IMG/VR virus record: IMGVR_UViG_3300023174_000040
Span: 124,001 to 188,000 of that record
Strand: one strand, 5' to 3'
DNA from: a virus
Length of the DNA: 64,000 bases
The notes under the pieces are model-generated. The model did no database searches, was not told where the DNA came from, and was given only the letters and a program-made list of their open reading frames with translations. Positions 1 to 64,000 of this stretch are shown here, in pieces. The first letter of the stretch is position 1. Each line of letters opens with the position of its first letter. The position numbers and the translations under genes are program-made.

Positions 1-2
1 AA

Positions 3-404
3 ATTTTGGCGAGTCTTAAAAAGAATTATCCCAACACTGGATTCATTACTATCTCTTATGAGGGAAGTGGAGATAGTTTCAATGATTTCTACGACTGCAA
101 TGCCTATGCTAAGTGTAGTTTGAAAAATCCTAAACTTTTGGATAGTTTTAGTGAAAAAGGCCGACCGCAAAGTGAAGACCTTAAAGATATAAGCAAAGAT
201 CTTCATGAGACTAAAAACATTCTGGATAGTTGTATTTGGAGTGTTCTTGAGAGTCATGATGAAGTGAATTTTAACAACGATGGTTGCGAGGGCGAAATTA
301 CATTTGATCTAGATAATGATAAGATCATTGTTTATAATCGTTACCGTGTAACAGAAACAGTGGACTCTCCTGACTACGAATACAAGGCAGGTGATTTTGA
401 ATAA
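3..404 (+). CDS. DUF6878-like protein, 5' end outside window
   Basis: The frame is open to the left edge, so the start is probably missing. The sequence has a GSGDS motif near residue 20, and later NNDGCEGEITFDL followed by a Tyr-rich end. This matches my memory of DUF6878-type proteins (GSGDSG ... NDG.G.ftfD), which occur in phages and plasmids and have no known function. It overlaps the next gene by 14 bases. Confidence 0.55.
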   Translation: MLASLKKNYPNTGFITISYEGSGDSFNDFYDCNAYAKCSLKNPKLLDSFSEKGRPQSEDLKDISKDLHETKNILDSCIWSVLESHDEVNFNNDGCEGEITFDLDNDKIIVYNRYRVTETVDSPDYEYKAGDFE

Positions 405-1119
405 TATAAATCCGGCTCCAGGCGTCATTAACGCAAATTATCTTAACAACAACAATCACTCAACCAATAATTATAAAATGAATAATACTAAAGCGGCTCC
501 CAAACTTTCCCCTAGTCAAGAAGCACTTGTAGCCGCCCTTAATGAAGGAAAGCGAAACAAGGATCTTGAAAAGATTATCCTTGAGGATGCTCAGTGCTGT
601 GTTGATTATGCAAGGTATATAATCAAGGGTCGTTGGCCGGAAGCAGAAGATATCATTGTTAATGCCTCCCTTAATACTAAGGTGCTTGGAGAAAAGTCTT
701 GGGGTCGTACCAAGACTTTAGTTTATGTTTATGCGAACTTGATTAAAGATCGCTTCCATAAAGCAGAAGAAAAGATGACTAATGATAAGAGTTGGTATGG
801 GCATAATTACGCCTACACTAAACTTATTCTTAGGCTTAAGGGTGAAATTGTAGATTTCAATAAGCCCGGTATTGTTGTGTGGCTGATGGATGATATTAAT
901 AAGGGTAAAATTGGCAAGCGAATCAAGACTGAAAAGAAGTGGGAAATTCTCGATCAACTCTACAAGAGAATTACCTTGTTCGCTTTTAGCCACCCAGGGG
1001 ATCGTAATATTAAGAAATATGTCAATGAGCAGAAAAAGTTCAAGCAATCTATGATGCTCGAACTTCGTCGGCAAGATAAAGATATGACTGTCGAACAGTT
1101 GATTGAAAAGTTGAAGTAA
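391..1119 (+). CDS. GRWPEAE-repeat protein
   Basis: A protein of about 240 residues. A low-complexity Asn-rich N terminus is followed by degenerate helical repeats of the form YA..I.kGRWPEAE..I (clear copy near residues 70-90; weaker KDRFHKAEEKM near 130). Four more proteins in the window carry this repeat. The start is uncertain: GTG at 391 overlaps the upstream gene, and ATG at 478 (MNNTKAAP) would remove the Asn-rich stretch. Function unknown; the repeats suggest an alpha-solenoid. Confidence 0.7.
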   Translation: MILNNINPAPGVINANYLNNNNHSTNNYKMNNTKAAPKLSPSQEALVAALNEGKRNKDLEKIILEDAQCCVDYARYIIKGRWPEAEDIIVNASLNTKVLGEKSWGRTKTLVYVYANLIKDRFHKAEEKMTNDKSWYGHNYAYTKLILRLKGEIVDFNKPGIVVWLMDDINKGKIGKRIKTEKKWEILDQLYKRITLFAFSHPGDRNIKKYVNEQKKFKQSMMLELRRQDKDMTVEQLIEKLK

Positions 1120-1211
1120 TGGAATATCCTGACTTACAACCTTGGTTTGATAATCCCTCTGATGAATATCATGAGTTGGTTTGTGTAGAAGAATTTCCAT
1201 ATGATGAATAA
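1119..1211 (+). CDS. acidic 30-residue protein
   Basis: The ATG overlaps the previous stop (TAATG), and the 3' end overlaps the next start. The product (MEYPDLQPW...) is very acidic. Supported only by tight coupling to its neighbours; function unknown. Confidence 0.4.
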   Translation: MEYPDLQPWFDNPSDEYHELVCVEEFPYDE

Positions 1212-2052
1212 GCGTGGAACCACCCTTGTTGAACTGCTGGTTAGCGTAACCATCATTGCAGTTTTATCTGGGCTGGTTCTCAGTGCTGTTCAAGCAACAA
1301 GAAAGTCTGCTGGTTACGTTGTTCATCTAAATTGGCTTAGACAGCGTAAATTAGATAATGCTCCCTATAGCAAGACATTAAAAATAGTCTTTATCGGTAA
1401 TAGCCATACATATTTCTCTGATATTCCAGGGGTTATTGTTGAGTTCGCAAAAACAGTAGGAGTGGAAATAAAGACTAAGGTAGTTGTTGTTGGGGGTCAA
1501 TCTTTAGAGGGTCATTGGAGTGGCCCTGATGCTCAAAACGCAATAACAAGTGAATTGAGTAATTTTGTTGTATTGCAAGATATTAGTCAGCGACCATATA
1601 CAGACCCGGATTTATATCAAGAATATGTAAAGAAATTCTGTGATCTGATCGACAATAAATCTGTTCCGATATTATACTTAGTTTGGGCACATAAAACTAA
1701 TTTATGGGTTCAAGGAAGTTTAACTGCTCAAGCTGTTCAAGCTATGAAAGACAATACCTATAGCGAAGTTTGTTTTGTTGGCGAAGCATGGAAAATAGTT
1801 CGTAATGAAAAACCAGATCTTGAATTATTTCTTGATGAAGTTCATGAAAATCCTACCGGGGCTTATTTGACAGCATGTGTTTTTCACAGTATAATTCATA
1901 GATTAGATCCAAGGGGATTGCCTTGCGAAGTTACTACTGAATCGGGGTCTACGGTTAGCGTTAGTCCTGAACTTGCAAATTATTTTCAAACAGTTGCTTG
2001 GCAAGTATCTGAAAAATACAGAAAAAAGTATAAAGCCTACTATCTAAAATGA
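1201..2052 (+). CDS. prepilin-type N terminus fused to SGNH/GDSL-like hydrolase
   Basis: Residues 1-30 form a type IV prepilin/pseudopilin leader: basic KRG, cleavage G|T, then TLVELLVSVTII with Glu at +5 and a hydrophobic helix ending in SAVQATRK, as in planctomycete prepilins. From residue 60 an SGNH esterase/lipase fold is visible: block I GNSH (nucleophile Ser), GGQSL, VLQDISQRP, and block V DEVHENPTGAYL with the Asp/His pair. The likely product is a membrane-anchored or exported esterase processed by a host prepilin peptidase. The substrate is unknown. The first methionine could be 1201 or 1204. Confidence 0.75.
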   Translation: MMNKRGTTLVELLVSVTIIAVLSGLVLSAVQATRKSAGYVVHLNWLRQRKLDNAPYSKTLKIVFIGNSHTYFSDIPGVIVEFAKTVGVEIKTKVVVVGGQSLEGHWSGPDAQNAITSELSNFVVLQDISQRPYTDPDLYQEYVKKFCDLIDNKSVPILYLVWAHKTNLWVQGSLTAQAVQAMKDNTYSEVCFVGEAWKIVRNEKPDLELFLDEVHENPTGAYLTACVFHSIIHRLDPRGLPCEVTTESGSTVSVSPELANYFQTVAWQVSEKYRKKYKAYYLK

Positions 2053-2447
2053 AAACCAAGATCACCCTAAAAGATTATCTAATCAGTGTCAATTACTCAA
2101 TTACTGATGGGGCTGAATTTCTTTGGGATTGTTACGGGGAAAATGCTCGCATAATCTCAAATGATAAGAAAAGGGGCAAAAATTTTATTTGCTCTACTGG
2201 TGTGGTTTTTGATGCTGACAAGCAAACTGTTTATGAGATGACTGTTTGGGATTATGAAAAAAATGAGCAATATCGTTGGATAAGTCCGAGATATTCAAAG
2301 AAGCATAGAGAAGAAGAAATAAAAAGAGGCTTTGTGGCAGGACAATCAATTGATAAGTTAAGTTTCATTGAAGTTGAAATAGAAAAAATACTGTCGAAAG
2401 CAAAAGAACTATGCCACACAAAATCAGCAAAAAAGAAAAAATGCTAG
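2049..2447 (+). CDS. hypothetical protein, 132 aa
   Basis: The start overlaps the upstream stop (ATGA), which suggests coupled translation. The sequence is soluble and mixed alpha/beta with a Lys-rich tail. No family recognised. Confidence 0.6.
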   Translation: MKTKITLKDYLISVNYSITDGAEFLWDCYGENARIISNDKKRGKNFICSTGVVFDADKQTVYEMTVWDYEKNEQYRWISPRYSKKHREEEIKRGFVAGQSIDKLSFIEVEIEKILSKAKELCHTKSAKKKKC

Positions 2448-2860
2448 GTTCTTTTGTCCCTGTAACAGGAGAGTTCTTGGATTTCGTAAAAAATAACACA
2501 CATATTCAATTAAATAATCTAGACCTTGAAAAAGTCTTAAATGCCTATAAGGCTTCTATAGTTAGAGGCATGGATTATGCTATAGTCGAATACTATGATA
2601 AATACAAAAAACCCAATCTCTTGTTCTTCGCTAGGGAGCATTTTAAACAAACGGTTTTGCGTCATTATTATAATTCTCTTAAATTATACAAGCCTCGTTT
2701 TAAGTGCCCTAAAAAATTAAAAAAAGATTCCAATTTTAAGAACCGCACTCACAGACTTTATCGAATCTTTGACTTGAAAAACAACAAAGATATTAGTGGA
2801 ATTCGTATGTTTGAATATTGCAAAAAAACACTTCAAAGAAAGGTCGTTGTTCCAAACTAA
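2411..2860 (+). CDS. hypothetical basic protein, 149 aa
   Basis: The N terminus overlaps the previous gene by 37 bases in another frame. The product is strongly basic (KCPKKLKKDSNFKNR) and helical, which fits a nucleic-acid-associated role, but no domain is recognised. An internal start at 2441 (MLGSF) would remove the overlap. Confidence 0.55.
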   Translation: MPHKISKKEKMLGSFVPVTGEFLDFVKNNTHIQLNNLDLEKVLNAYKASIVRGMDYAIVEYYDKYKKPNLLFFAREHFKQTVLRHYYNSLKLYKPRFKCPKKLKKDSNFKNRTHRLYRIFDLKNNKDISGIRMFEYCKKTLQRKVVVPN

Positions 2861-3023
2861 AAATTAGTACCCGTATATACAACAATACCATCTTGTTGGT
2901 AACAAAAAAATAGTGGTCGATCACTATACTGTTACTGGGTTGAGGTTATCGACAGCCAATAGAGTGTAAGTTAAATTTAATATACATTACGCAGTGGTCT
3001 ACACGGAACTGCGATACTAATTT
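2861..3023 (+). ncRNA. putative structured RNA 1 (multibranched)
   Basis: The only non-coding stretch between two genes. Its ends pair perfectly: AAATTAGTA at 2861-2869 with TACTAATTT at 3015-3023, followed by T residues. Internal hairpins include TACCA/TGGTA near 2889-2904, TAGTG/CACTA near 2921-2936 and GCAGT/ACTGC near 2992-3013. It could be a 5' UTR element of the 3041 gene or a stand-alone RNA that ends at the T-run. Confidence 0.5.
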
Positions 3024-3040
3024 TTTTGGAAAATTTCACT

Positions 3041-3796
3041 ATGTTAAGAACCAGATTCAATTACTGGACTTGTAGCAAATTTGCAAATTGGGTTAGAGGT
3101 GAAGATAAGCCTCTTGGACTCACAATGGAAGGTTGGGAAGATTGGAGAAAGGAACAAGAGAACAAAAGACCGATTAGATATTATCTCTCCGATACTCTTC
3201 TTGGTAATCTTCAAGACTTTGTAAATTACCCTTCAGATCTCTACAATTCCATAAAAACTTATTTAAATAATAGGTTTGTAGATAAGACTCATTATTTAAA
3301 GACCGGCCTAGAGCCAGGACATTATCATGAAGTAGATGAAAAGATACTCTATGGTTTGTTTACTGAGTTATCTGAGTTTGTGGAGGATGAACTTTCTTGG
3401 ATGAATTATCTAAGCAAAGATAAAAAAGAGAGAGGAAAATATAAGAGATCCGCAGAAGGCGGTATCGAATATCTTAATTGGGCGATGGGCCTTAAAAAAG
3501 ATGAAGAAAATGGATACCAGAAAGAATATACTGAGGGTTACGGCGAGCCAACACCCCAAGCAGAATCTTCTAAAGAAATCTTAGAAATTTATAATTGGTG
3601 GAAAAACGTTAGACCATATCGTGAACATCCTCACGATATTAGCAAGTGGAGAGATATCTGCGAGAGTAGGATAAAAGATAAAGAGATTATAAGAGAGAGT
3701 CTCGATAAACTCACAAGCATCGAAGAACAATATGATAAAGAAGATGAAGATATGATGATCAGATTGATCAAAATTAGAAAAAGCTTGTGGACATGA
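3041..3796 (+). CDS. conserved phage hypothetical protein (KFANWVRG family)
   Basis: Contains CSKFANWVRGEDKP, IRYYLSDTLLGNLQDFVNYPSDLYNSIK, an ELSEFVEDELSW segment and a WWKNVRP..HPHD segment. I recall this order from conserved proteins of unknown function in many large myophages. ATG 3041 is chosen because GGA lies about 12 bases upstream; TTG 3026 is an alternative. Confidence 0.75.
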   Translation: MLRTRFNYWTCSKFANWVRGEDKPLGLTMEGWEDWRKEQENKRPIRYYLSDTLLGNLQDFVNYPSDLYNSIKTYLNNRFVDKTHYLKTGLEPGHYHEVDEKILYGLFTELSEFVEDELSWMNYLSKDKKERGKYKRSAEGGIEYLNWAMGLKKDEENGYQKEYTEGYGEPTPQAESSKEILEIYNWWKNVRPYREHPHDISKWRDICESRIKDKEIIRESLDKLTSIEEQYDKEDEDMMIRLIKIRKSLWT

Positions 3797-4053
3797 AATT
3801 CCATAAAGTTTTTATAACAATATTTATAGGAATTCTATTTTATGTCTTCCTTGGAGTAATAATATACAATCAGAGAACAACAATATACAATCAGAAAAAA
3901 AATTACATCAAACATAGAAACATAATTAGTGATTTAGAATACCAGAACAAGAAACTAGAGTATCAGAATGATAAATTAGTAAACCATATAGAAATCTTAA
4001 ATAATAGAATCGTAATCTTATCGGCAAGATCTAGTGAACTACCCACCCCCTAA
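3793..4053 (+). CDS. small membrane-anchored coiled-coil protein, 3' end altered by IS insertion
   Basis: ATGA overlap with the upstream stop. One transmembrane helix (residues about 5-25) is followed by a charged coiled coil with repeated EYQN/LEYQND. The last residues (ELPTP) are encoded by the right end of the IS605-type element, so the original C terminus was probably cut off by the insertion. The layout resembles phage spanin or Rz-like proteins, but that is speculative. Confidence 0.55.
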   Translation: MKFHKVFITIFIGILFYVFLGVIIYNQRTTIYNQKKNYIKHRNIISDLEYQNKKLEYQNDKLVNHIEILNNRIVILSARSSELPTP

Positions 4054-5219
4054 AGGGAGTGGGCTTCCTGTTTCAACCTCGGTTGCCCTTGATTGCTCTC
4101 AGGTCTTACACCAAGTCCACAGGCTATTCCCGTAGTTCCTACGGTTCTTTTCGCTTCATTAAGTATGTTAATCGCAGCATTGGTGTCACGATCATGCCTA
4201 ATCTTGCACTTCGGACACTCCCAACTACGAACACTCAACGGTAAACTTTCTACTACAAAATTACACTTTGAACAAGTCTTACTTGAAGGAAACCACCTTC
4301 CAACCTTAATGACTGTTCTACCGTGCCAGTTTGCCTTGTATTCAATTTGACGAACGAATTCGCTCATTGATACATCAGCGACACTCTTGCTCAAACACCT
4401 GTTCTTCATCATGCCACTTACATTCAAGTCTTCCAAACAAATCACTTGGTTCTCGTTGATTATTTGGCGACTTACCTTATGTAAGTGGTCATTACGGATG
4501 TTTGCTATCTTCAAGTGCAATTTTGCCAATCGTTTTCTTGATTTCTCCTTGTTTTTACTACCCTTATTTCTTCGGCTGTGTTCTTTGTTCAACATGCGTA
4601 GTCTGACTTCAAGGTTCTTGTAACTGCGGATATTCTTGTATTTCTTGCCGTCACTCAATGTTGCAAGGCTGTTGATTCCAAGATCAACGCCAACCTTGTT
4701 TTTGTTCTTTTTAAGAGGTTTGATTTCTTTTTCAACCAAGATTGAAACAAAGTATTGTCCTGCCTTATTCATAGTCAATGTTGCGTGTCGTATATTTCCG
4801 TTGATCGGACGGTGTAGTTTTACCTTTATGCCTTCATTGAACTTAGGGAAGTGTATTTTGTTTTCCTTCACCTCCACGAACTGAGGCACAGTAAAACTTT
4901 GTTTGTCTCGTCTGCTGTGGAACTTGGGTAATTTTGCTCTTTTGCTAAAGAAATTGTTATATGCTATATCAAGGCACTTTAGTTCAAACTGCAATACTTG
5001 ACTGTTGGTTCCGTACAGCCAATCCTTTTCTTTCTTGAGATTGGTCAGTTCTTTTGCTTGTTTGTAGTAGTTTGGACTTTTCTTGGTTTTGATGTATGAT
5101 GTTTTCCTCTGGTCAAGGAAGTGGTTGTACACAAACCTACAACAACCAAAGTGAATGGCTAGTTTGTTTTGTTGCTCCTTGTTCGGATACAGTCTGTATT
5201 TGTAAGTGTAGTGAACCAT
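4050..5219 (-). CDS. tnpB: TnpB RNA-guided nuclease (OrfB)
   Basis: About 390 residues. The N terminus MVHYTYKYRLYPNKEQQ is typical of the family. RuvC-like catalytic residues are visible: Asp in GVDLGINSLA, Glu in CLEDLNVSGM, and Asp in DRDTNAAINIL. A zinc ribbon CSKC...CPKC lies between the last two. All catalytic residues are intact, so the protein should be an active omegaRNA-guided nuclease; the guide would be read from sequence flanking the right end near 4033. The start at 5219 is preferred over 5294 because the family begins with the YKYRLYP segment. Confidence 0.93.
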   Translation of the reverse strand: MVHYTYKYRLYPNKEQQNKLAIHFGCCRFVYNHFLDQRKTSYIKTKKSPNYYKQAKELTNLKKEKDWLYGTNSQVLQFELKCLDIAYNNFFSKRAKLPKFHSRRDKQSFTVPQFVEVKENKIHFPKFNEGIKVKLHRPINGNIRHATLTMNKAGQYFVSILVEKEIKPLKKNKNKVGVDLGINSLATLSDGKKYKNIRSYKNLEVRLRMLNKEHSRRNKGSKNKEKSRKRLAKLHLKIANIRNDHLHKVSRQIINENQVICLEDLNVSGMMKNRCLSKSVADVSMSEFVRQIEYKANWHGRTVIKVGRWFPSSKTCSKCNFVVESLPLSVRSWECPKCKIRHDRDTNAAINILNEAKRTVGTTGIACGLGVRPESNQGQPRLKQEAHSL

Positions 5220-5260
5220 AATTATGCAAGGGTTTAAAGCCTGCATAATTATGTATGCAC
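5220..5260. repeat. inverted repeat upstream of tnpB
   Basis: ATAATTATGCA and TGCATAATTAT face each other around a 12-base loop just upstream of the tnpB start. It is probably a subterminal hairpin of the IS left end or a tnpB leader structure. Confidence 0.5.
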
Positions 5261-5365
5261 TTGAGTTGAAATTTTTTTCAGAGTTTACCGCCATTCATCC
5301 CAGCCCCTAAAGGGACTGGGTTTTCTGGCGGCGAGGATATAAAGAGGAAAAATCCAGGTAATATC

Positions 5366-5743
5366 ATGCTTAAAGTTCGATTTCATTTGGGTGCTGGGGA
5401 GAATTATAAGCATTGGCAGATTCGCAACATAATTACGAATTCAGTCGAATATCATGATCCCAATAAAGTTCAATTATTGCTTATGGGATGTACGTTAAAA
5501 AATGAATCAAAAACAGCAGAGAAAGTTTTTGCTAAACAAAAGAGGGATGTTTGCGGATGGGTGCAATGCGAAAACATTGAGTTTTCATATAATTTTGTGA
5601 AACCTTCTGGCCATAGACTTTTTTATGATCCTAAAATCAGCCCCTACTGGCAATATAAAGATGATCCATCTAATCTCGATGGAATGGGATTTGAAAATTT
5701 GATTACATTAGGGCATCATATTTTTATAGAAACAAAAAACTGA
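5366..5743 (+). CDS. conserved hypothetical protein (KVRFHLGAGENY family)
   Basis: 125 residues. N terminus LKVRFHLGAGENYKHW, then VEYHDP, LLLMGCTLKNESKTAEKVF and VCGWVQCENI. I recall this pattern in conserved hypothetical proteins of phages and large plasmids; function unknown. It ends in a hairpin shared with the converging csrA operon. Confidence 0.7.
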   Translation: MLKVRFHLGAGENYKHWQIRNIITNSVEYHDPNKVQLLLMGCTLKNESKTAEKVFAKQKRDVCGWVQCENIEFSYNFVKPSGHRLFYDPKISPYWQYKDDPSNLDGMGFENLITLGHHIFIETKN

Positions 5744-5780
5744 AAGAGAAAGCCATATGATTAACGGCTTTCTTTCAGTT
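5738..5780. terminator. bidirectional hairpin terminator
   Basis: A 15-pair interrupted stem: AACTGAAAGAGAAAGCC against GGCTTTCTTTCAGTT, flanked by A-rich and T-rich sequence. It lies between convergent genes. Confidence 0.7.
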
Positions 5781-5801
5781 ATAGGTTGAATATTAGTGGA
5801 C

Positions 5802-5981
5802 TCACTCAGAACGGGCCAGCACCCTTAGCCTCGCCCGAAAGTCGGCTCCACCGGCTGGCTCAATAACCGCAACCTTTTTTTGCTCTTTTTTATACCCTAG
5901 GGCAACGCAATAAACTAATACCCCCATACCACAGATTAGGGTTATTGCTATTCCCATTATAAAAAGAAAGAAATTATCCAT
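5802..5981 (-). CDS. small membrane protein
   Basis: 59 residues with a long hydrophobic helix (FFLFIMGIAITLICGMGVLVY) and a basic tail. The start at 5981 is preceded by AGGGAGG on the minus strand and overlaps the stop of the upstream small gene (TAATG). Third gene of the csrA operon. Confidence 0.6.
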   Translation of the reverse strand: MDNFFLFIMGIAITLICGMGVLVYCVALGYKKEQKKVAVIEPAGGADFRARLRVLARSE

Positions 5982-6130
5982 TAATCGAAATACCTCCCTA
6001 GACACAATATGCTAGGAACCCATATTCCAACAAAAATAGCTTGATTTTCATTTTTAAATAAAAACCATATGGTTACACTCAAAACAAAACTTAAAAATGC
6101 TGCTGTTATAAACAAATATCTACTTTTCAT
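5981..6130 (-). CDS. small membrane protein, 49 aa
   Basis: MKSRYLFITAAFLSFVLS...: two hydrophobic segments. AGGAG lies upstream on the minus strand and the stop is coupled to the next gene. Found between csrA and another membrane protein. Confidence 0.55.
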   Translation of the reverse strand: MKSRYLFITAAFLSFVLSVTIWFLFKNENQAIFVGIWVPSILCLGRYFD

Positions 6131-6155
6131 TCTTTTTGTCTCCTTTTTTTAGATC

Positions 6156-6338
6156 TCATCGAGTCTTTTTGACCCAAGGCTTGTTGTCAACTAACAATTC
6201 TTCTCTAACAATACTACAGTTCTTTGGGGCTTCCACGCCTATCCTTGCTCTATTTCCCTCGACACTTACAAGGGTAATCGTTACGTTTAATTCTGGGATG
6301 TGAATTTTTTCGCTTTCCTTGCGGCACAGCACTAGCAC
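6156..6338 (-). CDS. csrA: CsrA-family translational regulator
   Basis: 60 residues with the full family signature: MLVLCRKESEKIHI, then VEGNRARIGVEAPKNCSIVREEL. CsrA dimers bind GGA motifs in mRNA leaders and change translation or stability; the conserved Arg in the VREEL segment contacts RNA. The start is GTG with AAAGGA upstream. Phage-borne CsrA could reprogramme host mRNAs. It opens an operon with two tiny membrane proteins and points against the neighbouring genes. Confidence 0.93.
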   Translation of the reverse strand: MLVLCRKESEKIHIPELNVTITLVSVEGNRARIGVEAPKNCSIVREELLVDNKPWVKKTR

Positions 6339-6414
6339 TATATGTTCCTTTTGTTTTATTTTTAGAAAAATCAGACAACAAAAACAATATAGCAGGTCAG
6401 TCCAAAAGAGTCAA

Positions 6415-6432
6415 GTTTCTTTCGGGTACGGT
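6415..6432 (+). promoter_or_regulatory. GGTACGGT motif, long form
   Basis: GTTTC lies exactly 10 bases before GGTACGGT. Predicted start of RNA at G6430. The leader can fold TGTT/AACA. It precedes the 6474 operon. Confidence 0.7.
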
Positions 6433-6473
6433 TGTTGGTAGGAACAGATTAAAACTTTTTTTAAGAGACCAAT

Positions 6474-6719
6474 ATGAAGTACGCTAAAATTACTGGTAAT
6501 GGTGAATTTCCACTGGATATGCTCCGGTATGATACTGCATCCCCTGCCACAGAGGAAATGAGCAGTAAGATTGAGGGTACAATCAAGAACTACCAGCGTG
6601 GTTGGGAAGTCTACGTTAAAAGCGAAAGCAAGTTTCCTTGGACTGTGGGGCGTTGGGAAAGTTTTGGTTGCAAGATTGAAAGTATGCCCAAGAATTGGAG
6701 TACGGGATGTATTCGTTAA
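6474..6719 (+). CDS. hypothetical protein, 81 aa
   Basis: First gene after a long-form motif, 44 bases from the predicted RNA start. Trp-rich C-terminal half (GWEVYV, FPWTVGRWESFGC). Overlaps the following membrane protein. Function unknown. Confidence 0.65.
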   Translation: MKYAKITGNGEFPLDMLRYDTASPATEEMSSKIEGTIKNYQRGWEVYVKSESKFPWTVGRWESFGCKIESMPKNWSTGCIR

Positions 6720-6826
6720 TTATTATTTCTGTATTATCTATTTTGTTTTCAATTGGCATTGCCTTGAGTCCAATTCCTTGGATTATATTTGGAATGATTG
6801 ATCGTCTTATTCAAAGGTATTTGTAA
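6707..6826 (+). CDS. 39-aa membrane protein
   Basis: MYSLIIISVLSILFSIGIALSP...: almost entirely hydrophobic with a short basic tail. The start overlaps the previous gene and the stop overlaps the next ATG (TAATG). Confidence 0.5.
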   Translation: MYSLIIISVLSILFSIGIALSPIPWIIFGMIDRLIQRYL

Positions 6827-7035
6827 TGAATAATCTTGATATTGCCGAATACAAAAACAAAACCGATTGGTATTTTGAGAATGAATACAGCACACTTCCT
6901 CTTTATGAGATTCTGGCGAATTATCCAGAGAGCATTTATGATGGAGTGGACAGCATCATAGAAGAAGCCCACGCAAAGGGCTTGCATTTTATTGAGACTG
7001 CCCGTATGCTCCGAGACTTTCTTGGAGAAATGTAA
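6826..7035 (+). CDS. hypothetical protein, 69 aa
   Basis: Acidic, helical protein coupled on both sides by TAATG overlaps. No family recognised. Confidence 0.65.
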   Translation: MNNLDIAEYKNKTDWYFENEYSTLPLYEILANYPESIYDGVDSIIEEAHAKGLHFIETARMLRDFLGEM

Positions 7036-7226
7036 TGAATGAACCTAATGTAAAAAGCCAAAAATGCAATTGTGGAAGCGGTAAGATTAGCGAGTGGATC
7101 TACGATGGATATAATATTCCATTGACTAAATGCTGTTCTAGTTGTAAAAAAGAAAAGTTGGGTAAATTTCGTACGGATATTATGAGTCAATATGACGCAT
7201 ATGAACCCATCGAACCGGAATTTTGA
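7035..7226 (+). CDS. conserved phage zinc-binding protein
   Basis: 63 residues with CNCGSGK, the block YDGYNIPLTKCCSSCKKEK, then FRTDI and EPIEPEF. I recall this layout in many phage proteins. The Cys groups suggest one zinc site. Last gene of the operon. Confidence 0.75.
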   Translation: MNEPNVKSQKCNCGSGKISEWIYDGYNIPLTKCCSSCKKEKLGKFRTDIMSQYDAYEPIEPEF

Positions 7227-7368
7227 ATAGGTTAGGTAAGATGGGCAAAACAATTTATTCCACTTGCCAAAATTGATTCAATGCACTACAGTATTCTGGT
7301 TCCCGGTATGGGGAGTTTGATTAGGAGGAAACATATCATACCATATGTTTCATTTCATGGAGGTTAGT

Positions 7369-7776
7369 ATGAATCGTCTTGTTGCTGCTCTTTTTGTTTG
7401 TGTTCTGATTAGCGGTGTTGCTCACGCTCGTCCTCGACGCAGTTATAACACCTATAATACCCCGACTTATTCTGCCCCAAAGACATACAGTTATACTGGG
7501 GAAGATACCCCACGGCAATATAGTTATACTTCTGAAACTCCAACCAGAAGTTATAGCAATACCAGTTCGGCTCAGGGTGTTGCCGAAATCATGGCTCGTA
7601 CGGGCCGTGTTGGTCACTGGGGGGGCAACAATGGGTATGAGGGTTGCGGGAGCGGTTCCTCCCAACAGGCCGCATACAACAACTGCTGCTATGCTAATAG
7701 CAACCTCACGACTGTTGACGTAGGTTATGCACAAGGCAATAATGGCAAATGGTATTGCTGCCGCCGTTATCGCTAA
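7369..7776 (+). CDS. secreted Cys-rich protein of planctomycete type
   Basis: ATG 7369 has a GGAGG 6 bases upstream. Signal peptide MNRLVAALFVCVLISGVAHA, then a Tyr/Ser/Thr-rich linker, then a conserved-looking domain AEIMARTGRVGHW..GYEG.GSGSS...NNCCYAN...DVGYAQGNNGKWYCCRRYR. Small secreted proteins with this C-terminal pattern are, to my memory, frequent in planctomycetes. A strong terminator follows. Confidence 0.75.
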   Translation: MNRLVAALFVCVLISGVAHARPRRSYNTYNTPTYSAPKTYSYTGEDTPRQYSYTSETPTRSYSNTSSAQGVAEIMARTGRVGHWGGNNGYEGCGSGSSQQAAYNNCCYANSNLTTVDVGYAQGNNGKWYCCRRYR

Positions 7777-7792
7777 TCTAATTTATTGTTAA

Positions 7793-7862
7793 AAACCCTC
7801 CGCACGACACTCTAATAGGTTCGTGACCCTAATAGGTTCGTGCGGAGGGTTATTTTATTTTT
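7793..7862 (+). terminator. terminator with duplicated loop
   Basis: Stem AACCCTCCGCACGA (7793-7806) against TCGTGCGGAGGGTT, then a T-rich tail. The loop contains a tandem copy of CTAATAGGTTCGTG, a recent micro-duplication that leaves two possible pairing registers. Confidence 0.75.
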
Positions 7863-7863
7863 T

Positions 7864-8475
7864 ATGAAAAAAATTACTATTTTGGGTGATGTTCACGGCA
7901 AATATAGACGTATGCACGAAATAATTCGTGAGAAAGATCGTCATGAATACATAGTCCAAATTGGCGACCTGGGTTTCGATTTTTCTACATTAGATAATGT
8001 CGATCCAAAAAAGTTTGTTATTGTCGGCGGTAATCACGATAACTATTCAAAAATAATTAATATTCCACATTATCTTGGCGACTATGGATACATGGTTAAT
8101 TTCAACGGAATAGATTTTTTCTACTACCGTGGAGCATATAGTATTGATAAACAATACAGAACTATCGGAATTGATTGGTGGTCAGAAGAACAAGTGTCTG
8201 TTGAACAATTCATGAAGGCTAGGGAACTTTATAGAAGCATCAAGCCGGATATTATGCTCACGCATGATTGTCCGGAAACTATTTCTCCTTATTTGTTGGA
8301 TCCACATACTCAGATGTATCAAAATCAAACAGGATATTTCTTGCAAGAATTGTTTAATATTCACCAACCAAAAAGTTGGTATTTTGGACACTACCATAAG
8401 AGTTGGCAAATGACAGTCAATGGAACTAATTTTAGATGCTTAAATGAATTAGAAACTTGTAGTCTTGAAATATAA
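7864..8475 (+). CDS. calcineurin-like metallophosphoesterase
   Basis: 203 residues with the ordered metal-binding motifs GDVHGK (residues 8-13), GDLGF, GGNHDN, LTHDCP and FGHYHK. It may act on nucleotides, phosphoproteins or nucleic-acid ends; phages often carry such enzymes. The start at 7864 places the first motif at the usual distance. It lies directly after a terminator and has no motif of its own. Confidence 0.88.
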   Translation: MKKITILGDVHGKYRRMHEIIREKDRHEYIVQIGDLGFDFSTLDNVDPKKFVIVGGNHDNYSKIINIPHYLGDYGYMVNFNGIDFFYYRGAYSIDKQYRTIGIDWWSEEQVSVEQFMKARELYRSIKPDIMLTHDCPETISPYLLDPHTQMYQNQTGYFLQELFNIHQPKSWYFGHYHKSWQMTVNGTNFRCLNELETCSLEI

Positions 8476-8497
8476 TCCCCCCCTCCTTGCCCTCCTG

Positions 8498-8515
8498 GTT
8501 TCCCTGCGGTACGGT
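8498..8515 (+). promoter_or_regulatory. GGTACGGT motif, long form
   Basis: GTTTCCCTGC + GGTACGGT. Predicted RNA start G8513. A TTTG/CAAA hairpin is possible in the leader. It drives the SWIM protein gene. Confidence 0.7.
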
Positions 8516-8555
8516 TTGGTATCGGGTAGACTTCACAAATACAGGAGAAAAATAA

Positions 8556-8831
8556 ATGAGTGATATTACGATTCGTATGCCGGCTGGCGGTGTTAGTCTG
8601 CCAGATAATGCACAGTGGACTAACCGTATCCAGATTCGCAGCGAAAGCAGCAATCGCATCTATATTGTTGCACAGAATAAGGAATCTGGTCGTTGGGGCT
8701 GTTCTTGTCCTGCATATTGTAGCCGTCGATATTGCAAGCATCTTTTGAATGGTTGTAATCTTGATCCTAGTGAGATTCACGGCAATACTGCCATTGCCGA
8801 TAATCGTCCTAAGAACAAGAGGCTGAAGTAA
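8556..8831 (+). CDS. SWIM-type zinc-finger protein
   Basis: 91 residues. The core CSCPAYCSRRYCKHLLNGC fits the SWIM pattern C.C..(n)C.H, preceded by a beta-rich IYIVAQN..SGRWGCSC. SWIM domains mediate DNA or protein binding. First gene after a motif; its stop overlaps the next ATG. Confidence 0.8.
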   Translation: MSDITIRMPAGGVSLPDNAQWTNRIQIRSESSNRIYIVAQNKESGRWGCSCPAYCSRRYCKHLLNGCNLDPSEIHGNTAIADNRPKNKRLK

Positions 8832-9208
8832 TGTCTCACCCATATCATCACTCTATCAGTAGTGCTAAAAAGTGGGGAGGAATTCCCGCCGATTATCAGG
8901 CCATTCATGATTGGTTTGATGAAAGCAAGAGTCATATGGCCGATATTCGCCATCGTGCTTTGAGGCATCATAGCGAAGGAATCTTTATGTGTGAAAAGAT
9001 TTTCGGCATTACAATCACCAATAGCAATGGCAGGGAAATTCCTGTTCGTTTTATTGGCGAGCAGCACGTTAAAGAAGATTTGGGATTCATCCCCACTGTC
9101 AGCGATTATTTTCGTGAGATGAAAATTAAGAGTTGGATGACAGGCAACAGGGATTTTAAGGCTCCGACAGTCTTTGAAATGAAAGACGAAGAAGAAGTTT
9201 CAGTTTAA
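8831..9208 (+). CDS. DUF6915-like conserved phage protein
   Basis: N terminus HPYHHSISSAKKWGG, then DYQAIHDWFDESK, HRALRHHSEGIFMCEKIFG and VRFIGEQHVKEDLGFIPT. This matches DUF6915 as I remember it, a His-rich family found widely in phages with no known function. The clustered His residues suggest metal binding. Confidence 0.8.
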   Translation: MSHPYHHSISSAKKWGGIPADYQAIHDWFDESKSHMADIRHRALRHHSEGIFMCEKIFGITITNSNGREIPVRFIGEQHVKEDLGFIPTVSDYFREMKIKSWMTGNRDFKAPTVFEMKDEEEVSV

Positions 9209-9231
9209 TGTCCCCGTTAGGAGATTAGGTT

Positions 9232-9372
9232 ATGGAAAACAAGTTCTGCGAACTCGGTGAAAAAATCCTTAAACTCATGGAAGAATACAACATGAAAGTT
9301 TACGATTTAGAATTCATCAACGAACTGATTGAAAAAACTGTTGAGCGTGATGAAAAAGAGTGTTCTTATTAG
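9232..9372 (+). CDS. acidic helical protein, 46 aa
   Basis: ATG 9232 preceded by TAGGAGATTAGG. MENKFCELGEKILKLMEEYN... is strongly helical and acidic. Ends just before a large inverted repeat. Confidence 0.55.
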   Translation: MENKFCELGEKILKLMEEYNMKVYDLEFINELIEKTVERDEKECSY

Positions 9373-9403
9373 GGTTTTGGCCCTATTTTTGGCCACTTAA
9401 TTG

Positions 9404-9478
9404 AACTTTACCGAGCGGGAAATTTTTGGTATATTTAGTGTTTTTTTAACGTAAATTTCCCCGCTCGGTAAAGTTTTT
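9404..9478 (+). terminator. very long stem terminator
   Basis: AACTTTACCGAGCGGG + AAATTT (9404-9425) pairs with AAATTTCCCCGCTCGG + TAAAGTTT (9453-9475), followed by T residues. The stem of over 20 pairs is much longer than needed for termination and could also protect RNA ends. Confidence 0.75.
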
Positions 9479-9517
9479 CCTATTTTTTTGGCCGCTATTT
9501 TGGCCGGTTCCAAAAAT

Positions 9518-9910
9518 ATGAATAAAAAACTTCTTGATATTTTTGTTGATCCAAAAATTCTTCTCAAAGAAGCAATAGAAAAAGATCTAAAAGAGATTGA
9601 AAAATTTCTTAAGAAAAAGATCTATGTGGTTGAATACTGGCATCTAGACGGAAAAGAATTAAAAACTGTTAGGAAAATAAAAGATCAATTAATTCTTCTC
9701 GGTAAGAATCTTGATATAATGGAAAACATAAAGTCTAAAACTTATCGCTATCATTGTTTCCGCATCAAATCATCTATAGATATAGATGATTTAAGAGAAT
9801 TGTTGAGAGTTTTTACAAGAAATACTATAGAAGCACTTATTAATCAAAAAATTCAAGTAGAATGTTCTACTAACGACGCCCAGCAGTGCATAATAGAATG
9901 TCCAGAATAA
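9518..9910 (+). CDS. hypothetical protein, 130 aa
   Basis: Starts at ATG 9518 (MNKKLLDIFVDP). Lys/Glu-rich helical protein with a Cys-rich tail (CSTNDAQQCIIEC). No motif upstream; lies 40 bases after the long terminator. Function unknown. Confidence 0.6.
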   Translation: MNKKLLDIFVDPKILLKEAIEKDLKEIEKFLKKKIYVVEYWHLDGKELKTVRKIKDQLILLGKNLDIMENIKSKTYRYHCFRIKSSIDIDDLRELLRVFTRNTIEALINQKIQVECSTNDAQQCIIECPE

Positions 9911-9913
9911 ACA

Positions 9914-10159
9914 ATGACAAACACAGAAATTTTCATCACAGGTTATCTGCTAGGTATTGTTGGCATAGTTGCGATTTTATCTAGAAATATTCAAAAAGAA
10001 ATGAAACTACAAGATAAAATTAATAGTCTCTTATCTAAAAGAGTAGATATTCTTTCAGACCAATTAGATGCTGTTTATGAAATAGTCAAACTAGAGTCAA
10101 AAAGATTAGACATTTACAATGATGACAATAATGATGCTGATTGGTGGAAAAATAAATAA
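9914..10159 (+). CDS. membrane-anchored coiled-coil protein
   Basis: N-terminal transmembrane helix (EIFITGYLLGIVGIVAILS) followed by a coiled coil to the end. Three bases after the preceding gene. Confidence 0.6.
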   Translation: MTNTEIFITGYLLGIVGIVAILSRNIQKEMKLQDKINSLLSKRVDILSDQLDAVYEIVKLESKRLDIYNDDNNDADWWKNK

Positions 10160-10169
10160 ACCCAATACA

Positions 10170-10346
10170 TCAAATTTCCGACTCTATTATCCTCTTGTGC
10201 AGGTCATTTATTATCTCTGAATAGAAATTTTCATTGAACTTTTTATCATTTTCTGCTCTAATCATGGCTTCATAGTGAAGTACGTTAAAAGAAAACGAGC
10301 CAATTAAAAAAGAAACTAAAAAAATCACTAATAATCTATATTTCAT
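10170..10346 (-). CDS. small signal-anchored protein
   Basis: MKYRLLVIFLVSFLIGSFSF... then a charged helix. GGAGG lies 5 bases before the ATG at 10346. It converges with the 9914 gene. Confidence 0.55.
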   Translation of the reverse strand: MKYRLLVIFLVSFLIGSFSFNVLHYEAMIRAENDKKFNENFYSEIINDLHKRIIESEI

Positions 10347-10428
10347 TATGTCCTCCAACTTATCTATGAGTATTCGATTTTATATTTTGTTAGGATTTGA
10401 TTAGTGAAATCTTTAGAAGGAGTTTTTC

Positions 10429-10635
10429 ATGGAAGAAAAAATTAAAAATATCATTTTCAATAAGTTCAATAGAGAGGTTGATAAAAACACAAATCTCTCA
10501 GAACTGGTAGAAGATAGTTTTGCCAAAGTTGAAATGCTATTTGCCATAGAAGAAGAATTGGGTAAGAGATTGACCGAGGACGAAATTCTTCAGATAGAAA
10601 ATATCGGGGATATTATAAACGTTTTCCAAAAGTAG
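10429..10635 (+). CDS. acyl carrier protein-like
   Basis: 68 residues, a normal ACP length. The segment LVEDSFAKVEMLFAIEEELGKRLTEDEILQIENIGDII matches the ACP consensus, with the phosphopantetheine Ser in DSF (usually DSL). SD AAGGAG upstream. A phage ACP could feed lipid or peptide modification; no acyltransferase is recognised nearby. Confidence 0.8.
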   Translation: MEEKIKNIIFNKFNREVDKNTNLSELVEDSFAKVEMLFAIEEELGKRLTEDEILQIENIGDIINVFQK

Positions 10636-10641
10636 CCAGAA

Positions 10642-10659
10642 GTTTCCCTCCGGTACGGT
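10642..10659 (+). promoter_or_regulatory. GGTACGGT motif, long form
   Basis: GTTTCCCTCC + GGTACGGT. The ATG of the next gene begins 8 bases after the core, so the leader would be only about 11 bases if RNA starts at G10657. Confidence 0.7.
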
Positions 10660-10667
10660 TTGAGGAT

Positions 10668-11180
10668 ATGGGAAATCCCGATTATATCCGGCTTAATCTG
10701 GAGCGGGTTAGTGATCTTGGCGATATGCTAATCACTAAATCGAAAGAATTCTATGATACCGCAATATCAAATCTTAAAATAGAATTAAGATTTGATACCG
10801 TTAGCAATTATCATGGATCTCCTTTGAATGAAGAAACTAATTGGGGCGGTTATAAGAAACATATACCAACGGGATATAACGGCTGGATCGGTAGTATTAG
10901 TTGTCTTGTAAATTCTAATCAAAATCCATATTGCCGTATAGGGCATCTCACCGACGCAGACCAGCATCTTTTTGGCTATAAAGGATTCAGGGGATTCCAT
11001 ACAGGTAGTGGTTGTCCCGGTCATAAATTCGGAAAATGTCCAATGAATATTGGATTCTATTTCTTTATGGATGACTTTCCACTTTTGAAATCAAGATATG
11101 ATAAGTGGAAGATATTGAGTAGTTTTGAGAAGAATAAGAGTTGGGAAAATTCAAACCTTAATTACGAACAAGGATTGTGA
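10668..11180 (+). CDS. hypothetical protein, 170 aa
   Basis: SD GAGG lies directly behind the motif core. The middle is rich in Gly, Cys and His (GFRGFHTGSGCPGHKFGKCPMNIGF), suggesting a metal site. No family recognised. Ends overlapping the GRWPEAE-repeat gene. Confidence 0.65.
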   Translation: MGNPDYIRLNLERVSDLGDMLITKSKEFYDTAISNLKIELRFDTVSNYHGSPLNEETNWGGYKKHIPTGYNGWIGSISCLVNSNQNPYCRIGHLTDADQHLFGYKGFRGFHTGSGCPGHKFGKCPMNIGFYFFMDDFPLLKSRYDKWKILSSFEKNKSWENSNLNYEQGL

Positions 11181-11182
11181 AC

Positions 11183-11869
11183 ATGAGAATTAAAATTGAT
11201 ATGTATGTTTCAAAGAAGGACAGGCAGGCAGAGAATATTATTCTCAATGCCATTCCTTGCAAATATGAAGCAGCACACAAGGCGTGTGAATATGCTCGAC
11301 ATGTTCTAATGAAGCCTTGGCCCAAGGCCGAGAAAACAATTCTTCAGTGTCCACGAAGTAGTTATCTTTATGCCAGATATGTATTGAAAAAGCGTTGGCC
11401 GGAAGCAGAATCTATTATCGCAAAAGAAGCGTATAGCAGTTACTCTTATTCAAGGTTTGTTATCAAGGGAAGGTTTAAACTCGCTGAGAATAATAAAACA
11501 GAAGGATCTGTTTTTAATCCTCGTTGGGATACTAACTATAGTTTTCTTTATGCAAAAAACATTTCAAAAGAAAGGCTCAAAAGGTCAGTTGAAAATAAGA
11601 TTGCTTGCTCAAGCAGGAATGTTGATTACGCAAAAACCTTCTTGAAAAATAGAAGGTGGAAGACGGCAGAAAAATGGATTTTAGACCAAGGATATTGTAA
11701 GATACAAGAATATATGAAGATTCTTACTGAAAAAGATAAGAAGGATTTTCACAAAAAAATATTGTTGAGTGCGATGGCAAAGCAGCAAAGTCATTATAAT
11801 CCTGCTAAGGTTTGGATTGAAACTTATGGTCAAGATTTCTTGAAGGAGAGTACTAGTGGGATTGGATAA
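11183..11869 (+). CDS. GRWPEAE-repeat protein
   Basis: About 228 residues with at least five degenerate repeats: EYARHVLMKPWPKAE, LYARYVLKKRWPEAE, SYSRFVIKGRFKLAE, LYAKNISKERLKRS and DYAKTFLKNRRWKTAE. The ATG has AAGGA upstream. The repeats should form a helical solenoid. Paralogues at 391, 14000, 23673 and 24263. Confidence 0.75.
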   Translation: MRIKIDMYVSKKDRQAENIILNAIPCKYEAAHKACEYARHVLMKPWPKAEKTILQCPRSSYLYARYVLKKRWPEAESIIAKEAYSSYSYSRFVIKGRFKLAENNKTEGSVFNPRWDTNYSFLYAKNISKERLKRSVENKIACSSRNVDYAKTFLKNRRWKTAEKWILDQGYCKIQEYMKILTEKDKKDFHKKILLSAMAKQQSHYNPAKVWIETYGQDFLKESTSGIG

Positions 11870-12194
11870 TTACTGGCAAATGGAAGATGGAAAGCCAGCA
11901 AATATTGATGGAGAATATAATGTTAGTGGCGGCATTTGTAGCGGTCATGGAAATCAAAGTTTTCGTGGCAAGGTCTACAATAGTTTTGTAGAAAAATTGA
12001 CAGGAGTGAGTCTTTACTCAAACATTATTGAAGTTGATGATGTGATGAAAGTCGCAGACATTCTTCGCAATGTTGGGTATGAGAAGGCAAAGAAGTATTT
12101 TGAATATCCCATTGACGAAAAAGAGTACGAAGATTTCGTTGAAATGTGGATAGCACACGCTATGAATGGTCATCGACTTGTAAGTTGGTACTAA
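11856..12194 (+). CDS. conserved phage protein (MGLDNYW family)
   Basis: GTG start with AAGGAG upstream, overlapping the repeat gene. N terminus GLDNYWQMEDGKP, then GGICSGHGNQSFRGKVYNSFVEKLTGVSLY. I recall this family in many phages; function unknown. The conserved Cys/His/Gly patch is compatible with an enzyme. Confidence 0.75.
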   Translation: MGLDNYWQMEDGKPANIDGEYNVSGGICSGHGNQSFRGKVYNSFVEKLTGVSLYSNIIEVDDVMKVADILRNVGYEKAKKYFEYPIDEKEYEDFVEMWIAHAMNGHRLVSWY

Positions 12195-12208
12195 AAAGAG
12201 AAATTAAA

Positions 12209-12649
12209 ATGACAACCATTGCAAAATTTGACGCAACTAAGTTTGGTGGATATAATGATGCACCTCCTAACCTGAGAGAAATCACAGAGAAAGAATGGGC
12301 TAGAAGTCCATATTTTAGCGTCCATAGTTTCTTTCATAAAGAATTTCGCCAATTCATAATTAAGAGTTTGCCTACTAGAGATGAAAAGACCGGTGAAATT
12401 CTTCATGAAGGCCGGGATACTTATCATGATTTCAATTTGTATTACATTGACGAACATCATGGCTATGCTATTACCAATGATTATTGGGAGGGTAAAGTTC
12501 GTGTATTTCATTTTGGTTGTGATCACAAATATCACGAACTGAGTTTCCAAGAATGTAATTACAGAGGTATTAAGCATCTTGGAAATTGTTGGCACGTTCA
12601 TGAATGCAGTGAATGTGGCAATATTTATGGTTGCGATAGTAGCGACTAG
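12209..12649 (+). CDS. conserved hypothetical protein with C-terminal zinc ribbon
   Basis: Start at 12209 (MTTIAKFDATKFGG). DTYHDFNLYYIDE, DYWEGKVRVFHFGCDHKYHELS and a terminal CWHVHECSECGNIYGCDSSD. The last part looks like a zinc ribbon. I recall this arrangement in phage and plasmid proteins of unknown function. Confidence 0.7.
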   Translation: MTTIAKFDATKFGGYNDAPPNLREITEKEWARSPYFSVHSFFHKEFRQFIIKSLPTRDEKTGEILHEGRDTYHDFNLYYIDEHHGYAITNDYWEGKVRVFHFGCDHKYHELSFQECNYRGIKHLGNCWHVHECSECGNIYGCDSSD

Positions 12650-12664
12650 GATCAAGAGGATCAA

Positions 12665-12682
12665 GTTTCCCTCTGGTACGGT
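12665..12682 (+). promoter_or_regulatory. GGTACGGT motif, long form
   Basis: GTTTCCCTCT + GGTACGGT. Predicted start G12680, followed by TTGT/ACAA hairpin potential and then the tRNA-like segment. Confidence 0.7.
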
Positions 12683-12698
12683 TGTGGGTTGTCCTGAA

Positions 12699-12791
12699 CA
12701 AATGTAGAACTATTCGCAGCCAACTGTCTTATTAACAGTTCCTTCTAATGGGCGGCCGGTAAGGAAGGGTTCGACTCCCTATGGTTCAATT
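12699..12791 (+). tRNA. possible degenerate tRNA or tRNA-like RNA
   Basis: The 3' part AGGGTTCGACTCCCT is a good T-arm, followed by TGGTTCA, which pairs in 6 of 7 positions with TGAACAA near 12698-12704. An ACTGT/ACAGT stem encloses loop CTTATTA (formal anticodon UAU). The D-arm is weak and the variable region is about 25 bases with CCTT/AAGG. It may be decayed, intron-containing or non-canonical. Confidence 0.35.
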
Positions 12792-12817
12792 TGCTTGATT
12801 TGGTTAAATTAAATTAA

Positions 12818-13030
12818 ATGCTTATCCCCTCTGAAATCACAAACTTGTTAGTCGAGGACGTTCTCAAGCCTTTCGTTTTATTGAGAGATAGGCTCAAAGA
12901 AATCCAAAGAGAAATCCAAAGAATTGAAACAAACCTTGACACAAATCTTGGCAAGGTTGTTGATTTAATCAGAGATAGCGAAAAAAAACGAACCAAAATG
13001 CTGGATAGTTTCAGGAAAGAAAATGGCTAA
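12818..13030 (+). CDS. small coiled-coil protein
   Basis: 70 residues, heptad-like (LRDRLKEIQREIQRIETNLDTNLGKVVDLI), 3' end overlapping the J-domain gene. Function unknown. Confidence 0.6.
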   Translation: MLIPSEITNLLVEDVLKPFVLLRDRLKEIQREIQRIETNLDTNLGKVVDLIRDSEKKRTKMLDSFRKENG

Positions 13031-13334
13031 GAAAAGAAACTTTAGCGATATTTTTTCTCGCTATAAAACTTACGATGATTCTCACGGCAGGGGAAACGTA
13101 AAAGAGTGGAATCAAACATTCACTGAAAAGATGAATCTTGACGAAGCCAGAAGGCAAATCAAGAACAATGATCCTCTTTCTGTGATGGGTTTCAATGAAA
13201 TGCCAAGCATTGAAGCACTGAATGATTCGTATAGAAATCTAATGAAAATTCACCATCCAGATAGAGGCGGTGATCCAATAGTTGCGAAAAAAATTATCGC
13301 AGCGTATACTGTGCTTTCGGAACAACTTCGATAA
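13023..13334 (+). CDS. J-domain (DnaJ-like) protein
   Basis: 103 residues with a C-terminal J domain: helix II LNDSYRNLMKIHHPDRGGD with the HPD tripeptide that stimulates DnaK/Hsp70, then helix III KKIIAAYTVLSEQL. The N-terminal half replaces the usual order (J domains are normally N-terminal). It could recruit host DnaK to phage targets. Confidence 0.88.
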   Translation: MAKKRNFSDIFSRYKTYDDSHGRGNVKEWNQTFTEKMNLDEARRQIKNNDPLSVMGFNEMPSIEALNDSYRNLMKIHHPDRGGDPIVAKKIIAAYTVLSEQLR

Positions 13335-13398
13335 ACATTTTTAATAGAAATAATTCATGGTTGCCGAAGAGCCATCAAAGGCAATTTTTATCTAAAAA

Positions 13399-13713
13399 AT
13401 GGCTAAAAATAAAGGTATAGATTGTTTTAGAGAAATTTCACTAAAAGAAATTCTAGAGCATTTTAATAGCGATCATATTTTTATAGAAGTTGATCATAAT
13501 GAAGATCGACTCTATAGCCCTTGCCATGATATAGAATATCACGATAGTGAATTAGGTCTTTTTTGGGGCGGAAGTTGTGAATTAACAATGAGCCCAGATG
13601 ATAAAGTCAAGATACTAGACCACGATACTGTTAAAATAATTAAGAGCAAAAACGAGTATAATTTGGGTAAGATTTTAAGATTTTTTGTTTGTAAACCTCA
13701 CAGTTTTATTTAA
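13399..13713 (+). CDS. hypothetical protein, 104 aa
   Basis: Acidic, beta-rich protein (IFIEVDHNEDRLYSPCHDIEYHDSELGLFWGG). Its 3' end comes close to the GTG of the next gene. Function unknown. Confidence 0.55.
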   Translation: MAKNKGIDCFREISLKEILEHFNSDHIFIEVDHNEDRLYSPCHDIEYHDSELGLFWGGSCELTMSPDDKVKILDHDTVKIIKSKNEYNLGKILRFFVCKPHSFI

Positions 13714-13729
13714 AGAAAGGATAAATACA

Positions 13730-13993
13730 GTGAAGCTTAAAGCTGAAAAAGTAAAGGAAAACATGGATAAAAATGAGGCGGTTAGTATCAGTGACGACCA
13801 AGTTCTTAATTTGCTTTTCAAGCAGGTTGAAAAGCCAAAGAATTATTTCAAGATCAAGGTTGTAAATGTTTTCGGTTATAACTATAGAATCAATATTTGG
13901 TCTAATATCGAAGAAGATGGATTGACCAAGTGTAAGATCTCCCACAGTTATTTTGTTCGTGTTGTGGATGATATTCTTACCATCTATCATTGA
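13730..13993 (+). CDS. hypothetical protein, 87 aa
   Basis: GTG start with AAAGAAAGG upstream. Beta-rich C-terminal half (KIKVVNVFGYNYRINIWS). No family recognised. Confidence 0.6.
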   Translation: MKLKAEKVKENMDKNEAVSISDDQVLNLLFKQVEKPKNYFKIKVVNVFGYNYRINIWSNIEEDGLTKCKISHSYFVRVVDDILTIYH

Positions 13994-13999
13994 TGATGA

Positions 14000-14578
14000 A
14001 TGAGAAATTTCACATATAATATAGAATTCAATCCAAAGTTTGCATACTTGTATGCTCTCAATGTTTTGAAAGGATCATACTCCGGGGAAGATGAAGGGCT
14101 AGTCTTTTCATCAGTTTCCCCAAAGTATGCCTGTCTGTATGCTGTGAAGATCAAAAAAGACCGACTTTGCGATAGACTGCATAGTGAAATACTTTTGAGG
14201 ATGATTGAGAACACCTACAATAGTATTGACAAAAGATTTGTTAAAGCTTATATTGATTTTGTAACAAAAAATGAGTCAAAAGAACTTGAGTCTATCCTTT
14301 GCTATTCACCAGGTTATTCAAGTTCTTGGTCGGAAGAAAATATAGAAGAAATTAAATGCTTCGTAACAGATGATTACTGTTGCGATATTGAAATTGATCA
14401 TAACAATGAGCCAGAGTGGAACGACTGTACGGCTGTAAATGGTACTGGTGCGAGGGTATCGGTCAGCGAAAGTCTTTCTGACATATTGTTTGGTGAATAT
14501 TACGATGAAATCGAGGAAAATTGCCATCAATATGACTACGAAGATGTTTATGATGCTCCAACAGACGATGAAGCATAA
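14000..14578 (+). CDS. divergent GRWPEAE-repeat protein with acidic tail
   Basis: N-terminal repeats PKFAYLYALNVLKGSYSGED and PKYACLYAVKIKKDRLCD match the repeat family but lack the GRW core. A very acidic Tyr/Asp tail follows. Overlaps the next gene by 11 bases. Confidence 0.6.
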   Translation: MRNFTYNIEFNPKFAYLYALNVLKGSYSGEDEGLVFSSVSPKYACLYAVKIKKDRLCDRLHSEILLRMIENTYNSIDKRFVKAYIDFVTKNESKELESILCYSPGYSSSWSEENIEEIKCFVTDDYCCDIEIDHNNEPEWNDCTAVNGTGARVSVSESLSDILFGEYYDEIEENCHQYDYEDVYDAPTDDEA

Positions 14579-14996
14579 AGAATTATTATCTTCGTTCTTA
14601 GAAGTACCCGATTCATTCCATGATTGGATTGGAGATAAAAATTATTTCGTTAAATATAATGAAGAAGAAGCGAAGAAAATATACCAAAAAAATTATAACC
14701 CCAATAATTTTGGAATTATTTTCAAAAGCTTTAATATAACTGACGTTTCAATTTCAATGTATCCTATAGAAACTCCAATGTATCCTGGCAACTCAATATT
14801 TCGTAGTGCAATACCTCAATTTGATATTAGTGGAAATGGTTCTGGTTTCTCTGAATTATTTTTTGGATCAAAAAACGAATGTAAAAATATAATTTTAAGT
14901 TTATTGGGAAATCGAAGTTGTGTTGTGAATTTTTCTCCCATCTACAGTTTTAAGGATGGAATCTGCCTTAAAGATTACTCTATTGCTCTAAAATAA
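14568..14996 (+). CDS. hypothetical protein, 142 aa
   Basis: Start at ATG 14568 (MKHKELLSSFLEVPDSF). A repeated PI.TPMYPGN segment lies mid-protein. Function unknown. Confidence 0.55.
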   Translation: MKHKELLSSFLEVPDSFHDWIGDKNYFVKYNEEEAKKIYQKNYNPNNFGIIFKSFNITDVSISMYPIETPMYPGNSIFRSAIPQFDISGNGSGFSELFFGSKNECKNIILSLLGNRSCVVNFSPIYSFKDGICLKDYSIALK

Positions 14997-15015
14997 ATGA
15001 ATAAAAAGATGAAGC

Positions 15016-15345
15016 ATGAGTATTCGTGAAGTTATTATCGAAACTGATAATGGTGAATTGTTCGGAGAAAATATTCTCGCAAGTTTTGTTTGCGATGTTG
15101 ATTGCGAGTATATTCCTTACGAACCAGAAACAGAATATTCTCCAAAAGAAGGTGGATATACAGATATTTATGGATATACTTTTAAAATGACACTCTATAG
15201 TGCCGATGGAAAAAATGATCTCCTCGGTAGTTTTATAAAGTATGAAAATCTTAGTGAAGAAAAGAAAAAAGAAATCAATAACTGGGTTGGTTGGTGGATT
15301 GAAGAGCATTTCAAAAAAGAAGAAGATTATAATTGGGATGAATAA
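15016..15345 (+). CDS. hypothetical protein, 109 aa
   Basis: Acidic, with a beta-rich N terminus (REVIIETDNGELFGENILASFVC). Last gene before a long-form motif. Confidence 0.6.
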   Translation: MSIREVIIETDNGELFGENILASFVCDVDCEYIPYEPETEYSPKEGGYTDIYGYTFKMTLYSADGKNDLLGSFIKYENLSEEKKKEINNWVGWWIEEHFKKEEDYNWDE

Positions 15346-15355
15346 TTTAGGCAAG

Positions 15356-15373
15356 GTTTCCTTCCGGTACGGT
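15356..15373 (+). promoter_or_regulatory. GGTACGGT motif, long form
   Basis: GTTTCCTTCC + GGTACGGT. Predicted start G15371; leader hairpin GACC/GGTC. It drives the MoxR-VWA pair. Confidence 0.7.
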
Positions 15374-15438
15374 TGACCAGTGCAGGTCGCCAAGGGTTAT
15401 TGGCGATAATCTAATTTCCACTTTACAAGGGTTGAATA

Positions 15439-16497
15439 ATGAGCGACGGATTGAATCTCCATAAGAATCTTATCAACGGCCGAATCACTGATGTTGTTCG
15501 TCGTAATCGCAACATCAATCTTCCTATGATGATTTTTGGCCCTCCCGGCATTGGTAAGAGCGAACAGGTTCATCAGAGTCGTGATGGCGATGATGATATG
15601 ATGATTGATCTTCGCCTTAATATCCTCGACAGTATTGATCTTCGTGGACTCCCTATCATTCAGAAGAATGAAAAGGGGACTGCAACCCATGTTGAATGGG
15701 TTAGGCCAGAGTTCATCCCGTGGCAGGGTCGAGGAATTATCTTCCTTGATGAAATTAATACTGCTCCCCCATCAACTCAAAATGCAGCGTTGCAGTTGGT
15801 TCTTGACCGCAAGGTTGGGCCTCACCATCTTGGCAAGGACTGGTATATTGTTGCTGCTGGTAATCGGGCAGAAGATAAGTGCCATGTTCATCCTCTTAGT
15901 GGAGCCCTTCTTGACCGATTTGCGGTCTATGATTACACTCCAGATTATGATACCTGGGTTGATTGGGCAATCAAGAGCAATGTTCATGAGGATGTTATCG
16001 GCTTCATTAGTTGGAGGAAGGATTTGCTTCTCCAAGATCGAAGTGATGAATATAGTGTGAGTACGAATCCTCGTAGTTGGGGGTATGTCAGCAAGCATTT
16101 GTTTGCCGGTAGCAAGAATCTTGCCGATATTCGTGCCTGTGTCGGAAGTCCTGCTACTGAACTTCTGAGTTATCTTGATATTTGCAAGAATCTTCCCAAC
16201 ATGGAAGATCTTATTGCCGGAAAGAGTAAGTGGAAGGAAGATAACAAGAGGATCAGCGTCAGTTATGCTGTTGCTAATAATCTTGCAAGCACCTTGCTTT
16301 CTAGCAAGACTCCTGCTAAGATTCTTGATAACTGCATGAAGGTCGTAATTGATATTAGTCCTGAGCCGGGTGCGTTGTTTATTCGTCGTGTTCTGACCAA
16401 TGATAAGATTCGTGATCTTTGCTACAAGAGCGATATGGTGAGTAAGTGGCTTGAAAAGAATCAGGAACTTATTTCCAGTAGCATGATGCTCGCATAA
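15439..16497 (+). CDS. MoxR-family AAA+ ATPase
   Basis: 352 residues. Walker A GPPGIGKS near residue 34, Walker B GIIFLDEINTAPP, sensor-1 region AAGNRAED, and PLSGALLDRF. MoxR ATPases work with von Willebrand A proteins to insert metals or remodel complexes. The partner VWA protein is the next large gene, 76 bases downstream. Confidence 0.9.
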   Translation: MSDGLNLHKNLINGRITDVVRRNRNINLPMMIFGPPGIGKSEQVHQSRDGDDDMMIDLRLNILDSIDLRGLPIIQKNEKGTATHVEWVRPEFIPWQGRGIIFLDEINTAPPSTQNAALQLVLDRKVGPHHLGKDWYIVAAGNRAEDKCHVHPLSGALLDRFAVYDYTPDYDTWVDWAIKSNVHEDVIGFISWRKDLLLQDRSDEYSVSTNPRSWGYVSKHLFAGSKNLADIRACVGSPATELLSYLDICKNLPNMEDLIAGKSKWKEDNKRISVSYAVANNLASTLLSSKTPAKILDNCMKVVIDISPEPGALFIRRVLTNDKIRDLCYKSDMVSKWLEKNQELISSSMMLA

Positions 16498-16514
16498 AGG
16501 ATCAACATACTACA

Positions 16515-16571
16515 ATGATGTCATTACTCGGAATACTGAGCGGAATAATCGAAATAATCAGGAAGAAATAA
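16515..16571 (+). CDS. possible 18-aa peptide
   Basis: MMSLLGILSGIIEIIRKK between the ATPase and its VWA partner. Amphipathic with a basic end. Only the position and GGATC upstream support it. Confidence 0.2.
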   Translation: MMSLLGILSGIIEIIRKK

Positions 16572-16573
16572 CA

Positions 16574-17917
16574 ATGTCACAAGCACTTGCAAAAAAGAGT
16601 AAGGTTAAGAAGGAAGTAGCCGATCTATTCTCCACAGTCACCAAAGAAGAACAGGATAGTTTCCGAAAGAAACTTGATGTTATTATCTTTGGATTCGCTC
16701 ATCATTTTCCATTCTTTGGAAGTGTTAGTGAAAGGTGTCGATATAGTTTGACCAAGGATGATAATTTTATCCCTACCGCTGGTATTGATAAAAACGGCCA
16801 TATCATCTTTAATCTCAATTTCGTCAATTCTCTTGACAATAAGCAATTCTTGTTTCTTGTTGCACATGAGATTGGTCACTTTATTTTTGAACATAGTTCA
16901 AGAATTATGAATCGAAATCATATTCTGTGGAATAAGGCCGCAGACTATGCGATTAATCTTTTCTTGTATTATCAGTTTGGAAGCAAAGAGTATTTTCCAA
17001 TCATTGATAAGATTTGCTTTGATAAGAATTGGGATGTTAATTCATCTGAGAACAAGTATGACAAGATGAATGTTGAGCAAATCTACAATATCATTGAAAA
17101 GGAAGCCGATAAACTTCCAAAAATCAAGATTGATATTTTTATTGAATCATTCGATGAAAATGAAGGCGAAGATAATCAGGAAGGCGATGGTAGCGGAGAT
17201 GGCAAAAAGTATGTAGATATTCGTGAGCGACGAGTTCCTCTGCCCAAGAAGAATGGCAAGAATAAGGAACAAATTAGTCGTGAAATGAAGGACTATGTAC
17301 GTCGAGCAGTTTCGGATGCCTTCAATATCAGTAAGAGTCAGGGTTTGCTTCCTGCTGGTATGGAGCGTATGATTGTCAGTCATCTTCGTCCCAAGATTGA
17401 TTGGCTTAGTAAGTTACGTGAGAAACTCAGGTTTGGAACTGACCGTCTTGCTAAGGCTGATACTAATTGGAGTATGCCCAACAAGCGATTCCTTGATCGT
17501 GATTTCGTGTTCCCGAGTTATCACGGGCCTAATCAGCCTAAGATTGCATACGCCATTGATACAAGTGGCAGCATGAGTGAAGAAGATCTCAAAAATGCAG
17601 TTTCGGAACTTGATGGTATCCGAAAGCAATTGAATGCTAATATTTACTTTATGGACTGCGATGCAGATGTTTACACTGGTCGTTGGATTAATAGCAATCA
17701 ACCCCTGCCTTGTTTGCAGGGTGGTGGCGGGACTGATTTCGTTCCGGTGTTCAAGCATCTTGTTGACAAAAAGATTCGCCCAGATTATTGTGTATTTTTC
17801 ACAGATGGTTATGGGGAATTTGGAGAAGATCCTAAAAAGTTCAATACATTGTGGGTATTGACCAGTGATGTTAAGCCTCCGTTTGGTGATGTTATTCGAT
17901 ACAATGACTTACAGTAA
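16574..17917 (+). CDS. VWA domain-containing metallopeptidase-like protein (DUF2201 type)
   Basis: 447 residues. N-terminal metallopeptidase-like domain with HEIGH in LVAHEIGHFIFEHS (residues about 95-108), a charged linker, then a VWA-like domain: AIDTSGSMS (MIDAS DxSxS), GGGGTDF and FFTDGYG. It forms a module with the MoxR ATPase upstream, comparable in layout to RavA-ViaA or NorQ-NorD pairs. The substrate is unknown. Confidence 0.88.
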   Translation: MSQALAKKSKVKKEVADLFSTVTKEEQDSFRKKLDVIIFGFAHHFPFFGSVSERCRYSLTKDDNFIPTAGIDKNGHIIFNLNFVNSLDNKQFLFLVAHEIGHFIFEHSSRIMNRNHILWNKAADYAINLFLYYQFGSKEYFPIIDKICFDKNWDVNSSENKYDKMNVEQIYNIIEKEADKLPKIKIDIFIESFDENEGEDNQEGDGSGDGKKYVDIRERRVPLPKKNGKNKEQISREMKDYVRRAVSDAFNISKSQGLLPAGMERMIVSHLRPKIDWLSKLREKLRFGTDRLAKADTNWSMPNKRFLDRDFVFPSYHGPNQPKIAYAIDTSGSMSEEDLKNAVSELDGIRKQLNANIYFMDCDADVYTGRWINSNQPLPCLQGGGGTDFVPVFKHLVDKKIRPDYCVFFTDGYGEFGEDPKKFNTLWVLTSDVKPPFGDVIRYNDLQ

Positions 17918-17926
17918 GGAAACAAA

Positions 17927-18199
17927 ATGATTGATCCTCATAATCCAGATGTTCAACCAGATATTCCATCTGTGATCGAATTAAGCAAAGAAGCTAAAGT
18001 TCAATTGCTATTGGAACAATCTAAAATTGTTGAATGGGAAGATCATCCTAAACAAGTATTGTGGATGATTACAGATAAGAAAAATGTTGGTATTGTGGTT
18101 CATTCAGAAGATTCTGATATTAAACTTGGTTCTACTACAAAATTGGCTAAACTTAAACTGAAGCCTTTTATTGGTAGTTTGACTATTGACTCGAAGTAG
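17927..18199 (+). CDS. hypothetical protein, 90 aa
   Basis: Ten bases after the VWA gene, likely the same operon. Mixed alpha/beta, C-terminal KLAKLKLKPF. Function unknown. Confidence 0.6.
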   Translation: MIDPHNPDVQPDIPSVIELSKEAKVQLLLEQSKIVEWEDHPKQVLWMITDKKNVGIVVHSEDSDIKLGSTTKLAKLKLKPFIGSLTIDSK

Positions 18200-18216
18200 T
18201 TTCTTTCTGGTACGGT
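18199..18216 (+). promoter_or_regulatory. GGTACGGT motif, long form
   Basis: GTTTCTTTCT + GGTACGGT, directly after the stop at 18199. Predicted start G18214. Leader hairpin TGCTA/TAGCA. Confidence 0.7.
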
Positions 18217-18271
18217 GGTGCTATGCGGGTGTTCCGTGTAGCAAGATAAATCATATAGGGATAAAAATACA

Positions 18272-18964
18272 ATGGCTAAGGCTAAGACTTCCGGTAGTGG
18301 TTTCGGTGGCGTTGTTGATACTAAGGCAACCAGTGCCGCTAGTAAGAAGAAGGATTACGAAAAGATTGATTTCAATACTACCAGTAGTGTTGATGGTGTA
18401 AATCTTTTCGATAAGGTCAGTGCTTTGAAGCAGGCTAAGGCCATGCTTGAAAATGAACTCAAGATTTTTGAGGATGAACTCAAGGAGCAGATTCGGGCCA
18501 AGTTTGCCGAGATTGGTATTCGTGATGGAGCCAAGCCTGAAAGTATTGAGGGTCATGGTGATATTGCTACTGCTCGATGTGATTGCCGCCGTAGTGTTAG
18601 CACTTTGGATCAAGGCACGGTTAGCGATCTTGAATCAATGGGCATTGATGTTGAGTGCAAGGAGACTGTTAGTTTCAAGAAAAGCGTTCTTGATAATGAG
18701 GAAACAGTCCAGAATATTATTGCCGTTCTTCAAGAGCATGGTGGATTCAATGTTAGTGATCTTCTTGATCGTACGGTTAAGTATACTGCCGGCGAGCGAA
18801 CCCTTGATGATCTTTTCCGCAAGGTGAGTGATCCGGTTGTTGTTAATCGTTATCTGGAGAAGGTTAGCACGATTGCTATTGCCAACCCTAGCCTTGGGGA
18901 TGATCCCACCGCAAGCAAGTTCGCAATTTGCGATATTGTGAATAAGAGTGGTATCTTCCGTTAA
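18272..18964 (+). CDS. hypothetical protein, 230 aa, probably well expressed
   Basis: Single gene between a long-form motif and a terminator. A Gly/Ser/Lys N terminus is followed by a coiled-coil LKQAKAMLENELKIFEDELKEQIRAKFAEI. Serines are mainly AGT. The arrangement suggests a stand-alone, strongly expressed protein; no family recognised. Confidence 0.7.
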   Translation: MAKAKTSGSGFGGVVDTKATSAASKKKDYEKIDFNTTSSVDGVNLFDKVSALKQAKAMLENELKIFEDELKEQIRAKFAEIGIRDGAKPESIEGHGDIATARCDCRRSVSTLDQGTVSDLESMGIDVECKETVSFKKSVLDNEETVQNIIAVLQEHGGFNVSDLLDRTVKYTAGERTLDDLFRKVSDPVVVNRYLEKVSTIAIANPSLGDDPTASKFAICDIVNKSGIFR

Positions 18965-18990
18965 AAAACGGAACTAGTATCCTCATTTCA

Positions 18991-19030
18991 AACCCACTAG
19001 GTTCTTAATTGAATCTAGTGGGTTTTTTTA
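18991..19030. terminator. hairpin terminator
   Basis: AACCCACTAG against CTAGTGGGTT, then T7. It also overlaps the 3' end of the convergent membrane gene. Confidence 0.8.
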
Positions 19031-19256
19031 TTTTTATAGATGCGTATGAAAAAATAATTGAAATAAAACAAAAAAGTTGGATTATCGGTATCGGTACAGT
19101 CACCAATAAATAACCAGAAAATAAAAGACAAACAAACCCCAGTATATTTCTAATTACTTGAGGAATAAATTCAATTTTGGAAATAAGATAAACAACAGGT
19201 CCGCACAATAGTGTGAAAAGTAATACGGCACACGCTAAAACAGCTAATGATATCAT
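19005..19256 (-). CDS. small integral membrane protein
   Basis: 83 residues with two or three transmembrane segments (MISLAVLACAVLLFTLLC; GFVCLLFSGYLLVTVP; LFCFISIIFSYA). Divergent from the next glycosyltransferase. Confidence 0.6.
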   Translation of the reverse strand: MISLAVLACAVLLFTLLCGPVVYLISKIEFIPQVIRNILGFVCLLFSGYLLVTVPIPIIQLFCFISIIFSYASIKIKKPTRFN

Positions 19257-19291
19257 AATTTATATTTAGTTTTATACTACTATATATTTGA

Positions 19292-20128
19292 ATGATAATA
19301 TACAAGGCCACTTATGGCGGAAAAGACGTAAAATCAATACTTGATTCAAAGATAGCCAATGGAACTTTGAAAGTAAAGGTTAGTAATGATTTATTTGGAG
19401 ATCCAAGACCTGGTGTGTTCAAACATTTAGAAGTAGAGTCTAGCCATGGATCTAGAAAAATTCCCGAAAATGCTTACCTATCTTTACCTGATACCAATAA
19501 TGAAAAATTAGGTATTTTTTACACAAATAATAATGTAAACAAAGTTGTAAGTCAAAGTTTAAAATCCCTGGAAAAATTTGAAAATGTTGACATATTAACT
19601 TGTGTTTGGCAGCCAATAATGGGCAACAAATTTTATGAGACTCAGGCTTTAACAAAAAGCAGCAGTCATTTGAATATCATAATCCAAATTCTACAACTTC
19701 TTTATGTTGCCAAGCAAACAGGAAATTATAAATATGTAAGTTTTTTGGAGCATGATGTCCTATACCCAGATGGTTATTTTGATTACCCAGATTTCGACAA
19801 TGGTGTAACCACAAATATGAACTATATGGGGATATGCGATAGAGGTTTTCAAAAAAAGACAGCCGATCATGAGCCGCTTCATCAAATGACCATGATATTT
19901 AGTCAAGCAGTAGACCACTTTGAAAGCTTATTTAAAGAAGCAATCAGAAACGGTGGAGTTCTACTTGAACCAGGAAGAAACAGACAGAAATGGGTTTGCC
20001 GTAACCCGGCCATTCATGTGAACCACGGAAAGCACTTCACGTCACATTTTAGCATATACAGCAGAGATACATACGATGTGGACGCTTATTGGGGAGAATC
20101 CTCTGAGCTAATCAAAAGACTATTTTGA
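19292..20128 (+). CDS. glycosyltransferase-like protein
   Basis: 278 residues. YVSFLEHDVLYPDGYF looks like a GT-A metal-binding segment (EHD in place of DxD), and the C terminus AIHVNHGKHFTSHFSIY resembles phage-encoded sugar transferases I have seen. It overlaps the 3' end of the opposing glycosyltransferase by 43 bases. Part of a surface or virion glycosylation cluster. Confidence 0.6.
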   Translation: MIIYKATYGGKDVKSILDSKIANGTLKVKVSNDLFGDPRPGVFKHLEVESSHGSRKIPENAYLSLPDTNNEKLGIFYTNNNVNKVVSQSLKSLEKFENVDILTCVWQPIMGNKFYETQALTKSSSHLNIIIQILQLLYVAKQTGNYKYVSFLEHDVLYPDGYFDYPDFDNGVTTNMNYMGICDRGFQKKTADHEPLHQMTMIFSQAVDHFESLFKEAIRNGGVLLEPGRNRQKWVCRNPAIHVNHGKHFTSHFSIYSRDTYDVDAYWGESSELIKRLF

Positions 20129-20778
20129 TAGTCTTTTTCAAAGTGTGGATTTAAGAATATCTTGCCTTTTTCAAAAACCAATCTCTTATCAATTTCCTCC
20201 TGATTGTTTTCTCTTGAAGCATGATAATAGTTTTTATTCTCTCTTTTAAACCATCTGTATATTAGATGTATCTTTTCCATCTTGAAAGATTTTACGTTGT
20301 TGCCAAACGTGATATCAATATCTTCACCGACCATCTTATCTGGAAATACTATTCTGTCTAAGTATTTCTTACTATAAACATTACCTGTATTGGTTCCTGA
20401 GTTAATTTTTTCAAACTCATTGTTAAAAAACAGATAATTATAAATTGGTCTGTATAACTCATAATCAGGATTTTTGTTTATTGTTTCCATAGTGTTAGAT
20501 AACGCAAAGTTCATCATCAAATCATCATCATCTAATCGGAAGATATAATCTCCCTTGCATTTTTGGTACGAATACTTTAGTTTATTTCCTATTGAATTGA
20601 ATCTCTCTTTAGAGTTGATTATTCTTATTCTTGGGTGATCGTATTCATATTCAACATCAGGGCTATCGTTAACCACAACCAGCTCAGATTCTTGTTTATA
20701 ATCCTGCTGTAAGTAGGAAAAGATGGCTTCTTCTAATAGATTTTTTCTTTGATAAGTTAAAGTTAAAACAGATATCAT
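20086..20778 (-). CDS. family 2 glycosyltransferase
   Basis: ISVLTLTYQRKNLLEEAIFSYLQQDY and VVVNDSP at the N terminus, then YIFRLDDDDLM with the DxD-type metal site. Length 230 residues is short for GT2 but the catalytic core is present. Three bases downstream of the methyltransferase on the same strand. Confidence 0.85.
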   Translation of the reverse strand: MISVLTLTYQRKNLLEEAIFSYLQQDYKQESELVVVNDSPDVEYEYDHPRIRIINSKERFNSIGNKLKYSYQKCKGDYIFRLDDDDLMMNFALSNTMETINKNPDYELYRPIYNYLFFNNEFEKINSGTNTGNVYSKKYLDRIVFPDKMVGEDIDITFGNNVKSFKMEKIHLIYRWFKRENKNYYHASRENNQEEIDKRLVFEKGKIFLNPHFEKDYQNSLLISSEDSPQ

Positions 20779-20781
20779 AAA

Positions 20782-21363
20782 TCAAGTCAATCTTTTTAAT
20801 GCCCAATCATGATCTTCTTCGTTTAATACAAAAAAATTGAAATTATTTTTGATCACAAATTCATCTACCGCCTCTATGACTCCAAAATCATCAAACCTTG
20901 AATAGTCGTGACCAGCCATTATTCCTTCTTTTTTTAGTTTATAAAGATAATAATTCAGATCAGATTTTACGCAATCATATAAATGACAAGAGTCTATGTA
21001 AATTAAATCAAAAAAATTATCTGGGTAATTTTTAACCGCATCGTATGAAAAATTTCTATCTATGATAACTTGTTCTGACTTTATTTCATTGGAGAAGCCT
21101 TGAATTACTTGTTGATATTCTCCTTCGCCCGAATATGCTGTGTTCATATTGCCTAAAGCAGACCCATATGTTTCATTTTTTCCATTTTTATCACTTCCGG
21201 ATAACCATGGATCAACCAAATAAAGTTTGCTTGGCTTGAGTATATTTAAAATCTTTCTTGAGAACTCTCCATTATAAACACCCAATTCTATACATTGAGG
21301 ATTTTTGGGCATGTGATGTGAAATTATTTCTAAAAATTCATCTCTATTTTTTGTTTTGATCAT
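20782..21363 (-). CDS. SAM-dependent class I methyltransferase
   Basis: CIELGVYNGEFSRKIL is motif I, KLYLVDPW the acidic end of beta-2, DLIYIDSCHLYDCVKSDLNYYLYKLKKEGIMAGHDY the later core. This is the Methyltransf_24 pattern, common among sugar or macrocin O-methyltransferases. Operon with the GT2 gene. Confidence 0.85.
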   Translation of the reverse strand: MIKTKNRDEFLEIISHHMPKNPQCIELGVYNGEFSRKILNILKPSKLYLVDPWLSGSDKNGKNETYGSALGNMNTAYSGEGEYQQVIQGFSNEIKSEQVIIDRNFSYDAVKNYPDNFFDLIYIDSCHLYDCVKSDLNYYLYKLKKEGIMAGHDYSRFDDFGVIEAVDEFVIKNNFNFFVLNEEDHDWALKRLT

Positions 21364-21378
21364 ATGATATATACTAGT

Positions 21379-21594
21379 ATGAAAAAATTCACAAATTGGC
21401 TAGAAAATAAAGCCCTGCTTATAAAAGAACATTCAATCTATTGTGTATCTATTGATGAATATTTTTTCATACCTATCAATAAATTTTATCTTACCTTCTG
21501 TTCTCATTTCAAAAACCTCTTCCTTAGTCAACATGAGAGGTTCAACCAACTCATATCTATAGTTATTATCCAAACAGAATTGCTCTGCCGCTAA
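21379..21594 (+). pseudogene. duplicated 5' end of the kinase gene
   Basis: ATG 21379 encodes MKKFTNWLENKALL, nearly the same as MKKFTVWLENKGSK at 21754. The reading frame continues only by chance into the antisense of the nuclease remnant. Confidence 0.55.
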
Positions 21595-21735
21595 TTTTTT
21601 GGAAATAACGGACGGAGATGTTCTTAATTTTTTAGGCTTTACTTCAACTATTATCTCATTATTTACTAGAAAGTCAGGCCTATATGTATTATCTACGCAG
21701 TCAACACTCAGAAATACCCCTCAAAAAAATAATTT
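21379..21735 (-). pseudogene. remnant of PD-(D/E)XK homing endonuclease
   Basis: On the minus strand from about 21719 to 21436 a frame without a start encodes VDNTYRPDFLVNNEIIVEV followed by KPKK, then a Lys/Glu helix. PDF and EVK are the catalytic pair of Vsr-like / EDxHD homing nucleases. The N-terminal part is missing. It sits between two copies of the start of the kinase gene (21379 and 21754), as if inserted with duplication. Confidence 0.6.
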
Positions 21736-21753
21736 AATTTCAATATATATTAT

Positions 21754-22245
21754 ATGAAAAAATTCACAGTTTGGCTTGAGAATAAAGGTAGTAAACAACT
21801 CATACTAATGAGAGGCGTATCATCCACGGGAAAAAGTACACTCGCTAAAAAATTAGTTGGAAATGGTAAAATATTTTCCACCGATGATTACTTTATGCAG
21901 GATGGAAAATATAATTTTGATGTGACTAAAATAGGTCGTTATCATAAACTAAATCAAGAAAGAACTGAAGAAGCCATGAAGAATGGTTTATCTCCAATAG
22001 TTGTTGATAATACTATGACTCAAGCATGGGAAGGTTCAGAGTATGTCAGGCTTGCCGATAAGTACGGTTATTCGGTTAGAATAGAAGAACTTCCAATTCC
22101 GGATATTGATGAATTAATGAAACGTCAAGAAAGTAGAAAAAATATAAACAAAGCTCTTCCAAGAGAAGTTGTTGAAAGAATGATTGGTAAATTTCAACCA
22201 GGACTAACAGTAGATGATATTAGAAAAGGAAAAAAGAGTTCCTAG
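21754..22245 (+). CDS. P-loop kinase (polynucleotide kinase / N4BP2-like)
   Basis: 163 residues. P-loop MRGVSSTGKSTLAKKL, then FSTDDYFMQDGKYNFD, RYHKLNQERTEEAMKNG and IVVDNTMTQAWEGSEYVRLADKYGY. These match N4BP2/PNK-like kinases that phosphorylate nucleic-acid 5' ends, often in RNA repair. No ligase is recognised in the window. The N terminus MKKFTVWLENKG is shared with other proteins here. Confidence 0.85.
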   Translation: MKKFTVWLENKGSKQLILMRGVSSTGKSTLAKKLVGNGKIFSTDDYFMQDGKYNFDVTKIGRYHKLNQERTEEAMKNGLSPIVVDNTMTQAWEGSEYVRLADKYGYSVRIEELPIPDIDELMKRQESRKNINKALPREVVERMIGKFQPGLTVDDIRKGKKSS

Positions 22246-22336
22246 AATCTTGAATCATTAATATAAAAATATATAACATCTATTGCCAAATTTCTTCTAG
22301 TTGATATAATAACTTTTTATCAACTGGGAGGGGTAA

Positions 22337-22555
22337 ATGAAAAATAAAAAGCCAGGCCCTTATCACAAATTATTAGCAGTAAACAATGGCATAGCCAGAG
22401 TTAAAAAACACTGTGGCTTTTGCGACCGAACTCATGTGGTAAACTTCCCATTAGATGATATTGGGATTGAAAGACGCATGAATACTTTTTGCAATGACTG
22501 CGAGAGAAATGTAGTCAAGATAAAGAAAAGACAGAATAGAGAAAAAGAAATGTAG
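22337..22555 (+). CDS. small zinc-ribbon protein
   Basis: 72 residues with HCGFCDR and FCNDCER, a typical pair of zinc knuckles, and a basic tail. GGGAGGGG upstream gives a strong SD. Confidence 0.7.
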   Translation: MKNKKPGPYHKLLAVNNGIARVKKHCGFCDRTHVVNFPLDDIGIERRMNTFCNDCERNVVKIKKRQNREKEM

Positions 22556-22562
22556 ACACTCC

Positions 22563-22580
22563 GTTTCCCTCCGGTACGGT
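22563..22580 (+). promoter_or_regulatory. GGTACGGT motif, long form
   Basis: GTTTCCCTCC + GGTACGGT. Predicted start G22578. The leader contains GTGTTGCG/CGCAACAC, a strong hairpin. Confidence 0.7.
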
Positions 22581-22646
22581 TCTCTGGTGTTGCGATTAGC
22601 AATCGTTTAGGTTGCCGCAACACAAATCTCTACCGGAGGAATCGAA

Positions 22647-22979
22647 ATGGAAATCCAGTATGGTCTGAATCTTTCTACTGGCTGTCGTGATGTTGATTTT
22701 AAGCCTGAGTCTAACTTTTACAGTCCCAAGGCTAAGACTAGCGGGCGTAATTATAAGGTTAGTCTGAATCAGTTTATTCATACCATCAATGCAGTTTTTG
22801 GTAACGGCGGCGACTATTCTGATGTTGCCAAGGAACTTGGCGTCACTAATAGTGCCGTCTATAGCAGGGTTAAGAAGTTGCGGGAAACAGTCCCAACGCT
22901 TCCCAAGATTGATAACCGTTCTAGCGATACTGCTGTTGAGGCGGCTGCTATTCTCGCTAAACTCGGTATCAACCAGTAA
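22647..22979 (+). CDS. HTH protein, paralogue 1
   Basis: 110 residues. C-terminal helix-turn-helix VSLNQFIHTINAVFGNGG then DVAKELGVTNSAVYSRVKKLRE, and an AILAKLGI end. Five paralogues follow at 45446, 47811, 50011, 54882 and 58536. It has a longer N terminus than the others. A role as a transcription regulator is inferred. Confidence 0.75.
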   Translation: MEIQYGLNLSTGCRDVDFKPESNFYSPKAKTSGRNYKVSLNQFIHTINAVFGNGGDYSDVAKELGVTNSAVYSRVKKLRETVPTLPKIDNRSSDTAVEAAAILAKLGINQ

Positions 22980-22996
22980 TAATAGGGAGATATATC

Positions 22997-23200
22997 ATGG
23001 AAGATAAGATTCCGTCTTATATGTTGGAAGATTATTATTCTAATCTCTTGTCTTATATCCGAATGGAATATATGACAGAATACACAGAGATGACAGAGCC
23101 TATGAAAAAATGCTTCTTGCATCTTTGGACTAATAATACTCCGATCCCTAATGCTGCGTTTTATTTTCATAATAGTTTTCGATCTGATTATACACTATAA
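22997..23200 (+). CDS. hypothetical protein, 67 aa
   Basis: GGGAGA upstream of the ATG. Rich in Tyr, Met and acidic residues. Function unknown. Confidence 0.6.
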   Translation: MEDKIPSYMLEDYYSNLLSYIRMEYMTEYTEMTEPMKKCFLHLWTNNTPIPNAAFYFHNSFRSDYTL

Positions 23201-23211
23201 GGGGATATAAA

Positions 23212-23673
23212 ATGAATCGTGAAGAATGTCGTGTTGGTATGAATGTTATTTTCGGTAGTGGCAACGGCGAGAAAACTCGTGGAGTTGTAATTAAAGTAAA
23301 TCCAACTAAGGCCAAGGTTAGAACGACCGAAAATCGTGGATACAGGCATGAGGCAGGTACTGTTTGGACTGTTCCTTATTCCTTACTCCAGGCCATTGAT
23401 GATAATGGAACGGTTGTTGAGAAGGAAATTAAATATAATCCATTCACCCATGTTGATAATTTGATTCTTGAGGCCGTTCTTTGTTGTTATGGGGAACTTA
23501 GTCCCGAAAATTTGAGTTGCGACGGAGAAGCCAGTTATCTCCAGATTGTTAATAAGAAGAACAGTATCAGCAAGAAGTTGAAGGGCTTGCTTATGGCCTA
23601 TGGGATGGAGGTTAGTGAAAAGCAAATCTATGATTGGCACGATAGCAAGCGTCAGTATGAAAGGAACAAGTGA
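23212..23673 (+). CDS. hypothetical protein with SH3-like N terminus
   Basis: 153 residues. CRVGMNVIFGSGNGEKTRGVVIKVNPTKAKVRT resembles small SH3-like barrels of phage proteins, followed by a helical half. Overlaps the next ATG. Confidence 0.65.
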   Translation: MNREECRVGMNVIFGSGNGEKTRGVVIKVNPTKAKVRTTENRGYRHEAGTVWTVPYSLLQAIDDNGTVVEKEIKYNPFTHVDNLILEAVLCCYGELSPENLSCDGEASYLQIVNKKNSISKKLKGLLMAYGMEVSEKQIYDWHDSKRQYERNK

Positions 23674-24260
23674 TGTCTGATCAAATTGATAGGGTATTTG
23701 CTTTTGAAGCATATGATATTGCAATTAAGAAGGGAAGGCATCCCGAACTTGAAAAACTGATAGCAATGTCACCGGAATCGAGTGTATCTTATGCCATCCA
23801 TCTTAAAGCCTCGCAAGGCGATAGTTTTAAAGAAGGAGAGGAAAGTATTTCCAAAGACCCTGTTTGCTCTTTGAACTATGCTAAAAAGGTATTAGAGGGC
23901 CGTTTTAAACTTGGCGAACCCGCCATTTCAAAAGATGCCAAAAGTTCTTATGAGTATGCCTTAGACGTTATTGGCGGTCGATTTAAAATGGGAGAGCAAG
24001 CAATCTTAGATTCTGCTCGTAGAGGAAAAGATGTTAAACTGGCCGCTCTTTATGCCGCATCTATAATTGGGGGCAGATGGGAAGAAGCAGAGCCCTTTAT
24101 AATGCAGGTTCCAACACTCATTCTTCCTTATGCCACCGAGCTTATTAAGGGCCGCTGGCATGAGGCAGAGAGTAAGTTGGTAGAATACAGTGACCTTTCA
24201 AGAAAATATGCCAAAGAAATGATTAAACTTCAAATCCCAGTTCTTTCTTTTGTTGAATAA
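23673..24260 (+). CDS. GRWPEAE-repeat protein
   Basis: 195 residues with the clearest repeats in the window, about 22-26 residues each: LNYAKKVLEGRFKLGEPAI, YEYALDVIGGRFKMGEQAI, YAASIIGGRWEEAEPFI and YATELIKGRWHEAESKL. The start codon overlaps the previous stop (TGATG). A helical solenoid is likely; partners unknown. Confidence 0.8.
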   Translation: MSDQIDRVFAFEAYDIAIKKGRHPELEKLIAMSPESSVSYAIHLKASQGDSFKEGEESISKDPVCSLNYAKKVLEGRFKLGEPAISKDAKSSYEYALDVIGGRFKMGEQAILDSARRGKDVKLAALYAASIIGGRWEEAEPFIMQVPTLILPYATELIKGRWHEAESKLVEYSDLSRKYAKEMIKLQIPVLSFVE

Positions 24261-24262
24261 AA

Positions 24263-24847
24263 ATGAAACTTAAATTTGATCTTGATTTGACGGATAATAA
24301 GCACCTTCGCAATCATTTGGTAAGGAATGTTCTTTGGTATTTTAAAGATAATATCGACAGAACCAAAGAACTTGATGATTATTTCTGCACCAGTCCAGCA
24401 CTTGCCTATAAGTATCTAAAAGTGTTTCTTGAAAAAGGGGATAAAGCCTCTCCTGAGATTGAGAAGGTTCTGAGCAAAAACATTCATTATCTTTTTTCTT
24501 ATTTTCAGCACACCGAAAATCATAAAGTTCAAGACGAAAAGTTGCAGAAAAGACTTGATAAGAAGATCTACAATGATCCCCGCCTCTCATACTGTTATGC
24601 TTATAGTGTTCTAAAGTCTAGAATACCAGAAGAACATGAAGGTGTTTTCCTCAAAAACTACGACTTTGCATATCGCTATGCTTGCGAAGTAATCGGGGAC
24701 AAATTCCCAGATAGTATTCACAAAATGCTACTTCTTTCGAGTTTTGAAGAAAATGACAAGGAAAAATATGGTCTTAAAAAGTATATTGAATGTTGCGAGA
24801 AAAAAGAATTTAAATATGTTGGAAGAAATTGGTATGATAAGTTTTAA
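24263..24847 (+). CDS. hypothetical helical-repeat protein
   Basis: 194 residues, three bases after the repeat gene. Segments such as LAYKYLKVFLEKGDK, LSYCYAYSVLKSRIPEE and FAYRYACEVIGDKFPDS are weak versions of the same repeat. Ends convergent with the glycosyltransferase. Confidence 0.65.
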   Translation: MKLKFDLDLTDNKHLRNHLVRNVLWYFKDNIDRTKELDDYFCTSPALAYKYLKVFLEKGDKASPEIEKVLSKNIHYLFSYFQHTENHKVQDEKLQKRLDKKIYNDPRLSYCYAYSVLKSRIPEEHEGVFLKNYDFAYRYACEVIGDKFPDSIHKMLLLSSFEENDKEKYGLKKYIECCEKKEFKYVGRNWYDKF

Positions 24848-25566
24848 TTTAATAAAGAAAATCTAGGTTTCTCATCCTTATAACTTTCAAAATCGTGCCT
24901 ATCGGCATAGGGATTAGTTACTATAACGCTCATGGCAACTGCCTTTAAAGGACTCTTTGTAAAAACCCAAAACTCTGGGTCGTTATAACGTGGGCCTATT
25001 GGTATATCTAATCTCTTAATATGGGATCCTTTAGCCCACCAGAAATTTCCAGAATAATGGGGCGGTGGATTATCGTCTAAATCACAACTTATTCTACAAC
25101 TATCCGGAGTGAACTCTCCCCAATAATTTGGGCCAACTAAGTCGTATTCATTTAAAAAATCTAGGCATTCTTGGTGTTTATCCACAACAAAATACATTAA
25201 TTTATCAGTCCATGATTTTATATTTGGGAAGCAAGAATCATTCATTTTACTTGCTCCTTTTGAGTGAAAGTATAAAACTTTATCCTCGGGTTTGGCTATT
25301 GAATATAGCTTATGAAGTGTAGTTCTCTCTCCTTCATTTTCTTCATCTGTTAGGTTTATAGTGAACTTGGGAGAAATTCCTCTGATATTGTTTGCTACGA
25401 ACTCTCTAGAAATGCCAGTTATGATTATGTTAAAATAATCAAGCCTATCTAAAATCCCAGAATTAACAGTTCTTTCTAATATAGGCTTTATCACCCCTAG
25501 ACTTCTCTCTGACGGTGCGTAAATATGATGAAATGCCAGATTTGACATGAAATAATATAGTTTCAA
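24844..25566 (-). CDS. glycosyltransferase-like protein
   Basis: 240 residues. YFHSKGAS, CLDFLNEYDLVGPNYWG, PHYSGNFWWAKGSHIKRL and YNDPEFWVF are hallmarks of a sugar-transferase-like family with GNFWW, known to me from phages and capsule loci. Start taken as TTG 25566 because KLYYF belongs to the family core; ATG 25548 is the alternative. Confidence 0.65.
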   Translation of the reverse strand: MKLYYFMSNLAFHHIYAPSERSLGVIKPILERTVNSGILDRLDYFNIIITGISREFVANNIRGISPKFTINLTDEENEGERTTLHKLYSIAKPEDKVLYFHSKGASKMNDSCFPNIKSWTDKLMYFVVDKHQECLDFLNEYDLVGPNYWGEFTPDSCRISCDLDDNPPPHYSGNFWWAKGSHIKRLDIPIGPRYNDPEFWVFTKSPLKAVAMSVIVTNPYADRHDFESYKDEKPRFSLLN

Positions 25567-25647
25567 CTAGTAAGAAATAAAAATCATTTATAGCAAGCAT
25601 ATATAATATTGGATGGAATAATCCATCCAATTACAAGGAGGTTTATT

Positions 25648-25860
25648 ATGAACGATTATCTAGCTAAGCTCTATGTTACACCAAATAACAAGTATACAAC
25701 TGAGGGTTGCTTAGACACCAGTGTTTATAACGGTGTTAGTTTACAAAGAACACTCAACATGATTTCAACACCAGAAGAAATCGTTGTTGTTGTTAAAGAC
25801 GGAGCCGGTTTTTCAACAAGTGCCGAACTAACCGTCACCCCAGGTTTCATCGCTGACTGA
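25648..25860 (+). CDS. hypothetical protein, 70 aa
   Basis: A perfect SD (AAGGAGG) precedes ATG 25648. Beta-rich, no Cys, ends SAELTVTPGFIAD. A terminator follows, so it is a single-gene unit; strong expression is likely. Confidence 0.65.
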   Translation: MNDYLAKLYVTPNNKYTTEGCLDTSVYNGVSLQRTLNMISTPEEIVVVVKDGAGFSTSAELTVTPGFIAD

Positions 25861-25890
25861 TATTTTTAATTTATAATTTAGATTATAAAT

Positions 25891-25930
25891 GCACCCATGG
25901 GAGTAAAATCCTGTGGGTGTTTTCTTTTTT
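25891..25930 (+). terminator. hairpin terminator
   Basis: GCACCCA against TGGGTGT around a short loop, followed by a T-rich tract. Confidence 0.75.
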
Positions 25931-25956
25931 TATGATCCATGATATAACCAAGAATC

Positions 25957-26337
25957 ATGAAAATAGAAATGACAGAAGATGATTTAGTGCTAGCGGCAAA
26001 TAAAATAAGAAAAAATATTCATAGAAATATGATAAAACAAATAAAATCAGGAAGAAAGGCTAAGGATTTAGTTGGAAAGGTTCAAGAATATCTTGAAAAA
26101 AGCAAATTAGACTCGTTTTTAATGCTTGAAGAAACTGTTCTAATTATGAGAGCCTTCTGCAAAAAGAAAAATGATCTACTAATCATAAGCGATGATGAAA
26201 AAACAGCAGAGAAAATAGCTAATGATCTTTTCCAAAGAGGGGTAAATAATATATTGAATATCATGGCAAAAGAAGATGTTCTAGATTGTAGTTTTGACAA
26301 TGATACTAATGATTTTTATTTCAATATGAAACAATGA
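25957..26337 (+). CDS. hypothetical protein, 126 aa
   Basis: Helical, charged protein; its stop overlaps the start of the GT17-like gene (ATGA). Function unknown. Confidence 0.6.
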   Translation: MKIEMTEDDLVLAANKIRKNIHRNMIKQIKSGRKAKDLVGKVQEYLEKSKLDSFLMLEETVLIMRAFCKKKNDLLIISDDEKTAEKIANDLFQRGVNNILNIMAKEDVLDCSFDNDTNDFYFNMKQ

Positions 26338-27269
26338 AAAAATATAATTGCTTAATAATGAATAATGAGGTCTGGCTCCTGGAGGCTAGACTGGAGTATG
26401 ACTTAAAATATTTTGATTTTATAATTTTAGCCGAAGCAAATTCTACTTTTAGCGGTTTAAGTAAGCCCTTTTTCTATGAAAAATATAAAGACATATTTAA
26501 AAAATATGAAGATAGGATCTTATATGTTAAACTCGAAAATTTACCAAAACCATACAAGGGTAATTTTTTAGGACATAATAATTTCAAGGCAAAAGAAAAT
26601 CGTTGGATAGTTGAATTTTACCATAGAAACTATTTACAAAACGCAATACTGCAGATTGCCAAAGAAGGAGATTTGATTTGCAACCAAGATATTGATGAAA
26701 TTCAAAATATAGATTCTTTAAACAAAATAGACAATCTAAATTACATAAATTATTTATCGTACTATGATTTTAGATTCACTATTTTAGATGATCCATTATC
26801 AAATTTTGCAGAAAAGGCATGGCACAAAGGCTTTGTAACTTCTTTTGAAAATTTACAAAAAATCAATATACACGACTATAGGAATATAAATAAGCATGAT
26901 GATTATTTTTACTTAAGTCATATCACCCCGGCAGATTTTAGATTCGATGATCAAGATCAAAATCACATGGTGTATAATTCATACAGGGCCCCTGTCCAAG
27001 ACATTAGCATTATTTACTCACCAATTGGTTGGCATGTATCATCTATGTCTTGTCACTCAGATAATAACACAAAAGTAAAATGTTTTGCACATCAAGAATT
27101 CGCAAACACTTTTGATAAAATTATAGATTTTGACTTAGAAAAAACAACAGAAGATATCGTAAATAAATTCATAGACAAAGATGATAAGAATGAAATTCAT
27201 GCGTTAGCACCACAATTTTTGCAAAATTCAAGATTCACCTCTCTATTCAAACAGCATTTAAAGGAGTAA
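26334..27269 (+). CDS. glycosyltransferase family 17-like
   Basis: 311 residues. NNEVWLLEARLEYDLKYFDFIILAEANSTFSG is the GT17 N-terminal signature, and DLICNQDIDEI the DxD-type active region; SPIGWHVSSM near residue 235 is also typical. GT17 enzymes transfer N-acetylglucosamine in eukaryotes; phage versions have unknown acceptors. Overlaps the preceding gene. Confidence 0.85.
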   Translation: MKKYNCLIMNNEVWLLEARLEYDLKYFDFIILAEANSTFSGLSKPFFYEKYKDIFKKYEDRILYVKLENLPKPYKGNFLGHNNFKAKENRWIVEFYHRNYLQNAILQIAKEGDLICNQDIDEIQNIDSLNKIDNLNYINYLSYYDFRFTILDDPLSNFAEKAWHKGFVTSFENLQKINIHDYRNINKHDDYFYLSHITPADFRFDDQDQNHMVYNSYRAPVQDISIIYSPIGWHVSSMSCHSDNNTKVKCFAHQEFANTFDKIIDFDLEKTTEDIVNKFIDKDDKNEIHALAPQFLQNSRFTSLFKQHLKE

Positions 27270-27271
27270 AA

Positions 27272-27412
27272 ATGAAAGACGAGATTCACATTGAAGAACA
27301 AGATCTGTATAGCGAATACGTTGCAATGTCGGAAATAATGTATTGTTATGAATTGGAAGAAATTAATAATAAATTAGCAGAAATTTATATAGAAGAATAT
27401 CTTGACAAATAG
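27272..27412 (+). CDS. acidic 46-aa protein
   Basis: AAAGGAG 5 bases before the ATG. MKDEIHIEEQDLYSEYVAMS... is acidic and helical. Its stop abuts the GTTTC of the next motif. Confidence 0.55.
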   Translation: MKDEIHIEEQDLYSEYVAMSEIMYCYELEEINNKLAEIYIEEYLDK

Positions 27413-27429
27413 TTTCCCTCCGGTACGGT
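27412..27429 (+). promoter_or_regulatory. GGTACGGT motif, long form
   Basis: GTTTCCCTCC + GGTACGGT. Predicted start G27427; leader hairpin GGGG/CCCC. Confidence 0.7.
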
Positions 27430-27471
27430 CTAGGGGTGTCGAGAGAGAAGCCCCAGAGGAAACTATTTAAT

Positions 27472-27675
27472 ATGAACGACTTGATTGAAAAAGCCCTCGT
27501 TCGTTTCCCGAAAGCGAAAAGAATCGCCGTAGAGAACTTTACTATGGGCTATGAAAGTCTTAGTAGTGAGGCTCAATCTAATTTGGAGTTGGACGCTAGA
27601 CTTTACGATTGGAATAAAGACACAATTAACGCCATTATTAGCATTTTATCTTCAAAGGAAATAGGGAGAGGCTGA
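27472..27675 (+). CDS. hypothetical protein, 67 aa
   Basis: ATG 27472 has GAGGA upstream. MNDLIEKALVRFPKAKRIAVENF...; no family recognised. First gene of a motif-led operon. Confidence 0.65.
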   Translation: MNDLIEKALVRFPKAKRIAVENFTMGYESLSSEAQSNLELDARLYDWNKDTINAIISILSSKEIGRG

Positions 27676-27676
27676 A

Positions 27677-27967
27677 ATGGATTCTAATAATTTCATGAGG
27701 ATTTTTGACGATAGGAATGAGCATAAACTTAGCATTGTTGCCTGTGGAAATGGGTATGATCTTTGCTGCCCAAACGGCAAGGTGGTTTACTGCGGGGTTG
27801 ATCCAGAACTCGTTGAAGTTCTTGAAGATTATCTTATTGTTAAAGAATTCAATCTTATTGTTAAAGAATTCAATCTTATTGATAAAGAATTCAATCTTAA
27901 AGAATTCAATCTTATTGATAAAGAATTCAATCTTATTGATAAAGAATTCAATCTTATTGACGTATGA
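27677..27967 (+). CDS. protein with expanding C-terminal KEFNLI repeats
   Basis: 96 residues. A normal-looking domain up to LEDYLIV is followed by about six copies of NLI(V/D)KEF encoded by 21-base units (one shortened to 12). All units keep the frame. This is a recent repeat expansion at the C terminus. Confidence 0.65.
   Translation: MDSNNFMRIFDDRNEHKLSIVACGNGYDLCCPNGKVVYCGVDPELVEVLEDYLIVKEFNLIVKEFNLIDKEFNLKEFNLIDKEFNLIDKEFNLIDV
27836..27960 (+). repeat. 21-bp tandem repeat
   Basis: Units of CTTATTGWTAAAGAATTCAA, six copies, one internally shortened. Period 21, coding in frame. Confidence 0.9.
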
Positions 27968-28719
27968 CCATGAATAATATCTTCGATAAGTATAGTGCAT
28001 ATGAATTGCGACAAATATACGCAAGTCCCATTAGTGATTGGCCCGAACCATTTAAGAACTGGATTCACAAAGAAATAGCAGAATCACTTTTGGATTCTTG
28101 GCTTAAGAATGTTGATGACAATGAATATCGTGATCGTGTTCACGAAATTGTAGAGAATATGACATACGGTTATCCAGACAAAAATGGCAACAAAATGCTA
28201 GATTTGCCAATATACTTGGCGGCTGGCACACCAGTAAAAGCCAACATAAATGGAGAGTGGCTAGTTGGTAAAAAATTAGAAACTCCCAAAAAATTTGAAA
28301 TGCTGGGTAGTTTTTCAGATAATAAAACTATCCTAGTTGAAATAGATGGAAAAGAACTAGCAGTAAACAAAGATTTGGTGAAAGTTTTTGAACCTTTGAT
28401 GGTTGATGACAATGGAAATAAACCTAAACTAGAAGAATTTAAAAAAGATTTTAAGATTCTTGCGATTAATCTAAGTGACCCAATCAACAAAATTAATATC
28501 GACTATAATAAAGCCGAAATTGGCAATGAATTCATCAGAATATATCCAATAATCCAAGAACACGAATACAGATATGCTTTTCGAGAATATCCTTGTTGGG
28601 CTGTTGAGCAAGTTATTTTGGGAAAAAGAATAATAATTGCAACACCAATTGATACCATGATAGCAGTAAATTTATTTATAGACCGGCTTAAGTTTATCAA
28701 GTCTCGTTGGTTATTTTAA
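27964..28719 (+). CDS. hypothetical protein, 251 aa
   Basis: Overlaps the repeat gene by ATGA. The N-terminal half is helical; a beta-rich middle (IYLAAGTPVKANINGEWLVGKKL) suggests a small barrel. Function unknown. The next 80 bases hold no gene. Confidence 0.65.
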   Translation: MTMNNIFDKYSAYELRQIYASPISDWPEPFKNWIHKEIAESLLDSWLKNVDDNEYRDRVHEIVENMTYGYPDKNGNKMLDLPIYLAAGTPVKANINGEWLVGKKLETPKKFEMLGSFSDNKTILVEIDGKELAVNKDLVKVFEPLMVDDNGNKPKLEEFKKDFKILAINLSDPINKINIDYNKAEIGNEFIRIYPIIQEHEYRYAFREYPCWAVEQVILGKRIIIATPIDTMIAVNLFIDRLKFIKSRWLF

Positions 28720-28800
28720 ATATAATAACATATATCACAGCGTGATGAATAAATAACTTTATGGAGAGCAAAATCTAATATTTAAAATTTAAGGAGGAAT

Positions 28801-28953
28801 ATGTGGGAATGGAATCTCTATATTTTGTTGAAAAGAAATGAATCTTGGGAGATAGTTGAAAAAAATAGTGGCATTGCCTCTGGTATTGCCTCTCTATCAT
28901 TAGGTGCTATACTTGGTTTCTTACTGGCCTGCTTGGTGGGATATTATCTATGA
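28801..28953 (+). CDS. 50-aa tail-anchored membrane protein
   Basis: AAGGAGG before the ATG. A charged N terminus, then a C-terminal hydrophobic helix (IASLSLGAILGFLLACLVGYYL). The stop overlaps the next ATG. Confidence 0.6.
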   Translation: MWEWNLYILLKRNESWEIVEKNSGIASGIASLSLGAILGFLLACLVGYYL

Positions 28954-29201
28954 GCGAGATACTAGCACCTAGATTCCCTATGGTTGAAACCAATTCAATG
29001 GAATCTTATACAATCGAACAAATCAAAGATTCCCCGTATCTTTTGTGCAAATACTCGTTTCAAAAATCAAAAGGCAAATTGCCAAAAGATTTGCACGATG
29101 CAATGACATTACACGGTATGATTAATGCCAAAGATTGGTATGTTAGATTTTATTTTGACCGGATTCTATCCGGAGAAAATATTGATGATATTCTTCCCTG
29201 A
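28950..29201 (+). CDS. hypothetical protein, 83 aa
   Basis: Coupled to the small membrane protein (ATGA). No family recognised. Confidence 0.6.
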   Translation: MSEILAPRFPMVETNSMESYTIEQIKDSPYLLCKYSFQKSKGKLPKDLHDAMTLHGMINAKDWYVRFYFDRILSGENIDDILP

Positions 29202-29210
29202 GAAATCCAA

Positions 29211-29414
29211 ATGTTAGTCAGCGAAATTAAATCCTGGGCGAAGAAGAATGGCTACATAGTCAAAACTGTAAAGGGTGTTGGCTATGAATGGAATAAAGAA
29301 GGCACAGATGAAAAGAACACCGATGATGACTTGAATGAAATGGCTCGCAAGATTTTCAATAAAATAACGGATAACAAATTTATTGATTATCAAGAAGAAC
29401 AGAAACTAAAGTGA
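29211..29414 (+). CDS. hypothetical protein, 67 aa
   Basis: N terminus EIKSWAKKNGYIVKTVKGVGYEWN resembles the end of a winged helix; the rest is acidic. Last gene before a long-form motif. Confidence 0.55.
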   Translation: MLVSEIKSWAKKNGYIVKTVKGVGYEWNKEGTDEKNTDDDLNEMARKIFNKITDNKFIDYQEEQKLK

Positions 29415-29418
29415 TGTT

Positions 29419-29436
29419 GTTTCCTTCCGGTACGGT
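29419..29436 (+). promoter_or_regulatory. GGTACGGT motif, long form
   Basis: GTTTCCTTCC + GGTACGGT. Predicted start G29434; leader hairpin TCCT/AGGA. Last copy before a gap of 15 kb without the motif. Confidence 0.7.
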
Positions 29437-29455
29437 TTCCTCAAAGGAGTCTGCT

Positions 29456-29659
29456 ATGTTGTATCTACTTTTCACTTTTTATCTTTGGACGATGGGTGTG
29501 GTTAATTTCGATAATAATACAGATGATGTAGAAAATATGATCGCTAGGGCCAGATGCCGACAAATATCAGTTGACAACAACAACTGCGTCACCGTAAAAT
29601 TCCTCAACAGGGAGGATGCAGAACTTTTCGCAAAAGACCTCAAACGCCTCACAAAGTAA
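29456..29659 (+). CDS. hypothetical protein, 67 aa
   Basis: AAAGGAG before ATG 29456. Short hydrophobic N terminus, then a small alpha/beta part CRQISVDNNNCVTVKFLNREDAELFAKDL. Confidence 0.6.
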   Translation: MLYLLFTFYLWTMGVVNFDNNTDDVENMIARARCRQISVDNNNCVTVKFLNREDAELFAKDLKRLTK

Positions 29660-29660
29660 C

Positions 29661-30035
29661 ATGAAAACTAAACTTTCTTTTGAAAAACTTGAAAATAAGA
29701 TTACTCTGAGTTCCATTAATCTTTCCCTTCCTAATGTTCATAGCCAACCAGAAGTTTATCACTTACAGCAAAAACATATAAAGGAAACGAAATTTTCTTC
29801 TCAATTGCATAATTGCTTATGGAAAGAGCATGGCAATTACTTTCAAAATAATTATAATATTAAAAATCCAAATCAGTCACAAATAATAATCACCAAGTCT
29901 GGTCAGATTATAAATTATATTCCACCTACGCCTACTCGGCCTTTCCCGCTTTTTATTGAAATAAAGTTTCCTGATAGGCCAATCGGTCGTCCAAGCCCAC
30001 CTATCCAAATTAGCCCGCCTATCCAGATCAAATGA
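29661..30035 (+). CDS. hypothetical Pro-rich-tailed protein
   Basis: 124 residues. The C terminus is Pro/Ile-rich and ends with a duplicated PPIQI segment from a small tandem duplication. Function unknown. Confidence 0.55.
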   Translation: MKTKLSFEKLENKITLSSINLSLPNVHSQPEVYHLQQKHIKETKFSSQLHNCLWKEHGNYFQNNYNIKNPNQSQIIITKSGQIINYIPPTPTRPFPLFIEIKFPDRPIGRPSPPIQISPPIQIK

Positions 30036-30271
30036 CATATCAAGAAGAAGTCAAAAAACTTTCTGAGATATTTGGAATATCAATCTATAGAGGGAATAAT
30101 TCTATAGTAGCATATCCTCCAATCGGAAATGTATTTGATGCTAGTTATCTTCATTTAGCAGATGCTCCATTGTATGAAGATGTTGAAAAAACATATAAGA
30201 TTCTTAAAGATCAAATAGGGACTGGAATTCTTCCTTGTGAAGATCCAAATTGCACTTATTGCCATGTCTAA
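30032..30271 (+). CDS. hypothetical protein, 79 aa
   Basis: ATGA overlap. Ends with CEDPNCTYCHV, a possible zinc site. Overlaps the next gene. Confidence 0.6.
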   Translation: MTYQEEVKKLSEIFGISIYRGNNSIVAYPPIGNVFDASYLHLADAPLYEDVEKTYKILKDQIGTGILPCEDPNCTYCHV

Positions 30272-30740
30272 ATCCAAACTTCTCAATAGTTTTCTTCCAT
30301 TAGAAATTCAGTTAGAAGATGCTGCTAAAAAAGATCTAAAGTATATTCTCCAAAAGAAAAAAGATAGTGAAAAACTATCAAATGATTTTTATAAGATATA
30401 CAATAAATTCGTTAAGGCCAACCCAGATATAACCGATATTATCGAAGTAAACAATGTTGACGCTACAGGACAATTTCCCGGTATTGCAAGAGATTTGATT
30501 TCTGTAGCGAAAGAAATAGTTGTTGATAATGATGGATTCGTATTTGATTTTAGTTGGGATGAATCAGACTTTGACTTACATGACCGTAATCACATGTCAA
30601 ATCTATTGGTGTGTTTTTCAAATACATTTAAAATATTTGAAAAACTTCACCAAAAGAATCAGTTCTTTACAGTTCAAGTAGAAGATAGAAATGTGACTGT
30701 AGATTGGGGATTTGAACAAGGATTCATGTATTATGACTAG
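30264..30740 (+). CDS. hypothetical protein, 158 aa
   Basis: ATG 30264 overlaps the previous gene. Helical N terminus, acidic middle (VDNDGFVFDFSWDESDFDLHD). Function unknown. Confidence 0.6.
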   Translation: MSKSKLLNSFLPLEIQLEDAAKKDLKYILQKKKDSEKLSNDFYKIYNKFVKANPDITDIIEVNNVDATGQFPGIARDLISVAKEIVVDNDGFVFDFSWDESDFDLHDRNHMSNLLVCFSNTFKIFEKLHQKNQFFTVQVEDRNVTVDWGFEQGFMYYD

Positions 30741-30993
30741 CCAGATAAACAAAATCAAAAAATATGATCATCACCTTGCTAGTAAAATAGAAGAACAGCA
30801 TGGGTTTTTAACCTCTGGCGATATTGAGCGATTATCTGATTTTTTACCCGATCATATGGTTTTAGTTCGTTGTGGTAACGGCAGATTTATTACTCGGGCG
30901 TCAAGTGCAAATCATTTTGTTGATGTTGTGCGTTGTAGCCATGATTATGTCAGGGATGTATCTTTACTTGTAGATGATTATAAAGTAAACTAA
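30733..30993 (+). CDS. hypothetical protein, 86 aa
   Basis: ATG 30733 overlaps the previous end. Helical first half, then MVLVRCGNGRFITRASSANHFVDVVRC. No family recognised. Confidence 0.6.
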   Translation: MTSQINKIKKYDHHLASKIEEQHGFLTSGDIERLSDFLPDHMVLVRCGNGRFITRASSANHFVDVVRCSHDYVRDVSLLVDDYKVN

Positions 30994-31013
30994 TTCCAAT
31001 ATGGAGAATAATA

Positions 31014-31135
31014 ATGATTGTAAAAAATGATCCCAGCAATATCTCAAAACGAGGTCTTGACAAAAACAAACTATCCTATACAATCAAAATATTACATTGA
31101 TAAAACTTATGGAATTTACTTGGCGGCGGAGTCTT
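31014..31135 (+). pseudogene. broken copy of the small YIDK/ADFI gene family
   Basis: Starts AATAATGATTGTAAAAAATGA like the gene at 32874 (MIVKN...). After an unrelated insert the family segment ...YYIDKTYGIY appears in another frame and is then lost. Confidence 0.5.
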
Positions 31136-31238
31136 TCCATTAATTTGAAAGAAATGAAAAAAAACGAAATCACAATCCAGCGTGACTCGTTTGATTTGTT
31201 CGACTAATGAGCAAAAGGCTTTGGAGAATGAATAACTA

Positions 31239-31442
31239 ATGGAAGATAATTACTCTTACATACAATCTCAAAGAATTCAAAAAGAAAAGCAATACTGGAC
31301 AAAATTAAGACAACTATCAGATAATGATAATGTTAAAGAATTCTATCAATTATATATGGAATATTTAGAGTGGAGTAATATTCTATCTAACGACAGAAAA
31401 GCAATTTATAAAATGGCTAAAAAAATAGCGGAGAATAACTAA
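31239..31442 (+). CDS. hypothetical protein, 67 aa
   Basis: GGAGAATGAATAACTAATGG start region, one of the repeated initiation boxes of this area. Helical, charged. Overlaps the prepilin-like gene. Confidence 0.6.
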   Translation: MEDNYSYIQSQRIQKEKQYWTKLRQLSDNDNVKEFYQLYMEYLEWSNILSNDRKAIYKMAKKIAENN

Positions 31443-31726
31443 TGACTGAAATTAAAATGAAAAAAGGATTTACACTTGTAGAGGCTTTGGCTTATTTGTT
31501 TATTGTTTTGACTCTTATTGGGCTATTAGTCCCGGCAATTCAACAATCTCTCATCAACAATAATAAGCCCACAGAGAATGGTGAGAAGCCTATGCCAGAT
31601 GGTCGGATGTATAACTTTGTTACTGTGAAGCACGACAACCATCTTTTTATAAGAGATGGGCATGATATTATTCATCATCCTGATTGTCCTTGTTTCACAC
31701 TAACTGCCGAAAAGGGAGAAAAATAA
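31442..31726 (+). CDS. prepilin-like protein
   Basis: 94 residues. MKKG|FTLVEALAYLFIVLTLIGLLVPAIQQS is a textbook type IV prepilin leader with Glu at +5; PAIQQ resembles planctomycete prepilins. The short C-terminal domain has HHPDCPC. It could be processed by the host prepilin peptidase and enter a host pseudopilus. SD GGAG before ATG 31442; internal ATG 31457 is possible. Confidence 0.75.
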   Translation: MTEIKMKKGFTLVEALAYLFIVLTLIGLLVPAIQQSLINNNKPTENGEKPMPDGRMYNFVTVKHDNHLFIRDGHDIIHHPDCPCFTLTAEKGEK

Positions 31727-31923
31727 TGATGATTGAACAAGAGCCTATGGCATGGGCCGTTATGCAACCAGACTCTTATAGAGTTTTTGTCTCATATAAT
31801 CAGGCTTTGGTTTTTGTCTCATATAATCAGGCTTTGATTCATCAAGAGATATGGAGATTTTTTCTAATGATGATCTTCACCATGTTTATTGGAACATACC
31901 TTATGGTGAAATTTAAGGAATAA
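31726..31923 (+). CDS. small membrane protein with out-of-frame recycled segment
   Basis: TAATG overlap with the prepilin gene. Contains an in-frame 27-base tandem duplication (VFVSYNQAL twice). Its transmembrane end (IWRFFLMMIFTMF) is encoded by about 36 bases that are nearly identical to 32929-32964, where a different frame encodes MEIFSNDDL. Confidence 0.55.
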   Translation: MMIEQEPMAWAVMQPDSYRVFVSYNQALVFVSYNQALIHQEIWRFFLMMIFTMFIGTYLMVKFKE

Positions 31924-31936
31924 AAGGAATATAACT

Positions 31937-32305
31937 ATGAAAAAAACAGTTGCTACAAAGTGGGTTAAGGCTCTTAGGAGCGGTAAGTTTAAGCAGGCAG
32001 AATCATTCTTAAAGATAGATGATGATGACGGAAATCCTACACATTGTTGTTTGGGTGTTCTTTGTGAATTGTATAACGACGAAATGAGAAAGAGTAAGAA
32101 GAAAACCTTGCCAGTTAGGTCGTCAGACAATTTACTTCCTAGAAAAGTAATGAATTGGGCTGGTATGCAAAGTCGTGATGGGAAATTTGGGATAGATACT
32201 TATTATGAGAGTTTGAATCCTAGTGATCTTACTAGGATGAATGATGGTGGTAAATCTTTTAAAGTTATAGCGAATACTATTGAAAAGAATGCGGAAAGTC
32301 TTTAA
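31937..32305 (+). CDS. conserved phage protein (KWVKALRSGKFKQ family)
   Basis: 122 residues. KWVKALRSGKFKQAESFL, CCLGVLCELY, LLPRKVMNWAGM, then TRMNDGGKSFKVIANTIE. I recall this pattern in hypothetical proteins of very many phages. Function unknown. Confidence 0.8.
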   Translation: MKKTVATKWVKALRSGKFKQAESFLKIDDDDGNPTHCCLGVLCELYNDEMRKSKKKTLPVRSSDNLLPRKVMNWAGMQSRDGKFGIDTYYESLNPSDLTRMNDGGKSFKVIANTIEKNAESL

Positions 32306-32370
32306 TGAGATCATTATCAGATAGTGATATAATTAATGGACCTAATGGAAAAATAGAAAGAATGATATGA
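32305..32370 (+). CDS. possible 21-aa linking peptide
   Basis: TAATG at the start and ATGA at the end couple it to both neighbours. Supported only by this arrangement. Confidence 0.3.
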   Translation: MRSLSDSDIINGPNGKIERMI

Positions 32371-32654
32371 GTTCTAACCAAGCCCCAAATTGGAAAAAGG
32401 GTGATATAATTTGTCTATTAAATATCTATGGTAGAGTATTATCAGTTTTTGAGGCAGAACATGATCCTCATTATGGAGTCAATTCTTGGACATCTAAAGA
32501 AGATTGGCATTATGGTTTAAGAAACTGCAAAGAACTTAGATTAGCAAATCAAGAAGATATAGACCAAGAAATAAAAATTCAAATAGAAAACGTAAAAAGA
32601 GAAAAAACACGCTTAAATAAATTGCTCAATTTTAGGGAGCGTTTGTCAAAATGA
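32367..32654 (+). CDS. hypothetical protein, 95 aa
   Basis: NWKKGDIICLLNIYGRVLSVFEAEHDP looks beta-rich; the second half is a coiled coil. ATGA overlaps on both sides. Confidence 0.6.
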   Translation: MSSNQAPNWKKGDIICLLNIYGRVLSVFEAEHDPHYGVNSWTSKEDWHYGLRNCKELRLANQEDIDQEIKIQIENVKREKTRLNKLLNFRERLSK

Positions 32655-32890
32655 ATAATGACCACAACACGATAATTCCTTTAGTCGGTGGCCCATTGTG
32701 CGGTAATATCCTAACTTCTAAAGATGGTAGAATACCATCTACTGTTCCTATGTTTCACGAAGGTAAGTTTTATAATTATGAACTAATTATTGAACAGGGC
32801 GAGTTTTGGACAAATATTCACTATCAATATACTAACGAGGTACTTGAAGTGAATAATACTTTGGAGAAAAATAATGATTGTCAAAAATGA
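32651..32890 (+). CDS. hypothetical protein, 79 aa
   Basis: PLVGGPLCGNILTSKDGRIPSTVPM resembles the N terminus of small phage proteins with a PL.GGP motif. The 3' end carries the repeated start box and overlaps the next gene. Confidence 0.55.
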   Translation: MNNDHNTIIPLVGGPLCGNILTSKDGRIPSTVPMFHEGKFYNYELIIEQGEFWTNIHYQYTNEVLEVNNTLEKNNDCQK

Positions 32891-33053
32891 ATCAAAACAT
32901 TATATTGATAAAACTTATGGAATTTATATGGAGATTTTTTCTAATGATGATCTTCGCCATGTTTCCTTATACAATGACAAGAAAGAATCTAACGTGTCAT
33001 TTAGCGTAGACAATGAAGGAATCAAGAGGTTGGCCGATTTTATCAATAACTAA
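32874..33053 (+). CDS. small YIDK/ADFI-family protein
   Basis: 59 residues: HYIDKTYGIYMEIFSNDDL... VSLYNDKK ... KRLADFINN. A second member is at 34910 and fragments lie near 31014 and 34183. It begins with GGAGAAAAATAATG. Confidence 0.65.
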   Translation: MIVKNESKHYIDKTYGIYMEIFSNDDLRHVSLYNDKKESNVSFSVDNEGIKRLADFINN

Positions 33054-33234
33054 ATATTGACTATGATGAGTCGCATGGGACTTTCCATGATGATAAGTCG
33101 TATACTTACCTACGGGAGACTAAACCAGACCGAATCGTGAAATAATAGTTCCAAATATCCTATTATTATAGCGGCCCTCTTTTAGTGGAATAAATTGTAG
33201 GGACGGGTGCAGTTGGTACATCGTAGTCAATATT
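33053..33234 (+). ncRNA. putative structured RNA 2
   Basis: AATATTGACTATGATG (33053-33068) pairs with CATCGTAGTCAATATT (33219-33234) over 16 pairs with one G-U. Inside are CATGG/CCATG, AATAATAG/CTATTATT and further stems. No frame is open. It ends just before the SD of the 33249 gene, so it may be its leader or a free RNA. Confidence 0.6.
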
Positions 33235-33248
33235 ATGGAGAATAACTA

Positions 33249-33512
33249 ATGAACGATATTAGGAAAATAGGACTCAAAAAAAATGGAAGATATACTATAG
33301 ATGAAGCGCTCAAATCTTGGAACTCATCTAATCGTAGAATGGGGTGTGTAGCAGCCACTAACTGGTTTTGTAGTAAGGTTCCGTCGTTCTACCCAGAACG
33401 CTTAACTAGATATACCTCAAAAGGTGAAGTTTTTCAACACGTTGTTGCAACAGATGGTAAAGTAAGAATTGATCTAGCACCCTATGCTGATAAACCTAGC
33501 GGAGATTATTGA
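33249..33512 (+). CDS. hypothetical protein, 87 aa
   Basis: Start box GGAGAATAACTAATG. Basic N terminus, conserved-looking RMGCVAATNWFCSKVPSFYPERLTRYT. Function unknown. Confidence 0.6.
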   Translation: MNDIRKIGLKKNGRYTIDEALKSWNSSNRRMGCVAATNWFCSKVPSFYPERLTRYTSKGEVFQHVVATDGKVRIDLAPYADKPSGDY

Positions 33513-33596
33513 CTCCTGTATACAAGTAAGAGGACATAATATTGAAGATGGTGAAGAAAACGATACTTGAAGTGAGTAATAATTTGGAGAAAAATA

Positions 33597-33914
33597 ATGA
33601 CACTAAATGAACTTATAGAAAGACTTAACTGGCTGAAAGAGGACGGAGTTGATGGAGATACTGTTATAAGTAATATTCGTCTCTTTAAGAGTTATATTCA
33701 AATTGAATTTCAGAATGGCATAATTAGTCAAGTTAGTATGAGTTGTGCTGGTGGAAATATTATACCACTTTATAAACAAGTAGAAGTTTTGTTAAATGAG
33801 GAACAAAAACAAGCAATACAATATTTTATTGATGACTCAGATTCTTATGACAGAGTGGGAATCAAAGAAACAAAAATAGCAGCAGACTTATTGAGATCTA
33901 TTTTACAAAAATAA
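33597..33914 (+). CDS. hypothetical protein, 105 aa
   Basis: GGAGAAAAATAATG start. Helical ends around a short beta part. The 35 bases before it repeat those before 32874. Confidence 0.6.
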   Translation: MTLNELIERLNWLKEDGVDGDTVISNIRLFKSYIQIEFQNGIISQVSMSCAGGNIIPLYKQVEVLLNEEQKQAIQYFIDDSDSYDRVGIKETKIAADLLRSILQK

Positions 33915-33983
33915 ACAATAAAGGCGAATCCTAAAGACAGCCCTGTGATTTTAAAACCCACTAAAGAACAGAAAGAAATTTGA

Positions 33984-34181
33984 ATGAATATCGACACGAT
34001 CTTGAACACTATACAAAATTTAGTGCATATCATAATTTTCCTTTTTATATGGTTCTTTGTTTACTTTTGGTGGCTAATGAGTCGGTGGGGAGACAATATT
34101 TATTATGAGACTGAACTAATTAGAATAATATTATCAGTGATTCCAGCAATATTTTACCTTTACATTTGTAGATTGATCTGA
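33984..34181 (+). CDS. two-helix membrane protein
   Basis: 65 residues with two hydrophobic segments (HIIIFLFIWFFVYFWWLM; IILSVIPAIFYLYICRLI). Confidence 0.55.
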   Translation: MNIDTILNTIQNLVHIIIFLFIWFFVYFWWLMSRWGDNIYYETELIRIILSVIPAIFYLYICRLI

Positions 34182-34182
34182 A

Positions 34183-34221
34183 AAGTTAGCCGATTTTATC
34201 TATAACTATTTGGAGAATAAC
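34183..34221 (+). pseudogene. 3' fragment of an ADFI-family gene
   Basis: The bases encode KLADFIYNYLENN, the C-terminal end of the 32874/34910 family, without the rest of the gene. The fragment carries the start box of the next gene. Confidence 0.5.
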
Positions 34222-34223
34222 TA

Positions 34224-34403
34224 ATGAACATTAATCTTGAAAAAAAAGACATTAAGACTATTCTTGATTCTTTAGAAGAATATAAGATTAGGGTCGAGGG
34301 TTGGGCTAATGATAAAACTATGAATGTGAATTTGTATCCTTGCACTGAGAATGAAGTGGGAAATTTGATCAATCGTCTAACTAATACTTTGGAGAATAAC
34401 TAA
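34224..34403 (+). CDS. hypothetical protein, 59 aa
   Basis: GGAGAATAACTAATG start. MNINLEKKDIKTILDSL... ends TNTLENN, where the terminal codons are also the SD box of the next gene (TAATG). Confidence 0.6.
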   Translation: MNINLEKKDIKTILDSLEEYKIRVEGWANDKTMNVNLYPCTENEVGNLINRLTNTLENN

Positions 34404-34639
34404 TGTTTACTTACTCAAATGATAATTTAATTGAGATACAATCTTTGCCTGTTTTAAATCAACAAACTAAAACAAACGTAGAAAATCTCAAAAAACTCAT
34501 AGAAGAAGGTGAAAATGCTAAAAGAAAATTAAACGATTTACAAAATGCTTGTAAACATGAATATTTTTATGACGAGGCAGGATACCCCTATGATTATAGA
34601 TATTGTTCAAGTTGTGGCAAATTTATGTATGGTATTTAA
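34403..34639 (+). CDS. coiled-coil protein with C-terminal zinc site
   Basis: 78 residues. Helical centre, then CKHEYFYDEAGYPYDYRYCSSCGKFM, a C.H...C..C zinc-binding end known from small phage proteins. Confidence 0.65.
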   Translation: MFTYSNDNLIEIQSLPVLNQQTKTNVENLKKLIEEGENAKRKLNDLQNACKHEYFYDEAGYPYDYRYCSSCGKFMYGI

Positions 34640-34663
34640 CCTTAACTCAAATAGGAAATTAAA

Positions 34664-34900
34664 ATGAATTATATTGAAGTTAGTTCTACGGGTGGTGTTG
34701 GTATCATTAAAACTAAAAATATTGACACTGTATTCTGCTGCCCTCCATCTGGATGGCCGAACCATAATATGCCAGAATCTAAATTTTATCATATTAAGTT
34801 TTACTTAAAAAGGGGCGACCCAATTATTTCATTTTATCAAACTGAAGAAAAAATGATGGAAGAATATCGAAATATCTTTAATAAATTATTTAATAACTAG
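34664..34900 (+). CDS. hypothetical protein, 78 aa
   Basis: Beta-rich N-terminal half (YIEVSSTGGVGIIKTKNI), helical end. Function unknown. Confidence 0.6.
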   Translation: MNYIEVSSTGGVGIIKTKNIDTVFCCPPSGWPNHNMPESKFYHIKFYLKRGDPIISFYQTEEKMMEEYRNIFNKLFNN

Positions 34901-34909
34901 AGGAAAATA

Positions 34910-35107
34910 ATGACTAATAAAACAGTTCAATATTATATTGATAAAGATAAACTGATTGATATTCAGATTGAAAATTGGAGTAATGGCAACATGGCTGTTA
35001 GTATTTACAATGATCGAAATAATAATTGTGTGACCTATATTTGTAATAAAAAAGAACTAAAGGGTTTGGCCGATTTTATTTATCAAACTATTGGAGAAAA
35101 GAAATGA
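34910..35107 (+). CDS. small YIDK/ADFI-family protein
   Basis: 65 residues: YYIDKDKLIDIQIENWSNG, VSIYNDRNNN, KKELKGLADFIYQTIGEK. Intact paralogue of the 32874 gene. Overlaps the next ATG. Confidence 0.65.
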   Translation: MTNKTVQYYIDKDKLIDIQIENWSNGNMAVSIYNDRNNNCVTYICNKKELKGLADFIYQTIGEKK

Positions 35108-35346
35108 ATTTGAGCGACACAAGAAGTATGATTCTGTGGATAATTACTCTATTTACAGTAGCACCGATATCATTTTACCTTGGTTCATTTTTTGAATACA
35201 AAGCGATGACTGAGGAAGCAATTAAAAATCATGTTGGCGAGTGGGTTATAGATAGCACAACTGGTGCTGTGGATTTCAAATGGCGAGATAAAACTATTTG
35301 GATTTCAAATGGCGAGATAAAACTATTGGAGAAAAATAATGAGTAA
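35104..35346 (+). CDS. membrane protein with frameshifting 29-bp duplication
   Basis: N-terminal transmembrane helix, then EEAIKNHVGEWVIDSTTGAVDFKW, shared with the 36035 gene. Positions 35270-35298 are repeated at 35299-35327; 29 is not a multiple of 3, so the C terminus (WISNGEIKLLEKNNE) is a frameshifted copy. Confidence 0.6.
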   Translation: MNLSDTRSMILWIITLFTVAPISFYLGSFFEYKAMTEEAIKNHVGEWVIDSTTGAVDFKWRDKTIWISNGEIKLLEKNNE

Positions 35347-35848
35347 TTTTGAACAACACGCACTAACTGAATTTCGTTCTGCTGGTTGGGTTGATGAAGA
35401 TGGAAAATTTAAAGACGAAATGCAGGAAATGATATGCAAACATGTATTAAAATTGTTAGAAGTTTTTAGTAACGAAGGTCACTCAGGATCTAGTGCTAAT
35501 TATGCAATTGATCTATTTAAGACACTTGCGAATTTTGAGCCAATTGTTCCATTAACTGGCGAGGATTTTGAGTGGGTTGTTGTTGGTAATGGGTTTTATC
35601 AAAATAAACGCATGGGTTCTGTATTTAAGGCATCTGACCGTTTTGATGGCAAACCATATTGGATGGATGGTAAAGTATTTTGGGAGTGGGCTTCTAGTCC
35701 TGATATTGATGATGGCAAACCATTTAAAACACATTTTACAAATATTGATTCGGCTGTTATAATTGAATTTCCTTGGACAAAACCAGACAGTCCCGAATAT
35801 ATTTTTAGACCCACAGAACAATACCCCAATGAACATATTAAAGGTTAA
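35339..35848 (+). CDS. conserved phage protein (EFRSAGWVDEDG family)
   Basis: 169 residues. LTEFRSAGWVDEDGKFKDEMQ, ICKHVLKLLEVFSNEGHSGSSANYAI, FEPIVPLTGEDFEW, NKRMGSVFKASDRFDGKPY. I recall this as one of the most widespread conserved phage hypotheticals. Function unknown. Confidence 0.85.
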   Translation: MSNFEQHALTEFRSAGWVDEDGKFKDEMQEMICKHVLKLLEVFSNEGHSGSSANYAIDLFKTLANFEPIVPLTGEDFEWVVVGNGFYQNKRMGSVFKASDRFDGKPYWMDGKVFWEWASSPDIDDGKPFKTHFTNIDSAVIIEFPWTKPDSPEYIFRPTEQYPNEHIKG

Positions 35849-35852
35849 ATCA

Positions 35853-36035
35853 ATGACACTCGATGAAATCAAAAATCTATCCAATACGGAATTACTCGAC
35901 TTATATTCTTTATATGTTAAAATACATCATTACGATCCATTTGAAACACCAGAAAAGATCAAAATTTTGTACAAAAATAATATATCAATAGATGACCTAT
36001 ATGAGATTCTACTTGATAGATTGGAGAAAAAATAA
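35853..36035 (+). CDS. hypothetical protein, 60 aa
   Basis: MTLDEIKNLSNTELLDLYSL..., helical. Its stop overlaps the next ATG. Confidence 0.55.
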   Translation: MTLDEIKNLSNTELLDLYSLYVKIHHYDPFETPEKIKILYKNNISIDDLYEILLDRLEKK

Positions 36036-36235
36036 TGGACGATTCTGATAAAACCCTTGTTTATATTGTTATTTTCTTGTTGTGGGGTGCTTTTAGTGCT
36101 ATTGTTGGGAGTTGTGAAGCAGGTAAAAGTATTAGGCAAGATGCTGTAAAAAATAATGTTGCACAATGGGTTGCTGATGAAAATGGTGCTATTAAATTCC
36201 AGTGGAAAGTTATAACTGAAAAGGAGAATAAATGA
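36035..36235 (+). CDS. single-pass membrane protein
   Basis: 66 residues. Transmembrane helix VYIVIFLLWGAFSAIVGSC, then QDAVKNNVAQWVADENGAIKFQW, paralogous to the 35104 protein. Confidence 0.6.
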   Translation: MDDSDKTLVYIVIFLLWGAFSAIVGSCEAGKSIRQDAVKNNVAQWVADENGAIKFQWKVITEKENK

Positions 36236-36420
36236 TGAGATGGATCAGCCCCAATTATCGTGATGGTGATACTAGGATACATACGTTTTTTGCATGGTTT
36301 CCAGTTAGTGTAATAGCAGAAGATATTCGTGAAACAAGATGGTTAACTATGGTAACCGTAAAACAACGCTTGTATTGTGGTAGTAGGTACAATCATTGGA
36401 TTAATAGTGAATTTATATGA
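36232..36420 (+). CDS. hypothetical protein, 62 aa
   Basis: ATGA overlaps on both sides. Trp/Arg-rich. Function unknown. Confidence 0.5.
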   Translation: MMRWISPNYRDGDTRIHTFFAWFPVSVIAEDIRETRWLTMVTVKQRLYCGSRYNHWINSEFI

Positions 36421-36590
36421 ATAAAACACAAATACAAAAAATCGTCATATTATACGGTGTTGTTGCAATTTATATGTGTTCTCTTTTTTTGTGGCATGAC
36501 CCATTAATATCTCTGTTATCTATGGGGTTTTTATTGGGTTTTTTATGGAATGAAACTTTTTTTGCAGGGAAAGAAAAATACTATAGATGA
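36417..36590 (+). CDS. two-helix membrane protein, 57 aa
   Basis: MNKTQIQKIVILYGVVAIYM..., two hydrophobic stretches. Overlaps both neighbours by 4 bases. Confidence 0.5.
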   Translation: MNKTQIQKIVILYGVVAIYMCSLFLWHDPLISLLSMGFLLGFLWNETFFAGKEKYYR

Positions 36591-36661
36591 TGAGACTATG
36601 GGATTGGCCGATATTTTTGGAAACGGCTATTGGTCTACTAGAGGAAACTATTAAGGAATAG
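36587..36661 (+). CDS. possible 24-aa peptide
   Basis: MMRLWDWPIFLETAIGLLEE..., ATGA overlap with the previous gene. Amphipathic. Low support. Confidence 0.3.
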   Translation: MMRLWDWPIFLETAIGLLEETIKE

Positions 36662-36689
36662 ATCTAAACTAGGATTATTCATCACTGTC

Positions 36690-37361
36690 ATGAAAGATTA
36701 TTTCTACAAAGCTATAAAAGAAAACGAAAAAGAAAATAACGTTCTTTTTTGGGGATGTGTTCACCTAAATCATCTATCAGAGCATTGGACGATTCCAATT
36801 TGGAAGCACAGAGGCTATAACAGTATTGAAGAATATAATCTTGGCCTAGTCAATAACTGGAATAGTAAGGCAAACCATAATACTATCGGATTTCTTCTTG
36901 GCGATAGTATCTTCGGACATAATGCCGAAGAAAAATTCATAAAGTTTCTAAAAGACATAAGTTTTAAGAAACTTTATGTTATGCCTGGAAATCATCAGGG
37001 CGGATATAAGCAGATCTTTGAAAGCATTGAAGAAAATGTTTATCTTCCAGAAGAAGATAAAAAGGTGATCTTTGTTCCTAATTATCTTGAAGCAACCATA
37101 GGTGGACAAGAAATTGTAATGAGCCATTATCCTTTGGCAAGTTGGAACCGCCAAAGTAAAGGTTCATTTATGATCCACAGTCATTGTCACGCAAATCTAT
37201 ACAAAAGCGAAATTGGCAAGATTCTCTATAAAGCCAAAATTATTGATGTTGGTGTAGAGAATTGCCCATATCCAATATCTCTGGCTGAAGTTAAAAAGAA
37301 GTTCAGAGACATGGAAAATTTGTCTTTTGATCATCACACAAAAGATACTTTGATGCCATAA
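36690..37361 (+). CDS. phage metallophosphoesterase
   Basis: 223 residues. VLFWGCVHLNH, FLLGDSIFG, MPGNHQGG, MSHYPLASW and HSHCHANL are the calcineurin-like motifs in order; the first metal Asp position reads Gly-Cys (WGCVH), unlike the usual SDxH. Second such enzyme in the window. Confidence 0.82.
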   Translation: MKDYFYKAIKENEKENNVLFWGCVHLNHLSEHWTIPIWKHRGYNSIEEYNLGLVNNWNSKANHNTIGFLLGDSIFGHNAEEKFIKFLKDISFKKLYVMPGNHQGGYKQIFESIEENVYLPEEDKKVIFVPNYLEATIGGQEIVMSHYPLASWNRQSKGSFMIHSHCHANLYKSEIGKILYKAKIIDVGVENCPYPISLAEVKKKFRDMENLSFDHHTKDTLMP

Positions 37362-37388
37362 AAAAAGAGTTTGGTTCATATATAATGT

Positions 37389-37604
37389 ATGAACTTTAAG
37401 GAATGGCTATTAAGCGAAAAAACAACAAGAGCAGGGACTATGCACTGGGCATATCCCGATGGTTATATTCGCTCGCATTACCCCGCAAGTTATTTCACCC
37501 CAGTTGCCGCTGACGCTATTCAGAAAATGGGGCCGAAATTAGATGATGATGAAGTAGATCATGGTGAAATGAAGTGGAAAAACCACGACAACACAAAAAA
37601 GTAA
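37389..37604 (+). CDS. hypothetical protein with KEWLLSE N terminus
   Basis: 71 residues. MNFKEWLLSEKTTRAG resembles the N termini of the kinase (21754) and of 44029. The rest has HWAYPDGYIRSHYPASYFTPVAADAI. A terminator follows. Confidence 0.6.
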   Translation: MNFKEWLLSEKTTRAGTMHWAYPDGYIRSHYPASYFTPVAADAIQKMGPKLDDDEVDHGEMKWKNHDNTKK

Positions 37605-37610
37605 ATTACT

Positions 37611-37638
37611 AACCCTGCCCAAAAGGCAGGGTTTTTTT
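37611..37638 (+). terminator. hairpin terminator
   Basis: AACCCTGCC AAAA GGCAGGGTT followed by T residues. Confidence 0.85.
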
Positions 37639-37654
37639 ATACACTAGGAGAATA

Positions 37655-38326
37655 ATGTGGAGTCATGATCATCAAGATATTAAATTAGAGGGTAAACTCA
37701 AAAATCTTTATATAACAGGGGTATATGAGAACTTTGAATATTTCTTTTTAGACTATAGTGAAGAATATTTAAAAGAAATAATAAAAGAGAGAGACGCATT
37801 TTATCTTAATAAGTGTCCAATATATCATAGACCTTTTAATGATATAAATACCAAAGAAAAACTATACAGTGTTGCCAAAGTATCTAAGGCATTATTAACA
37901 GACGAAGAAATTCTTCATCCTCATCAATGGAGTGACAGTGCAATATATTCTGTATTCGAAAGTCTTGTAAATTCTATTAGTTTTGAGATATTTTCAGTAG
38001 AACATAAAAGAGAAAAATTTAAATACCGAAAACTAGTTAATGATACATACTCAGACATCTACAAAACCCCAAAAGTAATTGAAGATAAAAGCAAAGAAGT
38101 TGATGCCTGGTATATGATACTAGAATCATTAAGCGATGAACTGCTTGAGAATAGAATGTTTGAACACTCTAGGGCCAAAAAGATACTCGATGCAGACCCA
38201 GAAAAATCAATTGATTTAAAAATTAAAAATAAGATCCCAATTAATTATTACACTGAGACAATTGGTTATATACCAGAAAAAGAATTCAGAGATAGTGTTG
38301 ATTACCTAATGGAACTTGTAAAATAA
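37655..38326 (+). CDS. hypothetical protein, 223 aa
   Basis: GGAG upstream of the ATG. Helical, Tyr-rich; no motif recognised. Ends facing the methyltransferase. Confidence 0.65.
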   Translation: MWSHDHQDIKLEGKLKNLYITGVYENFEYFFLDYSEEYLKEIIKERDAFYLNKCPIYHRPFNDINTKEKLYSVAKVSKALLTDEEILHPHQWSDSAIYSVFESLVNSISFEIFSVEHKREKFKYRKLVNDTYSDIYKTPKVIEDKSKEVDAWYMILESLSDELLENRMFEHSRAKKILDADPEKSIDLKIKNKIPINYYTETIGYIPEKEFRDSVDYLMELVK

Positions 38327-38340
38327 ATTAGATATAGACT

Positions 38341-39465
38341 TCATAAAAAATGGTATTTTAACTTTCCTATTTCTACTCTTTGTGCAAGTTCAATTACGAT
38401 ATTAGACAATAATTTTAAACGATGTTCATGTATTTCTTCAGATTTCATTTCTATGCTTGTTTTGTCTATCTTTGTGAGTTGAACAATAAACTCTGAACCA
38501 TTTTCGGAGTCATCTTGAACTATTTTATTTACCATTAGATCAATAAAACCTAAAACCAACAATTCAAAAAATAAAAGCTTGAAACTGCTGGGTGTGAAAG
38601 CCCAATTGTGACAATCAGTATGATTTTCAGAAAGTAAATTGTCTTGATATAACTTCCATGAAACTTCAAGTTTTTGAGGATAAAGAACAACTTCTTGAGA
38701 AGAATGTGGCCTCCAAGCACTTTGTTTGTCAGCCCAAGATTGATGATTTATGGAATCTAAGTAGACTTCAGAAGAATGTCTTTTGGTTTTATTGTTATAT
38801 ACCGATAATACTTGACCAAGAGGGGAAGGATTTCTAAAAAAATCAAAGTTATATCTTAAATCTGGGACTGCCAAGTTAAATACTCCACTCTCTTTAAGCA
38901 GGTTAGAGCAAGATTTTAAAAAATCAAGAATATCAACCACATGTTCTATTGAATGACTGCTTATTATATAATCTAAATTGTTACCAACTTTATTTTTTAC
39001 CGCTTCCTCTAAAGACTCATTTTTCCAATCCCACAAAATGTCTATATCTTCTATATTTTTAGACAATCCATGCGACATGATTTCTGGCGATAGTTTTTTG
39101 ATTAAATCTTCTTTAGAACATATATCGACTATTGTTGTTTGCCATCCGTCTTTTTTTGGTGCAATTGGATGATAAAAAGGTCCAATTTCCAATCCTTTAT
39201 CTGTTTTTGATATGTTTCTAAGTAATAGTTTATAGCGTTTGTATATTTGAGTGTTTTTTACTAAATACTCAAGTTCATCTTTATTGTGACTGATTTCTGA
39301 TTCTGATACTATTGGCGTATAGGGCGTCACTCTAGATTTCATATCAATATAACAAATTATTTGATATTCATTTTTATCTTTAGTGTCGAATATTTTGCCC
39401 GCTAGTATTTCGTTGGTTTCTTTATTGTAAAAATATACTTCTTCGTCTTTTGAAAATCTACTCAT
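38341..39465 (-). CDS. SAM-dependent methyltransferase
   Basis: About 374 residues. A beta-rich N-terminal extension precedes GLEIGPFYHPIAPKK (motif I) and SHSIEHVVDILDFLKSCSNLLKESGVFNLAVPD, as in sugar or O-antigen methyltransferases. ATG 39465 overlaps the stop of the upstream GT2 gene. Confidence 0.85.
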   Translation of the reverse strand: MSRFSKDEEVYFYNKETNEILAGKIFDTKDKNEYQIICYIDMKSRVTPYTPIVSESEISHNKDELEYLVKNTQIYKRYKLLLRNISKTDKGLEIGPFYHPIAPKKDGWQTTIVDICSKEDLIKKLSPEIMSHGLSKNIEDIDILWDWKNESLEEAVKNKVGNNLDYIISSHSIEHVVDILDFLKSCSNLLKESGVFNLAVPDLRYNFDFFRNPSPLGQVLSVYNNKTKRHSSEVYLDSINHQSWADKQSAWRPHSSQEVVLYPQKLEVSWKLYQDNLLSENHTDCHNWAFTPSSFKLLFFELLVLGFIDLMVNKIVQDDSENGSEFIVQLTKIDKTSIEMKSEEIHEHRLKLLSNIVIELAQRVEIGKLKYHFL

Positions 39466-40283
39466 TTCTCTGACCACTCTTCAATTCTTTTCTTTGCTTG
39501 TTCTATAGCATCATTCATCCATAGTCTAGCATTTTGAGCGTATTGTTCAAAATAAATCATAGAACTTGGAAGTGAACGACAATGATCAATGTTATTATCA
39601 TTTGTTCTCTCATAGTTCTGCTCTGAACCTATTAGTAGAGAATTTATACCGTTTTGTTTAAGTTGATAGTTAATTAATAGTTCTGTGTCAGGCCAATTTG
39701 GACCACATACTGCTGGTTTGAGTTCTACTCCACGATTATTACATAATCTTCGGAGACCCCAAGTTGCATCAATTTTGTCTAGTGCTATTACATCAAACAT
39801 AGTGCAAGTATGCCCTAGCATCCATTCCCAATCTGGATGTGGTCTAGGACTAAGTTGATAACCAACTGCTTTATGCACTTCGCAGAGTTCAACCATTTCA
39901 GCTAATAATTCTCTTCTTTTAAGAAAACAGTCTGAATGGGTGCAAAACAAGAACCTTGTGTGAACGAACGATAAACTCAAATCCATAGCCGCTGTTACTG
40001 GTTCACTTGGATGCCGCCAACTATTGGAACGAATAAAATGAATCTCAACATCCTCATCCCTTAAATCTTCAATACTCCTAGTATCCTCGCTCCCAGTATC
40101 AACAACAACAATATAAGGTCTTTCAGTTTGTAGTCTGAGAGTTTCAATCACTAATGGTAAACTATCCATAGCATTGATACAAGGTATGACCGCTGTGACC
40201 TTATATTCCCAAGGCTTTTTAACAACTGATCCTTCCCAAGGCGTTGGTAATGATTTATCAGGAGCAATAGATGGTTTTTTCAT
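39462..40283 (-). CDS. family 2-like glycosyltransferase
   Basis: 273 residues. YKVTAVIPCINAMDSLPLVIETLRLQ, IVVVDTGSED, and FLFCTHSDCFLKRRELL with the metal-binding acidic pair. Forms an operon with the methyltransferase. Confidence 0.85.
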   Translation of the reverse strand: MKKPSIAPDKSLPTPWEGSVVKKPWEYKVTAVIPCINAMDSLPLVIETLRLQTERPYIVVVDTGSEDTRSIEDLRDEDVEIHFIRSNSWRHPSEPVTAAMDLSLSFVHTRFLFCTHSDCFLKRRELLAEMVELCEVHKAVGYQLSPRPHPDWEWMLGHTCTMFDVIALDKIDATWGLRRLCNNRGVELKPAVCGPNWPDTELLINYQLKQNGINSLLIGSEQNYERTNDNNIDHCRSLPSSMIYFEQYAQNARLWMNDAIEQAKKRIEEWSEK

Positions 40284-40314
40284 TACACTATTATAGTAAA
40301 TTAAAAAAAATTAT

Positions 40315-40542
40315 CTAATAGTTAACTCTAGCAATTATTCTCTCCCCTCTCTCTAGATGTTCAACTCTATTTTGAAGATTATTAAACTGCTTTTCTGTTA
40401 TGATTTCTATTTTTAATAGAGTTTCAATAGAGTCTTGAGTTAATTTTAAGGTTTTATCATGAACACTGTTGCTAGCCAGAATGGATCCTATGGCTAGGTA
40501 TGATATTAATATTAAAATTAAATGTGCGTTATTGTTTTTCAT
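40315..40542 (-). CDS. signal-anchored coiled-coil protein
   Basis: Start taken as ATG 40542 (MKNNNAHLILILISYLAIGSIL). Hydrophobic helix, then coiled coil FNNLQNRVEHLERGER. Possible Rz-like topology; not proven. Confidence 0.55.
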   Translation of the reverse strand: MKNNNAHLILILISYLAIGSILASNSVHDKTLKLTQDSIETLLKIEIITEKQFNNLQNRVEHLERGERIIARVNY

Positions 40543-40722
40543 AGAGTCTATTATTGCAGAATATTTGAATTTTGTCAAAGACCCTATTGAAAAAATCTAT
40601 AATTTAACTATAAATAACATATCCTCGACAAATGACCTATTGTCTAGGTTCTTTATGCGAACAAAGAACCATCGCTCAAGATGAGGAATTGAGTATAATT
40701 TTTAGGTTTAAAGGAGGTTCGT

Positions 40723-41607
40723 ATGGTTTATTCAAACAAGTTTGTAATGTGTATTATTATTGACGGTAAAATTCAAAAAGAATTAGCAAATGGAACCGTA
40801 ATCATACCCTTTGGAAGTGAATACACAATCAGGTTTAGAAATAAAAACGACCGCAGAGCAGTCGTTAAATTTAAAATAGACGGTGAAAATGCAAGTGCTG
40901 ATGGTTATGTTATAAACGCCAACAGTTTTATAGACATAAAAAGATATGCCCATAAAGATTGTGCATTCAAGTTTGTTTCTTTAGACAGTGAAGAAGCAAT
41001 AGATTTTGGAAAAAACGGAAATAATGATGATAAAGTAAAAGGTTTGATTGAATCTGTTTTTTATTTAGAAAAGCAACTTCCTGTTACTTATACATACAAT
41101 CCTTCAATTTGGAATCACAATAAGTGGCCAAATACCTCAAATACCTATTGGATGTCATCAACTACCCCATGTAGTTGGAATGCTACTTGTGATTCACACA
41201 CATACAATAAACACGCTCCTCGATCCCTACACAGAAATAATAATTCAGATCACTCTGGAATCCAAAATTCATATCCAACCCATGATCAGATTCTTAATAG
41301 CGATATCAAGGACGGGGCTACAGTTGAAGGCAAACCAACGCAGCAAAATTTTTATGAAGTCTCAATTGATTTAGAATCTGATTTTGTTACTTTAAAATTA
41401 TTTTTACAAGGAACAAAGCGTATCAATGGATCTTATCCTGTGCATGTCTCATCAGATAAAGAAAATAATATAAAAATAAAAATAGAAAAAGAAAACGAAG
41501 ATCTTAGGAAACAAATAGAAGAACAAAAAAAGCAAAAAGAATTAGATTTTCTTTTAAAAGAAAATCTAAAACTAAAAGAAGAATTAGAAAAATTAAAAAA
41601 TCAGTAG
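40723..41607 (+). CDS. conserved phage protein with C-terminal coiled coil
   Basis: 294 residues. NKFVMCIIIDGKIQKELANGTVIIPFGSEYTIRFRNKNDRRAVV, DGENAS, FKFVSLDSEEAIDFGKNG: a beta-sandwich-like domain I recall from large phages, possibly a structural or tail-associated protein. A His/Asn/Trp-rich middle and a long coiled coil follow. SD AAAGGAGG. Confidence 0.7.
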   Translation: MVYSNKFVMCIIIDGKIQKELANGTVIIPFGSEYTIRFRNKNDRRAVVKFKIDGENASADGYVINANSFIDIKRYAHKDCAFKFVSLDSEEAIDFGKNGNNDDKVKGLIESVFYLEKQLPVTYTYNPSIWNHNKWPNTSNTYWMSSTTPCSWNATCDSHTYNKHAPRSLHRNNNSDHSGIQNSYPTHDQILNSDIKDGATVEGKPTQQNFYEVSIDLESDFVTLKLFLQGTKRINGSYPVHVSSDKENNIKIKIEKENEDLRKQIEEQKKQKELDFLLKENLKLKEELEKLKNQ

Positions 41608-41633
41608 AATTGGAAGATGGATTAAAGAACATG

Positions 41634-41663
41634 AAGGGTCAAGTTTTAAAAGGCTTGACCCTT
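41634..41663. terminator. hairpin terminator
   Basis: AAGGGTCAAG against CTTGACCCTT between convergent genes. Confidence 0.75.
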
Positions 41664-41672
41664 CACTATTTC

Positions 41673-41849
41673 TCAAACTGATTTTTTAATAATCCTCAGT
41701 ATATTTCTGGCTAGACTAGCACTTCCTATCATTCTGCCGTCTGTATAATCATCCAGACCATAGCCACCTTTTTTATTCTTCTCAGTTTGTTTGTTTATTG
41801 CACTCTCACAGAGTTTAATTATCTCCAGAATTTTGTCTTTTTCTTTCAT
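41673..41849 (-). CDS. hypothetical protein, 58 aa
   Basis: Start at ATG 41849 (MKEKDKILEIIKLCESAIN). Helical, basic; DDYTDGRMIGSASLARNIL at the end. Confidence 0.5.
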   Translation of the reverse strand: MKEKDKILEIIKLCESAINKQTEKNKKGGYGLDDYTDGRMIGSASLARNILRIIKKSV

Positions 41850-41883
41850 AAAAACTAAACTGTGAAGCGTGATAAACTTTAAC

Positions 41884-41956
41884 AAAGAATAACTTTGTGG
41901 GTTATAGGCCCAAAGTCAGAAATATAAAGAATAACTTTGTGGGTTATAGGCCCAAA
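41884..41956. repeat. two direct hairpin repeats
   Basis: A 31-base unit beginning AAAGAATAACTTTGTGGG recurs at 41884 and 41926 (period 42). Each contains GGG...CCC and TTT...AAA and can form a hairpin. They lie in about 500 bases without a clear gene (41850-42350), which is otherwise purine-rich and has no other feature I recognise. Confidence 0.7.
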
Positions 41957-42353
41957 ATCAAAAAAAAGATTTTTTTCATGTTTGTTTAAAGTGCCTTTTT
42001 TTATGGGCATATAGAAAGAAAATAAAAAGAAAATAAAAAGATGAAATGAAGATGGCCTGGCCCCTCCGCTTTATAGCCGCTCTTTATTCCCTCTATTATC
42101 TCCATTTTTAGCTTTTGACGGCTTTTTAATCTTTTTTAATCATCCCACAGCCTGATTTTTAAAAAAGCTTTAAAAGGCCTTATAGGAGCTTATGATCTTA
42201 TAACTATTTGGGTTTAGTTTTTCTACTTCAACTTCCAGCCGTTATTTTTGAAGTTTTGGAAGAAAATGGAGGCAAGGTTCTTGAAATTGACGAAAATACC
42301 TACAAAGTATCCTATATAAATTGGTGGACAGTGCAGACTTGGAGAGCAAATAA

Positions 42354-43167
42354 CATGAAATCCTTCTACGAAATGCTCAGAATACTAGAAAGCGAACAGG
42401 TGAAAACCCCCGGCGGATATTCACTTACTCCCGAAGAACTGGAGGGATACGAAAATGAACGAAGTTCTATGTATAAGGCTTTATTTCTTAAAGATATAGA
42501 TGCTAAAAGAAAAGCCGAAGAAGAAAGAAGCCCAGAAAGAGTTACGGCCAAAGAAGCGGAAAGAAAAAGACAAGAAGATGAAAAAATACGGCAAAAAAAA
42601 GAATTAAAAGAAAAAGAATTAAAAGAAAAAGAACGGACAACAGAAAATAAATCTCCTAGACAAAAATATGATTATGTAATTAAGGCTTCCGGACTTTTAC
42701 TCAATGAATTGCCAAATAAATACATAGAAGGAGTGATGTTATCATTGGGAATAAAAAAAGAAAATTTAAATTGGATGGTAAAAACTCATTTGGGAAATTT
42801 TTCCTTAGTTCCTTATGACGGACCCATGGAAGAACCAAAAGAAGATAGAGACTACGAGTTCGTTCAAAGGTTATTGAACTTGCTAATTCTTGAATGGAAA
42901 AATTTATACGGTTATGATTACATAACTGGGGAGTGGAATCCTTTAAATATTAAAGAAGATCACAAAATCATTGAGAATGTCTTTAAGAAAATAGGAGTAG
43001 AAAGAACAGGAGAAATAGGAGAATATCTTAATTTTAATGGAATTTATCACGATACAATAAGCGATGCGGAAGTAGGGCAGAAAGTTATTGTCCGAGTGCC
43101 GGGATTTATATTTAGAACTCCAAGAGGACCAATTATTCTCAGCAAATCAATAGTGGAGCCAGCATGA
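42354..43167 (+). CDS. hypothetical charged protein with C-terminal beta domain
   Basis: ATG 42354 (MKSFYEML) is a candidate start; the frame is open from 42208 (GLVFLLQLPAVIF...), so the gene may be 5' damaged or start upstream. A Lys/Glu helix (repeat KELKEKE) precedes VGQKVIVRVPGFIFRTPRGPIILSKSIV, similar to C termini I recall near GrpE-like proteins. Function unknown. Confidence 0.5.
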
Positions 43168-43268
43168 AGTTTATAAATAACAAGTTAATGTCTGGGTACG
43201 TAGTGTTGGTGGAACTCTGGGAAAAACCGGAATCGTGGATGTACGAATCGCTGGCCAGTTTTAAGTAG
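43164..43268 (+). CDS. 34-aa protein
   Basis: ATGA overlap with the previous gene. MKFINNKLMSGYVVLVELWEKPESW...; contains a GGTACG that is coding, not the promoter motif. Confidence 0.45.
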   Translation: MKFINNKLMSGYVVLVELWEKPESWMYESLASFK

Positions 43269-43351
43269 CTCAAAAACCATGATGGTTGATAATTTATTTA
43301 TATTTTCGTTTCAGTTTCATTACTAGTCATTATTGGAATTTCACTTGAGAC

Positions 43352-43741
43352 TCATGCTCCTAACTTAGTATATTTATTATTTTTCAAACGATAGCCTGGA
43401 ACACCACATAAACTAAACATTAATATTTCTTCACCATTCTTTGTTGAAAAGTCATGGTATAAGTTGTTTACTTCTTCAAGAGTAGCTTTAGTTACTATTT
43501 TTTTAAGTTCATCTTCACCAGATTCAATTAAGCCTTTTCTCATGTCTTTTGCTATTATATTGCCGCTCACTGTGCTTAGGAGAAGTTTTTCACCATTTGA
43601 TAAATTGTTCTGTGTGACCACTAATACATTGTTATCAACTGAATGGACTTTAATGTCTTTTGGTCCTCTGCCTAAGAACACAATGTAGAACATTGAAAAA
43701 TCCTTACACATCAGTTCTTCTGCTTCACCTTGAGTTTTCAT
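43352..43741 (-). CDS. DUF2294 domain protein
   Basis: 129 residues. FLGRGPKDIKVHSVDNNVLVVTQ, LSNGEKLLL, IAKDMRKGLIES and VNNLYHDFSTKNGEEILMFSL fit DUF2294, a family of bacterial chromosomes. SD AAAGGAAC. Unusual for a phage; probably acquired. The following 43742-44028 holds no gene I can support. Confidence 0.75.
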   Translation of the reverse strand: MKTQGEAEELMCKDFSMFYIVFLGRGPKDIKVHSVDNNVLVVTQNNLSNGEKLLLSTVSGNIIAKDMRKGLIESGEDELKKIVTKATLEEVNNLYHDFSTKNGEEILMFSLCGVPGYRLKNNKYTKLGA

Positions 43742-44028
43742 TCTTTAGTTCCTTTTCTCACTTCCTTGTGAAACCATCTTCCGCAAATACACTCTATACT
43801 GTAGAACCCCCCTGTCAAGGTACCACATTTGAGTTATTTTATTTTTTTTGTATTAAAAATATAATTTACAAATGTGTCATACCTGCAACTTTGCCGGACA
43901 TGATGATGACTATAGTGTTCACACATTTTTGAACCTAAGATTTCTTCAGGTGCTCCTATATAAGGGTGTGACATACTATATAACATTTCTAGATATTATC
44001 GATCTACCAGACGAAAGTGAGGAATGGT

Positions 44029-44319
44029 ATGAAAACATATAAAGAATGGAAAATTAGTGAAGATGTGATGAGCAGATCAGGATTCCTTAGTCATAACAAA
44101 ATACCTCATGGTGAATATCATCCAAAGAACTTTGACAGATACAAGTTCAAGACAGATGAGAAAAAAGTTCAAGACTATCTTTCAAAAATGAAGAATTCAA
44201 TTCTGAATGATGTTTTAATAGGAAGTGAAGCATTGAGCGGATTTTATAATAATGATCAAATTGTGAAACTATTAGACAATTATTTGACAGAACTAGCTAA
44301 TCTTGGAGTCAAGTTTTGA
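44029..44319 (+). CDS. hypothetical protein, 96 aa
   Basis: ATG 44029 with GAGGA upstream. MKTYKEWKISEDVMSR has the Kx(F/Y)KxW N-terminal pattern seen in two other proteins here. Function unknown. Confidence 0.6.
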   Translation: MKTYKEWKISEDVMSRSGFLSHNKIPHGEYHPKNFDRYKFKTDEKKVQDYLSKMKNSILNDVLIGSEALSGFYNNDQIVKLLDNYLTELANLGVKF

Positions 44320-44329
44320 AAGTTTCTCT

Positions 44330-44347
44330 GTTTCTTTTTGGTACGGT
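44330..44347 (+). promoter_or_regulatory. GGTACGGT motif, long form
   Basis: GTTTCTTTTT + GGTACGGT. Predicted start G44345; the next ATG is only 11 bases away, without SD. Confidence 0.7.
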
Positions 44348-44355
44348 CTCTGCTT

Positions 44356-44646
44356 ATGGAAACTAGTAAAAACAGTATGCTTGCCAGTTTCGACCAGAAA
44401 CTCGCTGAATACAAGACTCTCCTAGAGAGTCACGACTGGTATTACAGTTGGAGCGACGATAATAGGGTCTGGAGTAGTGGTGAACAGAACCTCAAGCGTC
44501 TGAAAGAAATTGCAGAGTTTGGTGGTTTGGCTTACCAGATCCTGTTTAACGAGGAATACCAGAAGCATTTTAATGAGGGGTGTTTTAAGACTAGTTTTTC
44601 ACACACTGGTAATCCCTCTTGTGGATCTCCTCCTTTTAAAGTCTAG
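44356..44646 (+). CDS. hypothetical protein, 96 aa
   Basis: METSKNSMLASFDQKLAEYKTLLESHDWYYSWSDDNRVW..., conserved-looking. ATG 8 bases after the motif core and no SD: a candidate nearly leaderless mRNA. Confidence 0.65.
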   Translation: METSKNSMLASFDQKLAEYKTLLESHDWYYSWSDDNRVWSSGEQNLKRLKEIAEFGGLAYQILFNEEYQKHFNEGCFKTSFSHTGNPSCGSPPFKV

Positions 44647-44647
44647 A

Positions 44648-44665
44648 GTTTCCCTCTGGTACGGT
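44648..44665 (+). promoter_or_regulatory. GGTACGGT motif, long form
   Basis: GTTTCCCTCT + GGTACGGT. Predicted start G44663, 11 bases before the ATG. Confidence 0.7.
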
Positions 44666-44673
44666 TTTTGACT

Positions 44674-44889
44674 ATGCAAAACATTAGTATCTCCTGCCGA
44701 CTCTGCGGTGCAAAAAAAGATATTAGTGTTGATCCCTCCACATATGTGAAGTGGAGTACGGGACAAGGTTTGGTTCAAGACTTGTTTTCCAATCTTAGTG
44801 CAGATGATCGGGAATTGATGATTAGTCAGACTTGTGGAACCTGTTTCGACAACTTGTTTCCACCAGAGAATGATTATGATGAAGATTAA
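44674..44889 (+). CDS. conserved phage zinc-finger protein
   Basis: 71 residues. ISCRLCGAKKDI...NLSADDRELMISQTCGTCFDNLFPP: two CxxC pairs, a pattern I recall from many phage proteins. No SD; ATG 8 bases after the core. Confidence 0.75.
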   Translation: MQNISISCRLCGAKKDISVDPSTYVKWSTGQGLVQDLFSNLSADDRELMISQTCGTCFDNLFPPENDYDED

Positions 44890-45361
44890 TCCTCATCCTG
44901 ACTGGATTGAAACTGGCCTAAAAACCCGTCCAGATTGTTATCATTATATACGCAAAGTGAGTCTAGTCACCTCTACTGAAGGCAAGGGTTATTGGAGCAG
45001 AGTGGCTAAAGATGTGAAGATAATCAAACTAGATTTGAATACCTACGAAGGACACGATGATCGGTTTGAATTAAGGGCGTATTTTTCCAAGAAAACTTGG
45101 AATGTTGAAAAGCATGGCTTAATTTATACTGACAAACTTTGGCTCACTACCTTTAAGAAAAGTCTAGTTGATTCTGGTTTCAGTAAAAAGGGACTCAATG
45201 CAGTAGACTATAGTGAACAGGGTATGCAGGGCGATGATTATGTGAGTATGGATGTATCGTCGCCCGGTGTTCACGATCAAGTTGATAGTTTCATTAAAGA
45301 TTACGAAAAAGTTCTTTATAGTGTCAAAGACAGGTTTTTAGGTAGTTTAAGAAAGAAGTAA
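44876..45361 (+). CDS. hypothetical protein, 161 aa
   Basis: ATG 44876 or 44879 overlaps the previous gene. MKINPHPDWIETGLKTRPDCYHYIRKVSLV..., mixed fold. Function unknown. Confidence 0.6.
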   Translation: MMKINPHPDWIETGLKTRPDCYHYIRKVSLVTSTEGKGYWSRVAKDVKIIKLDLNTYEGHDDRFELRAYFSKKTWNVEKHGLIYTDKLWLTTFKKSLVDSGFSKKGLNAVDYSEQGMQGDDYVSMDVSSPGVHDQVDSFIKDYEKVLYSVKDRFLGSLRKK

Positions 45362-45379
45362 GTTTCCTTTTGGTACGGT
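45362..45379 (+). promoter_or_regulatory. GGTACGGT motif, long form
   Basis: GTTTCCTTTT + GGTACGGT; leader hairpin GTTG/CAAC. It starts directly after the stop at 45361 and drives HTH paralogue 2. Confidence 0.7.
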
Positions 45380-45445
45380 TGGTGGTTGTTCCCGATTCAA
45401 CGTGAGTCTGGAAGAAAGGGTTGTTTAAAGAGGGAGTTTAATACT

Positions 45446-45700
45446 ATGGGTCGTGCTAAGGGTCAGGCTGGTGTGTCGCTGGAGCGTTTCCTTACCTGTG
45501 TCATCGAGACGCAGCGGGCTGGTGGTAGCGTTGAGGATGTTGCGAACGAACTGGGCATTGTGGCCGGTTCGGTTTCGGTGCGTCTTTCGCAGTTGCGGAA
45601 GAAGCATGGTCTGAACATCCCTCGCTTTGAGGGTGGTGGTCGGACTAGCAACACCGCTGAACGGGCAGCGATGATCCTCGCCTCGCTTGGGGTTGAGTGA
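45446..45700 (+). CDS. HTH protein, paralogue 2
   Basis: 84 residues. MGRAKGQAGVSLERFLTCVIETQRAGGSVEDVANELGIVAGSVSVRLSQLRKKHG: helix-turn-helix with GSVSVR as recognition helix region, and a conserved tail FEGGGRTSNTAERAAMILASLGV. Close to paralogues 4 and 5. Confidence 0.8.
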   Translation: MGRAKGQAGVSLERFLTCVIETQRAGGSVEDVANELGIVAGSVSVRLSQLRKKHGLNIPRFEGGGRTSNTAERAAMILASLGVE

Positions 45701-45713
45701 TAGTTAAATCTTC

Positions 45714-45748
45714 TCCCCTCCCCCTTTAATGTGGGGGAGGGGAGGGGT
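45714..45748 (+). terminator. GC-rich terminator, copy A
   Basis: CTCCCCTCCCCC against GGGGGAGGGGAG. Part of a duplicated block with 46336. Confidence 0.75.
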
Positions 45749-45767
45749 TGACGAAAAGTTTGTTTCT

Positions 45768-45775
45768 GGTACGGT
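45768..45775 (+). promoter_or_regulatory. GGTACGGT motif
   Basis: Preceded by TTGTTTCT. The leader contains TGCGGCTTTAG, the first bases of tRNA-Lys, as a duplicated fragment. Confidence 0.65.
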
Positions 45776-45858
45776 AGTGTTTTGTTGCGGCTTTAGTTAA
45801 AAAGCAATAGTATGTTGCTATGGTTGAAACTTTGTGGAAAAACTTTAAGGAATAACTA

Positions 45859-46305
45859 ATGACTGCTACTTTTACAAAAGACGTTACATTCGATGTTGAA
45901 ATCGAATATAATATCAAGGCAACTAGCGATGTTGTAATTAAGGATACAGGTGATGTTGTAAAATTCGATAAAAATAATGTTCAGAAACGTAAGATTACAC
46001 TTAGCGGCGAAACACTGGATGATATGCAACAGGACTTTTCTTACGCTGTTGGTTATAATCTCTCTATAGAACAAATGCTAGAAGTTATTTTTAGCGATGT
46101 TGATATGATGAATGATGTTCTTATGTTTGGAGGAAGCACAGATAGCGGAGCAAAAGATAATTTTAGCAATGCTTTTGGCAAGTTTGTTCTCAAGGATGAT
46201 CGCCATTGGCCCAAGGGTGGTGATCCTAATGAATATACGAAGAAGTATTTTGATGACTTGAATGAAACAGCAGTTGAATTGGGTTACGTTAAAATTCCAA
46301 GTTGA
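45859..46305 (+). CDS. hypothetical protein, 148 aa
   Basis: Beta-rich N-terminal half (TFDVEIEYNIKATSDVVIKD), helical end. Single-gene unit. Function unknown. Confidence 0.65.
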   Translation: MTATFTKDVTFDVEIEYNIKATSDVVIKDTGDVVKFDKNNVQKRKITLSGETLDDMQQDFSYAVGYNLSIEQMLEVIFSDVDMMNDVLMFGGSTDSGAKDNFSNAFGKFVLKDDRHWPKGGDPNEYTKKYFDDLNETAVELGYVKIPS

Positions 46306-46335
46306 CTTCTTAGCGGTTGAGTGAAGAATTAAATC

Positions 46336-46368
46336 TTCCCCTCCCCTTTATATGGGGGAGGGGAGGGT
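46336..46368 (+). terminator. GC-rich terminator, copy B
   Basis: CCCCTCCCC against GGGGGAGGGG, duplicate of the 45714 terminator. Confidence 0.75.
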
Positions 46369-46386
46369 GACGAAAAGTCTGTTTCT

Positions 46387-46394
46387 GGTACGGT
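46387..46394 (+). promoter_or_regulatory. GGTACGGT motif
   Basis: Upstream of tRNA-Lys; predicted start G46392, 15 bases before the mature tRNA. Confidence 0.65.
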
Positions 46395-46406
46395 AGTGTT
46401 TAGCCT

Positions 46407-46479
46407 GCGGCTTTAGCTCAATTGGCAGAGCAAGGGGCTTTTAACCTCTAGGTTCCGGGTTCGATTCCCGGAGGCCGCA
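46407..46479 (+). tRNA. tRNA-Lys (UUU)
   Basis: 73 bases. Acceptor GCGGCTT/AGGCCGC, D-arm GCTC/GAGC, anticodon loop CTTTTAA (TTT at 46440-46442), T-arm CCGGGTTCGATTCCCGG. Confidence 0.95.
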
Positions 46480-46487
46480 CTCTTTCT

Positions 46488-46494
46488 GTACGGT
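46488..46494 (+). promoter_or_regulatory. GTACGGT motif variant
   Basis: CTTTCTGTACGGT lacks one G of the core. It lies between the tRNA-Lys and the 46503 gene. Confidence 0.5.
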
Positions 46495-46502
46495 GAGTGA
46501 GC

Positions 46503-46856
46503 ATGGAAACAATCCAAAAAGAAAAACTCCTCACCAGTTTTGTTGAAGTTAAGAAAATTTATCTTCATGCTCGTCGATGGTTTCAACGCTCTTATGGTAA
46601 TACCTACCATACCGTTGAAATTTGGGTAAATGACCGATTGGTTCATAAGATTCCTTTCACGATTCTAGATCGTAAATCTGCTGGGTATGACCATCAATGG
46701 TCATGCGATGCCTGTAAGTGGCTGGTTGATAATGGTTATGGACGTTTTAATGGAGTCTATCCAATCAGCAGTTTATTTCTTTTTATATATTGCCGAGAAA
46801 TTGGAATAGAGTATAATCATACTGTTGAAGATGTTAAAAGAAAGAGGGATCTTTAA
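46503..46856 (+). CDS. conserved phage protein (HARRWFQRSYGNTYH)
   Basis: 117 residues. YLHARRWFQRSYGNTYHTVEIWV followed by a helical end. I recall the Arg-Trp-Phe...SYGNTYH motif in many phage proteins of unknown function. Confidence 0.75.
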   Translation: METIQKEKLLTSFVEVKKIYLHARRWFQRSYGNTYHTVEIWVNDRLVHKIPFTILDRKSAGYDHQWSCDACKWLVDNGYGRFNGVYPISSLFLFIYCREIGIEYNHTVEDVKRKRDL

Positions 46857-47080
46857 TGAGTGATCAACATTCTAATTGGTGGCACAAATTTATTAGTGGT
46901 ATGCCTCCACTTAACAAGATTAGCAAGGACTTTGAAACTTCGTCTCAAACATTTAGTGAAAAAGTCGCAGATTTACGATCTAGAATCAAAAAGTTCAAAG
47001 AACAAGTTGAATCAGAGACTAAGGCTTTTTATAAGAAGAAGAAAAAAATTCTTCGTCGTGACCCTGCCCGCCCCTGGTGA
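46856..47080 (+). CDS. basic coiled-coil protein, 74 aa
   Basis: TAATG overlap. Helical, ending in KKKKKILRRDPARPW. Possible nucleic-acid binding. Confidence 0.6.
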   Translation: MSDQHSNWWHKFISGMPPLNKISKDFETSSQTFSEKVADLRSRIKKFKEQVESETKAFYKKKKKILRRDPARPW

Positions 47081-47095
47081 AAAGGAAATTTAATT

Positions 47096-47449
47096 ATGAC
47101 TACCTTGACTAAAATTATAATGCCAAACGTGGAAGTTCTTCGTAAGACTGGTTATAAGGTTCGTGTTTATCACGGGCGAACTTATCTCCGTTGTGAAACT
47201 AATGAAAGGCTTAATACTCCAGAGATCGTTTGTGAGTATATGAGCAAGCGTGAATATGAACACTTCAATAATGAAGTTCGCCGGGTGAACTGGGAACTCA
47301 GTTGCAAGGGCGGCTTTACTATTGTGGAGATTACTACTCCTGATGGTCGTGATCTGAGGGGTAAGTTTAATGTTCCAGCAGGCGGAATGTTTAATCGTAA
47401 ACTGGGCGTGAAGATTGCTACTAATCGGGCTCTTAAGAGTGGGGCATAA
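47096..47449 (+). CDS. hypothetical protein, 117 aa
   Basis: YKVRVYHGRTYLRCETNERL and VEITTPDGRDLRGKFN; basic, mixed fold. Third gene of a short operon with 46503. Confidence 0.65.
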   Translation: MTTLTKIIMPNVEVLRKTGYKVRVYHGRTYLRCETNERLNTPEIVCEYMSKREYEHFNNEVRRVNWELSCKGGFTIVEITTPDGRDLRGKFNVPAGGMFNRKLGVKIATNRALKSGA

Positions 47450-47450
47450 A

Positions 47451-47603
47451 ATGAAGATTTTTGTAGTATTTGATTTTCCGGAAATTAAAGATGCTAATAG
47501 CGAGGAAGCCACTTTTGAGATTGATAGTCTGAGTGAGGATGTCAATGGTCTTGGTTATAATTGGTATATTGATGAAGTTATAGGAGAAGAGGATAAAGGT
47601 TGA
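47451..47603 (+). CDS. acidic protein, 50 aa
   Basis: MKIFVVFDFPEIKDANSEEATFEI..., two bases after the previous stop. Acidic alpha/beta. Confidence 0.6.
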   Translation: MKIFVVFDFPEIKDANSEEATFEIDSLSEDVNGLGYNWYIDEVIGEEDKG

Positions 47604-47637
47604 CCAATATCCTCTATTAGATTATAATAGAGGTATT

Positions 47638-47787
47638 ATGGAAAAATATAATTGGATTGTTTGGAAGAACAACCGAATAGCAGGGTATGTATCTGCTTAT
47701 AGCGAATGGGACGCAATTAGATTTGCCAGAATGAAGTTTGGTTGTGAAACCTGGGTAGAAAGAACGGTAGAATCTGGTACGGTGTGA
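47638..47787 (+). CDS. conserved phage protein (GYVSAYSEWDA)
   Basis: 49 residues. YNWIVWKNNRIAGYVSAYSEWDAIRFA...WVERTV. I recall the GYV.A.SEWDA pattern from phages. Its last codons (ESGTV) lie in the next promoter motif. Confidence 0.65.
   Translation: MEKYNWIVWKNNRIAGYVSAYSEWDAIRFARMKFGCETWVERTVESGTV
47776..47783 (+). promoter_or_regulatory. GGTACGGT motif
   Basis: Core inside the end of the preceding gene. Leader hairpin GTGTGA/TCACAC starts within 2 bases of the predicted start G47781. Confidence 0.7.
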
Positions 47788-47810
47788 GGGCGTCACACGG
47801 AGAACTCTAG

Positions 47811-48041
47811 ATGCTAGACGATATTGACTTTAGTGATTTCATTCTTGGTGGTGAAACTGAAACCGCTCAGAAGAAGAATAAGAGAATCCCCCTTGAAGTT
47901 TTCCTCAAGAGTATTGTAGAAGCCGTCAAGAATGGCGGAAACAGTATTAGTGTTGCAAATGAATTGGGGATCTCTCCTCAAGCAGTAAGGCAGCGTTGTC
48001 ATAAACTCCGGGCTAAGGGAGCCCCTGTGCCACAATGGTGA
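47811..48041 (+). CDS. HTH protein, paralogue 3
   Basis: 76 residues. IPLEVFLKSIVEAVKNGGNSISVANELGISPQAVRQRCHKLRAKG: the family HTH without the TSNTAERA tail. Acidic N terminus. Confidence 0.75.
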   Translation: MLDDIDFSDFILGGETETAQKKNKRIPLEVFLKSIVEAVKNGGNSISVANELGISPQAVRQRCHKLRAKGAPVPQW

Positions 48042-48046
48042 ATCTT

Positions 48047-48265
48047 ATGGATAAGGAACAGGCCACACTATTTTGTAAGATCGCAGGTAAACTTTCTTAT
48101 TCAAAGAGTTTAACTCAAGATAATGTTCTCAAGAATAGTTTAGATGATATTCTCGAGATGATTAGTTTGTATTGTGATACCGCCCCTGATAATCTACTTC
48201 GTAATAATATCGACGTTGTTATGGAGCATAAGAATTGGCAGATACAAAAGGGTTTGGTACAATAA
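48047..48265 (+). CDS. hypothetical protein, 72 aa
   Basis: MDKEQATLFCKIAGKLSYS..., helical. ATG 48035 overlapping the HTH stop is an alternative start. A terminator follows at once. Confidence 0.6.
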   Translation: MDKEQATLFCKIAGKLSYSKSLTQDNVLKNSLDDILEMISLYCDTAPDNLLRNNIDVVMEHKNWQIQKGLVQ

Positions 48266-48297
48266 AAACCCCCAAGAGGTTTAAGTCTTGGGGGTTT
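48266..48297 (+). terminator. hairpin terminator
   Basis: AA + ACCCCCAAGA against TCTTGGGGGT + TT, short loop. Confidence 0.8.
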
Positions 48298-48318
48298 ACA
48301 CCAAAAGTTTTCAGATTT

Positions 48319-48326
48319 GGTACGGT
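48319..48326 (+). promoter_or_regulatory. GGTACGGT motif touching tRNA-Ser
   Basis: The core ends at 48326 and tRNA-Ser begins at 48327. A start at G48324 would leave a 3-base leader. Confidence 0.7.
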
Positions 48327-48413
48327 GGAATCTTGGCCGAGCGGATTATGGCAGCGGTTTACTAAACCGCCGAAGGTTAAAATCTTCCGGGGGTTCGAAT
48401 CCCTCAGATTCCG
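48327..48413 (+). tRNA. tRNA-Ser (ACU anticodon)
   Basis: 87 bases. Acceptor GGAATCT/AGATTCC, long variable arm (GAAGG...CTTCC), T-arm GGGGTTCGAATCCCT. The anticodon stem GCGGT/ACCGC encloses TTACTAA, giving ACT at 48361-48363, which reads AGT. A34 here is unusual; bacteria normally use GCU. U33 and A37 are normal. Confidence 0.88.
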
Positions 48414-48430
48414 TTTTATGGAATAATAAT

Positions 48431-48854
48431 ATGGATTGGAACGGTTTTCGGTACGGAATAAAAAAGATGCGTAAGATTGAACAAGAGATGATTGATAGCA
48501 TCTTGAACAAGAAGAATCATTCTTGTGGCAACACTAGGGTTGAAGTTGCCGATGATGTGATTCTTGTCTTTTTGTTTAATAACCTGATTGCTAAAATTAC
48601 CAACAAGACTGTAGGGATTAATAATCAGGGATACACTACATATGTTACCAAGAGCCGGCTTAATTGTATCCTTCGTAAATTTTGTGAAGGTAGAAATATT
48701 TACCAGAAAGATTTCAACTGAAGGTAGAAATATTTACCAGAAAGATTTCAACTGGTATATTAGTGGCGAGCCCATATTAAACAATAGTTCAGAATACCCC
48801 AGTAATGTTTGGAATTACTTTCCAAATGTGGTACTATTGAAAAGTTTTGAATGA
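48431..48854 (+). pseudogene. conserved phage gene broken by a 34-bp tandem duplication
   Basis: MDWNGFRYGIKKMRK...NTRVEVADDVILVFL...TTYVTKSRLNCILRKFCEGRNIYQKDFN then stop at 48721. Without the second copy of the 34-base unit (48687-48720 = 48721-48754) the frame continues NWYISGEPILNN to 48854. The duplication truncates the protein by about 36 residues. Confidence 0.75.
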
Positions 48855-49084
48855 AACAATACGTCATAATTGATACAAAGAAAAAATTTGTTGATGGTGA
48901 ATATCCGTCAGGTGGTTTTGAAATATATTTATTGAGTGATGGTAAAGAGTTATATATCGACTCTAGTCCCGATTGGGATAGTGTATCAAATTTTGTGAAG
49001 ATGGCCAGTAAAAATTCTACCATTCAGGTTGAATACAGGTCTCTGCTAAATAATAGTAATGTTTTACGTTCACATTTACTATGA
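48851..49084 (+). CDS. hypothetical protein, 77 aa
   Basis: ATGA overlap with the end of the broken gene, showing the original coupling. Beta-rich first half. Confidence 0.55.
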   Translation: MKQYVIIDTKKKFVDGEYPSGGFEIYLLSDGKELYIDSSPDWDSVSNFVKMASKNSTIQVEYRSLLNNSNVLRSHLL

Positions 49085-49208
49085 ACAAGGGCAAATCAAA
49101 TACGGCCCATATGAGAATCCAGAAACATTACATAATTTTTTGGATAATCTTCCTTATGATGAAAATTTAATTGTCATGGAAACAGTTAAGGAAGAAACGG
49201 CCCGATAG
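49059..49208 (+). CDS. hypothetical protein, 49 aa
   Basis: MFYVHIYYEQGQIKYGPYENPETLHNF..., overlaps the previous gene by 26 bases. Acidic. No SD visible. Confidence 0.5.
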   Translation: MFYVHIYYEQGQIKYGPYENPETLHNFLDNLPYDENLIVMETVKEETAR

Positions 49209-49213
49209 TTTTT

Positions 49214-49221
49214 GGTACGGT
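49214..49221 (+). promoter_or_regulatory. GGTACGGT motif
   Basis: Five bases after the stop at 49208; drives 49248. No clear leader hairpin. Confidence 0.6.
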
Positions 49222-49247
49222 AGAGTAGTAACGAAAGGATAGAAAAA

Positions 49248-49604
49248 ATGGAACATTATCGTTATTATTGCACTGTTAAACTCAACAACATTGAGGACAG
49301 GCTCAATATTTATAACTGCGATCCCGGTGATGCCACTATGTGGTACGGCGGAATCTGTGAAGTTATGGAAATCTTTGGAGGTACGGTTAGTAACCTTATG
49401 GGTGAACCTGTAACTCAGGATCAAATCCTAGAGGAATTTAGGAAGGAAGAAAGTGACGCTAAACTTAGTTTCTGCCTAGCGACTGGCATGACCCGCCGTG
49501 ATGCTAGTTCTGTGACGGTTAGTTTCAAACCTTCTGTGAATGTTTCTTCTGAGAACCCTGTAGACGAAAATAACAACAATAGTCCACTAAGGTTCCCAGA
49601 ATAA
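49248..49604 (+). CDS. hypothetical protein, 118 aa
   Basis: GAAAGGAT upstream. YRYYCTVKLNNIEDRLNIYNC..., mixed fold; the Asn/Ser-rich tail looks disordered. Contains GGTACGG twice by coding chance. Confidence 0.65.
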   Translation: MEHYRYYCTVKLNNIEDRLNIYNCDPGDATMWYGGICEVMEIFGGTVSNLMGEPVTQDQILEEFRKEESDAKLSFCLATGMTRRDASSVTVSFKPSVNVSSENPVDENNNNSPLRFPE

Positions 49605-49900
49605 TGAATGAACATATCAAGACTTTTTTAAGTGAAGGTTTCGACTTTATAATCGGTAATCATGTAAGCGGATTTAGAGTTGCAGTTAGAGATAGTGAAT
49701 ATGGTGAAGTAACTTTTAGTACAGGCAATGATGTTGAAACTTTAATGCTTGATTGCATTAAACAGTTTGACAATAGTGTGAAAGTTAAAGCGGCTGAGAA
49801 GGTTAAGAGACTGGCGAGAAGGAAGAAGGAAATACAGAAGGAACTTGAAGAAGTTTCAACTGAACTGGCAAATATAACTCTGAACTCATTCCAGAAATAA
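49604..49900 (+). CDS. hypothetical protein with C-terminal coiled coil
   Basis: 98 residues, TAATG overlap. Beta-rich N terminus, then RLARRKKEIQKELEEVSTELANI. Confidence 0.6.
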   Translation: MNEHIKTFLSEGFDFIIGNHVSGFRVAVRDSEYGEVTFSTGNDVETLMLDCIKQFDNSVKVKAAEKVKRLARRKKEIQKELEEVSTELANITLNSFQK

Positions 49901-49929
49901 AAAGAAATAAACAGAGAAACTTGTCTTTT

Positions 49930-49937
49930 GGTACGGT
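49930..49937 (+). promoter_or_regulatory. GGTACGGT motif
   Basis: Leader hairpin GTTGC...GCAAC containing GCC/GGC. Drives HTH paralogue 4. Confidence 0.7.
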
Positions 49938-50010
49938 TGATGGACGTTGCGACGGTGAGCCACTTCGGCAAACGGCAACAAAGGGTTGAATAACGCAGGA
50001 GATTACTACT

Positions 50011-50265
50011 ATGGGTCGTCAAGTTGGACAGAAGGGTGTCGCTCTGGAGAAGTTCCTGACCACGGTGGTCGAGACGCAGCGGGCCGGCGGTTCGGTGCAG
50101 GACGTTGCCGATGCTCTGGGCATCACGGCCGGTTCGGTGTCGGTGCGTCTCTCGCAGTTGCGGAAGAAGCACGGTGTGAACGTCCCCCGGTTCGAGGGGT
50201 CGGGCCGCACCAGCAACACCGCAGAGCGGGCGGCTGAGATTCTCGCCAGCCTTGGGGTTGGTTGA
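50011..50265 (+). CDS. HTH protein, paralogue 4 (GC-rich)
   Basis: 84 residues. VALEKFLTTVVETQRAGGSVQDVADALGITAGSVSVRLSQLRKKHG and the TSNTAERAAEILASLGV tail. Base composition is clearly more GC-rich than its neighbours, which suggests recent arrival or different selection. A terminator follows. Confidence 0.82.
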   Translation: MGRQVGQKGVALEKFLTTVVETQRAGGSVQDVADALGITAGSVSVRLSQLRKKHGVNVPRFEGSGRTSNTAERAAEILASLGVG

Positions 50266-50296
50266 AGTTAAAGGCTGATATAATAATCGGCCATAA

Positions 50297-50335
50297 GAAC
50301 CCCCTCCCGTAAAACGGAGGGGGTTTATTTTTTAT
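50297..50335 (+). terminator. hairpin terminator
   Basis: AACCCCCTCCG type stem: CCCCCTCCCG against CGGAGGGGG, then T residues. Confidence 0.85.
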
Positions 50336-50358
50336 TTGTTATAGACTATATTGTTTTT

Positions 50359-50365
50359 GGTACGG
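50359..50365 (+). promoter_or_regulatory. GGTACGG motif overlapping tRNA-Glu
   Basis: The last GG of the core is G1-G2 of tRNA-Glu (GGCCCTA from 50364). If RNA starts at this GG, the tRNA needs no 5' trimming. Confidence 0.75.
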
Positions 50366-50438
50366 CCCTATCGTATAGCCCGGTCTAGTACATCCCCCTT
50401 TCACGGGGAAAACATCGGTTCAAATCCGATTAGGGTCA
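50364..50438 (+). tRNA. tRNA-Glu (UUC)
   Basis: 75 bases. Acceptor GGCCCTA/TAGGGTC (one G-U), anticodon loop CTTTCAC with TTC at 50400-50402, T-arm ATCGGTTCAAATCCGAT. Its 3' end overlaps the stop of the opposing HNH gene. Confidence 0.93.
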
Positions 50439-51143
50439 TTTAATCCACTTCTTGATTGTGTTGCCTGTAACACCATATTTTCTTCCTGTGGCATTATAGC
50501 CGTTTACTTTTATTTCATTTAAAAGCAAATCCATTTCAGGTCTTTCTACTTTTCTCATCTTCATAACTTGTTGTTTATGTATATGGGATACGTAACATCC
50601 AGCACAATATTTGCTGCTCTTTGAAACTTTTTTATCACATAAGATACACAAGTGTTTAACAAACCTTTTGCCACTATGAGTATGTGTTTGGCTATGACAG
50701 TTAGGACAAAGTAATCTTAAGTTTTCAATTCTATTGTCATTTGATATACCGTTAATATGATCTAATTGTATTGTTAATGGTTCACCATGCCACTCACCAT
50801 TGTTTCCACATTTAGAACATTTATTTTCCCATCCTAGTTCAATAAGTAATCTTCTTTTTAAATTACATCTATTATAGGTTGAGTTTTTAACCATAACTTG
50901 TGAAAGAGGAATTTTCTCTGATTGAAACTTCCTTCCCTTATTACTACCTAAGCCTAATTTAATATGGGAATAATCAATCTGCTCTTCGTCCAATCTTCGT
51001 TTAAGTATTTTGTACGATGCTCCACTTGAAACCATTTCGCATTTCCGTATAATCTCTGCTATGCTACTTGAAGATTTAACAATCTCCATCATTGTCTCTT
51101 TAGGTATCTTCCAGAATAAACTTGTTCGCTCCCTTTCACGCAT
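50436..51143 (-). CDS. HNH homing endonuclease
   Basis: 235 residues. CSKCGNNGEW, then IQLDHINGISNDNRIENLRLLCPNCHSQTHTHSGKR: the HNH motif with two zinc CxxC pairs. N- and C-terminal helices (EMDLLLNEIKVNGYNATGRKYGVTGNTIKKWI) look like DNA-binding modules. SD GGAG before the start. The stop TGA lies within the last three bases of tRNA-Glu. Confidence 0.9.
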   Translation of the reverse strand: MRERERTSLFWKIPKETMMEIVKSSSSIAEIIRKCEMVSSGASYKILKRRLDEEQIDYSHIKLGLGSNKGRKFQSEKIPLSQVMVKNSTYNRCNLKRRLLIELGWENKCSKCGNNGEWHGEPLTIQLDHINGISNDNRIENLRLLCPNCHSQTHTHSGKRFVKHLCILCDKKVSKSSKYCAGCYVSHIHKQQVMKMRKVERPEMDLLLNEIKVNGYNATGRKYGVTGNTIKKWIK

Positions 51144-51151
51144 AAATCTCC

Positions 51152-51199
51152 TTTAAAGTTAGAACCGTGTATACACTAATATAGTGTCCTAACTTTAAA
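51152..51199. promoter_or_regulatory. inverted repeat upstream of the HNH gene
   Basis: TTTAAAGTTAG against CTAACTTTAAA, with inner ACACT/AGTGT. Between divergent genes; an operator or promoter of the endonuclease is plausible. Confidence 0.45.
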
Positions 51200-51212
51200 T
51201 TTTAAAAACATT

Positions 51213-51422
51213 ATGAAACGATCAAATAACTATTCTGTGAAAGAAGAAGGCCGCTGGTTTGTGGTTTATAAGGATCACAAGCCAGTCACCGATAAAGGCG
51301 ATATTCACCAAAAGCCATTTGTAGTCAAATGGCAGAATAAAGAATCAGCTGAAAAGTATATAAAAGAATTAAACAAAAACTTTGACGGTGAAACAATAGC
51401 CGGTCTGTATTCGGTACGGTAA
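51213..51422 (+). CDS. hypothetical protein, 69 aa
   Basis: Basic, YSVKEEGRWFVVYKDHKPV. Final codons TCG GTA CGG TAA are the promoter core of the next gene. Confidence 0.65.
   Translation: MKRSNNYSVKEEGRWFVVYKDHKPVTDKGDIHQKPFVVKWQNKESAEKYIKELNKNFDGETIAGLYSVR
51413..51420 (+). promoter_or_regulatory. GGTACGGT motif
   Basis: Overlaps the stop of the preceding gene; the next ATG is 8 bases downstream, no SD. Confidence 0.6.
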
Positions 51423-51428
51423 GACAAC

Positions 51429-51707
51429 ATGAACACATGGAAAAGCAGTCATAACTTCCCTCCGGAAAAGGATCAGGAAGTTTATTACTTCGGCCCTAAT
51501 ATTGGGATCGGTATTGGCAAATACCATTACGAAGAACGTGAAATAAAGGGGACTAAACTTTGTCCTCATATCTTTGTGAATAATAAGTTCGGAGTAGTAG
51601 ACGCTTGTGATGCTCCATTCTGGATGCCTTATGATAATGAAAAGGCTAAAGGTTGGTGTCCAATCATTCCAAAAGAATATACTAAGGGCATATACGAGAA
51701 CGATTGA
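51429..51707 (+). CDS. hypothetical protein, 92 aa
   Basis: EVYYFGPNIGIGIGKYHYEEREIK, CDAPFWMPYD; beta-rich, reminiscent of DUF551-like phage proteins. Near-leaderless. Confidence 0.6.
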   Translation: MNTWKSSHNFPPEKDQEVYYFGPNIGIGIGKYHYEEREIKGTKLCPHIFVNNKFGVVDACDAPFWMPYDNEKAKGWCPIIPKEYTKGIYEND

Positions 51708-51711
51708 TTTT

Positions 51712-51719
51712 GGTACGGT
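51712..51719 (+). promoter_or_regulatory. GGTACGGT motif
   Basis: Four bases after the stop at 51707. Directly followed by a possible GTG start. Confidence 0.6.
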
Positions 51720-51806
51720 GTGGAGTCAACGAGATACAAACTGTGTGTCTGCCGACAGTATGGCACGGATGAAGATTACGGATATTTCGGGGATAGTGAT
51801 TTTTGA
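51720..51806 (+). CDS. possible leaderless 28-aa protein
   Basis: GTG at 51720, 3 bases after the predicted RNA start. MESTRYKLCVCRQYGTDEDY... GYFGDSDF has a conserved look and ends just before the next motif. Confidence 0.4.
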   Translation: MESTRYKLCVCRQYGTDEDYGYFGDSDF

Positions 51807-51810
51807 TTTT

Positions 51811-51818
51811 GGTACGGT
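51811..51818 (+). promoter_or_regulatory. GGTACGGT motif
   Basis: Leader hairpin TTGTT/AACAA. Drives 51861. Confidence 0.7.
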
Positions 51819-51860
51819 TGTGGGTTGTTCCGAAACAAACATTCTTCAAAGGATTAGAAA

Positions 51861-52163
51861 ATGTTTTACCTTCAGATTGCCAGTTTAGTTGTTGGATTAC
51901 TTGTTGCTTGTCTCCAGTGTGGTAAGGAAGCCGCTCCTGTTGTTCACACTATTGTGGAGGCAAGAAAGCATCATCACAATGAACCCCAATATAATGTCTA
52001 TAGGGGTTATGATAATAACTACCGGTATTGGAGTGATTCTACCGGAACATATTGGTGCAGGGTGGATCGTCAAGGCTCTATGGAGATTGCTGTGGTGAAT
52101 CAGTCCTCACAATCTCAGCAGCAGATTATGATTTGTCAGACGCCCAACAACACGATTCGTTGA
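51861..52163 (+). CDS. putative lipoprotein or secreted protein
   Basis: 100 residues. Hydrophobic leader MFYLQIASLVVGLLVAC, a possible lipobox (LVAC), then His-rich and Tyr-rich segments and CRVDRQGSMEIAVVNQ. Likely exported. Confidence 0.6.
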   Translation: MFYLQIASLVVGLLVACLQCGKEAAPVVHTIVEARKHHHNEPQYNVYRGYDNNYRYWSDSTGTYWCRVDRQGSMEIAVVNQSSQSQQQIMICQTPNNTIR

Positions 52164-52167
52164 TTCC

Positions 52168-52175
52168 GGTACGGT
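52168..52175 (+). promoter_or_regulatory. GGTACGGT motif
   Basis: Five bases after the stop; weak GGT/ACC hairpin. Drives 52203. Confidence 0.65.
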
Positions 52176-52202
52176 TCAAGAATACCTCAAAGGAGAAAAA
52201 CA

Positions 52203-52376
52203 GTGGACAACTGGACTATTATCGACGATACTAAACTCCGCCACGTTTGGCGTTGTGCAGATTGTGATTGTGTTACTCATGTTACTCCGTGGTGGTATGA
52301 AGATGCCGGAACCCCGGTATGCGAAAAGTGCGGCGAAGATATGAAGTATCTTAGCACAGAGTTCAATAACATCTAG
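52203..52376 (+). CDS. conserved phage zinc-ribbon protein, 57 aa
   Basis: GTG start with AAGGAGAAAA upstream. WRCADCDCVTHVTPWWYEDAGTPVCEKCGEDMKYL: two CxxC pairs, a pattern I recall from many phages. Stop TAG is part of the next motif. Confidence 0.75.
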   Translation: MDNWTIIDDTKLRHVWRCADCDCVTHVTPWWYEDAGTPVCEKCGEDMKYLSTEFNNI

Positions 52377-52382
52377 TACGGG
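52375..52382 (+). promoter_or_regulatory. AGTACGGG motif variant
   Basis: CTAGTACGGG with the upstream stop embedded; hairpin GGGT/ACCC from the predicted start. Confidence 0.65.
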
Positions 52383-52411
52383 TTTACCTTACCCAAGGAG
52401 CGGAGCAAAAG

Positions 52412-52636
52412 ATGAACACTGAACTGGAACAAATCGCAAGGGCTATCATCGGCATTAGCGTTGCCGATCTTACTAACGCCGAAAGAATCATCTATAAGAT
52501 TCTGAAGAAGCGTAACATCGTTTGTGAACGGGGTCATTATGTTGAACTTACTAATGATCCAGAACTCAATGCCCACTATGATGAAATGGAAATGTATAGT
52601 CAGAGTCAAGAGTGGCCCGAAGATTATCCCTTCTAG
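52412..52636 (+). CDS. hypothetical protein, 74 aa
   Basis: MNTELEQIARAIIGISVADLTNAERIIYKILKKR..., helical, acidic end. Single-gene unit ending in the next motif. Confidence 0.65.
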   Translation: MNTELEQIARAIIGISVADLTNAERIIYKILKKRNIVCERGHYVELTNDPELNAHYDEMEMYSQSQEWPEDYPF

Positions 52637-52642
52637 TACGGT
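52635..52642 (+). promoter_or_regulatory. AGTACGGT motif variant
   Basis: Stop TAG embedded (CTAGTACGGT). GTG start of the next gene 8 bases later. Confidence 0.6.
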
Positions 52643-52650
52643 GAATAAAA

Positions 52651-52824
52651 GTGAAAATCATTATTGAAGTGAACATGGACAACGATAGTTTCAATGATAA
52701 CCCCAACGAACTGGGTGAGATTCTAACTCAAATCCCCCATAACATTAAAGCGGGGGATAGCGGTAATCTCAAAGACTCTAACGGCAACAAGGTGGGATTT
52801 TGGGACGTATTTGAAAGTTTCTAG
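52651..52824 (+). CDS. conserved phage protein, 57 aa
   Basis: MKIIIEVNMDNDSFNDNPNELGEILTQI...LKDSNGNKVGFW. The DNDSF...DSNGNKVG layout is familiar from phages. GTG start, no SD. Confidence 0.65.
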   Translation: MKIIIEVNMDNDSFNDNPNELGEILTQIPHNIKAGDSGNLKDSNGNKVGFWDVFESF

Positions 52825-52830
52825 TACAGG
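52823..52830 (+). promoter_or_regulatory. AGTACAGG motif variant
   Basis: CTAGTACAGG with embedded stop. Leader has GGTGG/CCACTGG-type hairpins. Weaker match. Confidence 0.45.
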
Positions 52831-52879
52831 TATCCTATAAGCGGTGGAAGTCAAAAACGCCACTGGACGTTAGACCAGT

Positions 52880-53086
52880 ATGGATACTTCTAAGGAAAAG
52901 AAAATGTATTGGATTTCTCGCTGGAAAGTTTTCACAATGAAAAACTGGATTTGCTACAATCTGTTTGGTGAACATCCAGATGATGTTGACACTTTTGGCA
53001 TGGTTAGTGGGCTAGGCATTTTGGCTTTCTTGATTTTTTGGACTAGTTATCTTTTTATCTATATTCCTCTTTATTTCTGTCGCTAA
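52880..53086 (+). CDS. membrane protein, 68 aa
   Basis: Charged N terminus, then a long hydrophobic segment (LGILAFLIFWTSYLFIYIPLYF). Confidence 0.6.
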   Translation: MDTSKEKKMYWISRWKVFTMKNWICYNLFGEHPDDVDTFGMVSGLGILAFLIFWTSYLFIYIPLYFCR

Positions 53087-53098
53087 AGGATTGAACTA

Positions 53099-53319
53099 AT
53101 GGATACCATTGATACTCTCAAGATTTGATACTCTCAAGATGCTCAGGTGATACTCTCAAGATGCTCAGGATTTTTGTGGATACTGCTCCCCTGAATAGTC
53201 AGGGTATGGTTGAGCCTGATACTCTCAACTTCATTAGCATGAGGCTGGGTAGTATTGTTGAAACTCTGGAGCGAGAAAAAACTCTCTCTGATGAACTCCG
53301 TCAGATTTTGGTACGGTAA
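53099..53319 (+). pseudogene. gene disrupted by triplicated 5' segment
   Basis: GATACTCTCAAGAT occurs at 53111, 53127 and 53149. Reading one copy gives MDTIDTLKMLRIFVDTAPLNSQGM...; the extra copies bring a stop after MDTIDTLKI. The remainder (to 53319) may still be made from ATG 53161. It ends in the next motif. Confidence 0.65.
53310..53317 (+). promoter_or_regulatory. GGTACGGT motif
   Basis: Stop TAA overlaps the core. Leader hairpin GTTT/AAAC; a 9-base repeat AAACATCACT follows. Confidence 0.65.
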
Positions 53320-53364
53320 AGGTTTGTCCTAAACATCACTAAACATCACTAAAGAGTAATAAAA

Positions 53365-53577
53365 ATGACAATAACAGACATTTTCATCATCGGTATGTAT
53401 CTAACTAGTCTTTTTGGTACGGTTGTGATCGTAGCGAGTTTCTTTTGGGTGATTGACACTTTGGTCAATGCACTTTACAAGCCAACCTCTAAGATTAAAA
53501 CCATGATTGCTGAGGATGGTAATGAATGGCAGGTGGGGTACATTGACGAGTTCCCCGGCTATAAGAAACTTTTTTAG
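53365..53577 (+). CDS. membrane protein, 70 aa
   Basis: Two hydrophobic segments (DIFIIGMYLTSLFGTVVIVASFF) then EDGNEWQVGYIDEFPGY. A core-like TTTTTGGTACGGTT at 53411-53424 lies inside, encoding LFGTV. Confidence 0.6.
   Translation: MTITDIFIIGMYLTSLFGTVVIVASFFWVIDTLVNALYKPTSKIKTMIAEDGNEWQVGYIDEFPGYKKLF
53416..53423 (+). promoter_or_regulatory. GGTACGGT motif inside a gene
   Basis: TTTTT + GGTACGGTT within 53365-53577. Either a true internal site or chance coding. Confidence 0.35.
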
Positions 53578-53583
53578 TACGAT
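53576..53583 (+). promoter_or_regulatory. AGTACGAT motif variant
   Basis: TTTTTAGTACGATC with embedded stop TAG; drives 53605. Confidence 0.45.
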
Positions 53584-53604
53584 CAATCATCAAGGAGAAA
53601 ACCA

Positions 53605-53913
53605 ATGAACGACTTCTACGATGGATTCTATGAAGATTGGTGGGGGACTAAGAATGTGAAGGGTCACGACGCCCACAAGGGATACAATAAACACGATATT
53701 GCCTCAAGGAGAAACTATCGGGACAGGGTATTAGAATACCTTAGACTGGAGTTTTGTGATATTGGGGATTGGTGGCATCTCCCCATCAGCGGTGTTAATA
53801 TCAACAGGGTATTGTTAATCAGCCTTATTAACGACTGCCAGAATGATAATATGAAGATCAACAACGCCAGCGGTGTTGTCTATGAATGGCTGAAGGGCAG
53901 GAATCTGATTTAG
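53605..53913 (+). CDS. hypothetical protein, 102 aa
   Basis: MNDFYDGFYEDWWGTKN..., helical, aromatic-rich, SD AAGGAG. Function unknown. Confidence 0.65.
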   Translation: MNDFYDGFYEDWWGTKNVKGHDAHKGYNKHDIASRRNYRDRVLEYLRLEFCDIGDWWHLPISGVNINRVLLISLINDCQNDNMKINNASGVVYEWLKGRNLI

Positions 53914-53919
53914 TACGGT
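53912..53919 (+). promoter_or_regulatory. AGTACGGT motif variant
   Basis: TTAGTACGGT with embedded stop; drives 53945. Confidence 0.55.
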
Positions 53920-53944
53920 GAATAGGCAACAGAGGAGAGTAACA

Positions 53945-54265
53945 ATGCAAGAACAAGTCGAACTTTGGCTCGCTGCTTTGACTGAGAAGTCTAACACCAC
54001 TGGGGCTGAGACTAAATACATTCTTGAACCGGGGCGAAAGTATACTAGAGTGGTTCGTCAAGAGCGTTGGCTGGGTAGTAACGGGGAACCGCTGTGGGCG
54101 GTTAACAAAAGTGTCCATGCCTTTATAGACCAAAATGGGGATATTTATAAGGCAGCAAGTTGGAAGGCTCCGGCCAAAAATGGAGCAAGATTTAATGTTG
54201 TGAACGATATTCAACGGTTGGTCGAAGTTTGTGATCCCTATGGTAGTTATCTCTACAAGAGGTAA
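53945..54265 (+). CDS. conserved phage protein (LEPGRKYTRVV family)
   Basis: 106 residues. TKYILEPGRKYTRVVRQ, SVHAFIDQNGDIYKAASWKAPAKNGARFNV, GSYLYKR. I recall this strongly conserved block from many phages. GAGGAG upstream. Confidence 0.82.
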   Translation: MQEQVELWLAALTEKSNTTGAETKYILEPGRKYTRVVRQERWLGSNGEPLWAVNKSVHAFIDQNGDIYKAASWKAPAKNGARFNVVNDIQRLVEVCDPYGSYLYKR

Positions 54266-54270
54266 GATCA

Positions 54271-54278
54271 GGTACGGT
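54271..54278 (+). promoter_or_regulatory. GGTACGGT motif
   Basis: Hairpin GGTT/AACC begins at the predicted start G54276. Drives 54301. Confidence 0.7.
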
Positions 54279-54300
54279 TATCAACCAGAGGAGAATAACA

Positions 54301-54507
54301 ATGCTTTGGCAAAAGAAAAAGAATCGGTATAATACCAAGCCGTATTACGAAGCAAAAGAGGGAGATGTTGTGTATCAACTCCGATATATTCCCTTCAAGG
54401 GTTGGCAAGCATCAAGGCAGGAAGGCAACAGTTGCACCCTGCCGGGAATAAAGAAGGACATGGCGGAGGCTATGGGCTGGTGCATGAGTAACCTTTCGGT
54501 ACGGTAG
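54301..54507 (+). CDS. hypothetical protein, 68 aa
   Basis: EGDVVYQLRYIPFKGWQASRQ; beta-rich. GAGGAG upstream. Ends in the next motif (SVR-stop). Confidence 0.65.
   Translation: MLWQKKKNRYNTKPYYEAKEGDVVYQLRYIPFKGWQASRQEGNSCTLPGIKKDMAEAMGWCMSNLSVR
54498..54505 (+). promoter_or_regulatory. GGTACGGT motif
   Basis: Overlaps the stop TAG at 54505-54507. No clear hairpin. Confidence 0.6.
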
Positions 54508-54555
54508 AGAGATATGGAAAACAGTTTTTACGGTTTCTGGTCAAAGGGAGAAAAA

Positions 54556-54783
54556 ATGCCAGACGATACAAAAACTAGTAGTGGTCTTGACCGGCAAACT
54601 TTGAGTTTCCTTGAAGATTATTACGCAAGGGAGACTGTGAAGCCGGTTTCAAGCCTTATCGAAGCCGCCACACAGTTTGAAAAGGAGCCAGATTTTAAGA
54701 ACTATCTGGCTATGAGGGATCTTTTTAGGGATATTGAAGCAAATATGACACGGAGAGACGCCTTCCGTTGTCATAATCGGTAA
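54556..54783 (+). CDS. hypothetical protein, 75 aa
   Basis: MPDDTKTSSGLDRQTLSFLEDYYA..., GGGAG before ATG 54556. An upstream ATG at 54514 in the same frame would add 14 residues. Confidence 0.6.
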   Translation: MPDDTKTSSGLDRQTLSFLEDYYARETVKPVSSLIEAATQFEKEPDFKNYLAMRDLFRDIEANMTRRDAFRCHNR

Positions 54784-54795
54784 AGGATAAGATTC

Positions 54796-54803
54796 GGTAC
54801 GGT
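54796..54803 (+). promoter_or_regulatory. GGTACGGT motif
   Basis: Leader folds GTTCC...GGGAAC with inner GCC/GGC, like that of paralogue 4. Drives HTH paralogue 5. Confidence 0.7.
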
Positions 54804-54881
54804 TAGGGTTTGTTCCGACAGCAAGCCAATGAGGCAAGCGGGAACCAAAGGGTTGGTAACTATAAGCAGGAGATGATTACT

Positions 54882-55142
54882 ATGGGTCGCCAAGTTGGTC
54901 AGAAGGGTGTTGATCTTGAGACGTTTCTCACCACGGTTATCGAAGTGCAGCGGGCTGGTGGCAGCGTCGAGGACGTTGCAAGCAAGTTGGGCATCGTTCC
55001 GGGTTCGGTGAGTGTTCGTCTGAGCCAGTTGCGGAAGAAGCACGGGCTGAACATCCCGAAGTTTGAGGGTGGTGGTCGCACCAGCAATACCAAGGAGCGT
55101 GCGACGGAGATTCTCGCCAGCCTTGGCGTCGAGATGCTCTGA
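54882..55142 (+). CDS. HTH protein, paralogue 5
   Basis: 86 residues. VDLETFLTTVIEVQRAGGSVEDVASKLGIVPGSVSVRLSQLRKKHG, tail TSNTKERATEILASLGV. Nearly identical HTH to paralogues 2 and 4. Confidence 0.82.
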   Translation: MGRQVGQKGVDLETFLTTVIEVQRAGGSVEDVASKLGIVPGSVSVRLSQLRKKHGLNIPKFEGGGRTSNTKERATEILASLGVEML

Positions 55143-55153
55143 AGTTAGTCACA

Positions 55154-55189
55154 CTCACCCCCCGGCCAAATAACAGGCCGGGGGGTGAG
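55154..55189 (+). terminator. GC-rich terminator-like hairpin
   Basis: CTCACCCCCCGGCC against GGCCGGGGGGTGAG; no T-run, so it may act as a stabiliser or be factor-dependent. Confidence 0.65.
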
Positions 55190-55207
55190 GCCCACGGGTT
55201 TCCAGTG

Positions 55208-55215
55208 GGTACGGT
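55208..55215 (+). promoter_or_regulatory. GGTACGGT motif
   Basis: Leader hairpin GGTTCCTGG/CCGGGAATC. Drives a tiny hydrophobic peptide. Confidence 0.65.
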
Positions 55216-55286
55216 TGGTGGTTCCTGGTTGAAGCCGGGAATCTGACTGGTTGTGAATAACTAAGAGAATAACTAAGAGTTTCATC

Positions 55287-55355
55287 ATGATGTGCTTCCT
55301 TGGATTGTGTAGCGGTATTATTTCTATTATCATTGATAATAACAACCCACGCTAA
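55287..55355 (+). CDS. 22-aa hydrophobic peptide
   Basis: MMCFLGLCSGIISIIIDNNNPR after a motif and a 12-base tandem repeat (AGAATAACTA twice). Only position supports it. Confidence 0.35.
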   Translation: MMCFLGLCSGIISIIIDNNNPR

Positions 55356-55362
55356 ACAATCT

Positions 55363-55409
55363 TCGACCGTCCCGTTTGGGGATTCACTAGGTTCAATCCT
55401 AGCGGTCGA
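55363..55409 (+). ncRNA. tRNA-like mini-structure
   Basis: TCGACCG/CGGTCGA (7 pairs), TCCC/GGGA hairpin, then CTAGG-TTCAAT-CCTAG resembling acceptor stem plus T-arm. The D-arm and a normal anticodon arm are missing. It may be a collapsed tRNA gene or a processing or stability element. Confidence 0.4.
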
Positions 55410-55413
55410 TTTT

Positions 55414-55435
55414 GGTACGTCGATTTTGGTACGGT
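55414..55435 (+). promoter_or_regulatory. duplicated GGTACG / GGTACGGT motif
   Basis: TCGATTTTGGTACG occurs twice in tandem (from 55407 and 55421); only the second copy has the full core. Drives 55458. Confidence 0.65.
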
Positions 55436-55457
55436 AAAACTTCAAAGGAGAATCCAA

Positions 55458-55658
55458 ATGTGGCTTGCAATGGTCATTCGTGACAGTGTTCCTGAGAGTG
55501 TTACCAGTTTCGACAACTACTATGATGCAGTGGGTTGTGCGGACGATTGGATTATTAAGTTTGACCCGTCAGTAACTCATTCAACCCTCCCCCGATATTC
55601 TAGGGGTGAGAGTTACCATAAGGATGGTTTGAGGGTAGATATTCTAGAAATCAACTAG
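55458..55658 (+). CDS. hypothetical protein, 66 aa
   Basis: MWLAMVIRDSVPESVTSFDNYYDAVGCADDWIIKF..., conserved-looking. SD AAAGGAG. Confidence 0.65.
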   Translation: MWLAMVIRDSVPESVTSFDNYYDAVGCADDWIIKFDPSVTHSTLPRYSRGESYHKDGLRVDILEIN

Positions 55659-55670
55659 AAACTAGAATCT

Positions 55671-55678
55671 GGTACGGT
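55671..55678 (+). promoter_or_regulatory. GGTACGGT motif
   Basis: Leader hairpin TCGGG/CCCGA. Drives 55710. Confidence 0.7.
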
Positions 55679-55709
55679 CGGGAGTTGTTACCCGAAACGA
55701 AAGGAAATC

Positions 55710-55988
55710 ATGGCGTTAGAAACCACTATTGATGATCTGGTTCAGCGGTTCGGAGAAGAGCCGTTCCCATGCACCTTCATCCATCGGTTCGACCCCGAAA
55801 GGGTGGCGGCATTCGACCGTGAACGGGCGGTACACTGGCTCATCGGCAAGGTCAATGGACCGAAGATCATGTTATCACTCCTGCCGGATCGTCTTGTGTT
55901 CGAGGAGTTGATTGATTCATTGGATTCCTATGGTTGGAATCTGCTGGTCGAGGGTGGCATTAACTATCGCATCAAGAGGCATGACTAG
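55710..55988 (+). CDS. hypothetical protein, 92 aa
   Basis: GC-richer than average. FPCTFIHRFDPERVAAFDRERAVHWLIGKV...; helical. Single-gene unit. Confidence 0.65.
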   Translation: MALETTIDDLVQRFGEEPFPCTFIHRFDPERVAAFDRERAVHWLIGKVNGPKIMLSLLPDRLVFEELIDSLDSYGWNLLVEGGINYRIKRHD

Positions 55989-55993
55989 AATCC

Positions 55994-56001
55994 GGTACGG
56001 G
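55994..56001 (+). promoter_or_regulatory. GGTACGGG motif
   Basis: Leader can pair GGG with CCC 14 bases later. Drives 56039. Confidence 0.65.
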
Positions 56002-56038
56002 TTAGTGTTGTTCCCTTACCACTTCTCAGGAGTTAAAG

Positions 56039-56224
56039 ATGAAAGTTAGTAAGACTCGTCGCCTGAAGTTGCTCAAGGACATGGAAGCCTCAAAGGAGAT
56101 TCACCAGCGGGGTCACTACACTGTCAACGAGCGGGTTCTGGTTGATACCATCGTCGGCATCATTGAGAATCAGCGGATGATTGAAATATCGGAGGTTGTG
56201 GAACCGGAATCTAGTACGGGTTAG
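56039..56224 (+). CDS. hypothetical basic protein, 61 aa
   Basis: MKVSKTRRLKLLKDMEASKEIHQ...; its stop lies in the next motif pair. Confidence 0.6.
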   Translation: MKVSKTRRLKLLKDMEASKEIHQRGHYTVNERVLVDTIVGIIENQRMIEISEVVEPESSTG

Positions 56225-56235
56225 ATTTGTACGGT
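56213..56235 (+). promoter_or_regulatory. tandem AGTACGGG and GTACGGT motifs
   Basis: CTAGTACGGG at 56211-56220 and TTGTACGGT ending 56235. The first start would give a GGGTT/AACCC hairpin enclosing the second. Confidence 0.55.
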
Positions 56236-56274
56236 ATATTATTTGTAACAACAACCCCTCAAGGAAAAATCAAG

Positions 56275-56460
56275 ATGAACCTCCAGATTAAAGTCGAGAA
56301 GTATATGGACGTTGTGAACGGCAAAATGGCACGGAAGGATTGGATCGAATCTTGCTTTGCAGGTGATATGTATGAAGCAGTTATGTTCGTGAAAAGACTT
56401 TTTCAGAAGGGCGTTAAACTTCCCTGCGGAGATCGTCTTCCTTATCCTAAGGAGGGTTGA
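56275..56460 (+). CDS. hypothetical protein, 61 aa
   Basis: ATG 56275 with AAGGAAAAA upstream. MNLQIKVEKYMDVVNGKMARKDW..., helical. Confidence 0.6.
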   Translation: MNLQIKVEKYMDVVNGKMARKDWIESCFAGDMYEAVMFVKRLFQKGVKLPCGDRLPYPKEG

Positions 56461-56477
56461 TAAGGAAAATAGATTCC

Positions 56478-56485
56478 AGTACGGT
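56478..56485 (+). promoter_or_regulatory. AGTACGGT motif variant
   Basis: Hairpin GGTT/AACC from the predicted start. Drives 56521. Confidence 0.65.
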
Positions 56486-56520
56486 TTAGAGTTGAGACCC
56501 AACCACTAAGGAACCAGAAG

Positions 56521-56925
56521 ATGCCGTGGCAAATCGTTGATGAACCCAAGCCAGTCCAGTTCTATCCGGTCGAGACAGATAATGGCACAGAGTTTCGTCG
56601 GGTTGGTGGTCTTATGGTCAAGGGAACCATTCGACACTCCAAGGCTGACGAGGATCAAGTCTGGCGGGTTGTTTATACTAATCGGGCCGGAAGAGGCACT
56701 TTTAGTATTACGGCTCCAGATCGCACCGTAGAGCGTCAGAATCACAAACTAGACTTTGTGAAAGTAAAGGCTAAGGCTACGGTCTACAGGAACGGGAATC
56801 GTAAAGGTGGAATGACCCCTCACGCTTTCCAGCGGGAACTAGCAGAAATGTGCGGTGGAAACTTCGCTGGTAGTTTCTATGGTCAAATGGTCAATGCTGT
56901 GAAGGTGGCATTGGGGGCCGAATAA
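56521..56925 (+). CDS. hypothetical protein, 134 aa
   Basis: Beta-rich, FRRVGGLMVKGTIRHSKADEDQVWRVVYTNRAGRGTFSIT; C-terminal helix. Followed by a strong terminator. Confidence 0.65.
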   Translation: MPWQIVDEPKPVQFYPVETDNGTEFRRVGGLMVKGTIRHSKADEDQVWRVVYTNRAGRGTFSITAPDRTVERQNHKLDFVKVKAKATVYRNGNRKGGMTPHAFQRELAEMCGGNFAGSFYGQMVNAVKVALGAE

Positions 56926-56939
56926 AGAGGAATAAAGTC

Positions 56940-57006
56940 CCCCCGATCATATTGCCGATTCCACGCTTTGCGTAGAGTTTTCAATATGATCGGGGGATTT
57001 TTTTGT
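56940..57006 (+). terminator. long-stem terminator
   Basis: CCCCCGATCATATTG against CAATATGATCGGGGG, then T7. Confidence 0.88.
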
Positions 57007-57025
57007 TCTTTCCTTTTATGTTTTT

Positions 57026-57033
57026 GGTACGGT
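57026..57033 (+). promoter_or_regulatory. GGTACGGT motif
   Basis: GGT...ACC mini-hairpin. Drives 57058. Confidence 0.65.
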
Positions 57034-57057
57034 AAAAAACCAAAAGGAGAAAAAGTG

Positions 57058-57264
57058 ATGACCCCAGAGCAAAAAAATATCATCGACCGTGCTCTTAGCA
57101 CTCTTATCTGGGAGACTAAGAAGAATATTCTGGACACCCAGAATAGCGGTGAGTTTGATGCCGCAGTCAAACAGTTCCTCGTTGAACAGAGGAAGTTATT
57201 GGAGGATGCAACCATACTCCGAAAGGAACTCAGGGAAGAAAGTCTTTGGAATCCAGTACGGTAA
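57058..57264 (+). CDS. hypothetical protein, 68 aa
   Basis: AAAGGAG upstream. Helical throughout (IIDRALSTLIWETKKNILD...). Final residues NPVR overlap the next motif. Confidence 0.65.
   Translation: MTPEQKNIIDRALSTLIWETKKNILDTQNSGEFDAAVKQFLVEQRKLLEDATILRKELREESLWNPVR
57255..57262 (+). promoter_or_regulatory. AGTACGGT motif variant
   Basis: Overlaps the stop TAA. Hairpin GGTT/AACC. Drives 57300. Confidence 0.6.
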
Positions 57265-57299
57265 AGGTTTGTCTTAACCCTAGCCCAAAGGAAAAACAA

Positions 57300-57521
57300 A
57301 TGTTCAAGAACATCAAGTGGTTCGATGGATTGTCTTGGGTCAGTGGTTACATTCTGGAGATCATGTTCAAGGACGGTAAGAAGGGTTACATTAAGAATAC
57401 TGACCGCAAAAAGATTAGTCATCTTTTTGAAACTTTGTGGAACGACCACAACATCATCGGTTTGACCGTCTATAATATTGATGAAAAGGTTGAGGATGCT
57501 AAGTATCGTTATCTTGGTTGA
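57300..57521 (+). CDS. hypothetical protein, 73 aa
   Basis: MFKNIKWFDGLSWVSGYILEIMFKDGKKGYIKNT..., beta-rich. AAAGGAAA upstream. Confidence 0.65.
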   Translation: MFKNIKWFDGLSWVSGYILEIMFKDGKKGYIKNTDRKKISHLFETLWNDHNIIGLTVYNIDEKVEDAKYRYLG

Positions 57522-57525
57522 AATA

Positions 57526-57533
57526 GGTACGGT
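57526..57533 (+). promoter_or_regulatory. GGTACGGT motif
   Basis: Hairpin CTCTTGTT/AACAAAGAG. Drives 57570. Confidence 0.7.
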
Positions 57534-57569
57534 AAACTCTTGTTCCATCAACAAAGAGGACTAAAAGAA

Positions 57570-57782
57570 ATGACTGCCGTTATCACTGGCCCGAATGTTG
57601 AAAAGTATCGTCTGCTCAGTCTCAAGAGTGCATTGAAGTTGGAGACTAAAGGATTGAAGCACTCAAGGTTCAACGTCAGCCAGATTGTGAAAGGTATTCT
57701 GGCCGAAAAGGGAATCAAGCCTAAGAATAATAAGATTCTGTTGCTCGTCCAGTTTGAAACCTACTTGGAGGGGGTCATCTGA
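57570..57782 (+). CDS. hypothetical protein, 70 aa
   Basis: MTAVITGPNVEKYRLLSLKSAL..., basic, ends KILLLVQFETYLEGVI. Function unknown. Confidence 0.65.
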   Translation: MTAVITGPNVEKYRLLSLKSALKLETKGLKHSRFNVSQIVKGILAEKGIKPKNNKILLLVQFETYLEGVI

Positions 57783-57793
57783 GGCTTATGTCT

Positions 57794-57801
57794 GGTACGT
57801 A
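57794..57801 (+). promoter_or_regulatory. GGTACGTA motif variant
   Basis: TCTGGTACGTAAAAGGCTTACC: the hairpin GTAA/TTAC begins at the position of the usual GG. Drives 57828. Confidence 0.5.
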
Positions 57802-57827
57802 AAAGGCTTACCCCCGGAGAACTTGTG

Positions 57828-58064
57828 ATGGCCGCTCGTTACGTTACCATCTCTGAAAACATGATTGAGCCTAGGCTCCTTGTTGAAGGTTACTTAAACG
57901 CAAACACAATAGCAGAACGCAGAGAGGCATTTCACTTATATCGTGTATTAACTGAAAGTGAAATGAGTCAAGTCGCTAGAGAAATGGGTTACATTGCCTT
58001 GGTTGATCTTAATCCAAGGTGGATTGAAACCAGTTACTGTAGATTTTATGTTCGGTTAACCTAG
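57828..58064 (+). CDS. hypothetical protein, 78 aa
   Basis: GGAG 9 bases before ATG 57828 (GTG 57825 possible). MAARYVTISENMIEPRLLVEGYL...; helical. Followed by a palindromic hairpin. Confidence 0.65.
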   Translation: MAARYVTISENMIEPRLLVEGYLNANTIAERREAFHLYRVLTESEMSQVAREMGYIALVDLNPRWIETSYCRFYVRLT

Positions 58065-58082
58065 GGTAAAACCTAGGTTAAC
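58054..58082 (+). terminator. palindromic hairpin
   Basis: GTTAACCTAGG against CCTAGGTTAAC, followed by T5; a second small hairpin follows. Confidence 0.7.
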
Positions 58083-58107
58083 TTTTTAAGTTAACAACTT
58101 AATGTCT

Positions 58108-58140
58108 GGGTACGTAGAAGGGGTACGCTTTCGGTACGGT
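58108..58140 (+). promoter_or_regulatory. cluster of three GGTACG motifs
   Basis: GGGTACGTAG, GGGTACGCTT and TCGGTACGGT within 33 bases; only the last has the full core (58133-58140). Drives 58173. Confidence 0.55.
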
Positions 58141-58172
58141 AAACTCTTGCCGATAACTCTGGGAGTTTCATC

Positions 58173-58361
58173 ATGAAGAAGTATGAAGTAACCTGTTGTG
58201 ACACGGGTAAAACAATAGTCTTGACTCATAAAGAGATGGTCGAAAAGTTCGGCAAGGTTGAGTTCAAAGAGATTCTGAAAGGATACCTTCCCCATCTGGT
58301 CGCTGTTGAAGTATTCAGTACGGTAGATGGTTGTGAACCCAACACTCAAAGGAGAGTCTAA
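58173..58361 (+). CDS. hypothetical protein, 62 aa
   Basis: MKKYEVTCCDTGKTIVLTHKEMVEKFGKVEF.... The next motif (58317) lies inside its 3' part. Overlaps the next ATG by one base. Confidence 0.55.
   Translation: MKKYEVTCCDTGKTIVLTHKEMVEKFGKVEFKEILKGYLPHLVAVEVFSTVDGCEPNTQRRV
58317..58324 (+). promoter_or_regulatory. AGTACGGT motif variant
   Basis: Within the end of the 58173 gene. Leader hairpin GGTT/AACC. Drives 58361. Confidence 0.55.
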
Positions 58362-58489
58362 TGGATGACTTTGACCACTTTGATATGATGCAGGAAACAG
58401 TCCTCTGGCCTTGGGTTGATGATCCAAGTTATGACAATGAAGATGCAGAGGATGAATGTAACTATGATCCAACGGAAGAAGAAAACTAG
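58361..58489 (+). CDS. very acidic 42-aa protein
   Basis: MDDFDHFDMMQETVLWPWVDDPSYDNEDAEDEC...; AAAGGAGAG upstream, stop in the next motif. Such acidic phage proteins can mimic DNA; not shown here. Confidence 0.6.
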   Translation: MDDFDHFDMMQETVLWPWVDDPSYDNEDAEDECNYDPTEEEN

Positions 58490-58495
58490 TACGGT
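58488..58495 (+). promoter_or_regulatory. AGTACGGT motif variant
   Basis: CTAGTACGGT with embedded stop. Hairpin GTTAT/ATAAC. Drives HTH paralogue 6. Confidence 0.65.
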
Positions 58496-58535
58496 AAGAA
58501 ACTGTTATCTTTCAATAACCAATAAAGGAAAAACC

Positions 58536-58781
58536 ATGAAGCGTCAGACTGTTAGCGTTGAAACGTTCGTCAATGTCATCATGCGGCATCTCAACAATGG
58601 TGGAAACCAAACCAGTGTTGCTAAGGAGTTGGGAATCACTCCGGCAGCGGTTTGCCTCCGCCTCAAGTATCTCCGTCAGAACGGTGCTTGTGTTCCTAAG
58701 ACTAAGAAAGAGTTGAAGTCTCGCCGGAACAAGGCAAGTATCGTGGCCGCTGCCAACAAGGAAATGAAGGGTTGGAAGTGA
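58536..58781 (+). CDS. HTH protein, paralogue 6
   Basis: 81 residues. VSVETFVNVIMRHLNNGGNQTSVAKELGITPAAVCLRLKYLRQNG, then a basic tail. The conserved TSNTAERA end is replaced. Terminator follows. Confidence 0.78.
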   Translation: MKRQTVSVETFVNVIMRHLNNGGNQTSVAKELGITPAAVCLRLKYLRQNGACVPKTKKELKSRRNKASIVAAANKEMKGWK

Positions 58782-58783
58782 AA

Positions 58784-58824
58784 AGGGGAGAGGGGGGAGA
58801 AACAAAAAACTCCCCCCTCTCCTT
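58784..58824 (+). terminator. GC-rich terminator abutting a promoter motif
   Basis: AGGGGAGAGGGGGGAG against CTCCCCCCTCTCCTT; the next motif starts 3 bases later. Confidence 0.75.
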
Positions 58825-58826
58825 CT

Positions 58827-58834
58827 GGTACGGT
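58827..58834 (+). promoter_or_regulatory. GGTACGGT motif
   Basis: Hairpin GGTTAA/TTAACC exactly at the predicted start G58832. Drives 58871. Confidence 0.72.
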
Positions 58835-58870
58835 TAATGTTTGTAACCTTAACCAAAAAGGAAGTTTCAA

Positions 58871-58981
58871 ATGCGTAAGACTCGTTGTGCTGGCAAGGCG
58901 GTTGGAATGAGTTATTGCAAGCATCTTCGCAAGTTTGGCAAGCGGGTCGCTAACAAGGCAACCCGCCGGGAAAAGTTCTAA
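58871..58981 (+). CDS. basic 36-aa protein
   Basis: MRKTRCAGKAVGMSYCKHLRKFGKRVANKATRREKF. KFGKR.ANKATRR is familiar from small phage proteins. Strongly basic; likely nucleic-acid binding. Its 3' end and the following motif are repeated at 59209. Confidence 0.65.
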   Translation: MRKTRCAGKAVGMSYCKHLRKFGKRVANKATRREKF

Positions 58982-58992
58982 TCTGGTACGGT
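58956..58992 (+). repeat. 37-bp direct repeat, copy A
   Basis: AGGCAACCCGCCGGGAAAAG and the following motif, identical to 59209-59245. Confidence 0.95.
58985..58992 (+). promoter_or_regulatory. GGTACGGT motif
   Basis: Strong hairpin TGTCA/TGACA next to the predicted start G58990. Drives 59054. Confidence 0.7.
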
Positions 58993-59053
58993 GTCAGCGA
59001 TTGAGACTGACAAACTGTTGTTGAAAGCAAATGATAAGGGAGGGATTAAAGGG

Positions 59054-59209
59054 ATGAAAAAGATCATTGTCGAGATCGAGGCCAGCGATTGGACTCAGGA
59101 AAACATTGATAGTTTACATGATTGGCTTCAGGACGAACTACAAATGGGCAACATGGGAACTGGCGATGATGCTCATGTCGTGAGCATCAAGTTTGCTGAA
59201 AGTCTCTGA
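59054..59209 (+). CDS. hypothetical protein, 51 aa
   Basis: MKKIIVEIEASDWTQENIDSLHDWLQ..., SD AAAGGG. GTG 58991 in frame would add 21 residues but lies on the hairpin. Confidence 0.6.
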   Translation: MKKIIVEIEASDWTQENIDSLHDWLQDELQMGNMGTGDDAHVVSIKFAESL

Positions 59210-59245
59210 GGCAACCCGCCGGGAAAAGTTCTAATCTGGTACGGT
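59209..59245 (+). repeat. 37-bp direct repeat, copy B
   Basis: Second copy; carries the end of the 58871 gene and a complete promoter core. Confidence 0.95.
59238..59245 (+). promoter_or_regulatory. GGTACGGT motif
   Basis: Hairpin GGTTGA/TCAACC. The leader GAGTGTAAGGAAC is shared with 59475. Drives 59284. Confidence 0.7.
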
Positions 59246-59283
59246 GGTTGAGTGTAAGGAACTTCAACCTCTGGAGAAAACAG

Positions 59284-59466
59284 ATGACTCCTGTTGAGAT
59301 TGCCATTAAGGCCAAAGACTTCTTGAAGGGTAAAAAGTATCCTTCAGAGAGAATGATCCAAGACGCATTAGAAGCCAGCATGGTTTCTTGTGGCATTGAT
59401 CCCGAATCGGGTGCGGGGATGTTTCTTTATGGTCTGTCCTTGCAAGTCTGGTCTGAGCAGCGGTGA
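59284..59466 (+). CDS. hypothetical protein, 60 aa
   Basis: MTPVEIAIKAKDFLKGKKYPSER..., helical; GGAGAAAA upstream. Confidence 0.65.
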   Translation: MTPVEIAIKAKDFLKGKKYPSERMIQDALEASMVSCGIDPESGAGMFLYGLSLQVWSEQR

Positions 59467-59474
59467 TAGTATCT

Positions 59475-59482
59475 GGTACGGT
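59475..59482 (+). promoter_or_regulatory. GGTACGGT motif
   Basis: Hairpin GGTT/AACC; leader homologous to that of 59238. Drives 59524. Confidence 0.7.
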
Positions 59483-59523
59483 TACTGAGTGTAAGGAACC
59501 TTCAACCCTCTGGAGTTTAGAAG

Positions 59524-59997
59524 ATGAACGACATTCAAATGCTGGCTCTGAGCAAAGTGAAGTTCGACCGGGATAACATTCCGGTTGGGGATCATACGGT
59601 TGATTTCACGGTTCGGGTCAGTGGAACCGTCAAGGTGGGCGACGATTACGAAAGGGACGCTACCACTAGCATCCCGTGGTTGGAATCGGTGGCTCTGTGG
59701 CAGGAAACCGCTAGTGCTGCTTGGGATAGCCTTATCAGTCGCATGGATAAGGGGGAGACTATCACCCGTAGTGATCTGGTTGCAATGCGTAAGACTGGCC
59801 CGCTTGCCACTGGGGTGCTCGTAGATTGCATTAGAACGGCGTTGGTCAAGGGGGAGTCTGCGGTAGGGTCTATCCTTGATCGTGTCACAGAAGTCAAAGA
59901 GGGCGTCGAGAACGTGAAGCGGGAGTTGGTGAAACAACTCCCCAAGCAAAGTTGCAAGGGGGCAACTAAGGTAGTCTGCGATTGGCAGATAGTCTAG
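59524..59997 (+). CDS. hypothetical protein, 157 aa
   Basis: Beta-rich first third (HTVDFTVRVSGTVKVGDDYERDAT), helical rest. The largest product at the end of the array. Function unknown. Confidence 0.65.
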   Translation: MNDIQMLALSKVKFDRDNIPVGDHTVDFTVRVSGTVKVGDDYERDATTSIPWLESVALWQETASAAWDSLISRMDKGETITRSDLVAMRKTGPLATGVLVDCIRTALVKGESAVGSILDRVTEVKEGVENVKRELVKQLPKQSCKGATKVVCDWQIV

Positions 59998-60012
59998 GTT
60001 GTCTATTCGATT

Positions 60013-60091
60013 CCTGGCAGCGAGTAATGGGTACAGCCGGGCGTTAGGCCCGTGCCGAGGCCATGCAGCCATTAGTGTGGCGCTCGCTGCC
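60013..60091 (+). ncRNA. putative structured RNA 3
   Basis: GGCAGCGAG/CTCGCTGCC closes the structure, TAATGG/CCATTA continues it, and GGGC/GCCC forms an inner hairpin. A GC-rich terminator follows at once. Non-coding, between the last array gene and the orphan motifs. Confidence 0.6.
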
Positions 60092-60124
60092 GGGGGGAGG
60101 GGCTAAACTCTCCCCCCCTTATTA
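60091..60124 (+). terminator. GC-rich terminator
   Basis: GGGGGGAG against CTCTCCCCCC + TT, directly after structured RNA 3. Confidence 0.75.
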
Positions 60125-60141
60125 CTGGCGGGTAGGATTCT

Positions 60142-60149
60142 GGTACGGA
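60142..60149 (+). promoter_or_regulatory. orphan GGTACGGA motif
   Basis: Hairpin GGATTC/GAATCC fills the space to the next motif. No gene follows. Confidence 0.6.
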
Positions 60150-60172
60150 TTCGTGGTATGTGAGAAGAATCC

Positions 60173-60180
60173 GGTACGGT
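60173..60180 (+). promoter_or_regulatory. orphan GGTACGGT motif
   Basis: CCGGTACGGT, no gene before the next copy. Confidence 0.6.
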
Positions 60181-60205
60181 TCCTTGAAAAATGAAAACAG
60201 TTTTT

Positions 60206-60213
60206 GGTACGGT
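60206..60213 (+). promoter_or_regulatory. orphan GGTACGGT motif
   Basis: TTTTTGGTACGGT, small GTA/TAC hairpin. No gene follows. Confidence 0.6.
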
Positions 60214-60273
60214 ATATTTTTACAAAGTTAAAAACTGAAAAACTAAAACTGAAAAACCCTGGGGGTAGGGTTT

Positions 60274-60281
60274 GGTACGGG
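60274..60281 (+). promoter_or_regulatory. orphan GGTACGGG motif
   Basis: Last copy of the array. The next 200 bases (to 60495) show no frame, only T-rich sequence. Confidence 0.55.
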
Positions 60282-60495
60282 TACCGGTTCAACGCCATTA
60301 CGCCCTTTTTCTTTTCCCTTTATATTTCTTTTTCCCGAGCCATGAACTTTAAATGAACTTTAGAATGGGCTTCCCTACTTTTTTTCAAAGTTATATCCAA
60401 TTAACTTTAAACATACCCCCATAAACCTATAATTTTCCAAAAACGGTTTCTAAAAAAATCCGGCGGGTATAATTTTTGAGATACTGTAGGGTTTT

Positions 60496-60882
60496 TTACA
60501 ATTCCCCATCAGGAGAAGGCTGGAATACATTATAGTCATATGTTAACTCTTCCCCAGCTTTAATGTCTCTCAGAGCTATGTCAATTCCTTCTTGTTCATC
60601 TTCACTGCGTATATTAATCACATTGTTATTATCAGAGTGATTAAAGAATCTAGCGTCGTCTGTGCATAATATGTAATTTCCTGTGGTTCTGCTAACATAG
60701 GCATATTTAAGAAACTGCAGTCTGCTAGTGATATACAGTTTTTCTGGATAGTCCGGGGGGAATTCCTGATCATATCCTTTGGTAAACTTCCAGATTAAAG
60801 TTCCCCTTGCTATATCTTCATCGGCAAAACATCCAATTCCGTGTATAGAGCTTTCTTTTAATTTTGTTTTAACGTATAGCAT
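60496..60882 (-). CDS. SET domain protein (putative lysine methyltransferase)
   Basis: 128 residues. SSIHGIGCFADEDIARGTLIW, FFNHSDNNNV and GEELTYDYNVF are the SET motifs, including the catalytic Tyr and the NHS cofactor loop. SET proteins methylate lysines; bacterial and viral members are less common. It could modify host proteins. Confidence 0.85.
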   Translation of the reverse strand: MLYVKTKLKESSIHGIGCFADEDIARGTLIWKFTKGYDQEFPPDYPEKLYITSRLQFLKYAYVSRTTGNYILCTDDARFFNHSDNNNVINIRSEDEQEGIDIALRDIKAGEELTYDYNVFQPSPDGEL

Positions 60883-60932
60883 ATGTTTCTCCAGTAGTAT
60901 CTAATATCTATGATAATTTACTCTCATATGTT

Positions 60933-62168
60933 ATGAGAAATAAAAAAATAAACAAAAAAAGATTAGCATATGGTAATGTGGGGGAAAGAAGATTCCATGA
61001 ATTCTTGAAACAAATATGCAAAGAAATGAATCTCAATGTTGTGAGGCATCCACATGGAGTAAATAGAGTAGATTTCATTGTAAGCGATCCAGAATCCGAG
61101 AAGGATATTCTTATAGAAGTTGAAAGAAGAAAAATAGAAAAGTGGAAAAATAAATTCCCTTATGATACTGTTGATTTTTATGGAAGAAGAACCATAAGGA
61201 AGAACTGCCTGGAGATTGTGTTAAATGACCCATGCAATAGATCTTTGATATATTCGCATGACGTGATTGAAAATTATGAAATTGAAAAAATATATGGCCC
61301 GGGAAAGCCTTATTATGCTCGCCAGGTAAACACCAAACATTCTAAAGAATTTTCTTTATTGAAAGATGTTGACAAGATTAAAGACATTATTTATAATGCA
61401 ATGAACGGTAGATTAAACAATTTAAATCTAAACAATAAAGGAAAGGTTAATATGTCGAAAGAAACCAATATGTCTGATGCGATCAAATGGATAGATGATA
61501 ATCTATCTCTTGCCGCTCAGTACCTGTACTACTATCGTCAGATCTATTCATTTAGATTAGCTTCCAAGAAACCCAATAGTATCATTTCTCCTACACAAGA
61601 ACTTTTAAAGAGTATCAGCCAGGTCTACAAGAATAATAATAAAAACTCCCAGCATAATGTGGAAAATATTATTATTAATAACTGGGAACAACATGGTGCG
61701 GGTCGTATTGCCGATGAGATAATTAATACGCTATCTGGTGGCGTTGAATTCCTGATTGACAGGGAGAAATATGGATTTGTTGCGAAACAATATAAAAATA
61801 CTTTTGTTTCTATCTGGCTTCAGTCAGTTGACGTCAAAGATTGGTGGGAGGGTTCCATCAAGTCAAAAGACCCAATAAAGTATATCGAAGAGAAAATAAA
61901 GCAACGTCTCGTGTTGTTGGAGCCAAAGGCAGCGACGGCACTGGTTGCTGATTGTCAGATTAAGATGCCTGTTTTAAAGCAATCCACCCCAGCTAATGCT
62001 GGTATCCAGGAGTCTATTGCTGAAAAATTGGGTGATACACCAAAAACTTCGAGTTCTCTTTCCATAGAGGCTTTTCAACTAATGAAAGATATTGCTCCTT
62101 ATTTGAAAAACTATACCAAAGAATGCATCGATGAGGCATTTTATGTAATGTCTCACTGGAATCAGTAG
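60933..62168 (+). CDS. nuclease-like N terminus joined to an unknown C-terminal domain
   Basis: 411 residues. GNVGERRFHEFLKQIC, VNRVDFIV and ILIEVERRK (residues about 13-70) fit a PD-(D/E)XK core, with Glu-Val-Glu in place of the usual ExK. From residue 174 (MSKETNMSDAIKWIDDNLS) a separate domain begins; ATG 61452 has GGAAAGG upstream and could be a second start giving the C-terminal protein alone. Confidence 0.6.
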   Translation: MRNKKINKKRLAYGNVGERRFHEFLKQICKEMNLNVVRHPHGVNRVDFIVSDPESEKDILIEVERRKIEKWKNKFPYDTVDFYGRRTIRKNCLEIVLNDPCNRSLIYSHDVIENYEIEKIYGPGKPYYARQVNTKHSKEFSLLKDVDKIKDIIYNAMNGRLNNLNLNNKGKVNMSKETNMSDAIKWIDDNLSLAAQYLYYYRQIYSFRLASKKPNSIISPTQELLKSISQVYKNNNKNSQHNVENIIINNWEQHGAGRIADEIINTLSGGVEFLIDREKYGFVAKQYKNTFVSIWLQSVDVKDWWEGSIKSKDPIKYIEEKIKQRLVLLEPKAATALVADCQIKMPVLKQSTPANAGIQESIAEKLGDTPKTSSSLSIEAFQLMKDIAPYLKNYTKECIDEAFYVMSHWNQ

Positions 62169-62187
62169 AATATTTTCTTTGTATTTA

Positions 62188-62282
62188 ATATTTCGGAGGC
62201 TGACGCTGGTTATGTGAGGAAATTAAAAGGGAAATTAAAACCTTCCCTTTTAATTTCCATTCGAGAGAAATATCTTTTCGGT
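62188..62282 (+). promoter_or_regulatory. repeated riboswitch-like RNA element, copy 1
   Basis: P1 ATATTTC/GAAATAT, conserved internal strand CGGAGGCTGACGCTGGT, a long apical hairpin (GGAAATTAAAAGG/CCTTTTAATTTCC), then CATTCGAGA. The tRNA region follows. Confidence 0.55.
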
Positions 62283-62303
62283 TTTTTTGAATGACTGGTC
62301 TTA

Positions 62304-62339
62304 GCCAGTGTAGCTCAGTTGGTAGAGTAGCAGTTTTAT
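62304..62339 (+). pseudogene. 5' half of a tRNA
   Basis: GCCAGTGTAGCTCAGTTGGTAGAGTAGCAG has a proper D-arm (GCTC/GAG) but stops in the anticodon loop, where tRNA-Gln begins. Confidence 0.7.
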
Positions 62340-62411
62340 TGCCCGGTAGCTCAAAGATAGAGCGGCTGACTTTGGATCAGCGGGTTGCAGGTTTGAATCC
62401 TGCCCGGGCAT
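62340..62411 (+). tRNA. tRNA-Gln (UUG)
   Basis: 72 bases. Acceptor TGCCCGG/CCGGGCA with U1-A72 as usual for Gln, anticodon loop CTTTGGA (TTG at 62372-62374), T-arm GCAGGTTTGAATCCTGC. Confidence 0.93.
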
Positions 62412-62413
62412 CT

Positions 62414-63274
62414 TTAATTTTTTGGTTTGGTCCAACCCAATGATGATTTAATTTTTCCTCTTAAAAGAAGCATAATATTTCCTCTGTTTAAATTATTGTC
62501 TCGGCAGAATTTATTTAAATTTTTTATTTTAATTAAATTTCCATTTGGATCAATTATACTAAATTCTTTAGCATATTTCTCAGCTAATTTTTTGTGCCCT
62601 TTTGCCCTACCTTCCTTGTTTCTTGGGTTATTTTGATCGTGTATTCCATTTTTATTTTCATGAGCTTTTTTGCCGCCAATTTTTCCACCATTTGCTCCGA
62701 TTTTTTTGTAGTATTGATAGATGTCTGATTCGTTTAATCTATCCAATCTTTTTAAAATTCCTCTTCTTTGTATTGATTTTCTTTCCTCGTTTGACATTTT
62801 GCCCAATCCAGCCGCATATGCTCTCTTGGCATTTTCACGTAGCTGTTCTTTTGTCATTGAAAACAATCCTTTTTTTAAAGTCTTGCATTTCATTCCAATT
62901 TCCCTAAGAGTTTCAATATCACAAGTCGGAGAAAATCTACTTCCATTCAGGCAACCTTCTTTGCCATAATGTTCTTCTGTTAGTTTATTTTCAAAATCAG
63001 AACATTTTATTTCGTCGCAAAACAAGCATATTATCTCTTTTATTATTTTGTTGTTTTTTTCTATTTGTTCTAAAAATACTTTTCTGTTAACTTTGGGGCT
63101 TCCAATATATTTGTCACTTAAAATATCCCCTTTAAACTTTCTTTTTCCGTAATAATACGGAACAACTCCATTCTCTATTGCATCTGGGAAACTTGTTTTA
63201 TATATGTAAAAATTACCTTCTACTTCCTTGTAAGATAATTTTATTTCTACATTACTGTAAAAAATTCTTTTCAT
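62414..63274 (-). CDS. homing endonuclease with C-terminal NUMOD-like repeat
   Basis: About 286 residues from ATG 63274 (MKRIFYSNVEIKLSYKEV). FYIYKTSFPD...YYYGKRKF...DKYIGS resembles a GIY-YIG-type N-terminal catalytic core, with two Cys pairs. Central GGKIGGKKAHENKNGIHD and the end FSIIDPNGNLIKIKNLNKFCRDNNLNRGNIMLLLRGK...GWTK are typical of phage homing nucleases. Its stop lies 3 bases from the tRNA-Gln 3' end. Confidence 0.8.
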   Translation of the reverse strand: MKRIFYSNVEIKLSYKEVEGNFYIYKTSFPDAIENGVVPYYYGKRKFKGDILSDKYIGSPKVNRKVFLEQIEKNNKIIKEIICLFCDEIKCSDFENKLTEEHYGKEGCLNGSRFSPTCDIETLREIGMKCKTLKKGLFSMTKEQLRENAKRAYAAGLGKMSNEERKSIQRRGILKRLDRLNESDIYQYYKKIGANGGKIGGKKAHENKNGIHDQNNPRNKEGRAKGHKKLAEKYAKEFSIIDPNGNLIKIKNLNKFCRDNNLNRGNIMLLLRGKIKSSLGWTKPKN

Positions 63275-63338
63275 AATTATATAATAGTTATTAAAATCCA
63301 ATCCCACTCTTTTTTTATCTTTAATCTTTGCTATAATA

Positions 63339-63423
63339 TGTTCTCGGAGGCTGATGCTAGTGATCTGTATTGAGAAATTAAAATCTTCATTTTTAATTTC
63401 CGTTCGAGAGAATAACGTTTTCG
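63339..63423 (+). promoter_or_regulatory. repeated riboswitch-like RNA element, copy 2
   Basis: TTCTC/GAGAA closing stem, CGGAGGCTGATGCTAGT, GAAATTAAAA/TTTTAATTTC apical hairpin, CGTTCGAGA. It lies in the leader of the 63449 gene. Confidence 0.6.
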
Positions 63424-63448
63424 CCATGGAGGGCGATGAGGGCAATTT

Positions 63449-63631
63449 ATGCTTAACCTCGAAAAAATTAGTGATTTTCATTATAAAAGCTTTTACGGAT
63501 ACTTTTTATTTAAAAAGAATGAATCTAGCTGGGTGTTCATTCCTTTTGAAAAAGAATTTAACACCGAAGAGTTGATGGAAGTATTTGGTATCTTAAAGAG
63601 TCTTGATAATCAAAAATTTTCAAATAGTTGA
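63449..63631 (+). CDS. hypothetical protein, 60 aa
   Basis: SD GAGGGC; MLNLEKISDFHYKSFYGYFLFKKNESSWVFIPFEKEF.... Expressed behind RNA element copy 2. Confidence 0.55.
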   Translation: MLNLEKISDFHYKSFYGYFLFKKNESSWVFIPFEKEFNTEELMEVFGILKSLDNQKFSNS

Positions 63632-64000
63632 TTCTTTATTTCCGTTCGAAGATAAGACCTTTTCGCCGGTGTTTTTGATGTCGTAGTAAAAAGAATCGGT
63701 GTCTTCTGTTGTCCACCGGTCTGCATTCTCACAAACGAATATTTGTTTATCCACTTTATATTTAGGAATATTGTCGATCTTTAATGGGTTATTAATAAAG
63801 TTGCTATCTCTCCATAGTATTCTATTGTTTGGCTGAAGAGCAAAGTGTCCATTATCAAGTTTGATTAGGTGTGCATTTTTATAATCTTGGGGAGTATCGC
63901 TATAAGAGTTATTTTCCCAATCAAAGGTCATCATGTATGTTCCCCATACTAATGATTTATCTTTTAATATAACTTCACATCTTTTATTAACAAGATAAGT
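63620..64000 (-). CDS. conserved phage protein, 5' end beyond the window
   Basis: The frame stays open from the right edge: KRCEVILKDKSLVWGTYMMTFDWENNSYSD, then YKNAHLIKLDNGHFALQPNNRI. I recall FALQPNNRI and TFDW from conserved phage proteins. The C-terminal codons overlap the partial RNA element. Confidence 0.65.
   Translation of the reverse strand, partial: TYLVNKRCEVILKDKSLVWGTYMMTFDWENNSYSDTPQDYKNAHLIKLDNGHFALQPNNRILWRDSNFINNPLKIDNIPKYKVDKQIFVCENADRWTTEDTDSFYYDIKNTGEKVLSSNGNKESTI
63634..63667 (+). repeat. partial third copy of the RNA element
   Basis: TTTATTTCCGTTCGAAGATA and CCTTTTCGCC match the 3' half of copies 1 and 2. The 5' half is absent. Confidence 0.5.

Follow-up and report, generated by a model that had tools for sequence, protein, structure and literature searches.

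Sequence comparison identifies the gene abutting tRNA-Glu in the genome of this giant bacterial virus as a free-standing HNH homing endonuclease gene of the T5 HegA/F-TflIV (phrog_10822) family, with a predicted cleavage function, and places the home of the family at the tRNA gene boundary, the present locus being one case. The best reading, which we hold to be probable, is that a HegA-family homing endonuclease homes at this boundary with co-conversion of a divergent tRNA. The stretch of DNA analysed (the window) comprises 64,000 nucleotides, which correspond to bases 124001-188000 of a 323,267-base IMG/VR virus record; its features are listed in the table.

The HNH gene and tRNA-Glu are convergent and overlap by the 3 nt of the stop codon, as seen from the sequence and the list of open reading frames (ORFs). 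The initial annotation had described an HNH homing endonuclease abutting tRNA-Glu, which was borne out by ARAGORN, Rfam, the ORF list, Pfam and phrog_10822; its placement of the opposing stop codon within the last three bases of the tRNA also proved correct. That a tRNA is able to provide the stop codon of a nuclease at such loci is a practical caution for gene annotation. The gene is a complete ORF with its own start outside any intron or intein, and hence free-standing. Its leader folds into a hairpin of -16.1 kcal/mol (z -3.66), which finds no support as a family trait, with a stem of at least 8 in 16/70 leaders and p of 0.05 or below in 9/70. The Rfam scan detected no group I intron (RF00028) anywhere in the window, and a group I intron-encoded endonuclease was rejected for the window HNH on this ground.

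Table. Features of the window at and around the tRNA genes.
Feature	Position	Strand	Basis or remark
tRNA-Lys, empty in the window; HNH_2 gene there in G001	46407..46480	+	ARAGORN
tRNA-Ser; no ARAGORN tRNA at the same place in G001	48326..48414	+	ARAGORN
tRNA-Glu (anticodon UUC), no intron	50364..50438	+	ARAGORN; Rfam RF00005 59.1 bits
Segment that varies as one block between window phage and G001 (tRNA-Glu, HNH gene and leader)	50366..51205		flanks 97-99% identical
HNH gene stop TGA, complement of TCA, the final three tRNA-Glu bases	50436..50438	-	sequence
HNH homing endonuclease gene, 235 aa, ATG start	50436..51143	-	ORF list, Pfam HNH, phrog_10822
HNH leader hairpin, 11-bp perfect stem into AAAGGAG ribosome-binding site	51152..51199	-	inverted repeat
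Broken tRNA 5' half, fused directly to tRNA-Gln, break in anticodon arm	62304..62339	+	sequence
tRNA-Gln (UUG), second site	62340..62412	+	ARAGORN; Rfam 65.3 bits
Second putative nuclease gene, unrelated, 286 aa, frame open to 63481	62414..63274	-	phrog_2081

The protein matches the Pfam HNH family (PF01844) with an E-value of 5.6e-6, and phrog_10822 covers its residues 14-235 (E 3.7e-49). T5 HegA, which also matches phrog_10822 (E 3.1e-27), aligns to the window protein at 27% over 136 aa (E 2e-17). Alignment of 38 family members revealed the invariant residues C109, C112, H129, G132, N141, C146, P147, N148 and C149; thus, both the HNH motif (H129, N141) and the zinc-binding cysteines (C109/C112 and C146/C149) are intact in the window protein. 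In the AlphaFold2 model (mean pLDDT 92.5, pTM 0.55), the HNH core with its CxxC pairs spans residues ~105-155, and we read the remainder as an N-terminal helical domain, a zinc-ribbon-like segment at ~165-185 and a C-terminal HTH-like domain at ~204-235. Structural similarity search using Foldseek gave weak matches, the best being McrA (E 0.016). Pfam and PHROGs return HNH families and no GIY-YIG domain for the window protein, which sets it apart from the SegB family.

Further analysis of the family in viral contigs, in which 80 of 584 relatives were kept, yielded 73 dereplicated loci, 72 of them with a complete ORF; the remaining one (L070) was dropped from the counts. A stop was taken as flush if it fell within -45 to +15 nt of a tRNA boundary, and the other ORFs of at least 100 aa at the same loci served as controls. 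With ARAGORN tRNAs only, 38/72 family genes stop at a tRNA boundary, compared to 39/384 other ORFs, whereas gene starts show no enrichment there (3/72 versus 13/384). Could the gene lie beside the tRNA by chance, in a genome this compact? The tRNA regions of phages are dense, and some other ORFs are flush as well; however, the odds ratio of 9.9 (p 4e-15), the 13.6 cases expected by within-locus permutation against the 38 observed, and the same association in bacterial chromosomes leave chance a negligible share of the probability. A scan with another HNH protein as a control family, Francesca gp91, gave one relative, so that the comparison is with same-locus ORFs. The addition of tRNAs from Rfam and intron searches, made near the HNH alone at nine loci (six of which alter the stop-end count), raises the flush cases to 44/72, and 67/72 genes, with these tRNAs included, lie within 150 nt of a tRNA. 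The conserved coding part often extends to a few bases from the tRNA, with the stop codon frequently falling within the tRNA. Among the 44 flush cases, 31 adjoin a codirectional tRNA at its 5' end and 13 a convergent tRNA at its 3' end, as in the window, so that the 3' ends named by the initial annotation are the less common of the two kinds of site. The adjacent tRNAs are also biased in isotype, with tRNA-Gln making up 26/82 of them versus 24/394.

Most members thus reside at tRNAs, yet other insertion sites, which the initial annotation had named as evidence against its proposal, do occur: the HNH gene of Streptomyces phage EGole lies ~1 kb from the nearest tRNA, the stretch around that of Staphylococcus phage YCP contains no tRNA, and 11/80 bacterial loci are without an ARAGORN tRNA.

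These bacterial loci, each up to ~5 kb, were obtained by searching genome contigs with the alignment of 38 rows, and 80 of 401 bacterial relatives were kept. An ARAGORN tRNA is present in 69/80, which by our estimate is far above expectation because chromosomal tRNAs are sparse. Many members lie beside one lone host tRNA, chiefly tRNA-Gln(UUG) and tRNA-Leu, with long HNH forms after tRNA-Gln(UUG) (18/37 codirectional) and short HNH forms ending at tRNA-Leu (24/43 codirectional). Compared to the other tRNAs, the adjacent ones are enriched in both Gln (32/71 versus 8/202) and Leu (30/71 versus 38/202), in tests that are not independent because the loci come from related species. In 18 bacterial loci no ARAGORN tRNA is in range; Rfam recovers one in six, at most 34 nt from where the conserved part ends in five cases and 107 nt away in the sixth (L203), and 12 loci, five of them from Prevotella, have no near tRNA after ARAGORN and Rfam. 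The ORF reads through the tRNA in three of the six (L205, L217 and L218). On a quick tree of 154 proteins, whose close relatives inflate the contrast, 17 changes suffice to place the labels Gln, Leu and other, versus a mean of 57.1 after shuffling (0/200 as low). Comparison of the sequences shows that the preference for tRNA-Gln or tRNA-Leu follows the HNH protein tree.

Rhodococcus provides an example of a chromosomal site. The gene is found in 18/18 genomes, always beside tRNA-Leu(UAG). Its stop lies 17 nt from the tRNA in nine genomes and at 0-47 nt in another seven; for G012 and G014, which have a tandem pair, the measurement refers to the distal copy. Such fixation is unlike the prediction for a homing gene of fast turnover, though broken copies exist, and it suggests that host tRNAs serve as sites too. 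Retention at the same tRNA with an HNH motif intact in most copies would also suit a useful gene, kept by selection for phage competition or as a host gene (marker exclusion or defence), to which the tRNA surroundings are merely permissive. Nevertheless, the copies are in tandem in four genomes and broken in two (G015 and G022), and at higher rank the gene is patchy, with matches in 26/150 genomes of the order and 20/121 of the family, several being only ~50-residue remnants; we therefore regard selection for a useful function as an improbable account. In G265, with no HNH match listed, the neighbours (upstream gene, tRNA-Leu(UAG) and downstream gene) are those of the occupied genomes, and the distance from the upstream gene end to the tRNA is ~300 nt in G265 versus 823-944 nt in the occupied genomes. 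As judged by this arrangement of neighbours, G265 has an empty site in a bacterial chromosome.

Using a neighbouring 92-aa protein as the query, 12 loci were recovered for comparison with the window locus. A close relative is a 251 kb record (G001, locus L082), whose match to the window extends to 50365 on the upstream side and resumes at 51206 on the downstream side, with identities of 494/500 upstream and 114/118 and 488/500 downstream. It has no HNH gene at this locus, and its tRNA-Glu(ttc) is only 44/75 identical to that of the window. In a second record (G002, locus L083; flanks 81-83%), the tRNA and the HNH gene are both missing. At the left junction stands the motif GGTACGG, the final GG of which forms the first bases of tRNA-Glu, and the right junction lies directly before the ATG of the next gene. 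From these alignments and junctions, the differing segment consists of the tRNA plus the HNH gene plus its leader, present or absent at an otherwise conserved site. The comparison with nuclease-free relatives that the initial annotation proposed thus yielded such relatives, but the nuclease was not merely dropped beside a standing tRNA, because the tRNA-Glu of the HNH-less G001 itself differs. Against homing here, the change is seen in a single close pair, and its direction may be the reverse, with G001 having lost the HNH gene.

Two other explanations bear on this segment. An integrase-type element might use the tRNA 3' end, a classic attachment site, and the convergent layout has a similar look. 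However, the segment encodes no integrase, and the family uses either end of the tRNA. No direct repeat of at least 11 nt was found in 50340-51240; lacking such a repeat at the far boundary, the tRNA attachment site was rejected, and we give an element of this type hardly any credence. The other explanation is that tRNA and small-gene modules are swapped by ordinary recombination at the short motif GGTACGGT, the HNH gene being a passenger that cuts no tRNA gene. The left junction coincides exactly with a shared TTTTTGGTACGG; GGTACGGT occurs 40 times in the window, on the + strand only, versus 0.4 expected; and a tRNA module, an extra tRNA-Leu segment in G001, differs where neither phage has a recognised nuclease. 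Such swapping leaves unexplained both the flush HNH/tRNA junctions in unrelated phages and bacterial chromosomes and the tRNA-isotype bias, and we judge it unlikely, albeit the strongest of the rivals. The 40 places of GGTACGGT range from window position 6425 to 60213, often directly ahead of small genes and tRNAs, and the motif is perhaps a transcription-start or processing signal.

Named phages illustrate how closely the gene and the tRNA are joined. In Francesca, the HNH gene fills the gap from tRNA-Gly to tRNA-Glu with zero spare bases; in mistaenkt and Michonne, it lies one base ahead of tRNA-Leu; and it overlaps the tRNA by 10, 7 and 10 bases in GodonK, Kenya-K16 and PPSC2, respectively. 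In LCK69 it is looser, 92 bases past tRNA-Gln and 175 ahead of tRNA-Arg. A flank-based search for empty sites among the family HNH loci gave nothing usable. Comparison of Michonne with Mijalis showed that the HNH gene and a 16 nt leader are inserted exactly at the 5' end of tRNA-Leu, with the tRNA retained. Michonne and 3HA14 have the same tRNA-Leu, and that of mistaenkt is 72/76 identical to that of the HNH-less fjerdesal. The tRNA is unchanged in the Felix O1-like phages, which counts against the favoured reading.

In EC122, 8 nt separates tRNA-Ala from tRNA-Leu, and the T5-like Kenya-K16 has the HNH gene there. The tRNA-Leu beside this nuclease is 56/82 identical between Kenya-K16 and S124, compared to the other six tRNAs, which are at most one base apart (72/73, 74/75, 76/76, 72/72, 72/73 and 72/73). 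The K16 tRNA-Leu allele was found in 22 records, six with and 16 without the HNH gene; therefore, the two are not strictly linked, which again counts against the favoured reading. Genes of other types overlap tRNAs in T5-like phages as well, namely the T5orf172 gene of S124 and, in phage T5, HegC (tRNA-Ser2, by 14 nt) and HegD (tRNA-Gln2, by 23 nt). T5.069, which belongs to phrog_5032, the same group as the S124 T5orf172 protein, overlaps tRNA-Asn by 24 nt.

The other tRNA loci of the window and its relatives show comparable differences. At tRNA-Gln, the initial annotation had seen the same layout with an unrelated nuclease. The opposing layout is indeed similar, but the stop of the second ORF lies 1 nt beyond the tRNA rather than within it, and its assignment as a nuclease is weak: phrog_2081 matches it C-terminally only (residues 231-283, E 1.9e-11), two Vibrio phage pVa5 records match at residues 230-283 only, Pfam finds no nuclease domain in it, and a search of viral contigs gave no relatives. 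The broken tRNA half of the window corresponds in the relatives to a tRNA-Thr that is complete but not similar to it. G002 has here a complete tRNA-Thr and a complete tRNA-Gln without a nuclease; G001 has tRNA-Thr, a tRNA-Gln interrupted in the anticodon loop by a group I intron (RF00028, 68.6 bits) and, from the window family, an HNH of 227 aa, whose ORF extends into the 3' part of the tRNA and whose gene shares 75.6% nucleotide identity with the window HNH over 90 core bases. The tRNA-Gln and the nuclease of the window differ from those of G001. At tRNA-Lys, G001 has an HNH_2 gene (203 aa, Pfam 1.2e-9) inserted ~8 nt past the tRNA, with an ORF overlapping the tRNA 3' end by 40 nt; here the tRNA-Lys genes of the window and G001 match at 58/74 positions, and their surroundings at 445/500 downstream and, less closely, at 84/111 in a stretch upstream. 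In G001, the tRNA-Ser place is occupied by an ORF of 171 aa, which is HNH-like by eye and matches no nuclease family. The proposal that tRNA 3' ends are the landing site of both mobile genes is thus sustained as regards tRNA genes being sites for several nuclease families, in G001 and in T5-like phages, and is wrong or incomplete as regards the end, both being used.

Several further features of these regions were observed. A leader-like element, CGGAGGCTGANGCTNG with a following inverted repeat, has two copies (62194-62290 and 63345-63425), one preceding the tRNA-Gln site and the other the next gene, with similar stretches in G001 and G002. A small HTH protein has three paralogues along the tRNA-bearing region (45386-45700, 50011-50265 and 54810-55142), and a full-length IS605 OrfB/TnpB-like protein (PF01385, 1.6e-27) is encoded at 4050-5294 on the - strand. 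In one phage (record G000, ~113.4 kb), tRNA-Leu adjoins a tmRNA gene (L101, 14382-14842). Several tRNAs in L119 and L118 (tRNA-Glu and tRNA-Thr of G001) have by eye unusual T-loop sequences, possibly an escape from a T-loop-reading nuclease. Group I introns lie in tRNA genes adjoining a family HNH in L017 (3690-3962; 65.5 bits by Rfam) and L118 (reverse strand, 8338-8530), and are candidates for collaborative homing. Rfam supports the intron calls for G001 and L017 only; those of L025 and L027 come from the intron mode of ARAGORN, and the Rfam scan of L025 does not list an intron.

For homing with co-conversion, the reading that we favour, the enzyme would cut or nick the tRNA gene, or the junction of tRNA and spacer, in a genome without the nuclease at that tRNA, be it a co-infecting phage or a sister chromosome. 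Recombination repair would then copy the nuclease across along with the adjoining tRNA, with gene conversion as the presumed transfer step. The donor would be spared by its own enzyme through an altered site, and we infer that three kinds of alteration protect the carrier: a flush insertion that splits the site and keeps the tRNA, as in the Felix O1-like phages; a divergent tRNA allele, as at the window locus and in the T5-like Kenya-K16 and S124; and interruption by a group I intron, as in the tRNA-Gln of G001. A bolder version, which we put forward tentatively as somewhat less likely than not to be right, is a "home and rescue" drive, in which the HNH family would destroy the unprotected tRNA gene of relatives and co-deliver a resistant replacement (divergent, intron-split or boundary-split), with an inherited preference for Gln UUG or Leu UAG, in phages as well as in bacterial chromosomes, where it would be fixed for whole genera. 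If so, the turnover of phage tRNA genes would be partly an arms race over nuclease targets. For the question of why phages carry and exchange tRNA genes, the HNH family offers a testable driver: selfish nucleases targeting tRNA genes would drag tRNA alleles between genomes.

Homing endonuclease genes in phage tRNA regions are already known from T5, SegB and the mycobacterial clusters. T5 HegA (F-TflIV) is a sequence relative of the window HNH, and HegA, HegC (F-TflI) and HegD (F-TflII) are all free-standing within the T5 tRNA region; the title of Akulenko 2004, as cited in PMC3326045, describes the T5 enzymes as site-specific endonucleases. The T5 heg genes are codirectional with the tRNAs, whereas the window HNH gene faces its tRNA and terminates within the 3' end of the latter; moreover, HegC and HegD best match other HNH families (phrog_59), unlike the window HNH. 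SegB of T4/T6 is, in the cited parts of PMC13096335 and PMC2988022, a free-standing homing endonuclease whose gene lies in a tRNA array; it cleaves within tRNA genes and promotes the spread of the tRNA region, and its homologues are enriched near tRNAs, within 1 kb. Its preferred cutting motif inside tRNA genes, given as RAWTSGAAC in PMC13096335, is in our reading the tRNA T-loop in reverse complement, and SegB is in this respect a precedent for the proposed mechanism. SegB is a GIY-YIG enzyme, whereas the window protein is an HNH enzyme; and the parts cited of the same two reports give proximity within 1 kb and mention neither flush junctions nor an isotype preference, whereas the window family prefers Gln and Leu. 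The concept of a group I intron paired with a nuclease, as outlined in PMC3984707 and PMC10448857, resembles the intron-split tRNA-Gln of G001 with its abutting family HNH, and likewise L017, but differs from the window tRNA-Glu, where an intron is absent. In mycobacteria and mycobacteriophages, HNH homing genes occur together with large tRNA clusters, according to the cited passages of PMC6582537, PMC9569102 and PMC6409571; these systems are large transferred clusters, whereas many bacterial members of the window family sit at one lone tRNA. A literature search, leaving aside the T5 paper of Akulenko 2004, gave, among the papers listed, no description of flush tRNA boundaries, isotype preference or lone chromosomal tRNA sites for the HNH family. 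Altogether, the family-wide flush junctions, the isotype bias and the chromosomal sites appear to be new.
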